From Rhodospirillales bacterium (lineage in GTDB: Bacteria > Pseudomonadota > Alphaproteobacteria > Rhodospirillales > JAPHRK01), in assembly GCA_026196105.1 (NCBI GenBank), contig JAPHRK010000005.1:1-64000 (forward strand): DNA of 64,000 nt, read 5' to 3'. Both the position numbers and the translations under genes were made by a program. The notes beneath the pieces were generated by a model, which had not been told where the DNA came from, did no database searches, and saw nothing but the letters and a program-made list of their open reading frames with translations. Every line of letters begins with the position of its first letter. The stretch's first letter is position 1. Shown here piece after piece: positions 1 through 64,000 of this stretch.

Positions 1-556
1 AATCATAGTGACCCATGTTGAGGTCGGCAGGAATGACTAATTTGTCAGCTTCAACAGCACCAGGAAGATCAGGGATAACTGTTTCTGGAGCAGGAAGGCT
101 TTGATCTTTTTTGTTCACCATCACCCAGCGGACGTAATCCAGGACAACTTCATCGCGCTGATTAGCACCAATGGAGTTAACATAAACAACGCCAGTTTTG
201 CCGTTTGAATTTTCCTTGAGGCCAATCACTTTCGACATGGTGCGAACAGTGTCGCCGGGATAAACCGGGGTGCCAAAGCGCCCAGAGGAGTAGCCGAGGT
301 TCGCGACAGCATTCAAAGAGATGTCCGGAACGGTTTTGCCAAACACCATGTGGAACATCAGAAAGTCATCAATAGGCGCTTGCTCAAAACCAAGGTCCAT
401 GGCGAAGGTGTCTGCTGATTGAACAGCAAAACGGGGGCCATAAAGGGCGGTATAAAGAGTGACGTCACCTTCAGTAATGGTACGAGGTGTCGCGTGAAAT
501 ATTTCTTGTCCGATTTTAAAATCTTCGAAGAAGTTACCTGTGTTTGTTTTACTCAT
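1..556 (-). CDS. MaoC-family dehydratase (partial, 3' end outside window)
   Basis: The reverse strand reads open from an ATG at 556 to the window edge (about 185 codons), beginning MSKTNTGNFFEDFKIGQEI. The pattern of an FxDFxxGxxF start, a long hot-dog-fold helix region (DDFLMFHMVFGKTV) and the stretch PVYPGDTVRT is that of MaoC-like hydratases acting on CoA thioesters, and resembles mesaconyl-CoA/beta-methylmalyl-CoA hydratases. A strong ribosome binding site (GGGAGGGG) lies inside the end of the upstream lyase gene, only 2 bp separate the two genes, and they are clearly one operon. The pairing with a CitE-like lyase suggests a C4/C5 acyl-CoA pathway such as the ethylmalonyl-CoA pathway or acyl-CoA degradation; the exact substrate is inference. 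Confidence 0.8.
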   Translation of the reverse strand, partial: MSKTNTGNFFEDFKIGQEIFHATPRTITEGDVTLYTALYGPRFAVQSADTFAMDLGFEQAPIDDFLMFHMVFGKTVPDISLNAVANLGYSSGRFGTPVYPGDTVRTMSKVIGLKENSNGKTGVVYVNSIGANQRDEVVLDYVRWVMVNKKDQSLPAPETVIPDLPGAVEADKLVIPADLNMGHYD

Positions 557-558
557 CT

Positions 559-1440
559 TTAAGCTACCCCTCCCATTTCAGCTATGGCCTCAGCCATGGA
601 GATCAAGCGCTTGGCGTTTTCGACATGGAGGTTTTCAACAAGTTTCCCATCGACCTGCAACACACCTTTGCCTTCTTTCTCGGCTTCAGCGTGGGCAGCG
701 ATGATTTTGCGTGACCAGGCAATTTCAGCTTCAGCAGGCGCAAAAACTTCGTTGGCAGCGGCAACTTGTTTAGGGTGAATCAGAGTTTTGCCATCAAAGC
801 CCAACTCAGCACCCTGCCAGCAAGCCGCTTTGCATCCTTCGTCGTCAGCAAGGTCAAGGTAAACACCATCAAGAATTGGAATGCCTGCAGCGCGGGCGGC
901 TAACATGCAAAGACCGAGCGATGTGATGAAGGGAAGGCGCATGGGGGTGTGGAGGCAGTGTAGATCTTTTGCCAGATCTGAGGTGCCCATAACAAAACCC
1001 CCAAGACGAGGGGTTGAGTCGGCAATTTCTTCGGCTTTGAACATGGCGCGTGGGGTTTCCATCATGCACCAAATGGTTTGCTCAGCTGGAGCGCCTGCGT
1101 TGTCCATGATGGACTCGATTTGGCGAACTGTATCGGCGCTTTCCACTTTCGGGAACAAGATGCCATCGGCACCACATTGGCTGGCCGCAGCGATATCGGC
1201 CTGACCCCAAGGGGTGTTCAGGCCGTTAACCCGCACCAGGATTTCACGTTTGCCGTAACCACCTTCTTTGACCGCATTACAAATTTGCTCACGCGCGAGT
1301 TCTTTTGCATCCGGTGCAACAGAATCCTCCATATCCAGGATAAGGGCATCGGCGGCGAGGGTTTTTGCTTTTTCAAGAGCCCGAGCGTTTGAACCGGGCA
1401 TATAAAGAACACTGCGGCGAGGGCGCGCTGTAACAGCCAT
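559..1440 (-). CDS. HpcH/HpaI-family CoA ester lyase (CitE-like)
   Basis: A 293-residue TIM-barrel protein of the HpcH/HpaI aldolase/citrate lyase beta-subunit family. Visible family motifs are LYMPGSNARALEKA at the N-terminus, LDMEDSVAPDAK (metal-binding acidic residues), PKVESADTV, CMMETPRAM (second acidic metal ligand) and GFDGKTLIHPKQV near residue 220. Such enzymes cleave or hydrolyse malyl-CoA or beta-methylmalyl-CoA type esters. The short LYMPGS N-terminus is more like the CitE/(3S)-malyl-CoA thioesterase branch than the longer Mcl1 lyases. It is co-transcribed with the MaoC dehydratase, 2 bp downstream. Substrate is not decided by sequence alone. Confidence 0.82.
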   Translation of the reverse strand: MAVTARPRRSVLYMPGSNARALEKAKTLAADALILDMEDSVAPDAKELAREQICNAVKEGGYGKREILVRVNGLNTPWGQADIAAASQCGADGILFPKVESADTVRQIESIMDNAGAPAEQTIWCMMETPRAMFKAEEIADSTPRLGGFVMGTSDLAKDLHCLHTPMRLPFITSLGLCMLAARAAGIPILDGVYLDLADDEGCKAACWQGAELGFDGKTLIHPKQVAAANEVFAPAEAEIAWSRKIIAAHAEAEKEGKGVLQVDGKLVENLHVENAKRLISMAEAIAEMGGVA

Positions 1441-1665
1441 TGAATTTTCTCCATTAATAGATAGCTCTGTTGGCGGCAGACTATAGTCACGGAGCCAATT
1501 GTTGCAAGCTTGGGGATGCCGTTTAGGGAATTTTGCGCCCTAATTTCTCCGCTCTAAAGAAAATTCGCCTCAGAAATACCTGAGAAACCAAACTCTTGAA
1601 TGACCTTTGTATAATAAGGGCAGAAACAGAGACAAACGTTTCACTTATTTTTAAAGGAGAAGACC

Positions 1666-1815
1666 ATGTCACAACTTAATTTTTTAGAGCAAGTCTCAAC
1701 GACTTTTACAAGTTCATCCAGCACACCAGAGATCGTTCTAGGTATTGCTACATTGGTATTTTTTATTGGATTGGGTATCTATTACAATATGGAAGATGAC
1801 GAGCCATTTTGCTGA
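1666..1815 (+). CDS. Small single-pass membrane protein (49 aa)
   Basis: A short gene read directly from the sequence: ATG at 1666 to TGA at 1813-1815, 49 residues, preceded by a good ribosome binding site (AAAGGAGAAG). Residues 1-22 are polar and Ser/Thr-rich, residues about 23-41 form one hydrophobic helix (EIVLGIATLVFFIGLGIYY), and the tail is acidic (NMEDDEPFC). I do not recognise a family. It stands alone between two minus-strand genes, facing the chemoreceptor convergently. The SD, helix and clean stop support a real gene; function is unknown. Confidence 0.6.
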   Translation: MSQLNFLEQVSTTFTSSSSTPEIVLGIATLVFFIGLGIYYNMEDDEPFC

Positions 1816-2025
1816 AGATTGAGACAGAACAGATTAAACATCTATGATCACATTTTGGCATGCTATAAGTAGCCAAAGGAGCACCTTAAAAAGGGGTTGG
1901 TGTATTGGTCATAGAAATAACAAAAACAAGATAAAAACTTTCCGTCCTTCGAGCAAACTTGACAAGTTCATGGGCAAGAAGCAAATCAAATGCTTCCTGC
2001 CAATCCCATCGCTAACAATGATATC

Positions 2026-3285
2026 CTATTGGTAATAACCAACACTCAAAATAACATCACCACTGTTTTGGGTTTTGAGAATTTTTGTTGTTGGGATACC
2101 TGTGAGGGGGTTCTTATATTTGTAAGTAATCTCTCCTTGGTCCTTAGTTTTCGCCATTTCAACAATTTCTCGGATGAAGTATTTTCCTTCAGCATCTTGG
2201 AAATCTAGTCCGCTATTTCCATGGTGTTGCGGCAGGAAAGGATGGGTGTGAACAATACCCTCTTTACTGAATGTAATGACAAACAGGTCACGGTCTACAT
2301 ATCCACCGTTGAGGTCATTAAACACCGGATAAGCGCCCTCTCCGAAAGTTTCATAAGCAATAACGGCTGAATTCAAAAGTTGTTCAGCGTCACTGGCATT
2401 GCCGCAATAAGCAACTTTGACCTCAGATTCATAATTAGAAACCAAGGTGCTTAGGTCCTCAGAGACCTGAAAAATTGATTGTGTGGCATTGTTGATTGAG
2501 TTTGCTGCTTCATCAGCTTCAACAGCGACTCCTTGTAATTGCTCACTCATACTGCGAACATTTTGATCAACATCACTCATTTGGGTTTCTGTTGTCCCCA
2601 GAGCATTCTGAATATCTTTAACTCTTGATTCAATTTCTGTGGTTGCTTTTGCTGTTCGGTCAGCAAGCCCCTTCACCTCACTTGCAACAACAGCAAAACC
2701 TTTCCCTGCATCCCCTGCGCGGGCCGCTTCGATAGTTGCGTTTAGAGCTAGAAGGTTTGTTTGTCCCGCAATGCCTTTAATTTCACTGCCCAGATTAGCG
2801 ATTCCATCAGCTAAATCGGCCAATTGTCCAACAGTTTCATTGGCTGCGGTGGACTTCTCTTGGGCTTCAGTGGCGGCTTGTGCTGAATTGCTGATTTGTT
2901 GAACCAGAGTTCTAAGGTTAACTTCAGAACCGTCTCCAGTTCCCCCACCGTTAACCGCACTGTCTAGGTCTTTACCCATACCATCAAGGTTACGGAGTGA
3001 TTCTTCAACACCAGAAGAAAAGGTGACAGTTTTGCCTTCTAGTTCTCTGAATGCGTCATCCTTTGAAGCTTGAAGACCAGACTGCCCGCGCTTAATTCGG
3101 CGCTTGGTCGTCATTTTAATGCCCAAAGATTTTATGCTCTCAGCCAATGGACCGAGGGCACCAGAAGCCGCAATACCGTCGGTGTCATAATTTCCGTCCG
3201 TAAAGCCTTCAATAAATTTTTGCAAAATAGCAATATCGTTTGTTGAAATATCGCTGCTCGTTGTTTCCTCAATAATCACAGACAT
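2026..3285 (-). CDS. Soluble methyl-accepting chemotaxis protein with C-terminal Cache domain
   Basis: About 419 residues with the start taken at ATG 3285, which has a GGGAG site 5 nt upstream; a TTG at 3297 is the alternative. The highly conserved receptor hairpin tip is plain ([20 protein letters not shown], then [18 protein letters not shown]) at about residues 165-205. No transmembrane segment is visible. After the signalling coiled coil, roughly residues 290-419 match the sCache_2 pattern: [50 protein letters not shown], ending in SVGYYQ. Cache domains normally sit outside the membrane at the N-terminus; here the sensor is C-terminal and apparently cytoplasmic. It would signal to CheA/CheW; ligand unknown. 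Confidence 0.85.
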
Positions 3286-3423
3286 TTGCACTCCCAAAAC
3301 CCGCTAAACGTTATTAAAATAGTTGGGTATTATTATTGTTTGGTTGCGGAACAAAGTAAGGGAGGCTGGGTTGAAAATCAATCACGACTAAATAAATCAA
3401 AGGTATATTTTTTATGCGTGAGT

Positions 3424-4050
3424 TTAATTGGCGAATAATGCTTCTCGAATACCGTCGATCATATATTGAGTAGCAAGGGCGGCGAGGAGGACGCCAAGAA
3501 GCCGGGTGAGGACGTTGATAAATGTCTCGGTAAAGTATTTAGACAAACGCTCTGCCAAGAGAAACATGATCAGGCAAATCAGCAAAACACCAATCAGCAC
3601 GGCCATGACGACCCCTTGTTCAAATAATTTGCCACTTTGAGCTGACATCAACAGCATAACTGAGGTAATTGCCCCAGGACCCGCAATTAGGGGGATTGCC
3701 AAAGGAAAGACAGAGATATCTTCCGGGTGTTCTTTGACCGCTTCTTCGGCTCGTTGAGATCGCCTGGAGGACCGTTTTTCAAAAACCATTTCCAGGGCGA
3801 CCAACAGCAGCATAAAGCCGCCTGCTATTTTAAAAGAAGAAAGATCAATTCCCAGCCAGCCGATGAATTCATGCCCGACGAGGGCGAAAAAGATCAATAT
3901 CCCTGCAGAAATAGCGACGGCCCGAAGAGCCATACGCCGCCGAAATGACCGATCTCCACCCTCTGTCATCACCAAAAACATTGGTGTTAGTCCCAAGGGA
4001 TCGATAATCACAAATAAAGTAACAAAGGCGTTGAGGATAAGGTCTGTCAT
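3424..4050 (-). CDS. MarC/UPF0056-family integral membrane protein
   Basis: A 208-residue, six-helix membrane protein. The N-terminal FVIIDPLGLTPMFLVMT and the central PLAIPLIAGPGAITSVMLL are the two NP/GPG-containing repeats typical of the MarC (YhgN/SnatA-like) family, which adopts an LIV-E-like fold. Members were once linked to multiple antibiotic resistance, but the physiological role is not established; some (SnatA) export small amino acids. Start is the ATG at 4050. It lies 21 bp downstream of the membrane methyltransferase gene on the same strand, so the two may be co-transcribed. Confidence 0.85.
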   Translation of the reverse strand: MTDLILNAFVTLFVIIDPLGLTPMFLVMTEGGDRSFRRRMALRAVAISAGILIFFALVGHEFIGWLGIDLSSFKIAGGFMLLLVALEMVFEKRSSRRSQRAEEAVKEHPEDISVFPLAIPLIAGPGAITSVMLLMSAQSGKLFEQGVVMAVLIGVLLICLIMFLLAERLSKYFTETFINVLTRLLGVLLAALATQYMIDGIREALFAN

Positions 4051-4071
4051 TTAAATCGGTCTAAGTTCCTA

Positions 4072-4662
4072 TTAACTTTGACCAAGGATATCAGGAAAGA
4101 TGTACCTTGGCGCTTTCTTTTTATAAGCAAGATAAGTGCCCCCATGGGTGTTTGTGAGATATCTCTCTTCTTTCATGATCATCTTATGGATGAACAGGAA
4201 CCCAATCAGGGAGAGAATAAGAAGAATAATATTCTGCATGAGAGTCGTGTAGGCGGCAAACATAATTAAATATGAGGCAAAATAGGGGTTGCGGGAAAAT
4301 TGATATATCCCAGTGGTTACCAATTCTGTCTTTTGGTTCTCAATAACCCCAACCCGCCAAGAATCTCTTAAGCCCACAAGAGAAGCGATAGAGATGAGGA
4401 GGTTAAGCCCTAGAAGAGCGAAGCCAATAGCGAGAGCAATGGGTCCATCCACGAGGTTTACCAGCCCAAAAGACGGATCAAAATAAGCAATTGCTAGAGT
4501 AACCCCTACGAACAAAATAAAAAATGCAATTGAGAGAGTTGCTTCAATATTCTTCCCGCGAATTTGTTCTCCGGTTTTCAGTTTTAAGAGAATGTTTTTA
4601 AGGGCAAACATCCCTTGAAAAACGATCTGGTGGAGGACAATGATGGCCCATATTTCTGACAT
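4072..4662 (-). CDS. Isoprenylcysteine/phospholipid methyltransferase-like membrane protein
   Basis: About 196 residues if translation starts at ATG 4662 (MSEIWAI), which is preceded by AAAGAGATT; a longer frame extends to 4710. There are about five hydrophobic helices. The C-terminal half shows the ICMT/PEMT signature: GIYQFSRNPYFASYLIM (SAM-binding RNP..), followed by MKEERYL and THGGTYLAYKKKAPRYIF. Proteins of this family methylate isoprenyl-cysteines, phospholipids or other membrane-associated substrates using S-adenosylmethionine; the bacterial substrate is unknown. It is probably transcribed together with the marC-like gene. Confidence 0.75.
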   Translation of the reverse strand: MSEIWAIIVLHQIVFQGMFALKNILLKLKTGEQIRGKNIEATLSIAFFILFVGVTLAIAYFDPSFGLVNLVDGPIALAIGFALLGLNLLISIASLVGLRDSWRVGVIENQKTELVTTGIYQFSRNPYFASYLIMFAAYTTLMQNIILLILSLIGFLFIHKMIMKEERYLTNTHGGTYLAYKKKAPRYIFPDILGQS

Positions 4663-4758
4663 TTTAATCTCTTTTCTCAAATAATCTGATATGCGGTTTC
4701 TGTCCGTCAAACTCCTCTAAAACCTTCAGGTTATACAATTACTAAAACACCACCGTGA

Positions 4759-5083
4759 TCAGCCTTCGTCAGGTATGCTAATTATTCAGAACAAGGAGCA
4801 AACTTAACAGAAATATTTGTTTTAGGAGAAATGCGTGGCTTTCTTGAAGCTGTTGTGGTTGGGATGGCCAATGCCCAGGCCGTGCTTACCTCAGCTTATG
4901 GGAAAGTTGCCCATAGACTTTAAGAGAAAGGGTTTTGCGACCCACTAGGCATTTGACGACCTCGGCATGGAAGCCAAAGAAATGGGTGATCCTGATGTTG
5001 TGCTTACTAAATTAGGAGCACTTCTTCTCAATTGCAACGGATGCCACGCTTCCTTCCGTTTGCAGTCGATGGCTAGTAAATAG
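4759..5083 (+). pseudogene. Decayed cytochrome c'-like (c-type haem) gene
   Basis: Two overlapping frames together spell a cytochrome c'/c-556-like protein. In frame 1, from about 4759 to 4900, one reads GANLTEIFVLGEMRGFLEA then MANAQAVLTSAYGK. The reading then jumps by one base: in frame 2 it continues MGKLPIDFKRKGFATH, meets an in-frame TAG at 4946-4948 (probably once CAG), then AFDDLGMEAKEMGDPDVVL, KLGALLLNCNGCHASFRLQS and a TAG at 5081. CNGCH at 5033-5047 is a perfect CXXCH haem-attachment motif in the expected C-terminal place. No intact start or signal peptide is seen. A frameshift plus nonsense codon make it a pseudogene unless these are assembly errors. Confidence 0.72.
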
Positions 5084-5163
5084 ACCAGAGGTTTTCGGTT
5101 TCTTGACACATAATATCGTCGCCTTACTATTGCTGGTTCAGGTTGAATGTTTGAGTGGAATAA

Positions 5164-5775
5164 GTGAAACAGGTTCGGACCAGAAAAAGTGCAGAGGCCC
5201 GCAAGGCAGAGATCGTAGATGCAGTCATCCGTATGGCTGGGGATATTGGACCTGACCGTTTAACCACAGAAAAGATGGCACAAGAAGTGGGGATTTCTCA
5301 AGCTGGAATTTTCAGACATTTCCCCACTAAAGGCGATATCTGGGAGGCGGTAGCTCAGCGGGTTGGTGAAATCCTCCAGTCTGCTTCGCCTCTTGAGGAA
5401 ATTGAAAAGGTAAGGCCTTATGATCAATTAAGGCAGTTGGTGATTGATCATCTCGGTTTTATCCAACTTACCCCCGCGATTCCCGATATCTTGTTTTCAC
5501 GAGAACTTCATAGTGAAAACGAAAAAATACGTGCTTTTTTTGCCGGACTTATGGGTAAGCGTCAGCGTAATTTCTCTCGGCTGATTTCTGCTGAAATTTC
5601 AACTGGATACTTTAAACCGACGCTTAATTCAGATGACGGAGCCTATCTTATTTTGTCCCTCATCCAAGGTCTCGCCATGCGCTGGTCTTTGAGTGCTCGG
5701 AGCTTTGATTTGGTCACGGAAGGGGAGCGGCTGCTTGACCTGCAATTAGACGGCTTTAAGAAGCAATCAAGCTAA
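5164..5775 (+). CDS. TetR/AcrR-family transcriptional regulator
   Basis: 203 residues with a GTG start at 5164. The N-terminal TetR helix-turn-helix is clear at about residues 13-60: ARKAEIVDAVIRMAG, LTTEKMAQEVGISQAGIFRHFPTKGDIWEAVAQ. The C-terminal ligand-binding half is unremarkable and gives no effector clue. It follows the decayed cytochrome gene, and its 3' end overlaps the convergent ubiB gene by 20 bp (5756-5775). Target genes are unknown. Confidence 0.85.
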   Translation: MKQVRTRKSAEARKAEIVDAVIRMAGDIGPDRLTTEKMAQEVGISQAGIFRHFPTKGDIWEAVAQRVGEILQSASPLEEIEKVRPYDQLRQLVIDHLGFIQLTPAIPDILFSRELHSENEKIRAFFAGLMGKRQRNFSRLISAEISTGYFKPTLNSDDGAYLILSLIQGLAMRWSLSARSFDLVTEGERLLDLQLDGFKKQSS

Positions 5776-7315
5776 CCACTGAAATTGTAATTGCTGCAAT
5801 GATACCTGCCCAAAGCAAGCGGTCATTGCCATTACTATTTTTCTTTGATGCCATAGCTTCTAAGGTCTCGGGGTGAAGTTTTAAGCCCCCTTGAGCCATA
5901 TCGCCGAGGTTGGCTTCAAGGCCCGCCAGGACGATGGGCAAGCGTTGTAGGTTGGTGGTGAAATCTTCAGCGGCGTCACGGATACGCGCTTGCGGTCCCA
6001 TGTTTTCCATGAACCATTCTTCGATGAGAGGTTCCGCTAATTGCCACATATTGGCTTGAGGGCTGAGTGTGCGGCCTGTGCCTTCTATCAACAGCATGGT
6101 TTTTTGCAGTTGAAGCAATTGGGGTTGCGTTTCCATATCGAAATATTCAGTGACCTGGAACAGCTGGGCCAGAAGGCGTGCCATGGATATTTGGTCTTGT
6201 GGTAAACCAAGAATTGGCTCAGCAATCGAGCGACTAGCTTGGGTAAATGCATCAACAGATTTATGAGCAGGTACCCACCCAGCTTCGAAATGGACTTCGG
6301 CAGCACGGCGGTAATTTTTGGTCAAAAAGGCGATGAGCATTTCAGCTAAATGGCGGCGGGTCTTTTTATCCACCCGGCCCATGATGCCGAAATCGACGGC
6401 AATAATGGTGCCGTCATCTCGAACAAACAGGTTGCCGGGGTGCAAATCCCCATGAAAGAAACCATCACGGAAGACCATCTTAAAGAAAAGCCCGGCGCAT
6501 TTTGTAATCACGTCAATAGGGTCGTGGCCTGCCGCTGTTAGAGCGTCACGCTCATCTATAGGGGTGCCCGAAATACGTTCCATGGTCATGACAGATTGGG
6601 CTGTGCGCGGCCAATCAATGGTCGGGATATGGATGTCAGGGTCACCAGCAAAATTCTCTGCTATCTCAGCGGCGGCAGCGGCTTCAAACCGTAAATCCAT
6701 TTCTAATTGGACGGATTCTTCTAAAGCCCTCACCGTTTCGACAGGCTTGAGGCGCATCAGTTCGGGTTTAGCTCGTTCCAGCAATTCAGCCGCCCAATAG
6801 AACATGTCGAAATCGCGTCTAAAGGAATCTTTCACATGGGGGCGCAGAACTTTCACGGCGACTTCTTCGCCTTCAACGGTCGTGGCAAAGTGGACCTGGG
6901 CTATGGAGGCAGCAGCAACCGCTTGATCCTCAAATTCAGAGAAAAGACTGTCGATCGGTGCGCCTAAATCTTTCTCAATAATGGCGCGGGCTTGATGGCC
7001 AGGAAAGGGAGCGAGACGATCTTGAAGCTCAGATAAATCTGCCGCCATTTCCTCGCCAAGTAAATCTGAGCGTGTGGACAAGGCTTGTCCCAGTTTGATC
7101 ATGGTCGGGCCGAGGGTTTCTAAAGCTTTGGCAAGACGTTGCCCGGGACGCAGCTTGGCGATAGAGCGACTACGAAAGGCAGGTAGGAGCTTTGCAGCGA
7201 GAACCACACCGGGTGCCACATCTAAACGCTCCAGTAAGAACAAGGCATCGTAACGAGCCAAGGTCCGAGCGACCTTAAGGAGGCGGCGAATATTTCTTAA
7301 AGAGCGGATCATCAA
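5756..7315 (-). CDS. ubiB: UbiB, ubiquinone biosynthesis atypical kinase/ATPase
   Basis: 519 residues of the ABC1/ADCK/UbiB family, needed for coenzyme Q biosynthesis and associated with the inner membrane. Family hallmarks: the KxGQ-type motif GPTMIKLGQALSTRSD near residue 70, the invariant lysine in EVAVKVLRP, FFHGDLHPGNLFVRDDGTI (catalytic HGD..PGN loop) and VDFGIMGR (DFG-like metal site). A C-terminal hydrophobic anchor (LLWAGIIAAITISVVSLIAS) closes the protein, as in E. coli UbiB. It starts only 8 bp after the ubiE stop, so the two ubiquinone genes form an operon. Confidence 0.95.
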   Translation of the reverse strand: MMIRSLRNIRRLLKVARTLARYDALFLLERLDVAPGVVLAAKLLPAFRSRSIAKLRPGQRLAKALETLGPTMIKLGQALSTRSDLLGEEMAADLSELQDRLAPFPGHQARAIIEKDLGAPIDSLFSEFEDQAVAAASIAQVHFATTVEGEEVAVKVLRPHVKDSFRRDFDMFYWAAELLERAKPELMRLKPVETVRALEESVQLEMDLRFEAAAAAEIAENFAGDPDIHIPTIDWPRTAQSVMTMERISGTPIDERDALTAAGHDPIDVITKCAGLFFKMVFRDGFFHGDLHPGNLFVRDDGTIIAVDFGIMGRVDKKTRRHLAEMLIAFLTKNYRRAAEVHFEAGWVPAHKSVDAFTQASRSIAEPILGLPQDQISMARLLAQLFQVTEYFDMETQPQLLQLQKTMLLIEGTGRTLSPQANMWQLAEPLIEEWFMENMGPQARIRDAAEDFTTNLQRLPIVLAGLEANLGDMAQGGLKLHPETLEAMASKKNSNGNDRLLWAGIIAAITISVVSLIAS

Positions 7316-7323
7316 TTTATGCC

Positions 7324-8106
7324 TCAGACTCGCCAGCCGGTATGCAAGGCGGCAATACCGCCTGAAAGGTTTCGGTAGCTTACTTGCTCAAAGCCCGCTG
7401 TACGAATCATCTCAGCGAATTCCTCTTGAGGTGGGAATTGACGAATGCTTTCCGCCAAATACTGATAAGATTCCCGATCATTTGCGACCATCTCGCCAAT
7501 TTTCGGCAAAAGTCCGAAGGAATAAATGTCATAAATTTTGTCGAGAACCGGCAATACCACTTCGCTAAATTCCAGACAAAGGAATCGACCGCCAGGCTTT
7601 AAAACCCGGCGGGCGTCTTCAAGAGCGGCGGGAATGTCAGTCACGTTACGGATACAAAAGGCAATGGTGTAAGCGTCCACAGATTGGTCTGGGACCGGGA
7701 GTTTCTCAGCGTTACCGCAAATCCAACTGATCCCTGTGAGCAGGCCTTCATCAACGGAACGGTCCCGTCCGACGTGAAGCATTTCATAGTTAATGTCACA
7801 TACGAAAACCTCGCCGTCGCCTTTAACCCGATCAAGGAAGCGCATGGCAATATCGCCTGTGCCACCGCCGACATCGAGCAAGGTCATGCCCGGTTGAGGT
7901 TTAAGCCAATCCATCATGGCGGCTTTCCATAAACGATGAACGCCCATACTCATCAGGTCATTCATCAGGTCGTACTTACCGGCTACGCTGTCAAAAACGT
8001 CTCGCACCATGGAGGCTTTTTCCTCTCTGGCGACAGTAGAGAAACCGAAATGGGTGGTTTCTGTTTGGTCCGGTGACGAACTATTTTGTTGGCTTGATTT
8101 CGACAT
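7324..8106 (-). CDS. ubiE: UbiE, demethylmenaquinone/2-methoxy-6-polyprenyl-benzoquinol C-methyltransferase
   Basis: Class I SAM-dependent C-methyltransferase of ubiquinone (and, where present, menaquinone) synthesis. The ATG at 8106 (MSKSSQQN, 260 aa) fits the family length; an in-frame GTG at 8142 would add 12 residues. Motifs: [23 protein letters not shown]-binding [21 protein letters not shown] and the C-terminal [17 protein letters not shown]. It is followed by ubiB on the same strand and is divergent from mutM, 74 bp away. Confidence 0.95.
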
Positions 8107-8180
8107 GAGCGGAACATAGCCTATGAATATGCGAAGCGCCACATTGGATTGATATGAAAATGAGAGATTAAAGAGAAAAT

Positions 8181-9026
8181 ATGCCTGAGCTTCCCGAAGT
8201 TGAAACCGTTTGCCGGGGAATCGCCCCTTACCTTGAAGGACGAACCCTAAAAACTGTGGTTCAGCGCCGCCCTAACCTGCGTAAACCCTTCCCAGAAGAT
8301 TTTGTCACGCGCCTTGAAGGGGCGAAGGTTATTACGGTGCGAAGGCGGGCTAAATATATTGTCATCCATACGTCTAGTGATGATGCCCTCCTTATTCATT
8401 TAGGGATGTCCGGACGGATGACGGTTTATGATCCAGGCGAAGCTCCTGACCCAGCAGCCCATGACCATGTGGATTTTGTCACCGACCAAGGTCATACCTT
8501 GCGTTTTACTGACCCCCGTCGATTCGGTTTGATGGATATTGTTGAGGGCGCGAAACTTGACGATCACCCCTTAATGGCGGCTATTGGGCCGGAGCCATTG
8601 GGCAATCAATTTAATGCCACTGTTTTGGCTGAAAACCTTAAGAAGAGAAACAGCCCAATCAAGTCGGTACTCCTTGATCAAAAGGTGGTGGCGGGGCTAG
8701 GCAATATATATGTGTGTGAATCCTTGTTTCGATCTGGAATTTCCCCCACACGCAAAGCCCTAAATCTCAAAACTAAAGAGGTCGAGAGGCTTTGGGAGAA
8801 AATTGTTGCCGTTCTTAATGAAGCTATTGCTGCGGGGGGCTCTTCTTTAAAGGACCATCGTCAGGCTTCTGGAGAACTTGGATACTTTCAGCATAACTTT
8901 AAAGTCTATGGGCGCGAAGGGGAGCCTTGTCCGGGGTGTGATTGTAATATTGAAAGTACAGGAGGCATTGAACGAATCACTCAATCGGGGCGCTCCACCT
9001 TCTTTTGTGCAAAGAAGCAAAGATAA
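8181..9026 (+). CDS. mutM: MutM/Fpg, formamidopyrimidine-DNA glycosylase
   Basis: 281 residues. This base-excision repair enzyme removes 8-oxoguanine and formamidopyrimidines and nicks the abasic site. The catalytic N-terminus PELPEVET (Pro after Met, plus Glu), the RRRAKY lysine around residue 58, [16 protein letters not shown] and the helix-two-turn-helix ([11 protein letters not shown]) are present. The C-terminal zinc finger is odd: the first pair is CPGC and the third ligand is in FFC, but where the family has CPxC the sequence reads CAKKQR, so the fourth cysteine is lysine. An extra cysteine two residues after the first pair (CDC) might compensate. Otherwise full-length. Confidence 0.94.
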
Positions 9027-9035
9027 GAGTCTGTT

Positions 9036-9452
9036 GTGAAAAAAATCTATGCTATAGCCATTTCCATGATGCAAATGGGGAAAATAATCGCCGCTTTTTG
9101 TTTGGCACTCTTTATGTCCTTTTCGGCTTTGGCTGAAGACAAAGCCTTTGTCTCGGGATTTGAAGATTTGCCTCTCATGGCTGGCCTGGAAATGGCCGAT
9201 GAAGGGAATTTGGAATTCGAAACCCCTCAGGGGAGAATTGTCGAATCCTACGCCCATGGCCCCATTTCAAAATCAGAAATCCTCTCTTTTTACAAAACCG
9301 TCCTGCCCCAACTAGGATGGATGGAGAAGACTCAAGGCGTTTTTCAAAGAGAAGGGGAGATTCTCAAACTTGAGTTTCCCACAGAAATTCCAGATAAGAG
9401 CAACCAAGATAAGACGGTCACCGTCCACTTTGCCTTATCACCTTATAAATAG
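9036..9452 (+). CDS. Putative secreted/periplasmic protein
   Basis: 138 residues from GTG 9036, with AAGAG just upstream. A signal peptide is visible (hydrophobic AAFCLALFMSFSALA, likely cleavage after ALA before EDK at about residue 33). The mature part contains LMAGLEMADEGNLEFETPQGRI and a FYKTVLPQLGWMEK segment, seen in small proteins that sit between mutM and the crotonase gene in related alphaproteobacteria as far as I recall. An ATG at 9066 is an alternative start that would still keep the signal peptide. It lies 9 bp after mutM, so it is likely co-transcribed. Function unknown. Confidence 0.7.
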   Translation: MKKIYAIAISMMQMGKIIAAFCLALFMSFSALAEDKAFVSGFEDLPLMAGLEMADEGNLEFETPQGRIVESYAHGPISKSEILSFYKTVLPQLGWMEKTQGVFQREGEILKLEFPTEIPDKSNQDKTVTVHFALSPYK

Positions 9453-9494
9453 TTCCAACCAGTTAAATTAAATATCCGAGGGAGTAACCTTAAG

Positions 9495-10271
9495 ATGGCT
9501 TACGAAAACATCATTTCCGAGAAAAAGGGCCGCGTTGGTCTTGTCACATTAAACCGCCCTAAAGCGATGAACGCTTTAAACCCGGACCTGATGCTTGAGC
9601 TCAAAGCTGCTCTTATTGACTTTGATGCTGATGATGAAATTGGGGCTATCATTTTGACAGGTAGCAACAAAGCTTTTGCCGCAGGCGCTGATATTAAAGC
9701 CATGCAGAACAAAACCTTCATGGAAGCTTTCATGGGTGATTTCATTACCGACAACTGGGAGCAACTCCGTTTGTGCCGCAAGCCCGTTATTGCCGCTGTT
9801 GCAGGATATGCCCTTGGTGGCGGCTGTGAAGTAGCCATGATGTGTGACTTTATCTTAGCTGCTGACAATGCCAAGTTCGGTCAACCTGAAATCAAATTGG
9901 GAATCATCCCTGGTGCTGGTGGTACTCAACGCCTCACCCGTTATGTCGGCAAATCAAAAGCCATGGAAATGGTCCTAACAGGCCGGATGATGGATGCTGA
10001 AGAAGCTGAGCGTGCTGGGCTTGTGAGCCGTATAGTTCCAGTTGATGATCTACTTGATGATGCTATTGATACCGCTGAAGAGATTGCTAAGCTTTCACGT
10101 CCTTCTGTGATGATGGCAAAAGAATGTGTTAACCGTTCTTATGAAGTCACCCTCAACGAAGGTGTCTTGTTTGAACGTAGAGCTTTTCACTCCTTATTTG
10201 GTACCGATGACCAAAAAGAAGGTATGTCAGCGTTTGCTGAGAAGCGCTCGCCGAATTTTGAGAATAAATAA
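9495..10271 (+). CDS. Enoyl-CoA hydratase (crotonase family)
   Basis: 258 residues. Hydrates 2-enoyl-CoA to 3-hydroxyacyl-CoA in fatty-acid beta-oxidation. The oxyanion-hole segments [11 protein letters not shown] (about 60-70) and [14 protein letters not shown] (105-118) and both catalytic glutamates, E112 and E132 (in [20 protein letters not shown]), are present, matching the mitochondrial ECHS1/short-chain type exactly in spacing. A GAGGGAG-type ribosome binding site precedes the ATG. It sits between mutM and rpsT, a common alphaproteobacterial arrangement. Confidence 0.93.
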
Positions 10272-10383
10272 TTGAATAAAAGGCGGAGTTATTGCGTTTC
10301 GGGCGCTTGACGACAGAGTTTAAGCGCTATATAACCCCGCCTTCCGAATTTAGAAATTAGATTGAACGTAGGTTCTTAGAGTT

Positions 10384-10647
10384 ATGGCCCATCACAAGTC
10401 TGCTAAAAAACGTATTCGTCGTAATGACCGTCGCGCTGAAATTAACGGCGCGCGCATGAGCCGCATTCGTACATTTGTTAAAAACGTTGAGCTGGCAATC
10501 GCATCAGGCGATCAGCCAAAAGCCCAAGAAGCTTTAAAAGCTGCTCAGCCAGAAATGATGCGTGGCGTTAGCCGGGGTGTTGTTAAACAAAACACCATGT
10601 CCCGGAAAATTTCCCGCCTCTCTGCACGTATTAAGGCAATCGCTTAA
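10384..10647 (+). CDS. rpsT: 30S ribosomal protein S20
   Basis: 87 residues, basic, three-helix S20 protein that binds 16S rRNA in the body of the 30S subunit. The N-terminus [21 protein letters not shown], the [19 protein letters not shown]-terminus and the length are characteristic. A hairpin with a T-run follows 31 bp downstream, so it is probably a single-gene unit or the end of the crotonase transcript. Confidence 0.97.
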
Positions 10648-10678
10648 ACACGTAAGCGATTCGCCTGAAATTTAAAAA

Positions 10679-10712
10679 GTCGCCTCGGGGTTTTCCGGTG
10701 GGCGGCTTTTTT
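10679..10712 (+). terminator. Rho-independent terminator of rpsT
   Basis: GTCGCC (10679-10684) can pair with GGCGGC (10701-10706, one G-T wobble) around a GC-rich inner segment, followed directly by six T residues (10707-10712). Its position 31 bp after the rpsT stop fits an intrinsic terminator. Confidence 0.75.
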
Positions 10713-10819
10713 GCGTCTTTATTCCAAAAGCTCTAAAGACTAATGAAATCCCTCAAAACACAAAGGCGTGATTCAAAAGGCGTCTTCTAGAGTCAAGAAG
10801 TTTATTTTGCATTTTCGTG

Positions 10820-10836
10820 ATTCAATCTGATTGAAT
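10820..10836. promoter_or_regulatory. Palindromic site upstream of dnaA
   Basis: ATTCAATC-T-GATTGAAT is a perfect inverted repeat with 8-bp arms and a single-base centre, 420 bp before the dnaA start. The shape suits a dimeric regulator. Which protein binds it, if any, cannot be said. Confidence 0.4.
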
Positions 10837-11255
10837 GCATCCTTTCTCGAGGCTAAAGTGTCTTTGGTTTTGACCGGGGGAGAACGGCAAAAAGCCAACA
10901 GTTGAAGACGAAGTCTTAAGAAGGTGTGACGCATATGATAGCGCTCGCAAGCAGGTTTTTTTTGGCAACCTTAAACTGGGAAGGTTGAGGCGTCAGAAAA
11001 TATATGTGTTAACCAATTTTTGTACTTATTTGTACTTAGAAGAACTAAACGACGTCAAAAATGACGCGGAAGTAACTACATTTTGCTCTTTATATAAAGG
11101 CTCCCGTTTTAGGTGTTTTATTCTCCTTCTATCAAACGGGTGTTTGATTTTAACTTACTGGAAGTGGTCAATTAAGGCGGCTTTCTAATGTTTATTTTTT
11201 TATTCGGCTCATCCAACTTCGTTGGGTTTGAGTCACGGGGAATAATTGGATTCTA

Positions 11256-12719
11256 ATGGGATACCAACACGACATATCTTCCGTCGATGGGGCCGTTGAA
11301 GAGCAATGGGGTCGCATCTGTGAAAAAATGAAGAGCGAAATCGGAGATGCCGCTTTTAAAAGCTGGCTCAAACCAATGTCTATCAAAGATATTGTCGATG
11401 GCTCCTTAAAAATTTCTGTACCAACACGTTTTATGCGCGATTGGGTCATGACCCATTATGCCGAGCGATTGCAGAGTCTGTGGAATCGGGAAAATACCGG
11501 GATTAAGTCCTTGGATATTTCCGTTCAGGAAGAACGTAAAAGCCCGACAGCGGCTTTGGCATCAAAAGGCGGTCCTTTTGCGGCTCCTTTGTCCCAGCCT
11601 CGCCCTCAATCTTCTTCCAGAGGATCAAAGTCTGGTATGCCGGAGCTTCGTTCTGCTGCGACAGGCCGTGATTCTCTTTCAGATGAGCGTGCCGAACTCT
11701 GCGCACCTTTGGATACCCGCTATACATTTGACAACTTCGTTGTTGGGAAACCTAACGAGTTTGCTTATGCCGCAGCCAAACGAATCGCAGAAGCAGAAGT
11801 GGTGCAGTTTAATCCCCTCTTCCTTTATGGCGGCGTTGGCTTGGGCAAGACCCATTTGATGCACGCTATTGCCTGGCAGATTCGTTCCGCCAACCCGAAT
11901 CGTTCTGTGGTCTATATGTCAGCAGAAAAATTCATGTATCGCTTTATTCGGGCTTTGCGTGAAAAGAATACAGTGGACTTCAAAGAACAGTTCCGATCTG
12001 TAGACGTTTTGATGATTGATGATGTTCAATTTATCAGCGGGAAAGAATCCACTCAGGAAGAATTTTTCCATACCTTTAACGCTCTTGTTGACCAAGGTCG
12101 CCAGATCGTTATTTCGGCGGATAAATCTCCTTCTGATCTGGAAGGAATGGAAGAGCGCTTGAAATCCAGACTGAATTGTGGCTTGGTGGCTGATATCCAT
12201 GCCACGACCTATGAGCTTCGCTTGGGTATTTTGCAGGCTAAATCTGAACAGATGAACCTGATCATGCCGCAAAAGGTAACAGAATTTCTCGCTCACAAAA
12301 TCACCTCCAATGTTCGTGAGCTTGAAGGTGCCCTAAATCGGGTTGTCGCTCATTCTCAACTAGTGGGCCGTGACATTACGCTAGAAAGCACCCAGGAAGT
12401 TCTCCATGATCTTCTGAGGGCAAATGATCGTCGAGTGACTATTGAGGAGATACAAAAGCGGGTGGCTGAACATTTCAACATCCGGATCTCTGACATGCAC
12501 TCAGCGCGTAGAGCCCGTTCAGTGGCACGTCCTCGTCAGGTGGCTATGTATCTCGCCAAACAACTTACCTCACGCTCTTTACCCGAAATTGGCCGTAAGT
12601 TTGGCGGCCGGGATCACACGACGGTTATGCATGCCGTGAAAAAAGTTGATGAGTTACGTAATGCCGAGCAGTCTTTTGCAGAAGATGTGGAACTCCTTAA
12701 GCGGATGCTTGAGAGCTAA
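11256..12719 (+). CDS. dnaA: DnaA, chromosomal replication initiator
   Basis: 487 residues with the normal four-domain plan: domain I (about 1-90, WGRICEKMKSEIGDAAFKSW), a variable Ser/Pro-rich linker (about 95-150), the AAA+ domain with Walker A GGVGLGKT at 192-199 and Walker B MIDDVQF around D255/D256, and the DNA-binding domain IV with RARSVARPRQVAMYLAKQL and the signature GGRDHTTVMHAVKKV near the C-terminus. It binds DnaA boxes, opens oriC and loads the helicase. It heads the dnaA-dnaN-recF-gyrB cluster but is separated from dnaN by a 346-bp gap that contains a perfect DnaA box, suggesting feedback control. Confidence 0.98.
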   Translation: MGYQHDISSVDGAVEEQWGRICEKMKSEIGDAAFKSWLKPMSIKDIVDGSLKISVPTRFMRDWVMTHYAERLQSLWNRENTGIKSLDISVQEERKSPTAALASKGGPFAAPLSQPRPQSSSRGSKSGMPELRSAATGRDSLSDERAELCAPLDTRYTFDNFVVGKPNEFAYAAAKRIAEAEVVQFNPLFLYGGVGLGKTHLMHAIAWQIRSANPNRSVVYMSAEKFMYRFIRALREKNTVDFKEQFRSVDVLMIDDVQFISGKESTQEEFFHTFNALVDQGRQIVISADKSPSDLEGMEERLKSRLNCGLVADIHATTYELRLGILQAKSEQMNLIMPQKVTEFLAHKITSNVRELEGALNRVVAHSQLVGRDITLESTQEVLHDLLRANDRRVTIEEIQKRVAEHFNIRISDMHSARRARSVARPRQVAMYLAKQLTSRSLPEIGRKFGGRDHTTVMHAVKKVDELRNAEQSFAEDVELLKRMLES

Positions 12720-12735
12720 GTTTGAAAAGAGTTCT

Positions 12736-12826
12736 CTCCCCCTGTTAGGGGGAGTTGGGGTGGATATGGAGAAGATGCATCCTTCGTCCGTTTGTACCCC
12801 TCCTAACCTCCCCTAGAAGGGGAGGG
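12736..12826. repeat. Paired palindromic (REP/BIME-like) repeat
   Basis: Two perfect hairpins, CTCCCCCT-gtt-AGGGGGAG (12736-12754) and CCTCCCCT-aga-AGGGGAGG (12807-12825), lie in inverted, imperfectly complementary flanks (GAGTTGGGGTGG against CCCCTCCTAACC). G/C-rich units of this form are common dispersed intergenic repeats in alphaproteobacteria. Only one copy is in this window, so dispersal is inferred. Confidence 0.5.
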
Positions 12827-12855
12827 ACGGCAACTTTAAGCCCCTCTCAACATAT

Positions 12856-12864
12856 TGTGGATAA
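12856..12864 (-). promoter_or_regulatory. DnaA box upstream of dnaN
   Basis: TGTGGATAA is the exact complement of the consensus box TTATCCACA. It lies 137 bp after dnaA and 200 bp before dnaN, about 50 bp before a plausible dnaN -10 element. A single box is consistent with DnaA-dependent regulation. Confidence 0.5.
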
Positions 12865-13065
12865 ACACCCTAAAAAAGCACAAAAAGGCTTCGGTTTTGG
12901 GTGTGTTCTGTTATACTGAATCTCCTTTTACGAGGGCCGCTATGCGGCCTTTCCTTTATCTGCTGTCAGGACGAGGTTTCTGAGGTGTTAAGGGGGTGAA
13001 AAGGCCAGGGTTTTCCTTGGGATATTTAGTTTTGGGGATAATAACGGCGGATCGAAAATAAGATC

Positions 13066-14184
13066 ATGAAAATTACTATCGAACGGGCGACATTGCTGAA
13101 GTCCTTAGCGCATGTGCAAAGCGTTGTGGAGCGTCGGAATACTATTCCAATTTTATCCAACGTTAAAATTGAAGCCGATGGTGAAACCATTAGCCTTAAT
13201 GCAACGGATATGGATTTGGATATCGTTGAGACGGCAAGTGCTGAAGTTATGACGCCGGGCGTGCTGACGACCCAGGCTCATACTCTCTATGATATTGTAC
13301 GTAAGCTTCCTGATGGCTCCCAAGTTGAGCTGGATTATACCGGTGGTGACGGGCAACTTATTCTTCGTGCGGGGCGCTCTAAGTTTACCTTGGCTTGTTT
13401 GCCAACGGAAGACTTCCCTGTGATGTCTGGTGGCGAGTTTCCAAATACGTTCATGGTTCCCGCTGGTGAGCTGCGCAATCTGATTGATTGCACTCGTTTT
13501 GCTATCTCTACGGAAGAGACCAGATATTATCTCAACGGTATTTATCTCCATGCTGGCGACGTTGGCGGGACTGCTGTGTTGCGCGGTGTTGCAACGGACG
13601 GTCACCGTTTAGCCAGTGTTGATTTGCCTATGCCTGAAGGGGCCTCTGATATTCCAGGCGTAATCGTTCCTCGCAAAGCCGTTGGTGAGCTTCGTAAGTT
13701 GATTGAAGAAACGGGTGATGCAGTAGAAATAAGCCTGTCGGAAACGAAAATTCGCTTTGCTTTTGATGATGCGATTTTAACTTCCAAGCTTATTGATGGC
13801 ACTTTCCCGGATTATCAGCGGGTTATTCCTCAAGGCAACGATAAGATTCTTGAAGTGGATAGCAAAAGCTTGGCCCAGGTGGTCGATCGTGTTTCTGCTA
13901 TTTCTACAGAAAAAACACGTGCGGTTAAGCTTGCTTTGAGCCCCGGCATGTTGGTTCTTTCTGCAAGTAGCCCTGAGAGTGGAACGGCGACGGAAGAAGT
14001 GGAAGTTTCCTACAGTGCTGACGCCATCGAAATTGGTTTTAATTCACGTTACCTGCTCGAAATTCTGCATCAGGTTGAAGGCGATACGGTTCAATTCCAA
14101 TTAGCTGATGGGGCATCCCCCACCTTGGTTCGGGATTCTGCTGATGCCAGCGCGCTTTATGTGCTTATGCCCATGCGCGTTTAA
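13066..14184 (+). CDS. dnaN: DnaN, DNA polymerase III sliding clamp (beta subunit)
   Basis: 372 residues, the usual length for the beta clamp, a dimeric ring that tethers DNA polymerases to DNA. It starts MKITIERATLLKSLAHVQSVVERRNTIPILSN (read in parts), has VATDGHRLA in the second domain and ends with the canonical PMRV. It lies 3 bp before the frame of recF and is part of the replication-repair cluster. Confidence 0.98.
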   Translation: MKITIERATLLKSLAHVQSVVERRNTIPILSNVKIEADGETISLNATDMDLDIVETASAEVMTPGVLTTQAHTLYDIVRKLPDGSQVELDYTGGDGQLILRAGRSKFTLACLPTEDFPVMSGGEFPNTFMVPAGELRNLIDCTRFAISTEETRYYLNGIYLHAGDVGGTAVLRGVATDGHRLASVDLPMPEGASDIPGVIVPRKAVGELRKLIEETGDAVEISLSETKIRFAFDDAILTSKLIDGTFPDYQRVIPQGNDKILEVDSKSLAQVVDRVSAISTEKTRAVKLALSPGMLVLSASSPESGTATEEVEVSYSADAIEIGFNSRYLLEILHQVEGDTVQFQLADGASPTLVRDSADASALYVLMPMRV

Positions 14185-14292
14185 GGGTTGAGGAATCTGA
14201 CAATACTCGCTGAAAAAATGGAACCTTCTTCCGGTTTTTCTCAAGACGGTGCGACTAATGACGCAACGCAGGGGAAGGTATCTGAAAATGCT

Positions 14293-15432
14293 ATGGCGGT
14301 CACTCAGGTTACCTTGAGTGATTTTCGCAGTTATCCCTTTCAGCGGCTGGAGACAGATACTCGTTCTGTGGTTTTCACGGGGCCTAATGGGGCAGGAAAA
14401 ACAAACCTGCTTGAGGCTCTGTCTTTTTTGGTTCCCGGTCGCGGTCTTCGTCGGTCAAAAGTGCAAGATATTAGCCGCCGAAGTCCTGGAGAGCCAGAAG
14501 ATACGCGACGTCCTTGGGGGGTTGCTGCCGTTGCCCAAACACCGGAAGGGACGACGGAGTTAGGCACAGGTCGTGACCCTGGCAACCTTGGCAATGGTCG
14601 CGAACGTCGGTTGGTGAAGGTCAACGGCGAGACGGTTAAAAGCCAGTCAGTGCTGGCAGAACATTTATCCATGGTGTGGCTCACACCGCAAATGGATCGT
14701 TTATTTATTGATGGCGCTTCTGCCCGTCGGCGGTTTTTAGATCGCTTGGTTTATGGTTTTGACCCGGCCCATTCGGGGCGGTTGAGTGCTTGGGATAAAG
14801 CAGCTCGCTCCCGGTTGAAGCTGTTAAAAGAAGGTCAGGCTGATGGAGATTGGCTGAGCGCCCTTGAAACCACCATGGCGGAAAAGGCGATTGCGATTGC
14901 TGCAGCCAGACGGCAAATGGCGGAACGATTGGATGCGGCTTGTCAGGATGCAGATGGGCTGTTCCCTAAGGCGAGTGTTGAGATTGTCGGTCGTATGGAA
15001 GAGATGCTCAATAGTCAGCCCGCTTTAGCTGTTGAAGAGCAATTGAGAACGGCCTTGAATGTTTCTCGTCGTCAAGATGGTGAAACAGGCTCAACTTCTG
15101 AAGGGCCTCAAAAGAGCGATCTTAAGGTTGTTCATTTGACGAAAAAGGTAGAAGCAGAGCAATGCTCTACGGGAGAGCAAAAAGCTTTGTTAATTGCGAT
15201 TGTTCTCGCAGATGCCCGGTTGAGGGCTGCAGAGCGAGGGGCACCGCCGATTTTGTTATTAGATGAAATTGCGGCCCATCTAGACGGACAACGCCGCGAG
15301 GCCTTGTTCGGAGAAATTTTTAGTCTGGGAGCCCAAGCCTGGGTAACTGGAACTGACCACGCGGTCTTTTCTTCTTTGGGAGATAAAGTCCGGTTTTTTA
15401 GTGTTGATAACGGTACTGTTCGGCCCCAGTAG
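14293..15432 (+). CDS. recF: RecF, recombinational repair ATPase
   Basis: About 379 residues from ATG 14293 (MAVTQVTLSDFRSYPF), chosen because RecF proteins begin right at the LxxFRxY strand; the frame is open back to a TTG at 14188. ABC/SMC-like ATPase that acts with RecO and RecR to load RecA at gapped DNA. Walker A GPNGAGKT is at residues 30-37, signature CSTGEQKALL near 295 and Walker B ILLLDEIAAHLD with Asp324. A short insertion rich in Arg/Gly (about 75-110) is longer than in E. coli RecF but common in alphaproteobacteria. Confidence 0.94.
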   Translation: MAVTQVTLSDFRSYPFQRLETDTRSVVFTGPNGAGKTNLLEALSFLVPGRGLRRSKVQDISRRSPGEPEDTRRPWGVAAVAQTPEGTTELGTGRDPGNLGNGRERRLVKVNGETVKSQSVLAEHLSMVWLTPQMDRLFIDGASARRRFLDRLVYGFDPAHSGRLSAWDKAARSRLKLLKEGQADGDWLSALETTMAEKAIAIAAARRQMAERLDAACQDADGLFPKASVEIVGRMEEMLNSQPALAVEEQLRTALNVSRRQDGETGSTSEGPQKSDLKVVHLTKKVEAEQCSTGEQKALLIAIVLADARLRAAERGAPPILLLDEIAAHLDGQRREALFGEIFSLGAQAWVTGTDHAVFSSLGDKVRFFSVDNGTVRPQ

Positions 15433-15439
15433 GGCCTAA

Positions 15440-17899
<2,460 letters not shown>

Positions 17900-17922
17900 G
17901 TTTAAAAAATAAGGACAGCTTC

Positions 17923-18321
17923 ATGAGCCCAGATGAACTTGGTGAGATTATTGATTCTCACTACCAATGGTTAAATATGGATCCTGCAGGTCGGCGAGCG
18001 GTTCTATTTGGAGCTGACCTTAGGGGGGTGGATCTTTCGGGGTTAGATTTAACGGATGTAGATTTCCGCTCGGCTGACTTATCGGATTCAGACCTGTCTG
18101 GGGCCAACCTAACGAGAGCAAACTTTAGTGATGCTACCCTAACTTACGCCAACCTATCCAACGCTAATTTAAGCACCGCGGAGTTTAATGATACGGATCT
18201 GAGGGGGGCTTATCTGCTTGGAGCAAACCTCACTGGGACGGAAGCCTGGCGGTGTAATTTTAAAGGTACGATGATTGAGGCTGAGGCGTTGCATAATTTG
18301 CTCGGTTGCCGCAATCCTTGA
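17923..18321 (+). CDS. Pentapeptide-repeat protein linked to gyrB
   Basis: 132 residues. After a 30-residue helical start (MSPDELGEIIDSHYQWLN), residues about 30-115 are tandem A(D/N)LXX pentapeptides (ADLRG VDLSG LDLTD VDFRS ADLSD ...), predicting a right-handed quadrilateral beta-helix of about four turns. The only break is GTEAWRCNF close to the end. Some proteins of this fold (Qnr, MfpA, McbG) mimic DNA and bind gyrase; most have no known role. The gene is 23 bp behind gyrB on the same strand, with its own AAGGACAG site. Gyrase interaction is inference from context and fold only. Confidence 0.85.
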   Translation: MSPDELGEIIDSHYQWLNMDPAGRRAVLFGADLRGVDLSGLDLTDVDFRSADLSDSDLSGANLTRANFSDATLTYANLSNANLSTAEFNDTDLRGAYLLGANLTGTEAWRCNFKGTMIEAEALHNLLGCRNP

Positions 18322-18763
18322 GGAGAAAAAAATCAACAAAAAAATAAAAAGGACACTTAAATAAAAGTGTCACTTGTGAGACTCAAGAAAGCCTCTTAAG
18401 CCTTTGAAAAAAAGGCTCTTCGCTCTAAACATAAACCAAGTTGTGCACATAGGGCTTTGGGGTCAACAACTAGAAAAAAAGCTGCTAGAAAAAAGTTGAG
18501 GCAATAATTTTTTCTATCTTGACTTAAAAAAATATATATTATTCAAAGAGTTATTGGGGTGCCTATTTTTTAGGCAAATAGAGGAAATCCGCAGACTTCT
18601 GCCGATAAGTCCCTTTAATCGAGGATTATCTACAGACTTATCCACAAGTTTAGTGGATAGTTATTTTAGGGTTGTCTCAGCCCAGTTATTCCCCCCTTAA
18701 AGGCGTAAAATAAGGTAGAAAGACTTTTAACTTCTGGGTAATAGAAAAGACGACTTTCACGTG
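18322..18763. other. AT-rich intergenic region with DnaA boxes: candidate oriC
   Basis: 442 bp with no gene. It has one perfect DnaA box TTATCCACA (18638-18646), a one-mismatch box TTATCTACA 3 bp before it (18626-18634), a weaker TTGTGCACA (18441-18449), a degenerate reverse box AGTGGATAG (18652-18660), and a strongly AT-rich stretch (about 18505-18555, including AAAAAAATATATATTATT) that could unwind. This combination of boxes and an unwinding element is what oriC looks like. Against it, dnaA-gyrB to its left run towards it, and there are only two good boxes. Confidence 0.5.
18626..18646 (+). promoter_or_regulatory. Tandem DnaA boxes
   Basis: TTATCTACA (one mismatch) and TTATCCACA (perfect) lie in the same orientation with start-to-start spacing of 12 bp. 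Close direct spacing is typical of cooperatively bound DnaA sites. Confidence 0.6.
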
Positions 18764-20680
18764 ATGGCTCAAGACACCGAAACTAAAGGAAATATCGACC
18801 CATCTGAGTCTCCTACGGAGTCGCTGACCCAAGGTATTGAGGTCATCAAATCCTATTTAAAATCCCTTCCCAATAGACCCGGTGTTTATCGCATGATGGA
18901 TTCTAAAGGGAATGCCCTTTATGTGGGGAAAGCCAAAGATTTAAAAAAACGGGTCAGCAGTTATACCCGACCTCAGCGGCAAGTGATTCGAATTCTAAGA
19001 ATGATTGCGCGCACAACTTCTATGGAATTTATCACAACCCATACGGAAGCAGAGGCGCTTCTGCTTGAATCAAACCTGATTAAGAAACTGGCGCCGCGCT
19101 ACAATATTCTACTTAGGGATGATAAATCCTTTCCGCTAATCCATCTGACCAGCGCCCATGCTTTCCCTCGCGTGGTGAAGCACAGAGGAGCGCGCGCCAA
19201 AGAGGGTGAGTTTTTCGGCCCTTTTGCTTCAGCCTGGTCCGTGTCTCACACCTTAGATATTCTGCAACAAGCCTTCTTGCTTAGAACCTGTTCGGATTCG
19301 GTTTTTGACTCACGCACTCGGCCCTGTTTGCTCTATCAAATCAAACGCTGTTGTGCGCCTTGTGTGCCGGACAAAATTGACCAAGAAGATTACCTCGCCC
19401 TTGTTGATCAAGCTCGAGCTTTTCTCACAGGGCGCAGTAAAGAAATTCAAAATGAACTTTCCACTCGTATGCAAGAAGCCAGTGATGCCATGGAGTTTGA
19501 AACTGCGGCCGTTTATAGAGACCGCATCCAAGCGATGGCCCGTGTTCAGGCCAAACAAGGAATTAACCTTGTTGGGGTTGGGGATGCAGATGTTATTGCG
19601 GCCCACCAGGAAGGAGGACAAACCTGTATCCAGGTCTTCTTCTTTAGGACAAGTTTTAACCATGGCAATCGGGCCTATTACCCAAGCCATAGTAAGGATG
19701 CTGAAGTGGCGGATGTTTTGGAGGCTTTTATCGGGCAGTTCTATGCCAATAAGCCACCGCCAAAACAAATTTTCCTTAGCCATAATCTTTCAGGCTTAAG
19801 TGTTTTGAAGGAAGCTTTGGCAGTTCGCGCCGGACACATTGTGCAAATCCAAGTGCCGCAACGGGGCGAAAAACGCAAAGCCATTGATCATGCATTAGTT
19901 AATGCCAAAGAAGCCTTGGCCCGTCGTATGTCGGAAAGTGCATCTCAACGAAAACTTCTTGATGGATTAGCAGAGGCCTTAGGCTTGGAATCGACGCCGC
20001 AGCGCATTGAAGTATACGATAATAGCCATATTGCCGGCACTAATGGTGTGGGCGCTATGATTGTTGCCGGGCCTGAAGGGTTTATAAAACCCGCCTATCG
20101 TAAGTTTAATATCAAAGGTGTGGTTGAAGGAAAATTCAAAGGGGGCGATGATTACAGCATGGCCCATGAAGTTTTAACCCGCCGATTCTCTCGTGCCCTT
20201 AAGGAAGACCCAGGGCGAACCGATGGCCAGTGGCCTGATCTGGTTATCTTTGATGGCGGTAAAGGACAGTTGAGTATTGCTGTTCAAGTTTTTGAAGAAC
20301 TTGGAATTGATGATGTGCCTGTTGCCGCTATCGCTAAAGGTCCCGATCGCAACGCCGGGAAAGAAAAACTGTTCATGCCGGGGAAAGAACCAATCCAATT
20401 GGAATTTAAAGACCCGGTTCTTTATTTCCTCCAGCGTTTACGCGATGAAGCCCACCGTTTTGCTATTGGAACCCACCGGGTTAAAAGAGCAAAAGGGGTG
20501 AGTAAATCTATCCTTGATCAGGCTCCAGGTGTTGGGGCAAAGCGCAAACGAGCCCTGCTTCATCACTTTGGTTCAGCCGCTGCGGTGGCCAATGCCGGTC
20601 TTGAAGATTTGGAAGCTGTGGGTGGAATTAGCAAAGCAATGGCAAAAAAGCTCTATGACCATTTCCATTCTGGAAACTAA
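18764..20680 (+). CDS. uvrC: UvrC, excinuclease ABC subunit C
   Basis: 638 residues from ATG 18764 (a GTG sits directly before it). Makes the 3' and 5' incisions in nucleotide excision repair with UvrAB. The N-terminal GIY-YIG nuclease is at about residues 35-115 (PGVYRMMDSKGNALYVGKAKDLKKRVSSY), the cysteine cluster CLLYQIKRCCAPC and UVR motif (AMEFETAAVYRDRI) follow, then the RNase H-like second nuclease (IEVYDNSHIAGT, DLVIFDGGKGQLS) and C-terminal helix-hairpin-helix (APGVGAKRKRALL, LEAVGGISKAMAKKL). Followed by pgsA 48 bp on. Confidence 0.97.
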   Translation: MAQDTETKGNIDPSESPTESLTQGIEVIKSYLKSLPNRPGVYRMMDSKGNALYVGKAKDLKKRVSSYTRPQRQVIRILRMIARTTSMEFITTHTEAEALLLESNLIKKLAPRYNILLRDDKSFPLIHLTSAHAFPRVVKHRGARAKEGEFFGPFASAWSVSHTLDILQQAFLLRTCSDSVFDSRTRPCLLYQIKRCCAPCVPDKIDQEDYLALVDQARAFLTGRSKEIQNELSTRMQEASDAMEFETAAVYRDRIQAMARVQAKQGINLVGVGDADVIAAHQEGGQTCIQVFFFRTSFNHGNRAYYPSHSKDAEVADVLEAFIGQFYANKPPPKQIFLSHNLSGLSVLKEALAVRAGHIVQIQVPQRGEKRKAIDHALVNAKEALARRMSESASQRKLLDGLAEALGLESTPQRIEVYDNSHIAGTNGVGAMIVAGPEGFIKPAYRKFNIKGVVEGKFKGGDDYSMAHEVLTRRFSRALKEDPGRTDGQWPDLVIFDGGKGQLSIAVQVFEELGIDDVPVAAIAKGPDRNAGKEKLFMPGKEPIQLEFKDPVLYFLQRLRDEAHRFAIGTHRVKRAKGVSKSILDQAPGVGAKRKRALLHHFGSAAAVANAGLEDLEAVGGISKAMAKKLYDHFHSGN

Positions 20681-20728
20681 TGACTAGAATGCGCTCCTTA
20701 TTACCATAGCTGACTGCTTGCTTTTTAA

Positions 20729-21313
20729 ATGTATTACAACCTGCCTAATATTTTGACCTTTTCCCGGATAATTGCGATTCCGGTTCTGGTCTATTTTATT
20801 TTCCTCGAGTCCCCTTTTGGGAACTGGGCAGCTTTTGGTGTCTATACCTTTGCAAGCATCACCGATTTTTTTGATGGTTACTTGGCTCGGGCCTGGAGTC
20901 AGCAGTCCAGTCTCGGTAAATTTCTCGACCCCATTGCCGATAAATTGCTGGTCTGCGCTATTCTGATTTTGCTCGCAGGTTTTGGTCCTTTAGATGGGAT
21001 TCACATCTTACCCAGCATCGTTATTCTCAGTCGGGAAATCACCGTTTCTGGTTTGCGGGAGTTTTTGGCAGAAATCAGGGTAAGTGTACCGGTAACAAAT
21101 TTGGCTAAATGGAAAACGGCTTTGCAAATGTTTGCGCTTGGTTTTCTGGTGATTGGTGAAGTTGGTCCAACATTTGGCTCATTCACCTCAACAGAAATTG
21201 GGATTTTTGGCATTTGGGCTGCCGCCGTATTAACCCTGGTAACGGGTTATGATTATCTGCGGTCCGGGTTAAAACATATTCAACAACAAGATGAAAATAA
21301 CAGTGCTAATTAA
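20729..21313 (+). CDS. pgsA: PgsA, CDP-diacylglycerol-glycerol-3-phosphate 3-phosphatidyltransferase
   Basis: 194 residues, several transmembrane helices. Makes phosphatidylglycerol phosphate, the committed step to phosphatidylglycerol and cardiolipin. The CDP-alcohol phosphotransferase motif is intact: D46, D49, G50, A53, R54, G63, D67 and D71 (TDFFDGYLARA ... GKFLDPIADK). The N-terminus YNLPNILTFSRIIAIP is typical of PgsA. It sits between uvrC and the molybdopterin genes as in many alphaproteobacteria. Confidence 0.95.
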   Translation: MYYNLPNILTFSRIIAIPVLVYFIFLESPFGNWAAFGVYTFASITDFFDGYLARAWSQQSSLGKFLDPIADKLLVCAILILLAGFGPLDGIHILPSIVILSREITVSGLREFLAEIRVSVPVTNLAKWKTALQMFALGFLVIGEVGPTFGSFTSTEIGIFGIWAAAVLTLVTGYDYLRSGLKHIQQQDENNSAN

Positions 21314-21323
21314 GGAGCCGTGA

Positions 21324-21827
21324 GTGAAAGTCTTTGGTTTGGTAGGATGGAGTGGTAGCGGTAAAACCACTTTGATTAAGTCCCTCATCCCCGAAATTAC
21401 CGGGCGAGGTTTCACAGTTTCAACGATGAAACATACCCATCATAAGTTTGATATCGATAAACCGGGTAAAGATTCTTACGAGCACCGTCAAGCTGGCGCT
21501 ACTGAGGTGATGGTGGTTTCTGATCGACGTTGGGCTTTGATGCATGAAACCCGTGATGAACCAATCCCTTCCATGGAAGAATTGATCACCAAAATTGGTC
21601 CGGTAGACCTATTGCTTATTGAAGGCTTTAAGTCTCATGCGCATATAAAAATGGAAGTTTTTCGTCCCTCATTAGGCAAAGAGATGCGCAGTCTTGAAGA
21701 TGATAGTGTTGTCGCCATTGCCAGCGATGAAGACGTTCTTAATGCCAACCGCCCTGTGCTGGACCTTAACAACGTCCCTGCTGTGGCTGACTTTATTCTA
21801 GACCAGAGCGGTCTAAAGAAGACCTGA
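21324..21827 (+). CDS. mobB: MobB, molybdopterin-guanine dinucleotide biosynthesis adaptor
   Basis: 167 residues, GTG start behind a clear TAAGGAG site. P-loop GTPase-like protein that assists MobA in attaching GMP to molybdopterin. Walker A is GWSGSGKTTL near the N-terminus, then STMKHTHH (MobB-typical KH..H), DSYEHRQAGA and the Walker B-like DLLLIEGFK. First of four consecutive cofactor genes (mobB-moeA-moaD-moaE). Confidence 0.92.
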   Translation: MKVFGLVGWSGSGKTTLIKSLIPEITGRGFTVSTMKHTHHKFDIDKPGKDSYEHRQAGATEVMVVSDRRWALMHETRDEPIPSMEELITKIGPVDLLLIEGFKSHAHIKMEVFRPSLGKEMRSLEDDSVVAIASDEDVLNANRPVLDLNNVPAVADFILDQSGLKKT

Positions 21828-21837
21828 GGTAAAACAC

Positions 21838-23091
21838 ATGTCTCAAGCCAAAGATTGTTGCTTTTCTGGCGAAGAAAAAATGATGCCGCTGGATGATGCT
21901 ATTGCAAAGCTAAAGACAACGGTTTCTCCAGTTGTTGCAGAAGAGGCAGTGCCTTTGCGTGATTGTTTGGGCCGTGTTTTGGCCCAAGATGTCATCGCGC
22001 CCATGAGCGTGCCCCCTCACAATAATTCTGCTGTCGATGGCTATGCTGTCCAGCACCAGGATTTGCTCAGTGATGGGCCAACTACTTTACCGGTTACTGA
22101 ACGGATTGCTGCTGGTCATCCTTTAGGTCGGGCCGCGGAACAGGGTGAGGCCTTGCGCATATTTACAGGTGCGCCAGTTCCCGAAGGATCTGATACCATT
22201 GTTATGCAGGAAGATACGGCTATTGATGGAGAAAACGTCGTAATCAACCCCGGTATTAAACTTGGGGCCAACCTTCGCCATGCGGGTGAAGATATCACCA
22301 TGGGTGATGTTATCTTAAAAAAAGGCACCAAGCTCCGGCCACAGGAAATCGGCTTAGCTGCTTCTGTTGGTTGCCAATCGCTTATGACCCTTAAGAAACT
22401 CCGGGTGGCTGTTTTCTCAACAGGGGATGAAGTTAAGAACCCAGGCCAAGAGTTGGTGCCAGGGGGTATTTATGATTCTAACCGTTTCATCATCATGAGC
22501 CAACTTGAAGGCATGGGATGCGACATTACCGATCTTGGTATTCTTCCAGACCGCCTGGACCTTATCCAAGGGGCTTTAGAAAAAGCTGCTCCTGATCATG
22601 ATTTGATGATTACATCGGGTGGGGTAAGCCTTGGTGAAGAAGATCATGTGAAAGCTGCAGTTGAAGCCCTTGGTGCTTTGCATTTTTGGAAGCTGGCAAT
22701 TAAGCCCGGACGTCCAATCGCTTTGGGACAAGTAGGACAAACGCCCTTTATTGGCTTGCCAGGAAACCCTGTTGCCGCCCTTGTCACTTTCATGCGTATC
22801 GGTCGTCCAGTGGTGATGCTTCTTTCCGGGCGTGATGACATCAACCCGGTGCTCTATCAAGTGAAGTCAGCTTTTGACTTTGATAAAAAACCCGGGCGCC
22901 GGGAATGGTTGCGGGCTAAACTGATTAAAGGAGATGGGGAATTGAGCGTCGATAAATTTAAGGCCGATGGCTCAGGCATTCTTAATTCAATGGTTCAGTC
23001 CGATGGTCTGATTGAGCTGGGTGAAGATTGTACCGAAGTGAAAAAAGGCTCTTTGGTTAATTTCCTTCCTTTTAGCGAGGTTGCCCGATGA
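21838..23091 (+). CDS. moeA: MoeA, molybdopterin molybdenumtransferase
   Basis: 417 residues. Inserts molybdate into adenylylated molybdopterin. Family landmarks are PPHNNSAVDGYAV (MoeA signature), GAPVPEGSDTIVMQED, VFSTGDEV, the MoCF-biosynthesis motif ITSGGVSLGEEDHV and GLPGNPVAALVTF. The N-terminal 12 residues contain a CC pair that is not conserved. Its stop overlaps the moaD start by 4 bp (ATGA), showing translational coupling. Confidence 0.95.
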   Translation: MSQAKDCCFSGEEKMMPLDDAIAKLKTTVSPVVAEEAVPLRDCLGRVLAQDVIAPMSVPPHNNSAVDGYAVQHQDLLSDGPTTLPVTERIAAGHPLGRAAEQGEALRIFTGAPVPEGSDTIVMQEDTAIDGENVVINPGIKLGANLRHAGEDITMGDVILKKGTKLRPQEIGLAASVGCQSLMTLKKLRVAVFSTGDEVKNPGQELVPGGIYDSNRFIIMSQLEGMGCDITDLGILPDRLDLIQGALEKAAPDHDLMITSGGVSLGEEDHVKAAVEALGALHFWKLAIKPGRPIALGQVGQTPFIGLPGNPVAALVTFMRIGRPVVMLLSGRDDINPVLYQVKSAFDFDKKPGRREWLRAKLIKGDGELSVDKFKADGSGILNSMVQSDGLIELGEDCTEVKKGSLVNFLPFSEVAR

Positions 23092-23339
23092 AGGTTCTCT
23101 ATTTCGCTTGGCTGCGCAGCAAAACTGGAGTTGCCGAGGAGCTCTTAACCCCCCCCGAATCCGTGGGGACTGTGCAAGAGCTGATCGATTGGCTTATTGA
23201 AAGAGGCGCTGGTTATGCCGATGCCTTTGCGGATCTTTCTTTGGTTCGGGTTGCGGTAAATCAGGAATACGTTGATTTCTCTCATCCGGTCAAAGTGGGT
23301 GACGAGGTGGCAATGTTTCCTCCTGTGACAGGCGGCTAG
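23088..23339 (+). CDS. moaD: MoaD, molybdopterin synthase sulfur carrier subunit
   Basis: 83 residues, ubiquitin-like fold, ending in the essential Gly-Gly (PPVTGG) that is thiocarboxylated and delivers sulfur for the dithiolene. KVGDEVAMFPPVTGG is diagnostic. Overlaps moeA by 4 bp and is followed 4 bp later by moaE. Confidence 0.95.
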   Translation: MKVLYFAWLRSKTGVAEELLTPPESVGTVQELIDWLIERGAGYADAFADLSLVRVAVNQEYVDFSHPVKVGDEVAMFPPVTGG

Positions 23340-23343
23340 GGCG

Positions 23344-23808
23344 ATGATTCGGGTCCAGGCAGAAGATTTTGATCCCGGCTTAGAAATGGAAAAAATGGCT
23401 GAAGGCAACCATGCCATTGGCGGAATGTGTTCCTTCGTTGGCCTTGTACGTGATATGGACCCAAGTACCGGGGAAGACAAAGCTGTTAAATCCATGACCC
23501 TAGAGCATTATCCAGGGATGACCGAAAAGCAGTTGGAGAAAATTGAAACCCTCGCTAACGAGCGCTGGGATTTGGACGGTACTTTAATTATTCACCGTTA
23601 CGGTAAACTTAACCCTGGTGAGCGGATTGTACTGGTGGTTACAGCGTCTCGCCATCGCCAGGCAGCATTTGATTCGTGCAATTTCCTTATGGATTGGCTC
23701 AAAACCAAAGCACCATTTTGGAAGTTAGAAGAAACCCCTGATGGGGGGCAATGGGTTGATGCCCGGGAAAGCGATAATACAGCGACTGATAAATGGGGCG
23801 AAAGCTGA
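23344..23808 (+). CDS. moaE: MoaE, molybdopterin synthase catalytic subunit
   Basis: 154 residues. Forms a heterotetramer with MoaD and converts precursor Z (cPMP) to molybdopterin. GAMCSFVG-like segment appears as GGMCSFVGLVRD, followed by MTLEHYPGMTEKQL, IIHRYGKLNPGE, VVTASRHRQAAFDSCNFLMD and FWKLEETPDG, all standard. The moaA/moaC genes for the earlier step are not in this window. Confidence 0.95.
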   Translation: MIRVQAEDFDPGLEMEKMAEGNHAIGGMCSFVGLVRDMDPSTGEDKAVKSMTLEHYPGMTEKQLEKIETLANERWDLDGTLIIHRYGKLNPGERIVLVVTASRHRQAAFDSCNFLMDWLKTKAPFWKLEETPDGGQWVDARESDNTATDKWGES

Positions 23809-23836
23809 TATTAAAATATTATTTTAAAGAGTAAAT

Positions 23837-24658
23837 ATGACCATGGAAGATGACCGTTATCAAGCTATCAAGGCTTATCGCAATGAGGGCTTTGTCGACA
23901 GCAGTGATGGACGCGCCCTGAGAATTTTAGCTGAATTCATGGAGCCTCAAACGCGGTTAGATAAGTTTAAAATTCAAGATACTATCGTTTTTATGGGTTC
24001 AGCCCGCATTTTGAGCCAAGAAAAAGCTGAAATTGCGATTGAAGAATCTCAAAAAACGGGAAAAGGTAAGAAAAAAGCCAAGAAAGACCTAAAACTCTCC
24101 CGTTATTATGAAGAAACACGCCAATTAGCCTTTAAAATGACAGAATGGTCGAAATCTTTGCAAGGGGATGATCGGCGTTTTGTGGTTTGCACCGGGGGTG
24201 GCCCTGGGATAATGGAAGCCGCTAACCGGGGAGCATCCGAAGCCAAAGGGGTCAATGTAGGGTTTAATATCTCATTACCTATGGAGCAGCATGAAAATCC
24301 TTATATTACTCGTCATTTAACTTTTGAATTTCATTATTTTTTCATGCGCAAGTTCTGGTTTGCTTATCTCGCAAAGGCGATTGTTGTTGCGCCGGGCGGT
24401 TTTGGAACTTTAGAGGAATTATTTGAGCTTTTGACCCTGATTCAAACCCGCGTTATTCGAAAACATCTTCCCATTGTTCTCTATGGGACAGAATACTGGG
24501 ATAAAGTTTTTGACCTGGAAGCTCTGGCTGATTTTGGAACAATAGATCGTAAAGATTTAAAACTCTTCTTCAGGACAGACTCAGTCGATGAAGCTTTTGA
24601 TTACCTAACCAAGGAACTTCTCGAACATTCTATGCCCATTCCAGGGGCTCGGCGGTAA
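23837..24658 (+). CDS. LOG-family protein (putative nucleotide phosphoribohydrolase)
   Basis: 273 residues. Contains the LOG/lysine-decarboxylase-like Rossmann motifs VCTGGGPGIMEAANRGA and the signature PGGFGTLEELFEL, with FMGSAR at the start of the fold. LOG enzymes release ribose-5-phosphate from nucleoside monophosphates (cytokinin activation in plants, AMP or other nucleotides in bacteria). An extra Lys-rich loop (KTGKGKKKAKKDLK, about residues 72-88) and an N-terminal extension mark the larger LOG subgroup. True substrate unknown. Confidence 0.85.
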   Translation: MTMEDDRYQAIKAYRNEGFVDSSDGRALRILAEFMEPQTRLDKFKIQDTIVFMGSARILSQEKAEIAIEESQKTGKGKKKAKKDLKLSRYYEETRQLAFKMTEWSKSLQGDDRRFVVCTGGGPGIMEAANRGASEAKGVNVGFNISLPMEQHENPYITRHLTFEFHYFFMRKFWFAYLAKAIVVAPGGFGTLEELFELLTLIQTRVIRKHLPIVLYGTEYWDKVFDLEALADFGTIDRKDLKLFFRTDSVDEAFDYLTKELLEHSMPIPGARR

Positions 24659-24670
24659 GTTTATGGCAAA

Positions 24671-24710
24671 AAGAAACCCCAGCGACCACATTCGGTTGCC
24701 GGGGTTAATT
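24671..24710. terminator. Hairpin terminator between convergent LOG gene and ilvE
   Basis: AACCCCAGCGACC (24675-24687) pairs, with one mismatch and one wobble, with GGTTGCCGGGGTT (24694-24706) across a 6-nt loop. A/T-rich flanks on both sides allow it to serve both converging genes. Confidence 0.7.
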
Positions 24711-24730
24711 ACTTTATGAGCTGCAGATCG

Positions 24731-25612
24731 TTAGACGGTTTTGCCGACTTCTTTGTCGTAATCTTCAATCATCATTTGGCAAACTTTACCTGGGGTAAAA
24801 CTGTAGTCATCGATTTGACCAACAGGGGTTACCTCAGCAGCAGTCCCGGTGACGAAAACTTCTTGGGCATTGGCTAGCTCATCAAATTCGATTTCCCGTT
24901 CAACAACTTCTAGGCCACGTCGTTTTGCCAGTTCCATAACGGTTTGGCGGGTGATACCGTTGAGGAAGCAATCCGGTGTTGGTGTATGCAGCTTGCCATC
25001 GGGCATTAGCAAAAAGATATTTGCGCCCGTACCTTCAGCGAGTTGACCTTTCCAGTTTTGAAAAATGGCATCATCAAAACCTTTATCTTCAGCAGCATGT
25101 TTGCTCATGGTGCAGATCATATAAAGGCCAGCCGCTTTAGCATGAACTGGAGCCGTATCTGGAGCAGGGCGCTTCCAAGGGGATAGGGTCAGGCGAATGC
25201 CTTTGGCCCGCATTTCTGGAGAGAAATAGGAAGGCCATGCCCATGTTGCGATGGCAACGTGAGTTTTGGTGTCTTGTGCTGAAACGCCCATCATTTCACT
25301 GCCGCGCCAAGCAACGGGACGGATATATCCATCAACAATGTTGTTGGCCTCAATGGTTTTAAGGGTTGCTGCATCTAGCTCTTCTACTGTGTAGGGCATG
25401 GCCATACCCAACATAGTTGCTGAATCAACCAGCCGTTGGCTATGTTCGGTAAGTTTGAAAGCTTTGCCATTATAAACTCGCACACCCTCAAATACGGAAG
25501 ACGCATAGTGGAGCGCATGGCTCAACACATGTAGTTTGGCATCCCGCCAATCTAACATTTCTCCATCGTACCAAATTTGACCGTCACGGTCATCAAATGA
25601 GGGGCTAGACAT
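24731..25612 (-). CDS. ilvE: IlvE, branched-chain amino acid aminotransferase
   Basis: 293 residues, class IV PLP fold. Transaminates the last step of Leu, Ile and Val synthesis. LSHALHYASSVFEGVRVYNG, YIRPVAWRG, VHAKAAGLYM (PLP lysine in this segment), EGTGANIFLL and the C-terminal EVFVTGTAAEVTPVGQID are characteristic. It is divergent from the MarR-family regulator, with a perfect palindrome between them that overlaps a good -35 element for ilvE. Confidence 0.95.
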   Translation of the reverse strand: MSSPSFDDRDGQIWYDGEMLDWRDAKLHVLSHALHYASSVFEGVRVYNGKAFKLTEHSQRLVDSATMLGMAMPYTVEELDAATLKTIEANNIVDGYIRPVAWRGSEMMGVSAQDTKTHVAIATWAWPSYFSPEMRAKGIRLTLSPWKRPAPDTAPVHAKAAGLYMICTMSKHAAEDKGFDDAIFQNWKGQLAEGTGANIFLLMPDGKLHTPTPDCFLNGITRQTVMELAKRRGLEVVEREIEFDELANAQEVFVTGTAAEVTPVGQIDDYSFTPGKVCQMMIEDYDKEVGKTV

Positions 25613-25658
25613 GTAACTTTCTTTCTTAATCTAAGGGTTCACAGGAATGATGTTGCGT

Positions 25659-25687
25659 TGATTAACAGTTTCTGGCATATATGTCAA
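25659..25687 (-). promoter_or_regulatory. Candidate ilvE promoter
   Basis: Read on the minus strand: a perfect -35 TTGACA (25682-25687) and, 17 bp on, TAATCA (25659-25664) as a weak -10. This places the start of transcription about 40 bp before the ilvE ATG. The -35 lies inside the palindrome at 25680-25700. Confidence 0.5.
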
Positions 25688-25700
25688 TAATGCTGACATA
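25680..25700. promoter_or_regulatory. Palindromic operator between ilvE and the MarR-family gene
   Basis: TATGTCA-ataatgc-TGACATA has perfect 7-bp arms and a 7-bp spacer (21 bp overall), a geometry suited to a MarR-family dimer. It lies 34 bp before the MarR gene and covers the candidate ilvE -35, so autoregulation and control of ilvE are both possible. Confidence 0.6.
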
Positions 25701-25711
25701 AATTGAGGAGC

Positions 25712-25725
25712 CGGTTATTTAACCG
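25712..25725. promoter_or_regulatory. Second short palindrome in the MarR-gene leader
   Basis: CGGTT-attt-AACCG lies 9 bp before the MarR-family start codon. It could be a small leader hairpin or operator half; it is short, so this may be chance. Confidence 0.3.
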
Positions 25726-25734
25726 AACCTGATC

Positions 25735-26217
25735 ATGACAGAGCGAAAAACCCGTGCTAATCCGCTTTTCCTCCGGGAAGAAGATATTCGCCAAGGTATT
25801 GAGCTGTTGTTTTTTGCCTATCGGGATTTCACCAAAGGCCCTGACAACATGCTTGCCGATTTTGGATTTGGGCGAGCTCACCACCGTGTTATTTATTTTG
25901 TCGGACGCCATCCTGGAATGACCGTCAGTGATTTGCTGAATATTTTACAGATCACCAAACAGAGTTTATCACGGGTCTTAAAACAGTTGGTCGAAGAAGG
26001 TTTTATCTCCCAAACTCAAGGAGAAATAGACCGCCGCCAGCGTTTGCTTAACCTAACGACAAAAGGACAAGACCTGGAGCGTAAGCTTTCAGAAGAACAG
26101 CGAGAGAGGATTGCCAACGCCTATCGCAAAGCCGGAGCTGAAGCTGTTGATGGATTCAGAAAGGTGATGATGGGGATCACAGAGGAAAAAGACCATTTTT
26201 CAGGGGATGGCTCTTAA
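25735..26217 (+). CDS. MarR-family transcriptional regulator (PetP-like)
   Basis: 160 residues with winged-helix features at about 55-120: VSDLLNILQITKQSLSRVLKQLVEEGFI, then the wing GEIDRRQRLLNLTTKG (DxRxR motif). It is followed 50 bp on by an OmpR-type response regulator and a histidine kinase. The MarR-then-response-regulator order recalls petP-petR of Rhodobacter capsulatus, where both are needed for cytochrome bc1 expression; the orthology is inference from order and family. Confidence 0.82.
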   Translation: MTERKTRANPLFLREEDIRQGIELLFFAYRDFTKGPDNMLADFGFGRAHHRVIYFVGRHPGMTVSDLLNILQITKQSLSRVLKQLVEEGFISQTQGEIDRRQRLLNLTTKGQDLERKLSEEQRERIANAYRKAGAEAVDGFRKVMMGITEEKDHFSGDGS

Positions 26218-26267
26218 AGCTTATCGCTACTTGGTATAACCAGCAGAGGGTGGCATACTCTTAAACT

Positions 26268-26951
26268 ATGATAGATGATTTACCACATATTCTTGCCGTA
26301 GATGATGACAAACGGTTGCGGGAACTACTGCACAAATTTCTCTCTGAGAATGGCTTTTTGGTGACCTCAGCTGCTGATGCTGCTGAGGCGCGGGCCAAGC
26401 TCGAGTCTATTTGTTTTGATCTGATTGTTTTGGATTTAATGATGCCCGGTGAAAGTGGGTTAGAGTTTGCCCAATCTCTTCGGGAGACAAATGATATTCC
26501 CATTCTTATGCTCACAGCGATGAGTGAGCCTGATGATCGTATTAGTGGACTTGAAAAAGGGGCGGATGACTATCTCGCCAAGCCTTTCGAGCCTCGTGAA
26601 TTGCTTTTGCGTATCAACAATATTTTAAAGCGTCTTCCTCAAGTTCCTTCTGGAACCGACATACTATCCTTGGGTGAAGTGAGTTTTGATCTTAAAAGGG
26701 AAGAGTTGAAAAGGGGTGATGAAGTCATTCACCTGACCGAAACCGAAAGCGCCTTGCTCAAAATCTTGGCGAAATCACCAGACCGAATTTTAAGCCGTGA
26801 TATTCTGTGTAAAGAAAGTGGGACCGAGAGCGAAGGGCGTTCGGTTGATGTGCAGGTGACAAGGTTACGCCGTAAAATTGAAACGGACCCGCGCCAACCT
26901 CGATATTTGCAAACTATTCGAGGCCAAGGCTACAGGTTGAGGCCTGACTAA
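26268..26951 (+). CDS. OmpR-family response regulator (PetR-like)
   Basis: 227 residues. Receiver domain 1-120 with acidic pocket DDD at 12-14, phospho-acceptor Asp56 in VLDLMMPG, Thr in LMLTAMSE and Lys in YLAKPFEPRELL; winged-helix DNA-binding domain 135-225 (LTETESALLKILAKSPDRILSR, VDVQVTRLRRKIE, TIRGQGYRL). The stop codon directly abuts the ATG of the histidine kinase, so they are a cognate pair. Confidence 0.9.
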   Translation: MIDDLPHILAVDDDKRLRELLHKFLSENGFLVTSAADAAEARAKLESICFDLIVLDLMMPGESGLEFAQSLRETNDIPILMLTAMSEPDDRISGLEKGADDYLAKPFEPRELLLRINNILKRLPQVPSGTDILSLGEVSFDLKREELKRGDEVIHLTETESALLKILAKSPDRILSRDILCKESGTESEGRSVDVQVTRLRRKIETDPRQPRYLQTIRGQGYRLRPD

Positions 26952-28301
26952 ATGGAAGATAACCAAGGGGGATTACCAAAGAAAAGAGAATCTCTGATCA
27001 AACGCCTGCTGCCGAAAAGTCTGTTTGGTCGCTCTCTGCTGATCATTGTTACTCCACTGGTTCTCCTTCAGGTGATTTCGGCTTTTATCTTTTATGAAAG
27101 TCACTGGGATAAAGTAAGCCGTCGTTTGGCGGCCAACCTTGCTGGCGATATTGGCGCCGTGGCTGATCTTCTGAGTGGGGGGTTGAAAAGTATGTCCCTC
27201 AGCGAATTAACCGATATGGCTCATGCAAAAATGGAGTTGGATTTAGTGCTCTTAGACGGGGAGATACTACCAAATATTTCGCCCACCAAAAGCCAATTAA
27301 GAAGTAATCTATTTTTTGATAATGCTTTAAAAGAGCGCTTAAGTAAGCCCTACTTTGTCGACTCCGTCTCACAAAAGAAAAAAATCATTGTTTTCGTTCA
27401 ACTCTCTGACGGCATCTTGCAAGTTTCGACAACACGTAAGCGATTATTTAGTTCAACAACCTATGTTTTTGTTCTGTGGATGGTTGGGTCATCGCTCATT
27501 CTCTTTGCTGTCGCGACTATTTTTATGCGCAATCAGGTGCGACCGATTAGGCGGCTGGCTGGGGCAGCTGAGGCGTTTGGTAAAGGACGTGATACACCAA
27601 ACTTTAAGCCAGAAGGGGCTCTTGAGGTTCGTCAAGCTGCGAATGCCTTTATTGAAATGCGACACCGTATCCAGCGTCACATTAGCGAGCGCACCAAGAT
27701 GTTGGCTGGTGTTTCCCATGATTTGCGGACGCCCCTTACCCGAATGAAGTTACAGCTCGCCATGTTGGAAGAAGGCCAAGATATTGAGGATCTTAAAGGT
27801 GATGTGGCTGATATGGGGCGTATGCTTGATGGATATCTCGCTTTTGCCCGAGGAGAGGGGGGAGAAAAACCCGCTCTGTCTGATTTGAACAAATTGCTAA
27901 ATGAAGTGGTTGTCAGGTCTAAACGAAAAGGAGGCCTCATCGATCTTCACACAGAAGGACCAATAACGATTTCCCTCAAACCCAATGCTTTTGAGAGGTG
28001 TGTCACCAATATTATTGATAATGCAATCCGCTATGCAGACCATGTTTCAGTACGAGCAGGAAAGCGTGATGAGGCAATTGAGATTACGATTGATGATGAC
28101 GGACCAGGTATTGCTGAAGAGGAACGCCAACAGGTGTTTCGCCCCTTTTACCGTATTGATGATTCCCGTAACCAAGATACGGGTGGGGTGGGTTTAGGCA
28201 TGAGTATTGCGCGAGATATAATGCAGGGCCACGGTGGTGAGATTATTTTAGGGACTTCCCCGACAGGTGGTTTAAGGGTTAGATTGAGGTTACCCTTATA
28301 A
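26952..28301 (+). CDS. Sensor histidine kinase (EnvZ-like)
   Basis: 449 residues. TM1 at about 22-45 (SLLIIVTPLVLLQVISAFIF), periplasmic sensor of about 120 residues, TM2 at about 172-195, HAMP (RPIRRLAGAAEAFGKG), HisKA with His256 in VSHDLRTPLTRMKL, and HATPase_c with NIIDNAIRYA, DDGPGIAEEERQQVFRPFYR and GVGLGMSIARDI. The cytoplasmic layout matches EnvZ-type kinases. Directly coupled to the upstream response regulator; the signal is unknown. Confidence 0.92.
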   Translation: MEDNQGGLPKKRESLIKRLLPKSLFGRSLLIIVTPLVLLQVISAFIFYESHWDKVSRRLAANLAGDIGAVADLLSGGLKSMSLSELTDMAHAKMELDLVLLDGEILPNISPTKSQLRSNLFFDNALKERLSKPYFVDSVSQKKKIIVFVQLSDGILQVSTTRKRLFSSTTYVFVLWMVGSSLILFAVATIFMRNQVRPIRRLAGAAEAFGKGRDTPNFKPEGALEVRQAANAFIEMRHRIQRHISERTKMLAGVSHDLRTPLTRMKLQLAMLEEGQDIEDLKGDVADMGRMLDGYLAFARGEGGEKPALSDLNKLLNEVVVRSKRKGGLIDLHTEGPITISLKPNAFERCVTNIIDNAIRYADHVSVRAGKRDEAIEITIDDDGPGIAEEERQQVFRPFYRIDDSRNQDTGGVGLGMSIARDIMQGHGGEIILGTSPTGGLRVRLRLPL

Positions 28302-28364
28302 AGAACTATTGGCAGGAAAAAATTGTAACGGTATGTTGGCTACATAAACAATAAGGAAAATTCA

Positions 28365-28556
28365 ATGATTCGTTTAATATTAGCCCTTCTAATTCCCTGG
28401 TTTGTTTTCTTCACCATGGGCAAGCTCGTCCAAGGCATTCTTTGCCTGATCTTACAACTCACCTTGATCGGATGGATTCCTGCAGCAATTTGGGCGGTCT
28501 ATACCTTGAGCCAGTATAATACTGATAAGAAAATTTCAGAACTGAAAAACGGTTAA
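28365..28556 (+). CDS. YqaE/Pmp3-like small membrane protein
   Basis: 63 residues with two hydrophobic helices. The second segment, LQLTLIGWIPAAIWAVYTL, matches the core of the YqaE/Pmp3 family, small membrane proteins linked to membrane potential or salt stress in other organisms. A good AAGGAAAA site precedes the ATG. It may be co-transcribed with the next small membrane protein, 16 bp downstream. Confidence 0.68.
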   Translation: MIRLILALLIPWFVFFTMGKLVQGILCLILQLTLIGWIPAAIWAVYTLSQYNTDKKISELKNG

Positions 28557-28572
28557 CAAGGGACAATCAATC

Positions 28573-28827
28573 ATGGAATCCAAGCGGGTCGGCCCCACTA
28601 TTATTCGACTTATCATTATGTCCCTTGTTGTCGGCATAATGCTTAAGTTCTTCAATGTGGACCCACAGAATCTGCTGGCCTCAATTGGACGCCTGTTTGA
28701 GAAAGTTATTGAGATCGGTGCAAAGCTTGTTGAATGGGGATTTGATTATGTGATCCTCGGGGCCGCTGTGGTAATTCCAATCTGGTTGGTTATGTTCCTT
28801 ATTCGCTATGCCAAAGCAAAAAAGTAG
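28573..28827 (+). CDS. Small integral membrane protein, DUF6460-like
   Basis: 84 residues with two transmembrane helices (about 11-26 and 58-80) separated by an amphipathic segment (ASIGRLFEKVIEIGAKLVEWG). I believe it belongs to a short alphaproteobacterial family (DUF6460), but cannot verify this. No function can be assigned. Faces csaA convergently, 23 bp apart. Confidence 0.6.
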   Translation: MESKRVGPTIIRLIIMSLVVGIMLKFFNVDPQNLLASIGRLFEKVIEIGAKLVEWGFDYVILGAAVVIPIWLVMFLIRYAKAKK

Positions 28828-28850
28828 GAACTAGAGTTTCCCTTAAGTTG

Positions 28851-29186
28851 TTAAAACATCCGCCCCCCTTTAGGGACTTCTTTTGAAGGCTGGATAAGCA
28901 CGACTTCACCCTCGTCGTCAGGAAACCCGAGAACTAAGCATTCACTCATAAACTTGCCAATTTGTTTGGCTGGGAAATTTACCACTGCCGCCACTTGTTT
29001 GCTGATAAGGGTTTCAGGGGTGTAATGGACAGTGATTTGGGCAGAGCTTTTTTTGACACCAATGTCATCGCCGAAATCCACCTTGAGCTTAAAGGCTGGT
29101 TTGCGGGCTTCTGGATAAGGCTCGACTTCAACAATTGTTCCTACGCGAATATCTACTTTAAGAAAATCATCGAAGCTAATAGTCAT
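28851..29186 (-). CDS. csaA: CsaA-like tRNA-binding/chaperone protein
   Basis: 111 residues, a free-standing EMAP/Arc1p-type tRNA-binding OB fold. FLKVDIRVGTIVEVEPYPEARKP, the SSAQIT strand, AVVNFPAKQIGKFMSECLVLGF and PSKEVPKGGRMF are the CsaA signature. CsaA has chaperone-like and Sec-related activity in Bacillus and binds tRNA in structures. Transcribed after the phasin gene but separated from it by a strong terminator. Confidence 0.9.
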   Translation of the reverse strand: MTISFDDFLKVDIRVGTIVEVEPYPEARKPAFKLKVDFGDDIGVKKSSAQITVHYTPETLISKQVAAVVNFPAKQIGKFMSECLVLGFPDDEGEVVLIQPSKEVPKGGRMF

Positions 29187-29204
29187 GGGATGTCCTTAAA
29201 CAGC

Positions 29205-29235
29205 AAAAAGGGTTGTCCTTTGTAGGACAACCCTT
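29205..29235 (-). terminator. Strong intrinsic terminator of the phasin gene
   Basis: Perfect 12-bp inverted repeat: AAGGGTTGTCCT (29208-29219) and AGGACAACCCTT (29224-29235) with a 4-nt loop. On the minus strand it is followed by a run of T residues (complement of AAAAA at 29205-29209). It lies 30 bp after the phasin stop. Confidence 0.88.
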
Positions 29236-29265
29236 AATGCAGGTCAAAGAATGTGACCGAGTAAC

Positions 29266-29772
29266 TTAAGCTTTAAGTTTAGAAACTTCAGCTTTGATTT
29301 CTTCGAGGTTTTCGCTGAAACGTTTGTTTACAGTTTCGAAGGCTTCGGTGTTTGATTTGCTAACCATTTCGGCCAACTCACGCATGTTGCCAAGAGCAGA
29401 ATCAAGAGCGGTTTGAAGAACTTCAGTTTGCTTGATGACTGAGTCTTGAACGTTGCCAGCGCTGGTTACGTTGGTAACGGTGCTGTTTACTTCTTCAAGG
29501 GTTTTTTGAAGGATTTCGCCTTGACGTTTGAATACGGCTTGAATGCCTTCAACAGCCAATTTGTTGGCAGCAACAACTGCTTCAATGTTTTTGCGTTGCA
29601 TTTCCATGATTGGTTGGATGTCCAAAGAAGGAACTTTGAAATCGCCCATAAGTTTGGTGAATTCACCAGACATTTTGGTTGGATCAAAATCAGCCATCAT
29701 TTTAGAAGCGTCGAAACCGCCCATGAATTGGGTTGGGTCAAAATTAAACATCTTATTCTCTGTCTTAGCCAT
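29266..29772 (-). CDS. Phasin family protein
   Basis: 168 residues from ATG 29772, which has GGTGGAG upstream; the open frame extends further but without signals. Mostly amphipathic helix: MMADFDPTKMSGEFTKLMGDF, the phasin-typical MEMQRKNIEAVVAANKLAVEG, QRQGEI-like KRQGEILQKTLEEV and a C-terminal coiled coil. Phasins coat polyhydroxyalkanoate granules. The presence of a strong terminator and good SD fits a highly expressed protein. No PHA synthase is in the window. Confidence 0.9.
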   Translation of the reverse strand: MAKTENKMFNFDPTQFMGGFDASKMMADFDPTKMSGEFTKLMGDFKVPSLDIQPIMEMQRKNIEAVVAANKLAVEGIQAVFKRQGEILQKTLEEVNSTVTNVTSAGNVQDSVIKQTEVLQTALDSALGNMRELAEMVSKSNTEAFETVNKRFSENLEEIKAEVSKLKA

Positions 29773-29958
29773 TGTACTTACTCCACCTGCTGGGAATGAA
29801 TTGTAAAAAAATTGTGTAAATCTGATCGCAATATAGGGGAGTAATGTCGGAAGGTCAAGAATTATTGTGCAGTGCACAAAAAAATAATACGCTGCGTTTT
29901 CAGCATCTTATGAGATATTGGTAATTTTATTACGCATTCGCAGTATGAAATTATTCTG

Positions 29959-30570
29959 CTAACCTTGTGCAGACGCAGCATTTTTTTCTGAGGGTTTAGA
30001 GGCCTTATTGCAGAAATTCATGACCCTTTCAGCTTTATCTAAGACCCGATCAAGAGCTGCCATCGTGGGAGCCATATCGTCACTGTCATCGTCGACCCAG
30101 GTTTTGAATGCCCGACCATAAAGCAAAGCCAATCCTCTTATTTTAAGGGCGCCTTTTAAACCTGAAGACTTTATACCTGCCGCTTCAAGCATCCAGGCCA
30201 TGGAGTTCATAAATTGAGGAAGAGTACAAAGTCCCCCTAGGGGGTGCCGGGAAATACTGTTGGCAATTGAAACAACAGCAGGGCGATAATCTTGCAGGGC
30301 ATCAAAGCGCCCCATCATGACGTCAAAAAGCCGATCTCGTGGTGTTTCGTCACCTGAATTGACATGTTGTGAAAGGACCTCTAAGTCGATACGTTTGAGA
30401 AAGCCGTTAAGGATGGCCGGTTTTGAGTCAAAGGTTTGCCGGAGTTTTGTGAGATCACAGCCAGCTTTTGTGGCGACCTCACTCAAGGTTACGTTTTGCC
30501 AGCTTGTTTCCTCAGCTAAAGCTAAGGCTGAATCAATGATCTTATCCTCAATTGTTTTCTTCGTAGCCAT
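29959..30570 (-). CDS. TetR-family transcriptional regulator
   Basis: About 203 residues from ATG 30570 (MATKKTIEDK), preceded by GGAGG 8 nt before; ATG 30585 is the other possibility. N-terminal HTH at about 8-55: IIDSALALAEETSWQNVTLSEVATKAGCDLTKLRQTFDSK (seen in parts). C-terminal region helical with an acidic WVDDDSDDMAP loop. It lies behind proC and before the phasin gene; control of PHA genes is conceivable but unproven. Confidence 0.8.
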   Translation of the reverse strand: MATKKTIEDKIIDSALALAEETSWQNVTLSEVATKAGCDLTKLRQTFDSKPAILNGFLKRIDLEVLSQHVNSGDETPRDRLFDVMMGRFDALQDYRPAVVSIANSISRHPLGGLCTLPQFMNSMAWMLEAAGIKSSGLKGALKIRGLALLYGRAFKTWVDDDSDDMAPTMAALDRVLDKAERVMNFCNKASKPSEKNAASAQG

Positions 30571-30616
30571 GATGCATTCCTCCATTTACCCTTCTTTATT
30601 TAGGAGCAAAGTGAGG

Positions 30617-31426
30617 CTAGGCAAGGTCTTTTGATCGTTGAGCAGCCGCTAAAATGGCGCGATCCATAACAGGTTGAAGGCCATCCTCCCCCATTAGCAC
30701 CTCTAGTGCCGCCGCTGTCGTCCCCCCAGGACTTGTGACATTTATGCGCAACTGGGAGATTTCTTCAGTGGATTGGTATTGCAATTCACCTGCCCCGCTG
30801 ACGGTGGCTCGCGCCAATTGTTGAGCTAGACCTTCAGGCAATCCAGCTTTCACGCCAGCAGCAGCCAAAGCCTCTGTCAGATAAAAAACATAAGCTGGAC
30901 CACTGCCCGAAACAGCAACAACACCGTCCATAAGGTCTTCGTCGCCAATCCAAGCAACGTCGCCTACGGCCTCTAAAAGGGTTTGGCATTCTTCCTTTTG
31001 CTCTGCGTTGACGGGTGCGTTTGCATAAGCAACTGTGATGCCTCGCCCAACAGCGGCAGGTGTGTTTGGCATGGTTCTGACAATCCCGGCATCGCTCCCA
31101 AGGATGTTTTCAAAAAACTTTATTGTTTTACCAGCAGCAATAGAAAGGAAGACTGTTCCCGCTCCTTTATATTCTTTATAGGGTTTAACCACGGCTTCCA
31201 TGACTTGGGGTTTGACTGCCAAGAGGACAACAGATGGGCTTAGGCTGTCGGGTAGTTCTTCAAAACTGGCATAGACGTTCGTTTGGCGAGAGCGTAGCCC
31301 AACGGCTAGCTCTTCGGTAGGTTCTACAATATGAATGGAGTTTGGGTCACGACCTTGATTAAGCCAACCGTCAAGTAAGGCGCTGCCCATTTTTCCACAG
31401 CCAACAATTAGTAGTGCGCCCGACAT
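30617..31426 (-). CDS. proC: ProC, pyrroline-5-carboxylate reductase
   Basis: 269 residues. Final step of proline synthesis, NADPH-dependent reduction of pyrroline-5-carboxylate. N-terminal Rossmann motif LIVGCGKMGSALLDGW, VLLAVKPQVM, the RTMPNTPAAVGRG core, VSGSGPAYVFYLTEAL and the signature region LRINVTSPGGTTAAALEVL are all present. Confidence 0.96.
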   Translation of the reverse strand: MSGALLIVGCGKMGSALLDGWLNQGRDPNSIHIVEPTEELAVGLRSRQTNVYASFEELPDSLSPSVVLLAVKPQVMEAVVKPYKEYKGAGTVFLSIAAGKTIKFFENILGSDAGIVRTMPNTPAAVGRGITVAYANAPVNAEQKEECQTLLEAVGDVAWIGDEDLMDGVVAVSGSGPAYVFYLTEALAAAGVKAGLPEGLAQQLARATVSGAGELQYQSTEEISQLRINVTSPGGTTAAALEVLMGEDGLQPVMDRAILAAAQRSKDLA

Positions 31427-31459
31427 TGTTTCTCTCCGTCTATTACGGCGAGAAAAGTC

Positions 31460-31963
31460 TTAAGCCTCGCCGACAGTTTCGATCATGGCAGCTTCAACCG
31501 CCTCTGATGCTGTCTTACCACCCCAGATAACAAACTGGAAGGCAGGATAGAAACGATTGCACTCACTTACAGCAATCTCTAACAAATCTTCCAGTTGATC
31601 GGCGGAAATTTGGCCTTTGAGCAGCATGGTATGGCGAAAGAGAGGGAGGCCTTCTTCTTCCCAAAAGCTAAAATACCCAAGCCACATCTTTTCGTTGATC
31701 TGAATAAGAAGACGAAAAACTTCATCTTTCTTGTTTTCAGGAACCCGCATATCGAAGCTACAGGAGAAATGTAATGCTCCAGCGTTTTGACTCCAGGCAA
31801 AGAACAAGCTGAAGTCACACCATTTACCTACAATTTCAATTGCGAGCTCGTCTGGGCTACGTCGATCACAGGACCATTCTTTACCCAGAACGATCTCTTC
31901 GATAACCTCAAGGGGGTTGTCAGTCGGGCTGATGAAATCATCAGCTAGTTGTATTCCAGACAT
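31460..31963 (-). CDS. YbjN domain-containing protein
   Basis: 167 residues from ATG 31963, which has GGGGAG 8 nt upstream; the frame is open further upstream without a good site. YbjN/type III secretion chaperone-like fold: FSLFFAWSQNAGALHFSCSFDMRV, LLIQINEKMWLGYFSFWEEEGLPLFRHTML and a C-terminal NRFYPAFQFVIWGGKTASEAVEAAM. In alphaproteobacteria this gene usually neighbours proC, as here (33 bp apart, probable operon). Molecular role unknown. Confidence 0.82.
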   Translation of the reverse strand: MSGIQLADDFISPTDNPLEVIEEIVLGKEWSCDRRSPDELAIEIVGKWCDFSLFFAWSQNAGALHFSCSFDMRVPENKKDEVFRLLIQINEKMWLGYFSFWEEEGLPLFRHTMLLKGQISADQLEDLLEIAVSECNRFYPAFQFVIWGGKTASEAVEAAMIETVGEA

Positions 31964-32172
31964 CGTAGCGCTCCCCAGCGAGTTAGTATTTCTCAGTCGG
32001 GCCTTTTTGGTTAAGGCCTTAACGGTTTTACACCCTATATCTTGGTATATCCCCGATATGTAGTGTTTAAGCGTTAACCTATCCACTAGGGACAGATTGC
32101 CATAAGCAGGACTCACGACGCAAGGGGGGAAAGAGTCGGAATGAAAAATCTTGTGGAAAAGCTTAAGCCGTT

Positions 32173-33843
32173 TTATTCACCAGTAGCTTTTTTTACACAA
32201 TTTCGACCTGCATGTTTCGCTTCATAAAGAGCTTCGTCGGCTTTTTTGTTGATTTCTGCTGGGTCGTCTATGGTGGGAAAATCTGCGACGCCGCAACTAA
32301 ATGTCGTCACAAATTCTTCGTTTTCTGAATGTTGCTTTACTTTGCCAAAACCACGGCGGATTTTATCAAGGACCTGAACAGCGGTATCGCCATCTGTATT
32401 TGGAAGGATAATGGCAAATTCTTCCCCGCCATAACGCCCAATAATATCCGAGCGCCGAAGGCGTTGTCGCAAAACCTGGGCAAGGCTTTTAATTACCGTA
32501 TCTCCTGTCCAATGTCCGTAGGTATCGTTGACGTTCTTGAAGTTATCAATGTCAAGCATGGCAAATGAGAGGGGCTGCTTAAAACGTTTAGAACGAGCAA
32601 ATTCATCACCGAGCATTTCTTTGATTTTCGTGTGATTGGCAAGGCCAGTCATACTATCTCGAGAAATCATAGAGCTAAGCATCCTGGCGCGTTCGGCGCG
32701 TGCTCTAATAGAGGAAATCAGTAACTCGGGGTAAACTGGCTTAGCAAAGAAATCATCACCACCGGTTTTTAGGGCCAATAGTTCACGCTCAAAGCCACCA
32801 TCAGCAGTTAAGAATATAATAGGTGTCTGGAAGAATTCTTCACGTTGGCGAATAACCTGAGCCAGCTCAATACCATTACAACCCGGCATATTGATATCCA
32901 TGAGGATAATATCAGGATTTAGCTCATGTAAGGGGCCCATAATTTCCATTGGATCAAAAACCAAATGGGCTATCATGCCAGCTCCTTCAAGGAGGACCTT
33001 ATAAAGTTCTGCTAAGGCTTGAGAATCTTCAACAACGAGAACTCGGTAGGGGTCCGGGTCTTCCTGGCTGGTGAACTCATCTAAGGCTTCAACAATACGG
33101 GCAATGTCGTTGGGATTGGTTAAAAAGGCTGCGGCTCCGCTTCGTACAGCCTGCAGTCTCAAATCCAAAGTATCTTGAGCGCCTAGCAGAATAATTGGAG
33201 GCATATCTTTACGAACTTCTTTAACTGAGCTGACTAAATCAAATAACTTCCCGCCGTTTTCATCGTAATCAGCCCCAAGAATAATAGCTGAGGGACGTCT
33301 AGATTGAAGTTCATCTCTTAAGGCGTCTGAGTTATCAAAAATTTCCAGTATGTATCCGTAGTGTTTAAGCTGTGAAGCGAGCGGTCCCCCAATTGCTTCA
33401 TTCCCGTCAAGAACAAAAACTTCGTTGGCTTCATCATTTGTGTCATCGGGGAGGGGGCTTTTTTTTTGGTTACTGAGCCCTTCAAATACATCCACTCCAT
33501 CATCATTGAGGCTGGCTTTGAGGTCGTTGATTAAGGCCGCAATTTGTTGGCGTTCTTCACGGGATAATTGCCCATTTCCTTTTTTTACAGCAAGGAGCAA
33601 AGTCTGAATAGTGCGAGCAATTCGTCCAACTGAAATGAACCCAAGAGTGGGGGCGGTTCCTGCAAGTTTATGAACAACATGTACCAAAGCATCAAGACAT
33701 TCAGCCTGTGCCTCTTGTCCCTCAGCTTTGAGAAGTTCTGCCCAAGCCATGTCAGCTTCTGCAAGCTTTTCAGGCAGCTTAGCACCAAAAGCATCTTTGG
33801 CTTCTTGCAGTTTGGCCTTTAAGACCAAATCGATATCACTCAT
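32173..33843 (-). CDS. Diguanylate cyclase with Hpt and two receiver domains (PleD-like)
   Basis: 556 residues. Domains in order: Hpt-like (1-115, His58 in VHKLAGTAPTLGF), a degenerate receiver (141-255; Gly190 stands where phospho-Asp belongs and Asn243 replaces the Lys), a complete receiver (267-380; E272/D273, Asp316 in LMDINMPG, Lys368), and GGDEF (395-553; active GGEEF at 472-476 with the inhibitory RxxD at R463-D466). It should make c-di-GMP when phosphorylated on Asp316. The extra N-terminal Hpt is unusual for a PleD-type enzyme. No partner kinase is adjacent. Confidence 0.9.
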   Translation of the reverse strand: MSDIDLVLKAKLQEAKDAFGAKLPEKLAEADMAWAELLKAEGQEAQAECLDALVHVVHKLAGTAPTLGFISVGRIARTIQTLLLAVKKGNGQLSREERQQIAALINDLKASLNDDGVDVFEGLSNQKKSPLPDDTNDEANEVFVLDGNEAIGGPLASQLKHYGYILEIFDNSDALRDELQSRRPSAIILGADYDENGGKLFDLVSSVKEVRKDMPPIILLGAQDTLDLRLQAVRSGAAAFLTNPNDIARIVEALDEFTSQEDPDPYRVLVVEDSQALAELYKVLLEGAGMIAHLVFDPMEIMGPLHELNPDIILMDINMPGCNGIELAQVIRQREEFFQTPIIFLTADGGFERELLALKTGGDDFFAKPVYPELLISSIRARAERARMLSSMISRDSMTGLANHTKIKEMLGDEFARSKRFKQPLSFAMLDIDNFKNVNDTYGHWTGDTVIKSLAQVLRQRLRRSDIIGRYGGEEFAIILPNTDGDTAVQVLDKIRRGFGKVKQHSENEEFVTTFSCGVADFPTIDDPAEINKKADEALYEAKHAGRNCVKKATGE

Positions 33844-34190
33844 TCTTTTCCCCAGACAGCAGGTATTTTTCTTCTTATCTGAAAGTACTCAAATACTCTA
33901 AAGAGTTTATTTAAGTTCCAGATTATCTCTATGCTATTATTAACGAGTCCTTATGCTCTTCTTTAAATAGAAGGATTTTCAACTGGTAATTCAAGTTATA
34001 AAATTGAAATAGAATAATATATGATCATAAGTATAACAAAAAATTATATTAGTTTATGAAATTGGTATTAGACATGATAGCCAAACCCGCCTTAGTATAA
34101 CCTCAACAGCTGCGACAATGGCAGTGAATAGAAACAATCTATATCTAGGTTTTTTATAATCAACTCGAACTATCACTAACGGGGAGTTCA
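33844..34190. other. AT-rich divergent intergenic region
   Basis: 347 bp, no gene seen. It separates the minus-strand cyclase and the plus-strand transporter operon and must contain both promoters. Visible are small palindromes ACTCT-aa-AGAGT (about 33896-33907) and TATGATCATA (34020-34029), and long A/T runs. No promoter could be called with confidence. Confidence 0.5.
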
Positions 34191-35450
34191 ATGACAAATA
34201 AACCAACTAAAGGGGTTTCCACCCCAATTTCACGTCGTACATTTGCAAAAGGTATGGCCATAGGTACAGCAGCTTTAGCGAGTCCATTTTCAATTATTGG
34301 CTCTGCTAATGCAGCAAAACCTCTTAAAATAGGCGTTTTGTCACCGGAATCAGGTTTTTTTGCTCGTGAAGGCCAGGCATGTCGTCGCGGATATGAACTC
34401 GCTGGTCCCATGCTTGCTGATATGGGTATGCCTGTTGAGATGATGTTCGCTGATACAGAATCCAGTGCTGATAAAGCACGGACAGCGGCTGAAAAATTGA
34501 TCAACGAAGGCGCTCATATTTTGGTTGGTGCTTTTGTTTCGGGTCATACCATGGCAATTGCTCAGGTTGCTGAACAAAAGGGTATTCCCCATATTATTAA
34601 TATTGCGGCGGCTCCTCAGATTACTAAGCAAGGATATAAGTACGTCTTCCGTAATTTTGCTACTGGCCCCATGTTGATTAAGAACGGCTTTGGGTTGATT
34701 AAAGATTTATTCAAAGCAACAGGCACAACACCCAAAACGGCTGTGTTTATGCATGTGAACGATACGTTCGGTAAAGCTATGGCTGGTGGTGTAAAGGCCT
34801 TAGCACCTCGGATGGACTTACCCTTTAAGATCGTTGAAACTATTGCTTATGATCCTAAAGCCAAAGATCTTTCCGTTGAAATTGCTAAAGCGAAATCGAC
34901 GAAGGCAGATATTTTGCTACCAGCTTCCCATGGACCAGACGCTATTATGATGGTTCGGGAAATGGTCAAGCAACGCTGGGAGCCAATGGGCATTATGACC
35001 CCAGGTGCCCCCGGAACCTATGATCAAGCATTCTTTAAAACCCTGCAGCGCTTCTCCGAATATGTAATGGCGAACGTTCCTTGGATGGACCCAAACTTGG
35101 ATATGACCAAGACTTTGGCTTCAGGTTTTGCCAAAAAATATCCTAAGAACATGATGGAATTGAACGTGGGCTTCAGCTTTGAGGCGACTTTGATTGCCGC
35201 AGACGCCTATAAGCGGGCAGGTTCATCAAACCCAGACCAATTAGCGGCTGCTTTAAGGGAAACCAACATCACCAATCACGTGATGGTCGGTGGACCAATC
35301 CAATTCAATAAAGAAGGCCAAAACGTCAATATTAAATCCACAACGCTTCAGAACCTCGATCGTAAACCGACCGTTGTTCTGCCAGCCGGTTCTGCGGAGG
35401 CCAAACCGGTCTTCCCGATGCCCGGTTGGAGGGATGCAAAACGGAAATAA
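34191..35450 (+). CDS. Liv-type ABC transporter substrate-binding protein (Tat-exported)
   Basis: 419 residues with a GGGGAG ribosome site. The N-terminus carries a twin-arginine signal (ISRRTFAKGMAIGTAALAS) ending near SANAA at about residue 42. The mature domain is a periplasmic type I binding protein of the Leu/Ile/Val-binding superfamily: KIGVLSPESGFFAREGQACRRGYELA, GAHILVGAFVSGHTMAIAQVAEQKGIPHI (in parts), ADILLPASHGPDAIMMVREM. First gene of an operon with both permeases, both ATPases, LysR and a feruloyl-CoA-synthase-like ligase, so the ligand is more likely an aromatic acid than an amino acid (inference). Confidence 0.92.
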   Translation: MTNKPTKGVSTPISRRTFAKGMAIGTAALASPFSIIGSANAAKPLKIGVLSPESGFFAREGQACRRGYELAGPMLADMGMPVEMMFADTESSADKARTAAEKLINEGAHILVGAFVSGHTMAIAQVAEQKGIPHIINIAAAPQITKQGYKYVFRNFATGPMLIKNGFGLIKDLFKATGTTPKTAVFMHVNDTFGKAMAGGVKALAPRMDLPFKIVETIAYDPKAKDLSVEIAKAKSTKADILLPASHGPDAIMMVREMVKQRWEPMGIMTPGAPGTYDQAFFKTLQRFSEYVMANVPWMDPNLDMTKTLASGFAKKYPKNMMELNVGFSFEATLIAADAYKRAGSSNPDQLAAALRETNITNHVMVGGPIQFNKEGQNVNIKSTTLQNLDRKPTVVLPAGSAEAKPVFPMPGWRDAKRK

Positions 35451-35453
35451 AAT

Positions 35454-36326
35454 ATGACTTGGGACACTATCGCCAACATTATGATTGGCGGCGTCCTGAC
35501 TGGCTTAGTTTACGCACTGATGGCCTTGGGGCTCTCCGTTATCTTCGGGGTCATCAAAGTGGTAAACTTTGCTCATGGGGAAATGATGGCTCTGGCAATG
35601 TACGCCGCCTTTGTCATCTTCTCCACCTATGGTCTTGACCCGCTCCTCGCCACACCAATTATCGCCGGAGGCCTGTTTCTTATAGGTTATATTATGCAGC
35701 GCGCTTTGGTTGCGCCTTTTGTCACGCGACCTGAGCATGAGCAGTTTATTCTCTTGCTGGCTGTTGCCATCTTGTTGGTCAATGGCTTGCTTCTGATCTT
35801 CGGACCTGACGCTCAAAGCGTTATGGTGGAATATGGTTTTGATTCTTTTGAAGTCGGACCGCTTATTTTGGACAAGGTCAAGGTTTATGCCGCAGCCGCC
35901 TCTATCGCCGTTGCGCTCTCTCTCTTGTTGTTTTTCAAATATACTCGAACCGGAAAGGCTATCCGCGCCTGCTCAGATAATTTACGCGGAGCTCAAGTAG
36001 TTGGTTTGAATATTAAAAACCTCTATGCGCTTACTTTTGGTCTTGGGGCGGCGTGCGTGGGGGCGGCGGGTTGTTTGCTCAGCATGTTGGTTGATATTAC
36101 CCCCATGCTGGCACCTGAACTTACCTTGTTAGCGTTTATTATCGTCATCATTGGGGGGCTAGGCAGCCTGAGTGGGGCTTTGCTCGGCGGCGTTCTTATT
36201 GGGGCTTCTGAGGCTTTGGCAGGGTTGTTGATCACGCCTTCCATGAAATCCCTCTTTAGTTTTGGCCTCCTGATTTTGGTTCTGGCAATTCGCCCCCAAG
36301 GTCTACTTGGTAAGAGGTCTTCATAA
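35454..36326 (+). CDS. LivH-type ABC transporter permease
   Basis: 290 residues, about eight transmembrane helices. LMALGLSVIFGVIKVVNFAHGE is the conserved LivH N-terminal motif; ACSDNLRGAQVVGLN is the cytoplasmic coupling loop; the end IIGGLGSLSGALLGGVLIG is typical. Starts 3 bp after the binding-protein gene and shares one base with the next permease. Confidence 0.93.
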   Translation: MTWDTIANIMIGGVLTGLVYALMALGLSVIFGVIKVVNFAHGEMMALAMYAAFVIFSTYGLDPLLATPIIAGGLFLIGYIMQRALVAPFVTRPEHEQFILLLAVAILLVNGLLLIFGPDAQSVMVEYGFDSFEVGPLILDKVKVYAAAASIAVALSLLLFFKYTRTGKAIRACSDNLRGAQVVGLNIKNLYALTFGLGAACVGAAGCLLSMLVDITPMLAPELTLLAFIIVIIGGLGSLSGALLGGVLIGASEALAGLLITPSMKSLFSFGLLILVLAIRPQGLLGKRSS

Positions 36327-37339
36327 TGGAACGTATATTTGGTGGCGTTCCGAAAAGGGCCCTCGGGCTTTTAGGTTTGATGATTGCCTCATTGATCATC
36401 GCACCAGCTATTGTTAACGCCTACGTCCTCTCAGTGATCTTGATCACCTTGTATTTTGCTTATGTCGGGCAGGCGTGGAACTTGATGATGGGTTACGCTG
36501 GGCAACTTTCTCTTGGGCATACCCTCTACGTGGGGCTCGGGGCTTATACCTCAGCCGCTTTGTTTGTCCATTTTGGAATTTCCCCCTTGATTGGCCTTTT
36601 TGTTGGCATGGCAATCGCTGTTGCGGCAGGAGCGCTTATTGGCTCGATGGCTTTTCGCTTTGGGATCGGAGGCGTTTACTTTGCTCTCTTAACCATTGCT
36701 TTTGCCGAGTTCACTCGCATTTTGTTCGAGCATTTTGATTGGGTTGGGGCCATGGGAGGATTTTTTCTCCCGGTAGAAAACCGTGATAGCAGTGATTTTC
36801 TTAATCTGCGCGGTGGCCCAGTGATGTTTTACTACGTCATTTTGTTCCTGTGTTTTGCTGCCCTTGGGGTAAATCAATGGCTACTGCGCTCTCGTCTCGG
36901 TTATTACTGGATGGCTATCCGCGAAGACCAAGAAGCGGCTCAAGCAGTTGGTATTAACACCTTCCGTTATAAGATGATTGCGGTGATGATTTCTGCCGCC
37001 ATGACAGCTCTTGGTGGGGTGTTTATTGCCTTTTATTACAATAATCTTTTCCCCGCTGATGCTTTTGGGATGCACCGCTCAATAGAGCTTATTCTCGCCC
37101 CGATCATTGGCGGCATGGGAACCCTGTTTGGTCCTATTCTCGGTGCTTTTATCCTCACCCCTCTTGGGGAGGGATTAACCATACTAATGGAAAGTATGGG
37201 CGTTAAAGCAGCGGGTGTGAAACAGCTTTTTTATGGGGTGATTTTGCTGGTAATTATCCGTTTTGTTCCAGGTGGCGTCTGGCCTTTGATTTCAAAAAAA
37301 CTTGGCATTGATAAACGGATGAAGGGGAAGAGCGAATGA
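36326..37339 (+). CDS. LivM-type ABC transporter permease
   Basis: 337 residues, hydrophobic. AWNLMMGYAGQLSLGHTLYVGLGAY is the LivM signature, IREDQEAAQAVGINTFRYK the coupling loop, and IIGGMGTLFGPILGAFIL the conserved C-terminal segment. Overlaps the ATPase gene by 4 bp. Acts with LivH, LivG and LivF in the inner membrane. Confidence 0.93.
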   Translation: MERIFGGVPKRALGLLGLMIASLIIAPAIVNAYVLSVILITLYFAYVGQAWNLMMGYAGQLSLGHTLYVGLGAYTSAALFVHFGISPLIGLFVGMAIAVAAGALIGSMAFRFGIGGVYFALLTIAFAEFTRILFEHFDWVGAMGGFFLPVENRDSSDFLNLRGGPVMFYYVILFLCFAALGVNQWLLRSRLGYYWMAIREDQEAAQAVGINTFRYKMIAVMISAAMTALGGVFIAFYYNNLFPADAFGMHRSIELILAPIIGGMGTLFGPILGAFILTPLGEGLTILMESMGVKAAGVKQLFYGVILLVIIRFVPGGVWPLISKKLGIDKRMKGKSE

Positions 37340-38064
37340 GTGTACCTCTTCTAAAAATTGATCAGCTGGCAAAATCATTTAAGGGTTTAAGAGCTGTTGA
37401 TGGGGTATCCATCGAAGTGCCAGAGGGTAAAATTTATGCGCTTATCGGTCCTAATGGAGCGGGTAAAACCACTATTTTTAATATGATCGCTGGGGTTTTT
37501 GCTCCTACAGAAGGGCAAGTGCTCTTTGGTGGCCAGGATATCACAGGCCTTCGCCCCGATCAGGTTTGTCAGGCCGGGATTGGGCGCACTTTCCAGGTGG
37601 TTAAGCCATTTAATGATCTTTCCGTGCTTGATAATGTTTTAGTGGGGGCTTTGCGTAAAACCCCTCATGTGGACGAGGCTCGGGAAGCAGCTTCGACTAT
37701 TTTGAAGCAATTAGGGCTAGATGGTAAATCTCAGCAAATGGCAACGAACCTTACTTTGCCGGAGCGCAAAAGATTAGAGGTCGCCCGGGCTCTGGCGACA
37801 GGTCCACAACTGCTGCTCTTAGATGAAGTGATGGCAGGATTGCGTCCTACTGAAACCGATGAAATGGTTACTTTCTTTAGAAACCTCAATAAAGAAACCG
37901 GTATAACTATTTTGCTGATTGAGCATGTGATGCGCGCTGTCATGGCCTTGTCTGAACGGGTCTATGTGGTGAACTATGGTCAGCTTCTCTCTCAAGGAAC
38001 CCCGGATGAAGTGGTCAATGACCAAGCCGTGCTTGACTGCTACTTAGGGGAGGATGCGTTTTAG
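37336..38064 (+). CDS. LivG-type ABC transporter ATP-binding protein
   Basis: 242 residues. Walker A LIGPNGAGKTTIFNMIAG, Walker B LLLLDEVMAGLRPTE, switch His in LLIEHVMRAVM and the LivG-specific C-terminal QGTPDEVVND. The signature loop is LTLPERKRLEVARALA in place of LSGGQ, normal for LivG-type ATPases. Abuts the second ATPase gene exactly. Confidence 0.94.
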   Translation: MSVPLLKIDQLAKSFKGLRAVDGVSIEVPEGKIYALIGPNGAGKTTIFNMIAGVFAPTEGQVLFGGQDITGLRPDQVCQAGIGRTFQVVKPFNDLSVLDNVLVGALRKTPHVDEAREAASTILKQLGLDGKSQQMATNLTLPERKRLEVARALATGPQLLLLDEVMAGLRPTETDEMVTFFRNLNKETGITILLIEHVMRAVMALSERVYVVNYGQLLSQGTPDEVVNDQAVLDCYLGEDAF

Positions 38065-38769
38065 ATGTTAAAAGTTGAAAACCTTCACCTCTATTACGGT
38101 GACGCCCAAGCTTTATCTGATGTCTCTCTCAATGTACCCGATGGTGAAATCGTGGCGATTGTCGGAGCCAACGGTGCGGGGAAATCTTCTCTGATTCGCA
38201 CCTTGGCAGGTATTGAAAAACCAGCACAGGGAACCATTACTTTTGATGGTCAGGATATCACCGGACAGCCGAGTTACAAAGTTTGTGAACTGGGCTTAGG
38301 TCAGGTGGCTGAAGGGCGGCAAATTTTCCCCTCAATGACCATTAAAGAAAACCTTGAGATGGGAGCGGTGATTAACCGTGGGCGTGCTCATGCAGAGCGT
38401 AATTTTGAGCGCGCAACTACTATTTTCCCCAGATTGAAAGAACGTCTTGATCAAGCTGCAGGCACTTTGTCTGGCGGGGAGCAACAAATGCTTGCTATTG
38501 GCCGCTGTCTCATGGGTGAGCCAAAGATGATCATGTTTGATGAACCCTCTTTAGGGTTGGCCCCGGCTTTAGTCCAGGAAGTTTTCCAGGTTATCCACCG
38601 CCTCAACGATGAAGGCATCACCGTGGTTTTGGTTGAGCAAAACGTGGCTGTTTCCTTAAAGATGGCCAACCACGCCTATGTACTTGAAAACGGGCATATG
38701 GTGATGGAAGGGACAGGAGAAAGCCTGCTGAATGATGACCGGGTGCGTCAAGCTTATTTAGGGCTATAG
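38065..38769 (+). CDS. LivF-type ABC transporter ATP-binding protein
   Basis: 234 residues. Walker A VGANGAGKSSLIRTLAG, signature LSGGEQQMLAIGRCLM, Walker B MIMFDEPSLGLAP, switch region VVLVEQNVAVSLKMA, and LivF-type Q-loop QVAEGRQIFPSMT. Second ATPase of the transporter; LysR gene starts 2 bp later. Confidence 0.94.
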   Translation: MLKVENLHLYYGDAQALSDVSLNVPDGEIVAIVGANGAGKSSLIRTLAGIEKPAQGTITFDGQDITGQPSYKVCELGLGQVAEGRQIFPSMTIKENLEMGAVINRGRAHAERNFERATTIFPRLKERLDQAAGTLSGGEQQMLAIGRCLMGEPKMIMFDEPSLGLAPALVQEVFQVIHRLNDEGITVVLVEQNVAVSLKMANHAYVLENGHMVMEGTGESLLNDDRVRQAYLGL

Positions 38770-38771
38770 GC

Positions 38772-39704
38772 ATGGACTTAAAACAGCTTCGTCATTTTGT
38801 TGCCGTTGTTGAACATGGGAATATTCTCAGAGCTGCTGGAGCGATCAATATCTCGCAGCCAGCTCTTAGCAAAAGCATTCAAAAACTAGAAGCTTCAGTC
38901 GAAGCGCCCTTACTAGAGCGAACCATCCGGGGGGTTACCCCCACCTTGTTTGGAGAAACACTCTTTAAGCACGCCAAACTTATTTTGAGCCAAGCACAGC
39001 AGGCTTTGGAAGAGATCGGTTCTTTCCAGGAAGGGTTTAAGGGCCACATTAAAATTGGATTAGGTGCTAGTTTTGCTGGGTTCATGCTGCCCGAAGCCGT
39101 GATTAACCTGCTCAAAAAACGCCCGGATATTACCTTCTCAGTGGTGAGTAAGCCCTATGAAGAACTTATCCCAATGCTGGAACAGGGAGAGCTTGATGCG
39201 GTGATGGCCCTGTTCCCGCCCAATCCATTAAATAGGGACCTGTGCTATGAGCCCCTTATCGCTAGTGATTTTCGCACCATCTGTCGGGCTGAACACCCTC
39301 TGGCCAAAAAGAAGAAAACCACCTTACAAGATTTAGCTGACCATGAATGGGTTTTGTTTGATCGTCCGCAAGCGGCAAAAATTCTTCATGCGCAAATCTT
39401 TACCGATGCAGATATCCCCGCCCCTCGGCCCGTGATTGAAACCAGTTCGGTCTTTTTCCTGAAGGCGACCTTGATGCAAGGGGATTTCTTAAGCTTTGTT
39501 CCTCCTGGTTTGGTGATGGAAGAGCTTAACAGTGGTCGCTTAAAGACCCTCGAAGCGGATGTTCCACCTTTTAGGATGAAGGCAGGAATCATTTATCGTT
39601 CAACCGGGGTTCAGCAAACGACGACAACGGCAATTATTGAAGAAATCAGATCAATTCGTGATAAACTTGACCCCCTCATTGGGGCGCAAACAGTATCTAG
39701 TTAA
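38772..39704 (+). CDS. LysR-family transcriptional regulator
   Basis: 310 residues. N-terminal HTH (MDLKQLRHFVAVVEHGNILRAA, ISQPALSKSIQKLEASV) and a C-terminal type 2 periplasmic-binding-like effector domain. It lies inside the transporter operon on the same strand, 2 bp after the LivF-type gene and 36 bp before the ligase gene, so it is probably the local activator of uptake and activation of the ligand. LysR genes are more often divergent from their targets; this co-directional position is a little unusual. Confidence 0.9.
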   Translation: MDLKQLRHFVAVVEHGNILRAAGAINISQPALSKSIQKLEASVEAPLLERTIRGVTPTLFGETLFKHAKLILSQAQQALEEIGSFQEGFKGHIKIGLGASFAGFMLPEAVINLLKKRPDITFSVVSKPYEELIPMLEQGELDAVMALFPPNPLNRDLCYEPLIASDFRTICRAEHPLAKKKKTTLQDLADHEWVLFDRPQAAKILHAQIFTDADIPAPRPVIETSSVFFLKATLMQGDFLSFVPPGLVMEELNSGRLKTLEADVPPFRMKAGIIYRSTGVQQTTTTAIIEEIRSIRDKLDPLIGAQTVSS

Positions 39705-39740
39705 CATGACCCAACTTATATGGAGTTAGAGGGGGACAGG

Positions 39741-41579
39741 ATGTCAAAACCAGAAATAGCCGTCTTAGATTTTGCACCAGCAGAAGTAGACGTAGAGAAG
39801 CTCAGTGATGGCGGTATGATCCTCCGCTCCCCGATGCCTTTGAAGCATTATGGCAATAGCTTAGGTGAATTCATTCGCCATTGGTCTTCGGTTGCTCCTG
39901 ATCGTGATTTCTTGGCTGAGCGCAATGAAGATGGCGGATGGCGCAAGGTAACTTGGGGTGAAACCCGTGACTTGGTGGAATCTATCGGTCAAGCTTTGTT
40001 GGATCGCGATTTGTCTGAAGAGAAACCCGTGATGATCCTCTCTGATAACTCGGTCAATAACGGTCTTTTGCAACAAGCGGCAATGTATGTGGGAATTCCC
40101 GTAGCACCAATCTCTCCAGCTTATTCTTTGATGTCGCATGATTTTGCTAAGTTGAAGCATATATTTTCCATTGTGACCCCGGGCTTGATCTATGTAGAAA
40201 ACGGGAACCTCTTTGCGAAAGCTTTAGAGTCTCTTGACCTCACCGGAGTTGAAGTAGTGGTGGGGAGTAAGATTCCGGTTACCCTCTCAGCGACAGAGTT
40301 TTCTGACCTAATGGAAACAGATGCTGGAACTGAGGTCGAGGAAGCTTTTTCAAAAGTTGGGCCAAAAACCTTGGCAAAAATTCTGTTTACCTCAGGCTCA
40401 ACCGGGATGCCTAAAGGGGTGATTAATACCCAGGAAATGATGTGCTCTAATCAGCAGGCGATTTCCCAAATTTGGCCCTTCTTAAAAGAAAAGCCGCCTG
40501 TTCTCGTTGATTGGCTTCCCTGGAATCACACTTTCGGCGGTAACCATAACTTCAATATGATCATGAAGAATGGTGGCACTCTTTACGTGGATAATGGAAA
40601 ACCAGCTCCAGGCTTGATCGAGAAAACCGTGGATATTTTGAGAGAAATATCCCCTACCATGTACTTCAATGTGCCTCGTGGTTTTGATATGCTGACTCCT
40701 TATCTGGAAAAAGAACCAGCCTTAAGAGATAACTTCTTCAAAGGACTCGATTTTATTTTCTATGCTGCGGCAGCTCTTCCTCAAACCTCTTGGGAAAAAT
40801 TAGAAAATCTTTCAATCCAGTCGCGAGGAAATCGCGTCTGTATGCTTTCTGCTTGGGGGTCGACAGAGACAGCCCCAATGTCAACATCCGTTCATTACCC
40901 AATTGAGAAAGCTGGTGTCATTGGCCTGCCGGCACCCGGAACTGCCATTAAGATGACGCCAAATGCGGGCAAACTTGAACTCCGAATTAAGGGGCCTAAC
41001 ATTACGCCGGGCTATTTCAGGGATGCGGCAAAAACCCGAGAAGCTTTCGATGAAGATGGCTATTACATGATCGGGGATGCTGGGAAGTTTGATGACCCAA
41101 ATGACCCAAGCAAGGGCATTGTTTTTGATGGTCGTACAGCTGAAGACTTTAAGCTTACCACAGGGACGTGGGTGAGTGTGGGAACTCTACGTACCAATGT
41201 TGTCGCTGCAACAGCCCCTCTTGTTCAAGACGCGGTGGTGACCGGGCATAATATGGAAGAACTCGGGTTGTTGATTTTCCCCAACCCACCTGGATGTGCT
41301 GCTGCCTGTAGTTTATCCCCCGATACTCCCTTTGATGATATAATTACTCATCCCGATGTTATCGCTAAGCTAAAGGCAGGACTTGAACGCCATAACAAAG
41401 AAAACCCCGCTAGTAGCACTGCTATCAAACGGGTCATCTTTATGATGGAGCCTCCTAGTATTGATGCGGGCGAAATTACGGATAAAGGCTACATCAACCA
41501 AAGAGCTGTTCTTGAATGTCGAGCTGAAATAGTTGATAGGCTTTATGAGGGTGGAGAGGGTGTTATCCTTGTAGGCTAG
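39741..41579 (+). CDS. Feruloyl-CoA synthase-like acyl-CoA ligase
   Basis: About 612 residues from ATG 39741 (MSKPEIAVLD), which has GAGGGGGACAGG directly upstream; ATG 39720 would add seven residues. ANL adenylate-forming enzyme: P-loop ILFTSGSTGMPKGVINT, adenine motif SAWGSTETAP, IKGPNITPGYF, and hinge DGRTAEDFKL (family DGR...). The opening RSPMPLKHYGNSLGEFIRHW and PISPAYSLMSHDFAKL are those of the feruloyl-CoA synthase branch, activating ferulate/coumarate-type acids to CoA esters. No enoyl-CoA hydratase/aldolase or vanillin dehydrogenase follows, so the substrate range is open. Confidence 0.82.
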   Translation: MSKPEIAVLDFAPAEVDVEKLSDGGMILRSPMPLKHYGNSLGEFIRHWSSVAPDRDFLAERNEDGGWRKVTWGETRDLVESIGQALLDRDLSEEKPVMILSDNSVNNGLLQQAAMYVGIPVAPISPAYSLMSHDFAKLKHIFSIVTPGLIYVENGNLFAKALESLDLTGVEVVVGSKIPVTLSATEFSDLMETDAGTEVEEAFSKVGPKTLAKILFTSGSTGMPKGVINTQEMMCSNQQAISQIWPFLKEKPPVLVDWLPWNHTFGGNHNFNMIMKNGGTLYVDNGKPAPGLIEKTVDILREISPTMYFNVPRGFDMLTPYLEKEPALRDNFFKGLDFIFYAAAALPQTSWEKLENLSIQSRGNRVCMLSAWGSTETAPMSTSVHYPIEKAGVIGLPAPGTAIKMTPNAGKLELRIKGPNITPGYFRDAAKTREAFDEDGYYMIGDAGKFDDPNDPSKGIVFDGRTAEDFKLTTGTWVSVGTLRTNVVAATAPLVQDAVVTGHNMEELGLLIFPNPPGCAAACSLSPDTPFDDIITHPDVIAKLKAGLERHNKENPASSTAIKRVIFMMEPPSIDAGEITDKGYINQRAVLECRAEIVDRLYEGGEGVILVG

Positions 41580-41590
41580 TTGCTGTTAAC

Positions 41591-41629
41591 CTCCTTAAAT
41601 TAAAGAGGCCTATTCATTAATTTAAGGAG
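41591..41629. terminator. Long inverted repeat after the ligase gene
   Basis: CTCCTTAAATTAA (41591-41603) and TTAATTTAAGGAG (41617-41629) are perfect 13-bp arms around a 13-nt loop, starting 11 bp after the operon's last stop. It may be the operon's terminator, though it is AT-rich and lacks a T-run, so an operator is also possible. Confidence 0.5.
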
Positions 41630-41727
41630 AAGTTGTCTAGGGTTAAGGACTTTCTAGTCCAGTATGGTACAAGTATACGGAAGAAACGAATAGAAGATTT
41701 GTTTCCTTAGATTTGAGTTGAAGTTCC

Positions 41728-43398
41728 ATGCTCAACAAATCGCCTTTACGCCATTTCTTGTTGCTTCTCATCCCAACGACCATTCTGTTTTGGGGGGTTA
41801 TCCTCGGGGTGATGCATGTCAAAATTGATGAGCGTAAGGCAGCGGTCCAAGCCGTCGAAGTTGCCAGTATCAAATTAGGCAAACAAGCGATCACTCATGA
41901 ATTGGCTGTGGTCGCTTCTGACCTGAGGGTTTTGGCCCAGTATGGTTTTGTCAGCAATCCCAATGATACTCAACGTGGATTTAAAGCCGAAGACCTTCTG
42001 ATTTTTGCTAAAGAAAAACCACTTTATGATCAAATTCGTTTTATTAATCTGAAAGGAATGGAAGTCGGGCGGGTTAATTTTAACAATGGGAATCCAGCTA
42101 TTGTCCCTGAAAATATGCTTCAGTTCAAAGGGGCTCGTTATTACTTTAAAAATGGTCTCGCTGCGCCGAAAGGTACGATCTATATCTCACGCTTTGATCT
42201 CAACAAAGAAAGAGGCAAAGTGGAGCTCCCTTTAAAACCTATGCTTAGGTTTGTCATGCCAACCTATGATGAGGATGGAAAAAAGAAAGGGGTGTTTGTC
42301 CTCAATTATTTAGGTCAGCGTATTATCAATAATTTCTCCAAAATGACATCAAGTTCAATTGGTCAGAAAATGATAATTAATGATCTTGGTTATTGGTTAT
42401 TAGGGCCAAACAAAAAAGCCGAATGGGGCTTCATGTTCAATAATGGCAAAACAATAAACACTTTATACCCCTCATCATGGGCCAAATTAAAAGCTGAACA
42501 AAGTGGACAGTTTACGGATAAGAATGGCCTGTTCTCTTTTGATACCGTTTATCCTGGTTCAGAGCTTGGAGGCGGGGAGGCACAGAAGGTTAAAACCCTT
42601 AGTGATGTCGGTAGTTGGAAAATTGTTTCTTTCATCCCAACCTATAAGTATCAACGCCTGACAGGAGATATCTCTCGTCTCCTCTGGCTTGTGACTATTC
42701 CAATTTATGGGGCTATGTGTTTTGGGCTTTGGTGGCTATCTCACTTTAGAAATCGGGGGGATAATGCTGTCGAACAGCTGAAAATCGCCTTCGAAGGATT
42801 GGATTCTCAAGTCCAAGAACGTACCAAAGAATTACGCCAGGAGATTACGGAACGTAAAGCTCTTGAAGCCCAATTACGTAAGATCGCTTGGACTGATGAA
42901 CTTACGGACCTTTTAAATCGGAGAGCTTTTTTAGAGGCTGCCGAGAAAGAAAATGACCGCTTTATGCGTTATGGCACACCTTACACGGTCCTTATGTTGG
43001 ATCTGGACCATTTTAAGAAAGTAAACGACACTTACGGACATCACGCAGGTGATTTAGTCCTTTCTGAAATGTCGAAAGTTCTTAAGCGTATGGTACGCAA
43101 AACTGATGTTATTGGTCGCATAGGTGGGGAAGAGATCGCTTTCATTTTGCCTAAAACTGAGCCAGTAGTAGCGGTTCAATTAGCTGAGAGAATTCGCAAA
43201 CACTTAGAAACTCTAGTTGTTACCTGGGAAGATCAAAAAATCCGATTTACCGCCAGTATTGGGGTCGCACAGGTAAAACCTGGGACGGTTGCGTTTAGTG
43301 AAACCATGGATTCTGCGGATAAGGCTCTTTATCAAGCCAAAGAAAGCGGCCGTAATCAAGTTTGTCTCTATGAAGAAGTTGGTTTAGAGGTTGTTTGA
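41728..43398 (+). CDS. Membrane diguanylate cyclase with periplasmic Cache-like sensor
   Basis: 556 residues. TM1 at about 9-30, a periplasmic dCache-like sensor (35-312; note YISRFDLN and PMLRFVMPTYDEDGKKKGVFVLNY), TM2 at about 318-340, a coiled coil (345-385) and GGDEF (386-550). The active-site loop reads GGEEI (466-470), with Ile for the usual Phe, and the inhibitory RxxD (R457-D460) is present; metal residues LDLDHFKKVND are intact, so it is probably an active c-di-GMP synthase. The 3' end overlaps the convergent arsJ by 31 bp. Confidence 0.88.
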   Translation: MLNKSPLRHFLLLLIPTTILFWGVILGVMHVKIDERKAAVQAVEVASIKLGKQAITHELAVVASDLRVLAQYGFVSNPNDTQRGFKAEDLLIFAKEKPLYDQIRFINLKGMEVGRVNFNNGNPAIVPENMLQFKGARYYFKNGLAAPKGTIYISRFDLNKERGKVELPLKPMLRFVMPTYDEDGKKKGVFVLNYLGQRIINNFSKMTSSSIGQKMIINDLGYWLLGPNKKAEWGFMFNNGKTINTLYPSSWAKLKAEQSGQFTDKNGLFSFDTVYPGSELGGGEAQKVKTLSDVGSWKIVSFIPTYKYQRLTGDISRLLWLVTIPIYGAMCFGLWWLSHFRNRGDNAVEQLKIAFEGLDSQVQERTKELRQEITERKALEAQLRKIAWTDELTDLLNRRAFLEAAEKENDRFMRYGTPYTVLMLDLDHFKKVNDTYGHHAGDLVLSEMSKVLKRMVRKTDVIGRIGGEEIAFILPKTEPVVAVQLAERIRKHLETLVVTWEDQKIRFTASIGVAQVKPGTVAFSETMDSADKALYQAKESGRNQVCLYEEVGLEVV

Positions 43399-44594
43399 AG
43401 TCCTAGAGAGAGAACCGCTGCTAAGGTAACCATAATGGCTGACAGGATCAAACAAGCATTGAGCCCCCCCCATTGGTAGGCAAGCCCTGATAACAGAGTC
43501 CCAGCAAGACGCCCCACTGCATTAGCCATATAGTAGAAACCTACATGAACGGCAACTTGGTCGTGGTCGGAATAGGCCAGAATCAAGTATGAGTGTACGG
43601 CTGAATTGATTGCAAATACGAGGGCAAAAAGACCTAAGCCTCCTATCACCACAAGTGTCGGCTCAATCCCTACTTGAAGTCCTAAAGCCATAGCTGCCGG
43701 GAGCAAGGCAAGGATGAAAGCCCAGAGGCGAGCGGCCTTGGCTCCGCTCAGAGCGTCTTTGGTTCCCGGTAATAATTTGGGGGCACTAGCTTGAATAAAC
43801 CCATAGCCAATAACCCAAGCAGCCATAAAAGTTCCAACCTCACTATAGTTCCACCCAAGTTCTGCAGAGAGAAACACCGGTAATCCAACAACAAACCAAA
43901 CATCACGGGAGCCGAATAAGAATACCCGTGCTGCTGAAAGAAAGTTTATTTCCCGGCTTTTTGATAGGAGATGTTTTATGGAAACTTTGTTTTTGGCTTT
44001 GCCCATCGTCTCACCAACGGTAAAGAGGCAATAGATAAGGATAATAAAAAGCACTGCGGCCATGCCATAGAGAGCGTATTTAAAGCCTACAGTGCTGAGC
44101 AAGAAGCCCCCCAAGAAAAAACCGACTCCCTTGAGAGCGTTCTTTGACCCTGTCAGGATTGCGACCCACTTAAAGAGACGTGATTCATCGCCCTGATCTC
44201 CGATACCAGCAACAAGCTTAACCGCGCTTTTAGAGCTCATTTTGGTGAAATCTTTAGCGCCCCCGGAAAGGGCTTGAGAGGCCATGACGTAAGCCACAGA
44301 AAAACCAACTGTCCACTCAGGAGAAAGGGCTGAGAGCATCAACAAGGCACATATTTGGAGAGCAAGCCCGGCAAACAAGCTTAACCTCAGACCAAACAGG
44401 CTTGCGAGCCAACCGCCAAATAAGTTGGTGAGCACCCCCATCACTTCATAAAGCAAAAATAGGAGAGCGATATCAAAAGGAGAAAAGCCGAGGCTATGAA
44501 AGTGCAACAGCACAATCATTCTCAAGGCTCCGTCCGTCAGGGTGAAGGCCCAATAAGCAATGGTGACGTTGATATAGCCTTTAAGGTCGGACAT
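43368..44594 (-). CDS. arsJ: ArsJ-like organoarsenical efflux transporter (MFS)
   Basis: 408 residues, about 12 transmembrane helices. The N-terminus YINVTIAYWAFTLTDGALRMIVLLHF, GGAKDFTKMSSKSAVK and GSKNALKGVGFFLGG agree with ArsJ proteins as I know them. ArsJ exports 1-arseno-3-phosphoglycerate, made when GAPDH uses arsenate in place of phosphate; the product then breaks down outside, giving arsenate resistance. The upstream gene is a GAPDH whose stop overlaps this start (TAATG), which is the diagnostic gene pair. Confidence 0.85.
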   Translation of the reverse strand: MSDLKGYINVTIAYWAFTLTDGALRMIVLLHFHSLGFSPFDIALLFLLYEVMGVLTNLFGGWLASLFGLRLSLFAGLALQICALLMLSALSPEWTVGFSVAYVMASQALSGGAKDFTKMSSKSAVKLVAGIGDQGDESRLFKWVAILTGSKNALKGVGFFLGGFLLSTVGFKYALYGMAAVLFIILIYCLFTVGETMGKAKNKVSIKHLLSKSREINFLSAARVFLFGSRDVWFVVGLPVFLSAELGWNYSEVGTFMAAWVIGYGFIQASAPKLLPGTKDALSGAKAARLWAFILALLPAAMALGLQVGIEPTLVVIGGLGLFALVFAINSAVHSYLILAYSDHDQVAVHVGFYYMANAVGRLAGTLLSGLAYQWGGLNACLILSAIMVTLAAVLSLGLQTTSKPTSS

Positions 44595-45616
44595 TAGAGG
44601 GTATTTGCTACCTTTTGGGTTAGTTCCATCATGCGATTTACATAACCAATCTCGTTGTCATACCAGGTGAGAATTTTAACCTGACGACCATCGACAACCA
44701 TGGTTGAGGGGCCATCAACGATGCCAGAACGCGTGTCGTTGACAAAATCTGTCGAGACCAGAGGCTTTGCTTCAAAGCCGAGCACCCCTTTTAAAGGACC
44801 ATCGGCAGCCTCTTTTAAAAGCTGGTTTACTTCCTCAACGGTCGTGTCTCTCGCAACCTCGAAAACACAATCTGTAAGAGAGGCGTTAAGCAGCGGCACA
44901 CGAATAGCAATGCCATTGAGTTTCCCTTTAAGCTCGGGGTAAATCATGGTGATGGCTGTGGCTGACCCTGTTGACGTTGGGATCAGAGAATTTAAAGCTG
45001 AACGAGCCCGGCGCAGGTCTTTGTGTGGCGCATCGACGATAACTTGGGTGTTGGTAACATCATGGATGGTGGTAATCGCTCCATGCATGATGCCCAAAGA
45101 TTCGTGAATCACTTTAACGACGGGGGCCAAGCAATTGGTCGTGCATGAGGCTGCCGTAATTAAATGGTGGGTTTGAGGTTCATAAAGGTGGTCGTTGATG
45201 CCATAGACAAGGTTTATGGCTCCTTCTTTAACTGGAGCGGCAACAATGACTTTCTTAATCCCTCGGTCAAAATAAGGCTGCAGGGTCTTTGGTGTTTTAA
45301 ATTGACCAGAGCATTCAAGAACAATGTCGACTTCATTACCTGTCCAGGGAATATCAGTAGGGGTTGGAAACTCGCTAAAAGAAATTCTATCACCTTCAAT
45401 CTCGATGCTATCAGCGTCAAACCCAATTTGACGTTCCCAACGACCATGGACAGTATCAAATTCTAAAAGGTGTGCTGCGACCTCTGCTCCGCCTTTTATT
45501 TCGTTGATCTGGGTAATTTGAAAATCAGGCCAGTCCCATGCGGCTCTAAGAGCCAAGCGTCCCATTCTGCCAAAACCATTGATTCCAACACGAACAGGCT
45601 TGCTGTTATTTGCCAT
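44594..45616 (-). CDS. Glyceraldehyde-3-phosphate dehydrogenase (ArsJ-associated type)
   Basis: 340 residues from ATG 45616 with GGGGAC 4 nt upstream. NAD-binding [18 protein letters not shown], catalytic Cys158 in [13 protein letters not shown], His in THDVTNTQ-like [18 protein letters not shown], and [15 protein letters not shown] at the end. The [21 protein letters not shown] stretch differs from the usual glycolytic form (VAINDL..) and is typical of the copy paired with arsJ. It probably forms 1-arseno-3-phosphoglycerate from arsenate. No arsR or arsC lies nearby. Confidence 0.88.
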
Positions 45617-45690
45617 AATAGTCCCCAACATTGATCGCAAAATTTATGAGTACACCTCTTTTGAGGTTACAGCAAATGATGTTCAGATGA

Positions 45691-45738
45691 CAAAAAGAAA
45701 CCCCGCTTTCCTTAAAAAAAGAAAACAGGGTTCCTATT
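45691..45738 (-). terminator. Hairpin downstream of the chemoreceptor gene
   Basis: On the minus strand AACCCTGTTTTC pairs imperfectly with GAAAGCGGGGTT across an A/T loop and is followed by TTTCTTTTTG. Located 22-70 bp after the chemoreceptor stop and before the GAPDH start. Confidence 0.5.
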
Positions 45739-45759
45739 AGATGTTTTTAGCGTTTGGAA

Positions 45760-47073
45760 CTAGGATTGTTGGGTAACGCTGTTGATAAAGGCGTCAACAT
45801 CTCGATTGAGGTTTGCAGCCCGTTGTTGAAGGTCAACTGCCGCATTATTAACGCTGCCAACAGATGAATTGGTGGTTTCTGCGCCCTTGGCAACTTCACG
45901 GATGGTTTCTGCCACAGTACGAACGCCAGTAACAGCTTGCTGAATATTGCCACTAATTTCGTTCACAACGGCATTTTGTTCTCCAACAGCCCCGGCAATT
46001 GCTGTGCCCGTTTCATCGATTTCATCAATGCTTTCTCCGATGCCGCCAATAGCTGATACAGCTTCTTTCGTCGCTGTTTGCATGCTGTTGATCTGCTGGA
46101 CGATTTCCTCTGTTGCTTTGGCTGTTTGATTGGCGAGGTTTTTCACTTCTGAAGCGACAACGGCAAATCCTTTGCCTGCATCACCAGCGCGCGCCGCCTC
46201 AATGGTAGCGTTGAGGGCGAGGAGATTAGTTTGTTCAGCGATATCGTTAATTAATCCGACAACTTCGCCGATTTTGTCCGCTGCTGTTGCGAGGGTTTCA
46301 ACCGTTGTATTGGCATCACGCACCTTAATGACGGCGGCTTTGCCCATTTCGGAGGAACGTGCGACTTGTGCTGAAACTTCACCAATAGAAGCCGTGAATT
46401 CTTCTGTAGCGGCGGCGACACTTTCAACATTGCCATAAGCAGTTTCAGCCGCTTCAGCTACGGTGGTTGATTGATCACTGGTGTCACGGGCAACCGTGCT
46501 CATGTCCCGTGAGCTATCTTCAAGTTGAGTTGCTGTAGATGAAACAGAAGTCACAACCTCTTTGATTTTCCCACCCACTGCCGTGGCATTTTCAGCAAAA
46601 GTTTTGGTTCGCTGGTCCATAGAGGACAACCCTTCATTGATAATCTGGGCTTGTACAGCAAACCCTTTGACCATGCCGGTCATGCCGATTTTACGGAAGT
46701 ATTCCCCTTTGGCTGCATATTCAAGAGCAGCTCCGGCTTCACGGGCAAAGGCTTCAGTGCGATCAAGCAGACGGTTGGTTGCTTGTTGCATGGCGCCAAC
46801 GGAGTCGCCACGTTGGATATTTAAAACACGGATATTTAAATCCCCTTTGGCGGCAGCTTCAAGGATGTCACCTGTTCTGCGGATTTCAGCTAGGACTTTG
46901 TTAATGCCAGCGAAGCTGATTATGGCAATAATGGCGACAATGGCTTCCGTGATGACAACATCAAGAGCAGCCTTTTCATAAATGCTTAAGGCTGTGCCAA
47001 AAACAGCAAGAACAGAGAGTGACGCAATCAGTACCCTGGTGACACTTAGAGAAATTGGAGTCATTTTTTTCAC
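45760..47073 (-). CDS. Methyl-accepting chemotaxis protein, HAMP and signalling domain only
   Basis: 437 residues. Two closely spaced N-terminal transmembrane helices (about 10-30 and 36-56) with almost no periplasmic loop, then HAMP (about 57-110) and possibly a second HAMP-like segment, then the receptor coiled coil with the tip [20 protein letters not shown] and [18 protein letters not shown]. This is the layout of Aer-type receptors lacking their PAS sensor. A separate gene coding just such a PAS domain lies divergently 231 bp away, so the two may work together. Confidence 0.9.
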
Positions 47074-47304
47074 CTGTTATTATTTCTTAGCCTACAACAT
47101 GTAGGTTTAAATATATTTATGTGTAGTACTATTAATATAATTATAGCTTGCCAATCTCTAATAGGGAATTACAATTATCCCCCAATTTACAACGAATTAA
47201 CAAGGAATGCGCAAAATAGTCACATCCATATACTATTTGTTTGGTTATTGATTTGCAGATTATTCATCTAAGGTGAAACTTAGAGTGTTCTATGAGGTAG
47301 CGAA

Positions 47305-47829
47305 ATGGCAGAAAATGTATCTCTAACTGGTGTTGAACGGACATTTGACCGTGACGACATTATTGTAAGTAAAACCAATACGAAGGGTCAATTAACTTAC
47401 GTTAATAATATTTTCCTTGAAATTGCTGATTACACCGAAGCTGAGATTATCGGCAAACCTCATAACGTTATTCGCCACCCAGATATGCCGAGGTGCATTT
47501 TTAAAGCCTTGTGGGATTCGATCAAAGCAGGTGAAGAAATTTTTGCTTATGTTATGAACCGGACAAAATACGGTGATTATTACTGGGTTCTTGCCCACGT
47601 TACGCCGACCTTTGAAGGGCCTAACAAAGAAATCGTTGGTTACCATTCAAACCGTCGTGTCCCTGAAAAGAAGGCTCTAGATATAATCAAGCCTCTTTAT
47701 GCCAAGCTCTTGGCAGAAGAAAAAAGCCATTCGAACCCTAAGGAAGGCCTTGCTGCGTCAACAAGAATGCTTCAACAGACTTTGGAGCCTTACGGTGGGC
47801 GTTACGATAAGTTTGTACTTTCTATTTAA
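47305..47829 (+). CDS. Free-standing Aer-type PAS domain protein
   Basis: 174 residues. One PAS domain at about 15-130: DDIIVSKTNTKGQLTYVNNIFLEIADYTEAE (in parts), then the Aer hallmark IGKPHNVIRHPDMPRCIFKALWDSIKAG and FAYVMNRTKYGDYYWVLAHVTP. Aer PAS domains bind FAD and sense redox or oxygen. There is no transmembrane or signalling region. It is divergent from a sensor-less chemoreceptor, and its 3' end overlaps the convergent glycosyltransferase by 4 bp. Confidence 0.87.
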   Translation: MAENVSLTGVERTFDRDDIIVSKTNTKGQLTYVNNIFLEIADYTEAEIIGKPHNVIRHPDMPRCIFKALWDSIKAGEEIFAYVMNRTKYGDYYWVLAHVTPTFEGPNKEIVGYHSNRRVPEKKALDIIKPLYAKLLAEEKSHSNPKEGLAASTRMLQQTLEPYGGRYDKFVLSI

Positions 47830-48551
47830 TTATAAAGCTTGGCTATTTTTTCTGGGGCAACTCCAAGGAAGTATAGAGCCAGACAAAAAAGATGAAAAAG
47901 GGGGCGCCGCCAATAGCCCCCTTTGTGGTATCTGGTAGCTGACGTAATAGCCTTTGCCTTGAGATAGCTTATTCGCTTCCGCCCAATCCGCCGAATGATG
48001 TCTACATCTTCCATCAAAGGCAGGGGCTTATATCCCCCAAGTTGCTGATAAAAATCACGACTGATAAGTAGCCCCTGATCCCCATAAGGTAGGGCTAAGG
48101 CTTCACAGCGCAAAGCCACCATTCGCTCTACCCGACGAGCTGCAGGAGCTTCATCATCTAAAGCATAGGTAAAGGCGGCAGCTTTTGCTTGATTATCTGG
48201 GTTAGCCATAAAGCTAGTAACTTCAGCTTCCCAATCAGGGCTAAGGGTTGTGTCTCCATGAATGAAGAGCAGAAACTCTCCTTGTGCTTCTGTCGCTCCT
48301 TTTGCTAATTGTGTTCCTCGTCCTTTAGGGCTGGTGATGATCTTTGCCCCTAAATTTTCAGCGATATGGACGGTCTTATCACTTGAGCCGCCATCAACAA
48401 TAATGATTTCAAGCAAAGTATCTTTCCCAATAAAACAAGCAAGAGTGGATGCCACTCCTTTGACAGCATTTAGGGTGGGAATGATTACGCTAAGTTTGGG
48501 AATTGTTTTCTCAGACAATAGGTACACTCTAATGGACAGGGTATTATTCAT
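47826..48551 (-). CDS. Family 2 glycosyltransferase, TIGR04283-like
   Basis: 241 residues. GT-A fold with LSVIIPTLNAVKGVASTL, IIIVDGGSSDKTVHIAENLGAKI, SPKGRGTQLAKGA and FIHGDTTLSPDW (metal-binding acidic motif), then GDQGLLISRDFYQQLGGYKPLPLMEDVDI and a hydrophobic C-terminus (FHLFCLALYFLGVAP). The RGRGxQLxxGA and PLMEDVD motifs mark the TIGR04283 group, which is often annotated as selenodomain- or arsenosugar-associated. Its nearness to arsJ (about 3.2 kb) is suggestive only. Confidence 0.8.
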   Translation of the reverse strand: MNNTLSIRVYLLSEKTIPKLSVIIPTLNAVKGVASTLACFIGKDTLLEIIIVDGGSSDKTVHIAENLGAKIITSPKGRGTQLAKGATEAQGEFLLFIHGDTTLSPDWEAEVTSFMANPDNQAKAAAFTYALDDEAPAARRVERMVALRCEALALPYGDQGLLISRDFYQQLGGYKPLPLMEDVDIIRRIGRKRISYLKAKAITSATRYHKGGYWRRPLFHLFCLALYFLGVAPEKIAKLYN

Positions 48552-48597
48552 CCGCTATCTATGCACTAACACGTCTTTAGGGTGAATATAAGCGATA

Positions 48598-49209
48598 ATG
48601 GATTATTTTAGCGAAGAAGAACGACAAAAGCAGGAGGCTTTTGCATCTTATCGGGATGCAAAGTTAAAACCCCTGACCGATTTTCTAACAAAACTCAATA
48701 TCCGCGCTAATCATGTCACCACTGCAGCGGTGATTTTGCTGTTCCTTGGCTGCATGGCGGGCCCTGAGTGGGGCTGGACAGCTTCGTTTTTGCTTTTCTT
48801 TTATTGTTTCCTTGATGGCATCGATGGTCCTTTAGCGAGGTCAACAAATTCGCAACACCAAGGCGGTGCCATTATTGATATGGTGGCTGATCAAGCAGGG
48901 GTAATTGTCGCTCCTGCAGCGGCTATTTATCATCTGGGGACCGATGGGATTGCGGCGGTTTTGTTCGCGAGTCTTTATGTGTCATTCATTGCTTTAGTTG
49001 TTTATGCCAACAACAATGGTATCAAGCTTTTTAAAATTGTCCGCTTAAAATATTTTTTCTATTTTGTTTATTGTTTATCAATCCTGATTAACTACGACTT
49101 AGTAACTTATCTATTTTACGTGGCAGATGTTTACTACCTGATCGTATTGCTTTTGGTGGTTGCGAGAATATACAAATTCTTTGCTGCTCAAGAAGGTAGT
49201 AAAACTTAA
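48598..49209 (+). CDS. CDP-alcohol phosphatidyltransferase family protein
   Basis: 203 residues with about five hydrophobic helices. The motif D73-x2-D76-G77-x2-A80-R81-x8-G90-x3-D94-x3-D98 is complete, so it should transfer a phospho-alcohol from CDP. N-terminal NIRANHVTTAAVILLFLG resembles the PgsA/PIS type. The acceptor is unknown; pgsA itself is elsewhere in the window (20.7 kb), so this is a second activity. Followed 54 bp on by a PHP-domain gene. Confidence 0.85.
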   Translation: MDYFSEEERQKQEAFASYRDAKLKPLTDFLTKLNIRANHVTTAAVILLFLGCMAGPEWGWTASFLLFFYCFLDGIDGPLARSTNSQHQGGAIIDMVADQAGVIVAPAAAIYHLGTDGIAAVLFASLYVSFIALVVYANNNGIKLFKIVRLKYFFYFVYCLSILINYDLVTYLFYVADVYYLIVLLLVVARIYKFFAAQEGSKT

Positions 49210-49263
49210 AAATAAAGAGAGGGCCTTTAAATCAAAGGGCTAAATCCACATGTTAACTATTGA

Positions 49264-50145
49264 ATGATTACATTTGATCTCCACTACCACACAAATACCT
49301 ACAGGTCTTTGCAGTCCACGCGAAAACGGCGTTTAGAGAAGCATCGCCTTTTTTTGGAAAAAACTGGAGTGGATTATGTGGCGTCAACTGAACATGCCTA
49401 TAAAAGACCCTTAGATGCTTTCCTCTATTTACGTGATGCAACCCATAACATAAAAACTGAAATTCTTCCTGCTGTTGAGGCGATCTCTCAAGAGGGGATC
49501 GATATGATTTTCCTGTATGAGTCTGAAAAGGCGCTGACGGCTGCTATTCGGGATTTGAAACCTTTTTGCTGGTCGATATGGGATACAGCAACAATCGCTG
49601 CCCAAACCAATGCCATTTCTATTATTCCCCATCCTTTCACACCTGGACGCTCTGGAATTGTTGCGGGTATTGGGGTTGAGGGGTTTATGCAAATTCAGGC
49701 GCAATGTGATTATGTTGAAATCCATAATGGACTCAGCCTGTTTTTGATGGAAATTGCTGCCAAGAAACCTGATGCTTTTAAGGTGGAAAAGACAGCCGGA
49801 AATATTCAAAAAACTTTCAAGTTGCCAGAAGAATTCATTTTGGATGGTGTAGGACAAGCTATTAGCTCTGATGCCCACCACCCTGGTCATCAACGAATTG
49901 TTGGGCAAACCAGTGAGGTTATTAAGGACGGTGATTGGTTTGGCTTTTTGAAAAACCGTGTGTGCTTTGAAGAAGCGGTGGTTTCAGAAGAACTTATGAG
50001 CAAAACCACCCAGCTCCGCCAACTTATGCAAAGTGGGCGCTGTGTGTTAGGCGAATATAGCCTCAAAACCATCAAGAAGGTAAAAACTCGCAGCCGCAAG
50101 CGTTCCCAAGAAGCCGCAGACCGTATTACCAAGACCCAAGCTTAA
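49264..50145 (+). CDS. PHP-domain metal-dependent phosphoesterase
   Basis: 293 residues. PHP metal-ligand motifs in order: DLHYHTNTY (residues 5-13), ASTEHAY, ILPAVEA, IPHPFTPGR and SSDAHHPGH (about 204-212). This set matches polymerase-and-histidinol-phosphatase hydrolases, which cleave phosphate esters. The C-terminal 60 residues are basic and lack fold clues. Likely an operon with the CDP-alcohol phosphotransferase, suggesting a lipid headgroup or phospho-alcohol substrate (inference). Confidence 0.82.
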   Translation: MITFDLHYHTNTYRSLQSTRKRRLEKHRLFLEKTGVDYVASTEHAYKRPLDAFLYLRDATHNIKTEILPAVEAISQEGIDMIFLYESEKALTAAIRDLKPFCWSIWDTATIAAQTNAISIIPHPFTPGRSGIVAGIGVEGFMQIQAQCDYVEIHNGLSLFLMEIAAKKPDAFKVEKTAGNIQKTFKLPEEFILDGVGQAISSDAHHPGHQRIVGQTSEVIKDGDWFGFLKNRVCFEEAVVSEELMSKTTQLRQLMQSGRCVLGEYSLKTIKKVKTRSRKRSQEAADRITKTQA

Positions 50146-50726
50146 TCTTCTGGGCTAAGTGGTGCATCAATATCGTTAGGTTTTTCAACAAGACGATAGG
50201 TCAGCCAATATCCTAAAAAGCTAAAGCCCAAGCTATAAGGTACACAGCCGATAACAATACTCCAACCGAATGTATTCCATAGGTTCTCGATAAGATCTAA
50301 AAGGGCATAGAGGGCATTGCCACCATTGGCGGCCATGAGGGTGTCTAGTTGCGCGGTAAAAGCATCGAAACTCGTATGGTCACCAAAATCAAGTAACAGC
50401 ATCTTGCCCGTTAAATGAAACATATAATACATGGGCAGCATGGTCGCTGGATTGGATATCCATGACCAAGCTATCGCCAGTACCAAATTAAAGCGCCAAA
50501 ACCGTCGCACAGCTAACCAAATCAAGAAGATCAGGTACATTTGAAGTCCGACTGTTGGCGTCATCCCCATTAGGATTCCGATAGCGACTCCACGGGCAAT
50601 AATTTCAGGCTGATCTCTGGCTCGTTTGATGGGGATAATCAGGCGGTAATAAAATAGTCTGAGCAGTTTTGATCCGACACTTTCTTTGTTGCGTGCGTGT
50701 CTAACTTGGCGAAGCCACTGCTTCAT
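50142..50726 (-). CDS. DUF2062 membrane protein
   Basis: 194 residues from ATG 50726 (MKQWLRQV), preceded by GGTGGAAT; the frame extends to 50780 without a better site. Core DUF2062 features: ARGVAIGILMGMTPTVGLQMYL, WISNPATMLPMYYMFHLTG, and a final hydrophobic IGCVPYSLGFSFLGYWLTYRLV. Function unknown; the family occurs with lipid and envelope genes. Overlaps the convergent PHP gene by 4 bp. Confidence 0.85.
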   Translation of the reverse strand: MKQWLRQVRHARNKESVGSKLLRLFYYRLIIPIKRARDQPEIIARGVAIGILMGMTPTVGLQMYLIFLIWLAVRRFWRFNLVLAIAWSWISNPATMLPMYYMFHLTGKMLLLDFGDHTSFDAFTAQLDTLMAANGGNALYALLDLIENLWNTFGWSIVIGCVPYSLGFSFLGYWLTYRLVEKPNDIDAPLSPED

Positions 50727-50893
50727 ATCATTCCACCGTAAAAAAACGTCAAAAATTTTTAAGTCTAAGTTGTTAAGCAAACAAGAGGTTTCCTGTCAAA
50801 CCCCAATCGACAACTAAAGTGCTGTTGATTTTTGCCAACGACGTGACCAAATCTAAAGAGTGTGAGCGAAACGCCAACAATGAGGTGGCGGGT

Positions 50894-51079
50894 ATGGCGG
50901 AAAAGTCTAAAGATACATCATTGCTTGAATATCTGGCGGAGCAAGCGCTGGAAGATATCAGACGTGCCCGGCAGTTTAAAAGATCACAATCAAATGAGCT
51001 GTTGAGAGAAGCTGAAGAGCTGTCTTTCTTGGTTTCAAAGCTTTTAGCGAAAAGAGATTCCCCCTCCCAAAGAGATTGA
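50894..51079 (+). CDS. Small hypothetical protein (61 aa)
   Basis: ATG 50894 (MAEKSKDTSLL) has GAGGTGGCGGG just before it; a GTG at 50819 in the same frame would add 25 residues. Predicted all-helical and highly charged (EYLAEQALEDIRRARQF, LLREAEELSFLVSKLLAKR). Not recognised. Confidence 0.5.
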   Translation: MAEKSKDTSLLEYLAEQALEDIRRARQFKRSQSNELLREAEELSFLVSKLLAKRDSPSQRD

Positions 51080-51103
51080 GAAAGGGCGTAGGGCCTTATT
51101 AGG

Positions 51104-51283
51104 TTATGTGACCTTTACAACGATGGCGTCACTTCCTTCATAAAAATCGCATCTACCCATAGCGTTTATAGCGTGGCAGGGAGTTGTCTTCATAATGGAT
51201 GTACCGTGTTGTTTGATAAACTCACAGGTGTTGCAGGCAGGTTGATCGCCACATTTAATGAATTTTGATTGCTGGGTAATCAT
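51104..51283 (-). CDS. Small cysteine-rich protein (59 aa)
   Basis: Read directly from the minus strand: ATG at 51283, TAA at 51104-51106, with GAGGG upstream. Five cysteines: KCGDQPACNTCEF (spacing C-x4-C-x2-C), then PCHA and RCDFYE. The pattern could bind a metal ion. No transmembrane or signal segment. Not recognised; the good SD and cysteine spacing argue for a real gene. Confidence 0.6.
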   Translation of the reverse strand: MITQQSKFIKCGDQPACNTCEFIKQHGTSIMKTTPCHAINAMGRCDFYEGSDAIVVKVT

Positions 51284-51434
51284 TTGAATTTTCCCTCAAA
51301 TATAAAACCGTTTGTATCCGTTATTGGAACACTGACATTTTCTTGATTTATTATAGAGATTCGTTGCAACGATATTGCTGTCTTACGACAATAATGTTAC
51401 AAAAACATTAATGTACCCTTTTATGGAGAGCTTA

Positions 51435-52127
51435 ATGGCGCAACGGATCCTCATTGTTGAAGATGATGAAATGCTATTGGGCATGCTTGTAACTTTATTT
51501 GATCATTATGGATATAAGGTAGACCAAGCCATAACGGGCTCAGAAGCCATGCGAAAAGTGGATACTGTTCCCCCTGATATGATTTTGCTCGATTTAGGGT
51601 TACCCGACGAAGATGGTTTGACTCTCATTCGAAAATTCCGATCCCGCCATGAAATTCCGATAATTGTTTCCACGGCCCGTGAAGGGGTTGAGGACCGTCT
51701 TTCAGCATTAGAGATGGGCGTAGATGATTTTATTGTAAAACCATATGATCCTCGGGAATTGGTTTTAAGGGTGCGCAATGTATTTGCACGGGTGAAGACT
51801 GTTTCCACAGGAGGGGGCGAGAAGAAAATTATTGAGGCATCTGGCCTGGAATTAGATCTTTTTGCACATAGTGTCTCTACTCCAACTGGGACGGCTTACG
51901 ACCTTCCTCCTTCAGAATTTCGCTTGTTATCAGCTTTGATAAATTCCCCTAACCGGGTGCTGTCACGAGATCAATTGCTTGATGCCATCACCACCGATAA
52001 TGACCCACCCTCTGAACGCATTATCGATGTCTTGATCAGTCGGCTACGCAAAAAGCTGGAAGAAACTCCCGCTAAGCCAACCAAGATCATCACCGTTCCT
52101 GGTTTTGGCTATAAGCTGGCTTCTTGA
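51435..52127 (+). CDS. OmpR-family response regulator (TorR-like), orphan
   Basis: 230 residues from ATG 51435 (MAQRILIVEDD) with GGAGAG upstream; the frame is open from 51375. Receiver 1-118 with Asp53 in LLDLGLPDED, Lys in FIVKPYDPREL; winged-helix DNA-binding domain 132-228 (LPPSEFRLLSALINSPNRVLSRDQLLDAI, LISRLRKKLEE, VPGFGYKL). No histidine kinase gene is adjacent, so its partner is elsewhere. Confidence 0.9.
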   Translation: MAQRILIVEDDEMLLGMLVTLFDHYGYKVDQAITGSEAMRKVDTVPPDMILLDLGLPDEDGLTLIRKFRSRHEIPIIVSTAREGVEDRLSALEMGVDDFIVKPYDPRELVLRVRNVFARVKTVSTGGGEKKIIEASGLELDLFAHSVSTPTGTAYDLPPSEFRLLSALINSPNRVLSRDQLLDAITTDNDPPSERIIDVLISRLRKKLEETPAKPTKIITVPGFGYKLAS

Positions 52128-52222
52128 GTTACTTACGTTTAATCTTTGACCAAACTTTCGTTCAAACACCACTAAGTCTTACACCAAATGATTGGCGGGC
52201 TACCTTGTGGCCTTGGATTAAA

Positions 52223-54082
52223 TTACTCTTCGACACCTAAGGGGCGACGCGCCATGGTCGGATCGCGAAAACCGCCTTGTGACGCACTTGTTGTTAGAGC
52301 AGCATAGGCTTCTAAGGCCCTGGTTACGGCGCGTTCTCGAGGTTGTGGCTTCCAGGCTTGATCTCCTTGCCCATTCATTGCCGCTCGCCGCGACGCTAAT
52401 TGCTTGTCATCTAAGGCGAGGTTAATGCTGCGCTGAGATATACTAATTTCAATAGTATCACCTTCTTCAACAAGTCCTAATGCGCCACCTTCTGCAGCTT
52501 CGGGAGAAATATGCCCGATTGATAGCCCTGATGTTGCCCCAGAAAAACGGCCATCAGTTATCAAGGCACAAACCTTGTCGAGGCCAACGGATTTTAACAT
52601 GCTGGTTGGCACCAACATCTCCTGCATACCTGGCCCTCCCCGAGGTCCTTCGTAACGAATGACGATTACATCTCCCGTGACAATATCGCCCCCAATAATG
52701 GCGTTTGCAGCACCGTCTTGGCTGTCAAATACTCGAGCCCGTCCAGTGAATTCCAAAATGCTGGCATCTACTCCCGCTGTTTTCACGATGCAGCCATCTT
52801 TTGCGATGTTGCCGTAAAGGACTGCCAAACCACCATCTTGGCTGTAGGCGTGTTCAATATCTCGGATACAGCCGTTTTCACGGTCTAAATCGAGATTTGG
52901 ATAATGAGCGTTTTGGCTAAAGGAGCTTAAGCTAAATTTCCCTCCTGGAGCGGTAAGGTAGAAATCAGTGATTGACGCTTCTGAGTTTCGCCGAGCGTCC
53001 CATTGGTTCAACCGTTCTTCTAAGCTCAAACCTTCAACAGATTTTGTTGAAAGATCAAGAAGGTCTCCTCGCTCCAATTCGCCCATCAGTCCCATAATCC
53101 CGCCAGCACGATGGACATCCTCTAAATGGTACTGAGGGACAGATGGAGAGACTTTGCACAGATTGGGGACTTTGCGGGATAGTCGATCAATATCAGAAAG
53201 AGTGAAGTCAACTTCACCTTCGCGGGCCATGGCGAGAATATGAAGGATGGTATTGGTTGACCCTCCCATAGCGATATCAACAGTCATGGCATTTTTAAAA
53301 GCATTTCGATTGGCAATAGAACGAGGTAATACGGAGCTATCATCTTGTTCATAAAAAGCTTTCGCCATCTCTACGATACGTTTTCCTGCGGTATTAAACA
53401 GTTCGCGTCGCTTGACGTGGGTCGCTAAAATACTACCATTTCCCGGTAGAGCCAGCCCAATGGCTTCCGCCAAGCAGTTCATAGAATTTGCCGTGAACAT
53501 GCCGGAGCATGATCCGCAAGTGGGACAAGAGGCTCGACTGATATCCTCTTTCTGCTCATCGCTTAAGTTGGGGTCATTATCAGCGACCAATGCTGAAACC
53601 GCACTTACAACCATGGTTTCCCCATTGACCTCAACTTTACCGGCCTCCATGGGACCCCCGGAAATAATGATAGCTGGGATATTGGTGCGCAACATCGCCA
53701 TCATCATGCCGGGGGTGATTTTATCGCAGTTGGTGATGCAAAGCAGAGCGTCGGCACAATGAGCATTGACCATATATTCAACTGAATCAGCGATTAAATC
53801 TCGAGAGGGGAGGCTGTAAAGCATACCGTCGTGGCCCATGGCGAGACCATCGTCGACAGCAATGGTGTTAAATTCTTTGGCAATGCCTCCGGCTTTAGCT
53901 ATCTCCTCAGCAACCAAACTACCAAGGTCTTTGAGGTGGACATGGCCTGGGACAAATTGAGTAAATGAATTAGAGATGGCAATAATCGGTTTGCCGAAAT
54001 CATCGTCCTTTGTCCCCGTTGCTCGCCAAAGGGCCCGTGCACCCATGCTTTTGGTGTTTTTCTGGGACCGATAGTTAGGCAT
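52223..54082 (-). CDS. ilvD: IlvD, dihydroxy-acid dehydratase
   Basis: 619 residues. Third step of valine/isoleucine synthesis and source of pantothenate precursor; Fe-S dehydratase. Cluster and metal ligands: [33 protein letters not shown]; also [15 protein letters not shown] and [11 protein letters not shown]. Full-length for the short (about 615 aa) E. coli-type group. Divergent from murJ. Confidence 0.97.
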
Positions 54083-54162
54083 GAGGACTCCTATATACTT
54101 ATTTGGTTTATCTGGAGCTTAGGGGGCTAGCGTTAATCAGTCCACTCCTTTACATTTCGCCC

Positions 54163-55713
54163 ATGGGGTTGATGAAATCGATAGCCACAGTGGGTGGCAT
54201 GACGATGACAAGTCGGGTTTTAGGGTTCGTGCGTGACATTTTGGTCGCGGCATCCCTTGGAGCTGGCCCCATTGCTGATGCCTTCTTTATCGCTTTTAAA
54301 ATCCCTAACCTTTTTCGGCGCCTCTTTGCTGAAGGGGCGTTTAATGCGGCCTTTGTCCCTCTCTTTGCTGGTAAGTTAGAAAAAGATGGTCAGGGGGAGG
54401 CACAAGCGTTTGCTAATCAGGCTTTTGCCTTCTTGTTCTGGACTCTGCTTGGCATGCTCATCATCATGGAACTGGGCATGCCCTGGATCATGATGGGTTT
54501 TGCACCGGGATTTATGGAAGACCCTGAAAAGTTTGACCTCGCGGTTCTCTTCACCCGAATCACTTTTCCTTATTTGCTGTTTATTTCCCTGGTTTCCCTC
54601 ATGGGAGGGATACTGAATTCCTTGGGGAAATTTGCTGCTGCGGCCGCCACCCCCGTTTTGCTTAATATCTGTTTGATCGCCGCAATTTTGGTAGTGGCTC
54701 CAAGCTTACCCTCCCCCGGACATGCTTTGTCTTGGGGTGTTTGTATCGCGGGTGTGATTCAATTTATCTGGCTTGCTTGGCACTGTCACCGAGAAGGCAT
54801 GTTGCCCAGCTTTGGTTTACCGCGCTTGAATAAGGCGGTCAAAACCCTAATCCGGCGGATCATTCCTGGCGCTATTGGGGCGGGGATTTATCAAGTGAAT
54901 TTAGTGGTTGATATGATCATCGCTTCTTTGCTCCCCACGGGCTCAATCTCTTATCTTTTCTTTGCCGATCGAGTGACCCAACTGCCACTCGGTGTAGTGG
55001 GTGTTGCGGTTGGAACAGCCTTGCTGCCTTTGCTTTCACGACAGCTACGAGCTAATGACGAAGCGGGAGCCAGTTATAGCCAAAACCGCGCCTTGGAATT
55101 TACTTTATTCTTAACAATCCCTGCTGCGGTGGCTTTCGCCATTATTCCAGAGCCCATTATAGTCACCCTGTTCCAGCGCAATGAATTCACCGAGGTTGCC
55201 GCTAGCGCAACCGCTGCCGCCTTGATGGTTTATGCTTTTGGTCTTCCAGCTTATGTGCTCATCAAAGGACTAACGCCTGGCTTCTTTGCCCGAGGAGACA
55301 CCAAAACACCCATGTATATCGCCGCTGTTTCCATGGTGGTGAATGTGGTCTTTAACTTGATCTTGATGGGGCCATTCCTACATGTGGGTTTGGCGATGGC
55401 GACGGTCATATCGGCCTGGACCAACACGATCCTACTGGCTGTGGTTTTGAGAAAACGTAACCAGTTGAGCCTGGACCAACGTTTCTTGAGCCGCCTTCCT
55501 CGAACATTGCTTGCTTCAGCCCTGATGGGGGGAGCATTGTGGATGACAAAAATCCAGCTTGAAGGATGGTTGTCTGGTGGGCAAATGGAGCGGATTTATG
55601 CCTTAATCATTCTCATATTCACTGGATTGATAGTCTATTTTATTGCCGCTCAGTTGGTGGGGGCAGCAAGGCTTTCTGACCTAAAAGGCATGATGAAACG
55701 TAAGGCCACTTGA
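54163..55713 (+). CDS. murJ: MurJ, lipid II flippase
   Basis: 516 residues from ATG 54163 (MGLMKSIATVGG), which aligns with the usual MurJ start; ATG 54172 behind GGGG is also possible, and the frame is open from 54103. MOP-superfamily membrane protein with about 14 helices that flips lipid II for peptidoglycan. SRVLGFVRDILVAASLGAG, ADAFFIAFKIPNLFRRLFAEGAFNAAFVP (in parts) and the FFARGDTKTPM motif are characteristic. trpS follows 95 bp on, a common pairing. Confidence 0.95.
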   Translation: MGLMKSIATVGGMTMTSRVLGFVRDILVAASLGAGPIADAFFIAFKIPNLFRRLFAEGAFNAAFVPLFAGKLEKDGQGEAQAFANQAFAFLFWTLLGMLIIMELGMPWIMMGFAPGFMEDPEKFDLAVLFTRITFPYLLFISLVSLMGGILNSLGKFAAAAATPVLLNICLIAAILVVAPSLPSPGHALSWGVCIAGVIQFIWLAWHCHREGMLPSFGLPRLNKAVKTLIRRIIPGAIGAGIYQVNLVVDMIIASLLPTGSISYLFFADRVTQLPLGVVGVAVGTALLPLLSRQLRANDEAGASYSQNRALEFTLFLTIPAAVAFAIIPEPIIVTLFQRNEFTEVAASATAAALMVYAFGLPAYVLIKGLTPGFFARGDTKTPMYIAAVSMVVNVVFNLILMGPFLHVGLAMATVISAWTNTILLAVVLRKRNQLSLDQRFLSRLPRTLLASALMGGALWMTKIQLEGWLSGGQMERIYALIILIFTGLIVYFIAAQLVGAARLSDLKGMMKRKAT

Positions 55714-55808
55714 CCCCCCAATAAGAAGGCTCCATAAAGCTCCCGAATTTACTATCCGGCGTGGTCCAACATGGCCGGATTTCATTGTTTTTAAAAGGGT
55801 CCAAACCT

Positions 55809-56807
55809 ATGAATAGAATCTTCTCTGGCGTTCAGCCAACCGGTAACCTCCATCTTGGGAACTATCTAGGCGCAATTCGCAATTGGGTGAAATTGCAAGA
55901 TGATTACGAGTGCATTTTTTGTGTGGTCGATATGCACGCGATTACCGTGTGGCAAGACCCTCAGCAGCTAATCGCGAATACCCGTGAAGTTGCAGCCGCT
56001 ATGATCGCCTCTGGCGTTGACCCCAAAAAGAACATTATTTTCAACCAATCCATGGTTCCTGGTCATGCTGAACTAGCGTGGATTTTTAATTGCGTTGCGC
56101 GTCTTGGTTGGCTCAATCGTATGACCCAGTTTAAGGAAAAGGCCGGAAGTAACCGGGAGAAAGCTTCTGTTGGTTTGTACTCATATCCTAACCTTATGGC
56201 TGCAGATATTATGCTTTATAAAGCCACCCATGTGCCTGTGGGTGAGGATCAGAAGCAGCACTTAGAGTTGACCCGAGATGTGGCTCAGAAGTTTAATAAT
56301 GACTTCAAAAACGACTTTTTCCCTATTGTTGAGCCTTTGATCTTTGGTGAAGCAACTCGGGTTATGAGCTTGCGTGATGGCTCTAAAAAGATGAGTAAAT
56401 CTGACCCATCAGCAGCGTCACGGATTGTCATGACCGATGGCCCAGATGAGATCGCCAAAAAAATCCGCAAAGCAAAAACTGATGCTCACCCAATCCCTGA
56501 AAACAAAGAAGGATTGGACGGACGCCCTGATGCTGCAAACCTCATGGGGATTTTTGCTGCTCTTTCTGATCGGAATGTGGATTCGATTTGTGGTGAATAC
56601 GGCGGAAGCCAGTTCTCAACATTTAAACAGGCCTTGTCTGATTTAGCTGTTGAGAAACTGGGACCAATTGGCTCAGAGATGCAACGCCTGATGGCTGATT
56701 CTTCAAGCATTGATGCGGTTTTACACGATGGCGCAGAGCAAGCCAGAGCCATTTCGGAGCCAATCCTGAATGACATTAAAGATATCGTAGGCTTCTTGAG
56801 ACCTTAA
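55809..56807 (+). CDS. trpS: TrpS, tryptophanyl-tRNA synthetase
   Basis: 332 residues from ATG 55809 ([12 protein letters not shown]) with AAAAGGG upstream. Class I synthetase: HIGH-type motif as HLGNYLGAI (residues 15-23), KMSKS motif as [12 protein letters not shown] near 200, and [17 protein letters not shown]. Full-length. Confidence 0.96.
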
Positions 56808-56839
56808 TTGATACTCGTTGACATAGAGGATAGCTGCAG

Positions 56840-57643
56840 ATGACAAAGCTTTTTGCCAGTTTCTTGAACGCCATTATTGGAATTGTGATAGCTATCCTCC
56901 CGCGATGGAAGCGCCTAACAGTTCGAGCGCGTCTTTTTGATAAGCTGCAAACATTTGAGACCGTTCAAATTGGTGATAAAACTTTGCAACTTTTCATCCC
57001 AGACCGCACCTGTGTTTATTGGGCTAAGAGCGGACCTAATAGTGAACCTACGACCAATGCCTGGATCAAGTCATTTGCTCCAGAAGATACCTTTCTCGAT
57101 ATCGGTGCCAATATTGGGCTTTATTCCATGATGGCAGCGGCTCATGGGGTAACGCGCGTTTACGCGATAGAGCCCAACCCGTTCTCTTTCTCAGTCTTAG
57201 CCCGTAATATTGTCGCCAATAAACTTGATACTGTAATTTCCCCTTTATGTCTTGCCATGAGTGAAGGCTCGTCCGTCGTTACCTTTAAACTCGGTAGCCT
57301 CCATGCGGGGTCGATCTATAATGAAATTATGACGGATGAAAGTACTGCTGGGGGGATGTCAATTACGACAACGTCGTTTTCAGTAGATGAATTATTTAAG
57401 ATTCAAGGGATGTCTGAGGTAAATCATCTAAAAATTGACGTAGATGGTCTTGAACTCCAAATTTTGCGTGGGGCAACTAAAACTTTATCGGATAAAGCTC
57501 TTAAAACGGTTCTGGTTGAAGACAATTCTGAAGATAAAAATTCTGCCTCAAAACTAATATCCTTCTTAGGGCGATTTGATTTTGTCCAGTCTGATGCTTG
57601 GGGTAAGGATGGTACTGATAATAAAATATTTATACGTGACTAA
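56840..57643 (+). CDS. FkbM-family methyltransferase
   Basis: 267 residues. An N-terminal hydrophobic helix (about 8-21) precedes a class I SAM-methyltransferase: DTFLDIGANIGLYSMMAAAHG, YAIEPNPFSFSVLARNI, HLKIDVDGLELQILRGA and a terminal DNKIFIRD. FkbM proteins O-methylate sugars or polyketide-type hydroxyls, often on surface polysaccharides. No polysaccharide cluster is next to it; substrate unknown. The helix could anchor it to the membrane. Confidence 0.85.
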   Translation: MTKLFASFLNAIIGIVIAILPRWKRLTVRARLFDKLQTFETVQIGDKTLQLFIPDRTCVYWAKSGPNSEPTTNAWIKSFAPEDTFLDIGANIGLYSMMAAAHGVTRVYAIEPNPFSFSVLARNIVANKLDTVISPLCLAMSEGSSVVTFKLGSLHAGSIYNEIMTDESTAGGMSITTTSFSVDELFKIQGMSEVNHLKIDVDGLELQILRGATKTLSDKALKTVLVEDNSEDKNSASKLISFLGRFDFVQSDAWGKDGTDNKIFIRD

Positions 57644-57648
57644 AAGTT

Positions 57649-57795
57649 TTATTCAGCCGTTAATAATGTTGTCGGTTTTTCATTTGAATGCTCAATGAAC
57701 TCAACAACCATAGTTTTGATATCATCGATGATTTTTTGGGTTTCACGATCACTAAAAGCGCCTTGAAAATTCGCAACTCTATTTCCAATACTCAT
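57649..57795 (-). CDS. Small hypothetical protein (48 aa)
   Basis: Read directly on the minus strand: ATG at 57795, TAA at 57649-57651, with GGGTGGG 4 nt upstream. The sequence MSIGNRVANFQGAFSDRETQ is followed by an amphipathic helix and a TTLLTAE end. No family recognised. It lies 112 bp after phoR on the same strand, convergent with the FkbM gene. Confidence 0.5.
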   Translation of the reverse strand: MSIGNRVANFQGAFSDRETQKIIDDIKTMVVEFIEHSNEKPTTLLTAE

Positions 57796-57906
57796 TATTC
57801 CCACCCATAGAATATTACTAAATCTATGGATTAACCCTATTGTATAAAAGTATAGTTCGCTACACCCATTTGGGGATATAGGGTAAGGAATGCTTGGGCT
57901 TATTTC

Positions 57907-59142
57907 TTATTTGCAGGGAAAGAGCACAGAAAATGTACTTCCTTCCCCAACGTTACTCTCAATATTTAGGGCTCCGCGATGGCGGTTTACGATGTGCTTT
58001 ACAATTGCAAGACCGAGCCCAGTTCCGCCTAAATTCCTAGAGCGTGCCTTATCAACACGATAAAATCTTTCAGTTAATCGGACTAAGTGATCTGGAGTGA
58101 TCCCCTCGCCCTTGTCTTCCACAGATACCTGAATGCCCCCACCCATATGGTCAGGAATTTTTTCAATAGCTTTTGCTGTGATGGTTACTGGGGTGCCCTT
58201 TTCACCATAGTTAAGAGCATTGGCAATGAGATTGGTGAAAACTTGGGTGACTTCGTCGTTATCTCCAATGATTGTCGATAAGTTTTGGGGAATATGGATC
58301 GAAAAGGACATTTCTTTTTGAGCGGCTTTTCTGTCTAAAGTTTCTACAACGCCTTCAATAACACTTTCCAGGTCAACCTTTTCATTAGGCCTGACATGTT
58401 CGTTGACTTCGATTTTAGAAAGGGAGAGTAAATCTTCAATTAGGCGAGTCATTCGACCTGCTTCAGCCGACATGATGTTTAGAAACCGCTCTTGGGCTTC
58501 AGTGTCTTGGCTGGCTTCCCCTTGCAGGGTTTCGATAAAGCCAACCAGGGCCGATAAAGGGGTGCGGAGTTCATGGCTGACATTTGCAACAAAATCGGCA
58601 CGTAAATTTTCAGCGACTTTTACGATGGTGAGGTCATGAAGGGTAAGCAGAGCATTGCCAATTTTCCCTTTGATGTCCCCGACAGGGACGACATTAACTA
58701 AATAGGTGCGCTCAACTTTACCCGGCAGGACGGCTTCAAAAGAAGCTTCCGTCCCAGCGCTTAGTGTATCAGAAACTGCGCTTAGAATTTCAGGATGACG
58801 AATGGCATAACCTAAATCTCTTGTTTCTGTTGCTTCGCCAAACTCTTCCCGAGCGGCTTTGTTGGCAATTTTAACTTTCCGGCTACCGTCTAAGAGCAAA
58901 ACAGGTAGGGGAATGCTTTCTAAAAGATGATTGTCTAGATTAGGGGCAGGTTTGTTTTTCTCAGTTTTTTCTTGAGGTTTTAGTCGTTTGGTCTCTTGGC
59001 CAAGCCAAAGTCCACCAACTAAAAACCCCAAACCAACCATAGTGGCTGGTCCAGGGTCGAGAAGACCTGAAAAGGTAAAAGCTACCAGAACAAAAAAACC
59101 CGGCATCAGGGCGATTAATATAATTCTTTTATTACCGCCCAT
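57907..59142 (-). CDS. PhoR-like sensor histidine kinase
   Basis: 411 residues. Two N-terminal transmembrane helices (about 7-26 and 33-48), a PAS domain (71-175; IPLPVLLLDGSRKVKIANKAA), HisKA with His190 in VSHELRTPLSALVGFIETL, and HATPase_c (NLIANALNYGEKGTPV, VEDKGEGITPDHL, GTGLGLAIVKHIVNRH). This is the PhoR plan for phosphate sensing, but phoB and the pst-phoU genes are not adjacent. It starts 12 bp after the isomerase gene, as the last gene of the nad operon. Confidence 0.88.
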   Translation of the reverse strand: MGGNKRIILIALMPGFFVLVAFTFSGLLDPGPATMVGLGFLVGGLWLGQETKRLKPQEKTEKNKPAPNLDNHLLESIPLPVLLLDGSRKVKIANKAAREEFGEATETRDLGYAIRHPEILSAVSDTLSAGTEASFEAVLPGKVERTYLVNVVPVGDIKGKIGNALLTLHDLTIVKVAENLRADFVANVSHELRTPLSALVGFIETLQGEASQDTEAQERFLNIMSAEAGRMTRLIEDLLSLSKIEVNEHVRPNEKVDLESVIEGVVETLDRKAAQKEMSFSIHIPQNLSTIIGDNDEVTQVFTNLIANALNYGEKGTPVTITAKAIEKIPDHMGGGIQVSVEDKGEGITPDHLVRLTERFYRVDKARSRNLGGTGLGLAIVKHIVNRHRGALNIESNVGEGSTFSVLFPCK

Positions 59143-59154
59143 TGCTTATTGCCT

Positions 59155-59994
59155 TTATTTGACGATTTTTTTCAGGGGTAAGATGTCGGCAAATTCTGGA
59201 TCAGTTTTCATGGCATTGGCCTTTGCAGCTTCCATAATATCTGTCGACATCAACATGCCTGCGTTCCACAAAGCTATTTGATTGAGGGATTCATCAACAG
59301 AATGATCACGGCTGTAGTTGATAACCTCTTTACTGCCGACCACCGATAGAGGCGATTTTGAGGCGATAACTTTGGCGGTTTCCATTACTGCTTCCAGCAT
59401 CTCTTCCTGAGTTTTAAAGACTTCCGTCATCAAACCACATTCCTTGGATTCATCGGCATACATGCGCCGCCCGGTGTAGGCGAGCTCTTTTACTTTACCT
59501 AAAGAGATCAGCTTTGGCAGGCGTTGCAGCGTTCCCACATCGGCGACCATGCCGATGTTGATCTCTTGAATAACCACAAAAGCATTTGCGGTGCAGTAAC
59601 GGATGTCACATGCCGTGGCTAAATCAACTCCCCCACCGATACAGCCCCCCTGGATTGCGGCAAGGACAGGCAGACGGCATTTTTCAATGACAGTGAAAGT
59701 CTGCTGCATCTCTTTGACCGTACGGAAAAGTTGTTCACGCTTACGCCCTGGATCGCCATCGGTCATATCTGACATAATGCCGGAGAAGGCATTAAGGTCG
59801 AGACCAGAGGTGAAGTGTTTACCTTCAGAGGAAATCACCACCACACGGGCATCCGGTCTATCCGCAATTTCGGCAAAGACATCAACCATTTCCTGCCAGA
59901 ATTCCAAAATCATTGAATTGAATTCTTTAGGCCGGCAGAGGCTGATATGGGCAATGTGGTCGGTAACGTCGAGGGTGAGGGTTTGATAAGCCAT
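59155..59994 (-). CDS. Dienoyl-CoA isomerase-like crotonase (ECH1 type)
   Basis: 279 residues from ATG 59994 with GGAG upstream. Crotonase fold: SSEGKHFTSGLDLNAF and IQGGCIGGGVDLATACDIRYC for the oxyanion hole. Acid residues D124, E144 and D152 have the same spacing (20 and 8 residues) as D176, E196, D204 of rat delta3,5-delta2,4-dienoyl-CoA isomerase, and INIGMVADVGTLQRLPKLI matches that enzyme's core. It thus likely isomerises dienoyl-CoA in degradation of unsaturated fatty acids. Lies between nadC (30 bp upstream) and phoR. Confidence 0.88.
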   Translation of the reverse strand: MAYQTLTLDVTDHIAHISLCRPKEFNSMILEFWQEMVDVFAEIADRPDARVVVISSEGKHFTSGLDLNAFSGIMSDMTDGDPGRKREQLFRTVKEMQQTFTVIEKCRLPVLAAIQGGCIGGGVDLATACDIRYCTANAFVVIQEINIGMVADVGTLQRLPKLISLGKVKELAYTGRRMYADESKECGLMTEVFKTQEEMLEAVMETAKVIASKSPLSVVGSKEVINYSRDHSVDESLNQIALWNAGMLMSTDIMEAAKANAMKTDPEFADILPLKKIVK

Positions 59995-60024
59995 TTTCTT
60001 CTCCAATTTAAATTTGGAGAAAAG

Positions 60025-60876
60025 CTAGGCGATATCGAGGCCCACGTCTAGTGTTGGTGCACTGTGAGTTAGCCAGCCAACGGAAATAACATCAACGCCA
60101 GACTCAGCAATGGCTTTTGCTGTCTTGACTGTTACCCGACCAGAAGCTTCAGCAATCGCTTGGCCGTTGATCATTGCAACAGCTTTTTTGAGGGTGGCTG
60201 GGGTCATGTTATCAAGCAAGACCACATCAACTCCTTCGCTCAAGGCTTCTTTAAGTTGGCTTAAGGTATCAACTTCCACTTCAACTTTGACCATATGACC
60301 TAAACCGTTTTTGGCGGCTCTAATGGCTTCTTTAACGCCTCCAGCAACAGCAATGTGGTTGTCTTTGATGAGAATTCCATCATCCAGGCCAAAACGGTGG
60401 TTTGCTCCACCACCAGCCCGGACGGCATATTTTTCAATAGCCCGAAGGCCCGGTGTGGTTTTGCGGGTGCAAGTGATTTGGGCCTTGGTTCCCGCGACGG
60501 CATCAACGATTTCTTTGGTGGCGGTGGCAATGCCTGAAAGATGCCCCACGTAGTTGAGCGCTACACGTTCAGCTGTTAGTACAGCCCGCGCTTTGCCTTT
60601 GATAGACAAGAGCACATCGCCTGGTTTCACGTTGTTTCCATCGCGACTAATTTTGGTGATTTTAGCTTTTGGGTCGAGTTGCTTAAAAGCGGTCACGGCA
60701 AAATCTAACCCTGCCACGCACCCATCTTGGCGGGCAACGATGTTGGCTTTCATCATGGCACTTTTGGGGATGACGCTATCGGTGGTGATATCTCCTGCTC
60801 GTCCCAGGTCTTCAAACAAGGCTTCTTTCACCGCTTGTAAGACACTCATAGGGAGGAGTTTGACCAGTTTTCTCAT
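60025..60876 (-). CDS. nadC: NadC, nicotinate-nucleotide pyrophosphorylase (quinolinate PRTase)
   Basis: 283 residues. Converts quinolinate and PRPP to nicotinate mononucleotide. LFEDLGRAGDITTDSVIP, ERVALNYVGHLSGIAT, TRKTTPGLRAIEKYAVRAGGG, FGLDDGILIKDNHI and VDVVLLDNM are conserved. ATG overlaps the nadB stop (ATGA), showing translational coupling. Confidence 0.96.
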   Translation of the reverse strand: MRKLVKLLPMSVLQAVKEALFEDLGRAGDITTDSVIPKSAMMKANIVARQDGCVAGLDFAVTAFKQLDPKAKITKISRDGNNVKPGDVLLSIKGKARAVLTAERVALNYVGHLSGIATATKEIVDAVAGTKAQITCTRKTTPGLRAIEKYAVRAGGGANHRFGLDDGILIKDNHIAVAGGVKEAIRAAKNGLGHMVKVEVEVDTLSQLKEALSEGVDVVLLDNMTPATLKKAVAMINGQAIAEASGRVTVKTAKAIAESGVDVISVGWLTHSAPTLDVGLDIA

Positions 60877-62444
60877 GCCTGTTTCTTTCTGTAGGGACTA
60901 GGGCCCAAATCGATATTTGCAATTTTAGCGTTAGCTTGCTCAAGGGTGAGGAAACTGCGTTTGGCAAAGCTCTCTTTGCTCTCAGGAAAATCGCTGCGGA
61001 AGTGACCGCCCCGGCTTTCCTGACGAAGAAGGGCTGAAATGCCAATCATCTTCAGAACCGTTGCTTGATTACTGAGACCACCCAATGCGGGGAGATTTTC
61101 TTCTATTTGCAAGATTTCCTGCAGAGCCTCGGTCATGGTTTTTTCCTCACGGATCAACCCAAAAGCATCATAGGCTATCTGCCGCATCCTTATACCCAAA
61201 CGGTCACTTCGTGATTTATGCGCTTTAGCAGAGCAAACCTCCCGGAAAGGAGTTTTTTCAGCTGAGGCGTCAAGGAGGGCTTCTGCTGTGCGAGGGGCAA
61301 AGACGATGGCTTCAAGTAAGGAGTTGCTGGCAAGGCGATTGGCCCCGTGAATTCCTGTTGAGGCCACTTCTCCACAAGCCCAAAGACCAGGGAGGCTGGT
61401 GCGACCGTCTTCGTCCACATCAATACCACCCATATGATAGTGGGCTGCAGGAACGACCGGTATGGGTTCTTTCGCCGGGTCAATGCCAACGCTTTGGCAA
61501 TAGGCGTAAACCGTTGGGAATCGTTTGACAAAACTGCTGCCGATGGCTTTACGGCAATCAAGATAGGTCCGTTGCCCCATTTGCCTTTGCCGCCACATGG
61601 CACGGGCAACTACATCGCGAGGGGCCAGTTCCGTATCTGCATGAGCCGCCGCCATAAAGCGAACGCCGTTACTATTGATCAGGGTCGCCCCCTCACCGCG
61701 CAAGGCTTCGGTTGCTAAGGGCAAGGGATCGCCGCCGATGTCCATGGCCGTGGGGTGAAACTGAACAAACTCCATATCGGCAAGTCGAGCCCCAGCCCGT
61801 GCTGCCATGGCCAGACCATCTCCACGGGCTTCTTGAGGATTGGTGGTATATTGATAGAGAGCGCCAAGGCCTCCCGTTGCCAAAACAACTTGAGAAGCAT
61901 GTACTGCTGAGACGCCCTCTCCTTTTTGCAAGAGAGCTCCATAGACACGACCTTCATCAACGAGCAGGTCCAGGGCTTCCGCCCCTTCGATAATTTCAAT
62001 AGCTTCGGTTGCTTGAACAGCAACTTTCAAGGCCCGCATGATTTCAGCCCCGGTGGCATCTCCTCCAGCATGGAGAATGCGACGGCGGCTGTGGGCGGCT
62101 TCTTGTCCGACAATAAGGTTTCCCTTGTCGTCCGTATCAAAGCAAACGCCAATTTTTTGCAGGGTTTTAATCGCGGCGGGGGCCTCTGCGGTGAGCAGGT
62201 TGATGGCTTTGCTTACCCCTAATCCGCCCGCTGTCCCTAAGGTGTCGGCAGCATGAAGAGCCGGGGCATCGTCGGCGCCAACAGCGGCAGCCACACCGCC
62301 CTGGGCTAGGGCGCTTGCCGCTCCTTCACCCAAAGGCGCTTTCACGGCCAAGATGATCTTAGGCGTGGGTTTAGCGGCTGCTAGCTTTAGAGCCGTAATC
62401 AACCCGGCAGCACCGGCACCAATGATGAGAATTGGTCTATTCAT
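60873..62444 (-). CDS. nadB: NadB, L-aspartate oxidase
   Basis: 523 residues. FAD flavoprotein making iminoaspartate for NAD synthesis. Dinucleotide motif IGAGAAGLITALKLA at the N-terminus, EGAASALAQGGVAAAVG, SRRRILHAGGDATG, VQFHPTAM, TEALRGEGATLIN, AAHYHMGGIDVDEDGRT and GANRLASNSLLEAIVF. Lies 15 bp after nadA. Confidence 0.96.
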   Translation of the reverse strand: MNRPILIIGAGAAGLITALKLAAAKPTPKIILAVKAPLGEGAASALAQGGVAAAVGADDAPALHAADTLGTAGGLGVSKAINLLTAEAPAAIKTLQKIGVCFDTDDKGNLIVGQEAAHSRRRILHAGGDATGAEIMRALKVAVQATEAIEIIEGAEALDLLVDEGRVYGALLQKGEGVSAVHASQVVLATGGLGALYQYTTNPQEARGDGLAMAARAGARLADMEFVQFHPTAMDIGGDPLPLATEALRGEGATLINSNGVRFMAAAHADTELAPRDVVARAMWRQRQMGQRTYLDCRKAIGSSFVKRFPTVYAYCQSVGIDPAKEPIPVVPAAHYHMGGIDVDEDGRTSLPGLWACGEVASTGIHGANRLASNSLLEAIVFAPRTAEALLDASAEKTPFREVCSAKAHKSRSDRLGIRMRQIAYDAFGLIREEKTMTEALQEILQIEENLPALGGLSNQATVLKMIGISALLRQESRGGHFRSDFPESKESFAKRSFLTLEQANAKIANIDLGPSPYRKKQA

Positions 62445-62459
62445 GAGAGCGAAGCTCCG

Positions 62460-63485
62460 TTAACCCCGACCAACCGCAAGCATGTTGTCGAGGGCCTTTT
62501 TAGCCTCAACTGCAACGGCCTCATCAACGGTCACTTCCACTGTCATGTTGGTGAGCGAGTCGATAATTTTAGGCATGGTGATAAGCTGCATGTGGGGGCA
62601 AAGGCTGCAAGAGCGAATGAATTTGGTTTCAGGATTTCCAGCCACCAGGTTATCACTCATGGAACATTCCGTAATCAGGGCCACTTGCTCTGGTTTGTTC
62701 TCGGTAACAAAATTTGCCATACCAGAAGTAGAGCCAGAGAAATCAGCTTTTTGCAGAACTTCCGGAGGGCATTCTGGGTGAGCTAAAACCGTCACTGCCG
62801 GATAAGAACGCCGAAGGTCATCAACCTGTTTGGCGGAGAACTTCTCGTGTACTTCACAGCGACCGGGGAAAGTAATGATTTCTACTTCGGTTTCAGCCGC
62901 AACGTTTTGAGCCAGGAACTCATCAGGAAACAGCATAACCCGGTCAGCCCCGAGGGACTCAACGACCTGTTTGGCATTTGCTGAGGTGCAAGTGACATCA
63001 GATACTGCTTTAACATCTGCCGATGTGTTGACGTAAGTCACCACAGGCACGCCAGGATAAAGAGCCCGCATCTTGATGATATCTTCAGCCGTGATGGATT
63101 CAGCTAAAGAACAACCTGCTTGCGGGTCAGGGATCAAAACCGTTTTTGACGGGTTCAAGATTTTGGTGGTTTCCGCCATGAAGTGAACGCCCGCCAGCAC
63201 GATGACGTCAGCATCTACTTCTGTTGCCCTTTGAGCCAGTGCGAGCGAGTCGCCAACAATGTCAGACACACAGTGGAAGATATCCCGGGTCTGATAGTTG
63301 TGGGCGAGGATAATCGCGTTGCGCTCTTTTTTAAGCCGCTCGATCTCGTCCACATATGGGGCTAAATGAACCCACTCTTCGTCGCTAAACACATTTTTCA
63401 CCCGGTCATAGATCGGGGCGGTGCGCTCGGCAATCTCGGACGTATAGTCCGGATTTGCTTGAACGGCTTGAGGCATGGCAATCAT
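62460..63485 (-). CDS. nadA: NadA, quinolinate synthase
   Basis: 341 residues, ATG 63485 with AAGGGAA upstream. [4Fe-4S] enzyme condensing iminoaspartate and dihydroxyacetone phosphate. IILAHNYQTRDIF, AGVHFMAETTKILNP, PQAGCSLAESI, TYVNTSADVKAVSDVTCTSANA (in parts), HPECPPEVL and SCSLCPHMQLITM are canonical, with the three cluster-binding cysteine positions present. First gene of nadA-nadB-nadC. Confidence 0.96.
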   Translation of the reverse strand: MIAMPQAVQANPDYTSEIAERTAPIYDRVKNVFSDEEWVHLAPYVDEIERLKKERNAIILAHNYQTRDIFHCVSDIVGDSLALAQRATEVDADVIVLAGVHFMAETTKILNPSKTVLIPDPQAGCSLAESITAEDIIKMRALYPGVPVVTYVNTSADVKAVSDVTCTSANAKQVVESLGADRVMLFPDEFLAQNVAAETEVEIITFPGRCEVHEKFSAKQVDDLRRSYPAVTVLAHPECPPEVLQKADFSGSTSGMANFVTENKPEQVALITECSMSDNLVAGNPETKFIRSCSLCPHMQLITMPKIIDSLTNMTVEVTVDEAVAVEAKKALDNMLAVGRG

Positions 63486-63511
63486 TTAAATTCCCTTATG
63501 CTCAAAACGAG

Positions 63512-63540
63512 CATATATTATCCCAAAAATTTAGGCACAA
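63512..63540 (-). promoter_or_regulatory. Candidate nadA promoter
   Basis: On the minus strand, TTGTGC (63535-63540) and TATATG (63512-63517) are separated by 17 bp, about 27 bp before the nadA ATG. The -35 lies among three TAGGC-type boxes (63532-63570). Confidence 0.4.
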
Positions 63541-63570
63541 AGCGCCTACGCAAGTAAGATAGGTAGGCAC
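63532..63570. repeat. Three TAGGC-type boxes before nadA
   Basis: TAGGCAC (63532-63538), the inverted GCGCCTA (63542-63548) and a further TAGGCAC (63564-63570) form a small cluster: the first two make an inverted pair, the third repeats the first. They overlap the candidate -35 and would suit a repressor of the nad operon. Confidence 0.35.
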
Positions 63571-63739
63571 TCGATGAGAGTCAAGAAATTCAAGGTTTTT
63601 CTAATATTCCGTCCTCTGTTGTTGAATTTGCATTTATGAATAGCGATTTTCCAAAACTGGGTTTTGAAAGGTTGGTATATTTCCTCCACAAGCTATAGTG
63701 ATTTAGTACTATGTAACCTTGGTTGTCTGAGAAGGTGAG

Positions 63740-64000
63740 ATGAGTTTTCCATTTGAAAATGCTTCAAACGAAGAGAAGGTAGCTAAGATTAAGGCTATTG
63801 GTTCGACTCATCCTAACAATCTGATGGCCCGGCATTTTAGGGCTGATTATTTTGGCTTTCGTGATGAATCCCAACAGAATAGATTGTGGCAAATTATCCG
63901 AACAGGGGTAGAGAACCCGGATAGTCAGATGGGGGCTTATGCTCAGAATAGCTGTGACTATGCAGAGTTTGAGCCATTATTTGAGCCGATGATCCGTGAT
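63740..64000 (+). CDS. ATP:guanido phosphotransferase (arginine kinase-like), partial
   Basis: Open from ATG 63740, with GAAGGTGAG upstream, to the window edge (87 codons). The text HPNNLMARHF and, especially, TGVENPDSQMGAYAQNSCDY followed by FEPLFEPMIRD matches the N-terminal domain of arginine/creatine kinases (pattern G-x-E/D-NPDS-x-V/M-G-x-YA...Y..F.PLF.P.I.D). The catalytic C-terminal domain is outside the window. Such kinases store ATP as phosphoarginine and are rare in bacteria. The N-terminus is short (about 20 residues before HPNN). Confidence 0.75.
   Translation, partial: MSFPFENASNEEKVAKIKAIGSTHPNNLMARHFRADYFGFRDESQQNRLWQIIRTGVENPDSQMGAYAQNSCDYAEFEPLFEPMIRD

Follow-up and report, generated by a model that had tools for sequence, protein, structure and literature searches.

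A probable arginine kinase gene between nadQ and nadA in a Rhodospirillales bacterium

Arginine kinase is an invertebrate enzyme that stores the energy of ATP as phosphoarginine, and phosphoarginine buffering is textbook physiology of invertebrates and protists. An ORF lying divergently beside the NAD operon of an alphaproteobacterium, and truncated by the edge of the sequence in which it was seen, raised the questions of whether it encodes a complete enzyme of this kind, what the product might phosphorylate and how the gene came to occupy its site. We analysed the whole stretch of 64,000 nt (the window; G000:C22:1-64000), derived from a genome of 3.9 Mb in 82 contigs, and followed the ORF into the remainder of the contig, which extends to 75,784. 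It appears very probable that the gene encodes an arginine kinase, most likely serving as a phosphagen buffer and probably gained by transfer between nadQ and nadA. Coordinates are collected in Table 1.

Table 1. Features of the kinase locus (contig positions; numbering within locus L002 where given)
Feature	Position	Strand	Basis or remark
Kinase gene, complete ORF	63740..64852 (L002 1741-2853)	+	370 aa; TAA stop
Kinase gene, 5' part	63740..64000	+	87 codons within the window; residues 1-87, N-terminal domain and guanidino-specificity loop; PF02807
Catalytic domain ATP-gua_Ptrans	64184..64849	+	PF00217, E 1.3e-49
Possible sigma-70-like kinase promoter, TTGGTA-16-TATAGT	63672..63699	+	40 bp before ATG; consensus scan
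nadA (quinolinate synthase), first gene of divergent nadABC operon	62460..63485	-	NCBIfam equivalogs NadA, NadB, NadC
Possible nadA promoter, TTGACT-17-TATCTT	63556..63584 (L002 1585-1557)	-	Consensus scan
Palindrome TTATGCTCAAAACGAGCATAT, predicted NadQ operator	63496..63516	.	Sequence; beside nadA start, 224 bp from kinase start
NadQ-like regulator gene	L002 4035-5015		
PhoR/PnpS-like phosphate sensor histidine kinase gene	57907..59142		Both models score below cut-offs

Domain content, predicted fold and active site

The ORF begins with an ATG preceded by AAGGTGAG and remains open to the window edge. The fragment within the window matched the Pfam domain ATP-gua_PtransN (PF02807; E 6.9e-11; score 42.9 bits, cut-off 25.7) as well as 23 PDB arginine-kinase sequences (E <= 0.01), which places the match well beyond chance. 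The motifs NPDS and PLFxPxIxD, from which the first-pass annotation had recognized the N-terminal domain of a guanido kinase, were borne out at residues 59-62 and 79-87 (the latter reading PLFEPMIRD). That annotation saw only the N-terminal half and pointed downstream for the rest; there the C-terminal phosphotransferase domain was present and whole, and the catalytic cysteine and ATP-binding arginines to be sought with it were found as C282, R239, R291 and R323. Both domains lie in a single 370-aa chain, each scoring above its curated cut-off (38.6 bits for PF02807 and 168.8 bits for PF00217). These matches support the predicted product as a full-length phosphagen kinase with arginine-kinase signature residues.

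The predicted structure displayed the two-domain phosphagen-kinase fold. An AlphaFold2 model built on 38 aligned sequences reached pLDDT 92.9 and pTM 0.90 (with seven sequences the model was poor, pLDDT 61). A Foldseek search of the PDB returned Paramecium tetraurelia AK3 (7ews) as the top match (E 1.5e-38, TM 0.87, 39 % identity) and a transition-state Limulus arginine kinase as the second, with TM 0.85-0.87 for the best arginine-kinase matches.

Residues were mapped by alignment to Limulus arginine kinase across a set of 37 bacterial relatives that includes the window protein. The equivalents of Limulus S63, Y68, R124, R126, R129, H185, E225, R229, C271, N274, R280, H284, R309, E314 and H315 were each kept in 37/37 sequences. 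Limulus S63, Y68, E225, C271, E314 and H315 correspond to S62, Y67, E235, C282, E328 and H329 of the window kinase, where C282 is the active-site cysteine in CPTNLG and E235 and E328 form the guanidinium-orienting glutamate pair. R124, R126, R229, R280 and R309, the established ATP-phosphate-binding arginines of the Limulus enzyme, correspond to R125, R127, R239, R291 and R323. Substrate-contact roles have been described for Limulus E225, E314, C271, S63, V65 and Y68 (PMC11075012). Catalytic competence of the window kinase is strongly indicated and specificity for L-arginine is likely.

The enzyme would be an ATP:L-arginine N-phosphotransferase (EC 2.7.3.3) of the single-domain-pair type. Free L-arginine would be held by the N-domain specificity loop (S62-Q-M-G-A-Y67) with its guanidinium oriented by E235, E328 and C282, the ATP phosphates would be held by R125, R127, R239, R291 and R323, and phosphate would be transferred reversibly to give phosphoarginine. 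By analogy, the product would most likely act as a soluble phosphagen buffer that works on its own and replenishes ATP in energy dips or stress; nothing in the neighbourhood of the gene pointed to energy buffering. To go by the title of a 2012 paper by Bragg et al. (cited in PMC6429109), a Myxococcus xanthus homologue is reportedly required for fruiting-body formation.

A phosphagen kinase acting on another small guanidine (agmatine, glycocyamine, taurocyamine or similar) instead of L-arginine is an unlikely reading, although the specificity loop gives it some footing. The position of Limulus V65 is M in 37/37 sequences and the neighbouring G64 position is mostly Q or S, so that substrate preference could be shifted, and substrate changes through this loop are known among phosphagen kinases. 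The loop is nevertheless of full length, with no deletion. In this it resembles arginine kinases and differs from taurocyamine kinase, whose sequence in the same alignment has gaps in the loop and no Y68. The equivalents of S63, Y68, E225, E314 and H315 are likewise kept as in arginine kinases, and the closest solved structure is an arginine kinase.

Far less probable still is an McsB-like protein-arginine kinase that tags proteins for degradation. McsB of Bacillota has the catalytic domain, active-site cysteine and glutamates in common with the window kinase, and McsB models were the only NCBIfam matches, via this common domain, but their scores lay far under the cut-offs (101 vs 385 and 90 vs 500 bits). 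The window kinase possesses the PF02807 N-domain and small-molecule loop, where McsB has no aligned residues; McsB genes sit with mcsA/ctsR/clpC, in an operon with mcsA and clpC, whereas the window kinase has no such neighbours, its genome has no CtsR and no neighbour common to the clade hints at such a system. A tree further placed McsB in another clade, split from the window kinase with support of 100/100. McsB function was rejected on the basis of the sub-cut-off scores, the specificity loop and the absence of CtsR from the genome.

The nadQ-nadA site

Relatives of the gene are mainly found in uncultured metagenome bins, yet a binning artefact or eukaryotic contamination can be given next to no credence, as the gene lies inside a 75.8-kb contig with core genes on both sides (nadABC and the nadQ-like regulator), has no introns, is preceded by a bacterial ribosome-binding site, is typical in GC and has 64-74 % orthologues in independent bins with differing neighbours. 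The first-pass annotation correctly described the kinase as divergent from nadA at a distance of 254 bp and named nadA, nadB and nadC correctly, all three being NCBIfam equivalogs. Its description of the surroundings as ordinary core DNA holds for the flanks; the kinase itself, however, stands at an insertion point, because in six relatives of the same order (L059-L062, L064 and L065) nadQ immediately precedes nadA, in the same direction and across a short gap without a kinase. In the window genome, the kinase gene and an HI0933-like flavoprotein gene, which are convergent with a 4-bp overlap, stand between nadA and nadQ. The site offers a clean before/after comparison for one kinase gain.

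We named the regulator NadQ and not NrtR because its NrtR match is confined to the DNA-binding domain, as for NadQ in PMC5343134. The palindrome beside nadA matches the NadQ operator consensus ttATRCTCannntGAGYATaa of the same paper and is conserved in relatives, and the string CTTGACTCTCA at the nadA promoter-like site also occurs upstream of nadA in L064. Since nadA has retained both the operator and the promoter-like site, the edge of the insertion is probably to be placed somewhere from about 63585 to 63740. The kinase gene was typical of the window in both GC and third-position GC, suggesting that the gain was not very recent or that the donor genome was similar. The gene probably entered this site by transfer inside a scattered bacterial pool of such genes.

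Several further features of the region were noted. In several relatives, but not evidently in the window genome, a second TTATGCTCAAA half-site lies upstream of nadA. NadQ control of the kinase was considered and appears unlikely: the single operator sits next to nadA, with 224 bp separating it from the kinase ATG, although the divergent genes share this region. The kinase promoter candidate is weak, because the sigma-70-like consensus scan of the region found four sites against 2.3 expected. The PhoR/PnpS-like sensor gene listed in Table 1 is situated near the NAD operon.

Distribution and tree position

The window genome is the sole representative of its genus and family in the genome set searched. 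Within the order, 8/297 genomes had a match, comprising the window genome, six at 64-74 % identity and one with a divergent homologue. In a class-wide sample of 385 genomes the sole match besides the window was divergent, whilst a phylum sample yielded two further matches at 55-56 % from a class in which 2/78 genomes matched; one of these two proteins was identical to that of a Mariprofundus-labelled bin (L041). A scan of contigs from named genomes gave no match with the single protein and 39 loci with an alignment of the order-level relatives, a list that overlaps partly with the genomes of the order-level count. The full-length proteins among these loci were 53-74 % identical, and the loci fell in Rhodospirillales, Hyphomicrobiales and Rhodobacterales bins as well as bins labelled Polyangiaceae, Cocleimonas and Mariprofundus. 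Altogether, about 40 uncultured genomes contained relatives at 53-74 % identity. Most of these genomes were alphaproteobacterial, and a few were bins labelled Zetaproteobacteria, Gammaproteobacteria or Myxococcota, labels that are subject to the usual binning uncertainty. In a check for a viral origin, the searched viral contigs contained no relative of the kinase, and matches in phage records were only partial and McsB-like.

Flanking genes differed between groups across the clade. No operon partner was common to all members, and synteny was local to close kin, for example some Rhodobacterales. Repeated transfer or relocation of the kinase gene fits these patterns best; differential loss could also account for the patchy occurrence.

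A tree of animal and bacterial kinases, as the first-pass annotation had proposed, was built with McsB as the outgroup. The 37 bacterial kinases and Paramecium AK3 formed one clade (100/98), and the animal and trypanosome arginine/taurocyamine kinases a separate group (99/97). With three long-branch bacterial sequences removed, the clade of bacteria and AK3 had support of 97/84 and the bacteria alone 88/63. The alternative in which AK3 groups with the animal enzymes was not rejected (p-AU 0.257), so an affinity of the bacterial clade to ciliate rather than animal enzymes is favoured by these trees, not settled. The annotation's background view, that scattered bacterial cases came from transfer, was supported in that the locus shows evidence of acquisition; as a refinement, the bacterial clade does not branch from within the animal kinases.

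Besides joining the bacterial clade in both trees, AK3 was the best single-domain sequence match (255 bits) and has the C-terminal signature DISPSAR-GVTE in common with the window kinase. It differs in being eukaryotic, in its long branch and in having S at the Limulus Y68 position, where the bacterial clade has Y. The animal and trypanosome arginine kinases (Limulus 1bg0/1rl9, shrimp 4bg4, Daphnia 6ky2 and T. cruzi 2j1q) resemble the window kinase in two-domain architecture, catalytic and main arginine-contact residues and fold (TM about 0.80-0.86; 32-35 % identity), but form their own clade and carry NEEDH and DISNKRRLG where the window kinase has GEEDH and DISPSARLG. That an old mobile, mainly alphaproteobacterial phosphagen-kinase lineage was the source of ciliate arginine kinases is a tentative and rather doubtful proposal; if true, the usual 'bacteria borrowed from eukaryotes' direction would be reversed for the ciliate branch.

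Bacterial arginine kinases were already known from a handful of scattered cases, including PE36 and Sulfurovum, none of those reviewed being alphaproteobacterial (PMC6429109). The window kinase adds to these a broad alphaproteobacteria-centred clade, its favoured affinity to ciliate enzymes and one insertion site whose alternative state is seen in relatives; the lineage-wide bacterial clade and the ciliate rather than animal affinity are the less expected elements. No paper on this clade was found in the literature, which, as few subscription papers were covered, is weak evidence of absence. A clade of some 40 genomes with fully conserved active sites suggests that, within parts of the Alphaproteobacteria and in some other bacteria, the use of phosphagens recurs as an accessory trait, and the ciliate rather than animal affinity makes the question of origin testable.

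Other bacterial phosphagen kinases were encountered during the searches. Genome G508, a small-genome alphaproteobacterium (1.3 Mb, 100 % complete), encodes a very divergent phosphagen kinase (L012:1495-2640, minus strand); the Y68 position is S and the R229 position T in this protein, and its activity or substrate may therefore differ. A second, distantly related type was present in genome G238 of the same order as the window genome (L011:1465-2553, minus strand); it groups with a sea-anemone arginine kinase (98/76), which suggests an independent transfer. Lastly, a full phosphagen kinase is encoded on a plasmid of Candidatus Bandiella woodruffii (Rickettsiales), which lives as a symbiont of the ciliate Euplotes (L054:3824-4921; NZ_CP110821.1 55143-56240). 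The gene is annotated as 'hypothetical protein' and located near IS5 and IS6 transposase genes, and its product scores nearer to the arginine kinases of animals than to Paramecium AK3.
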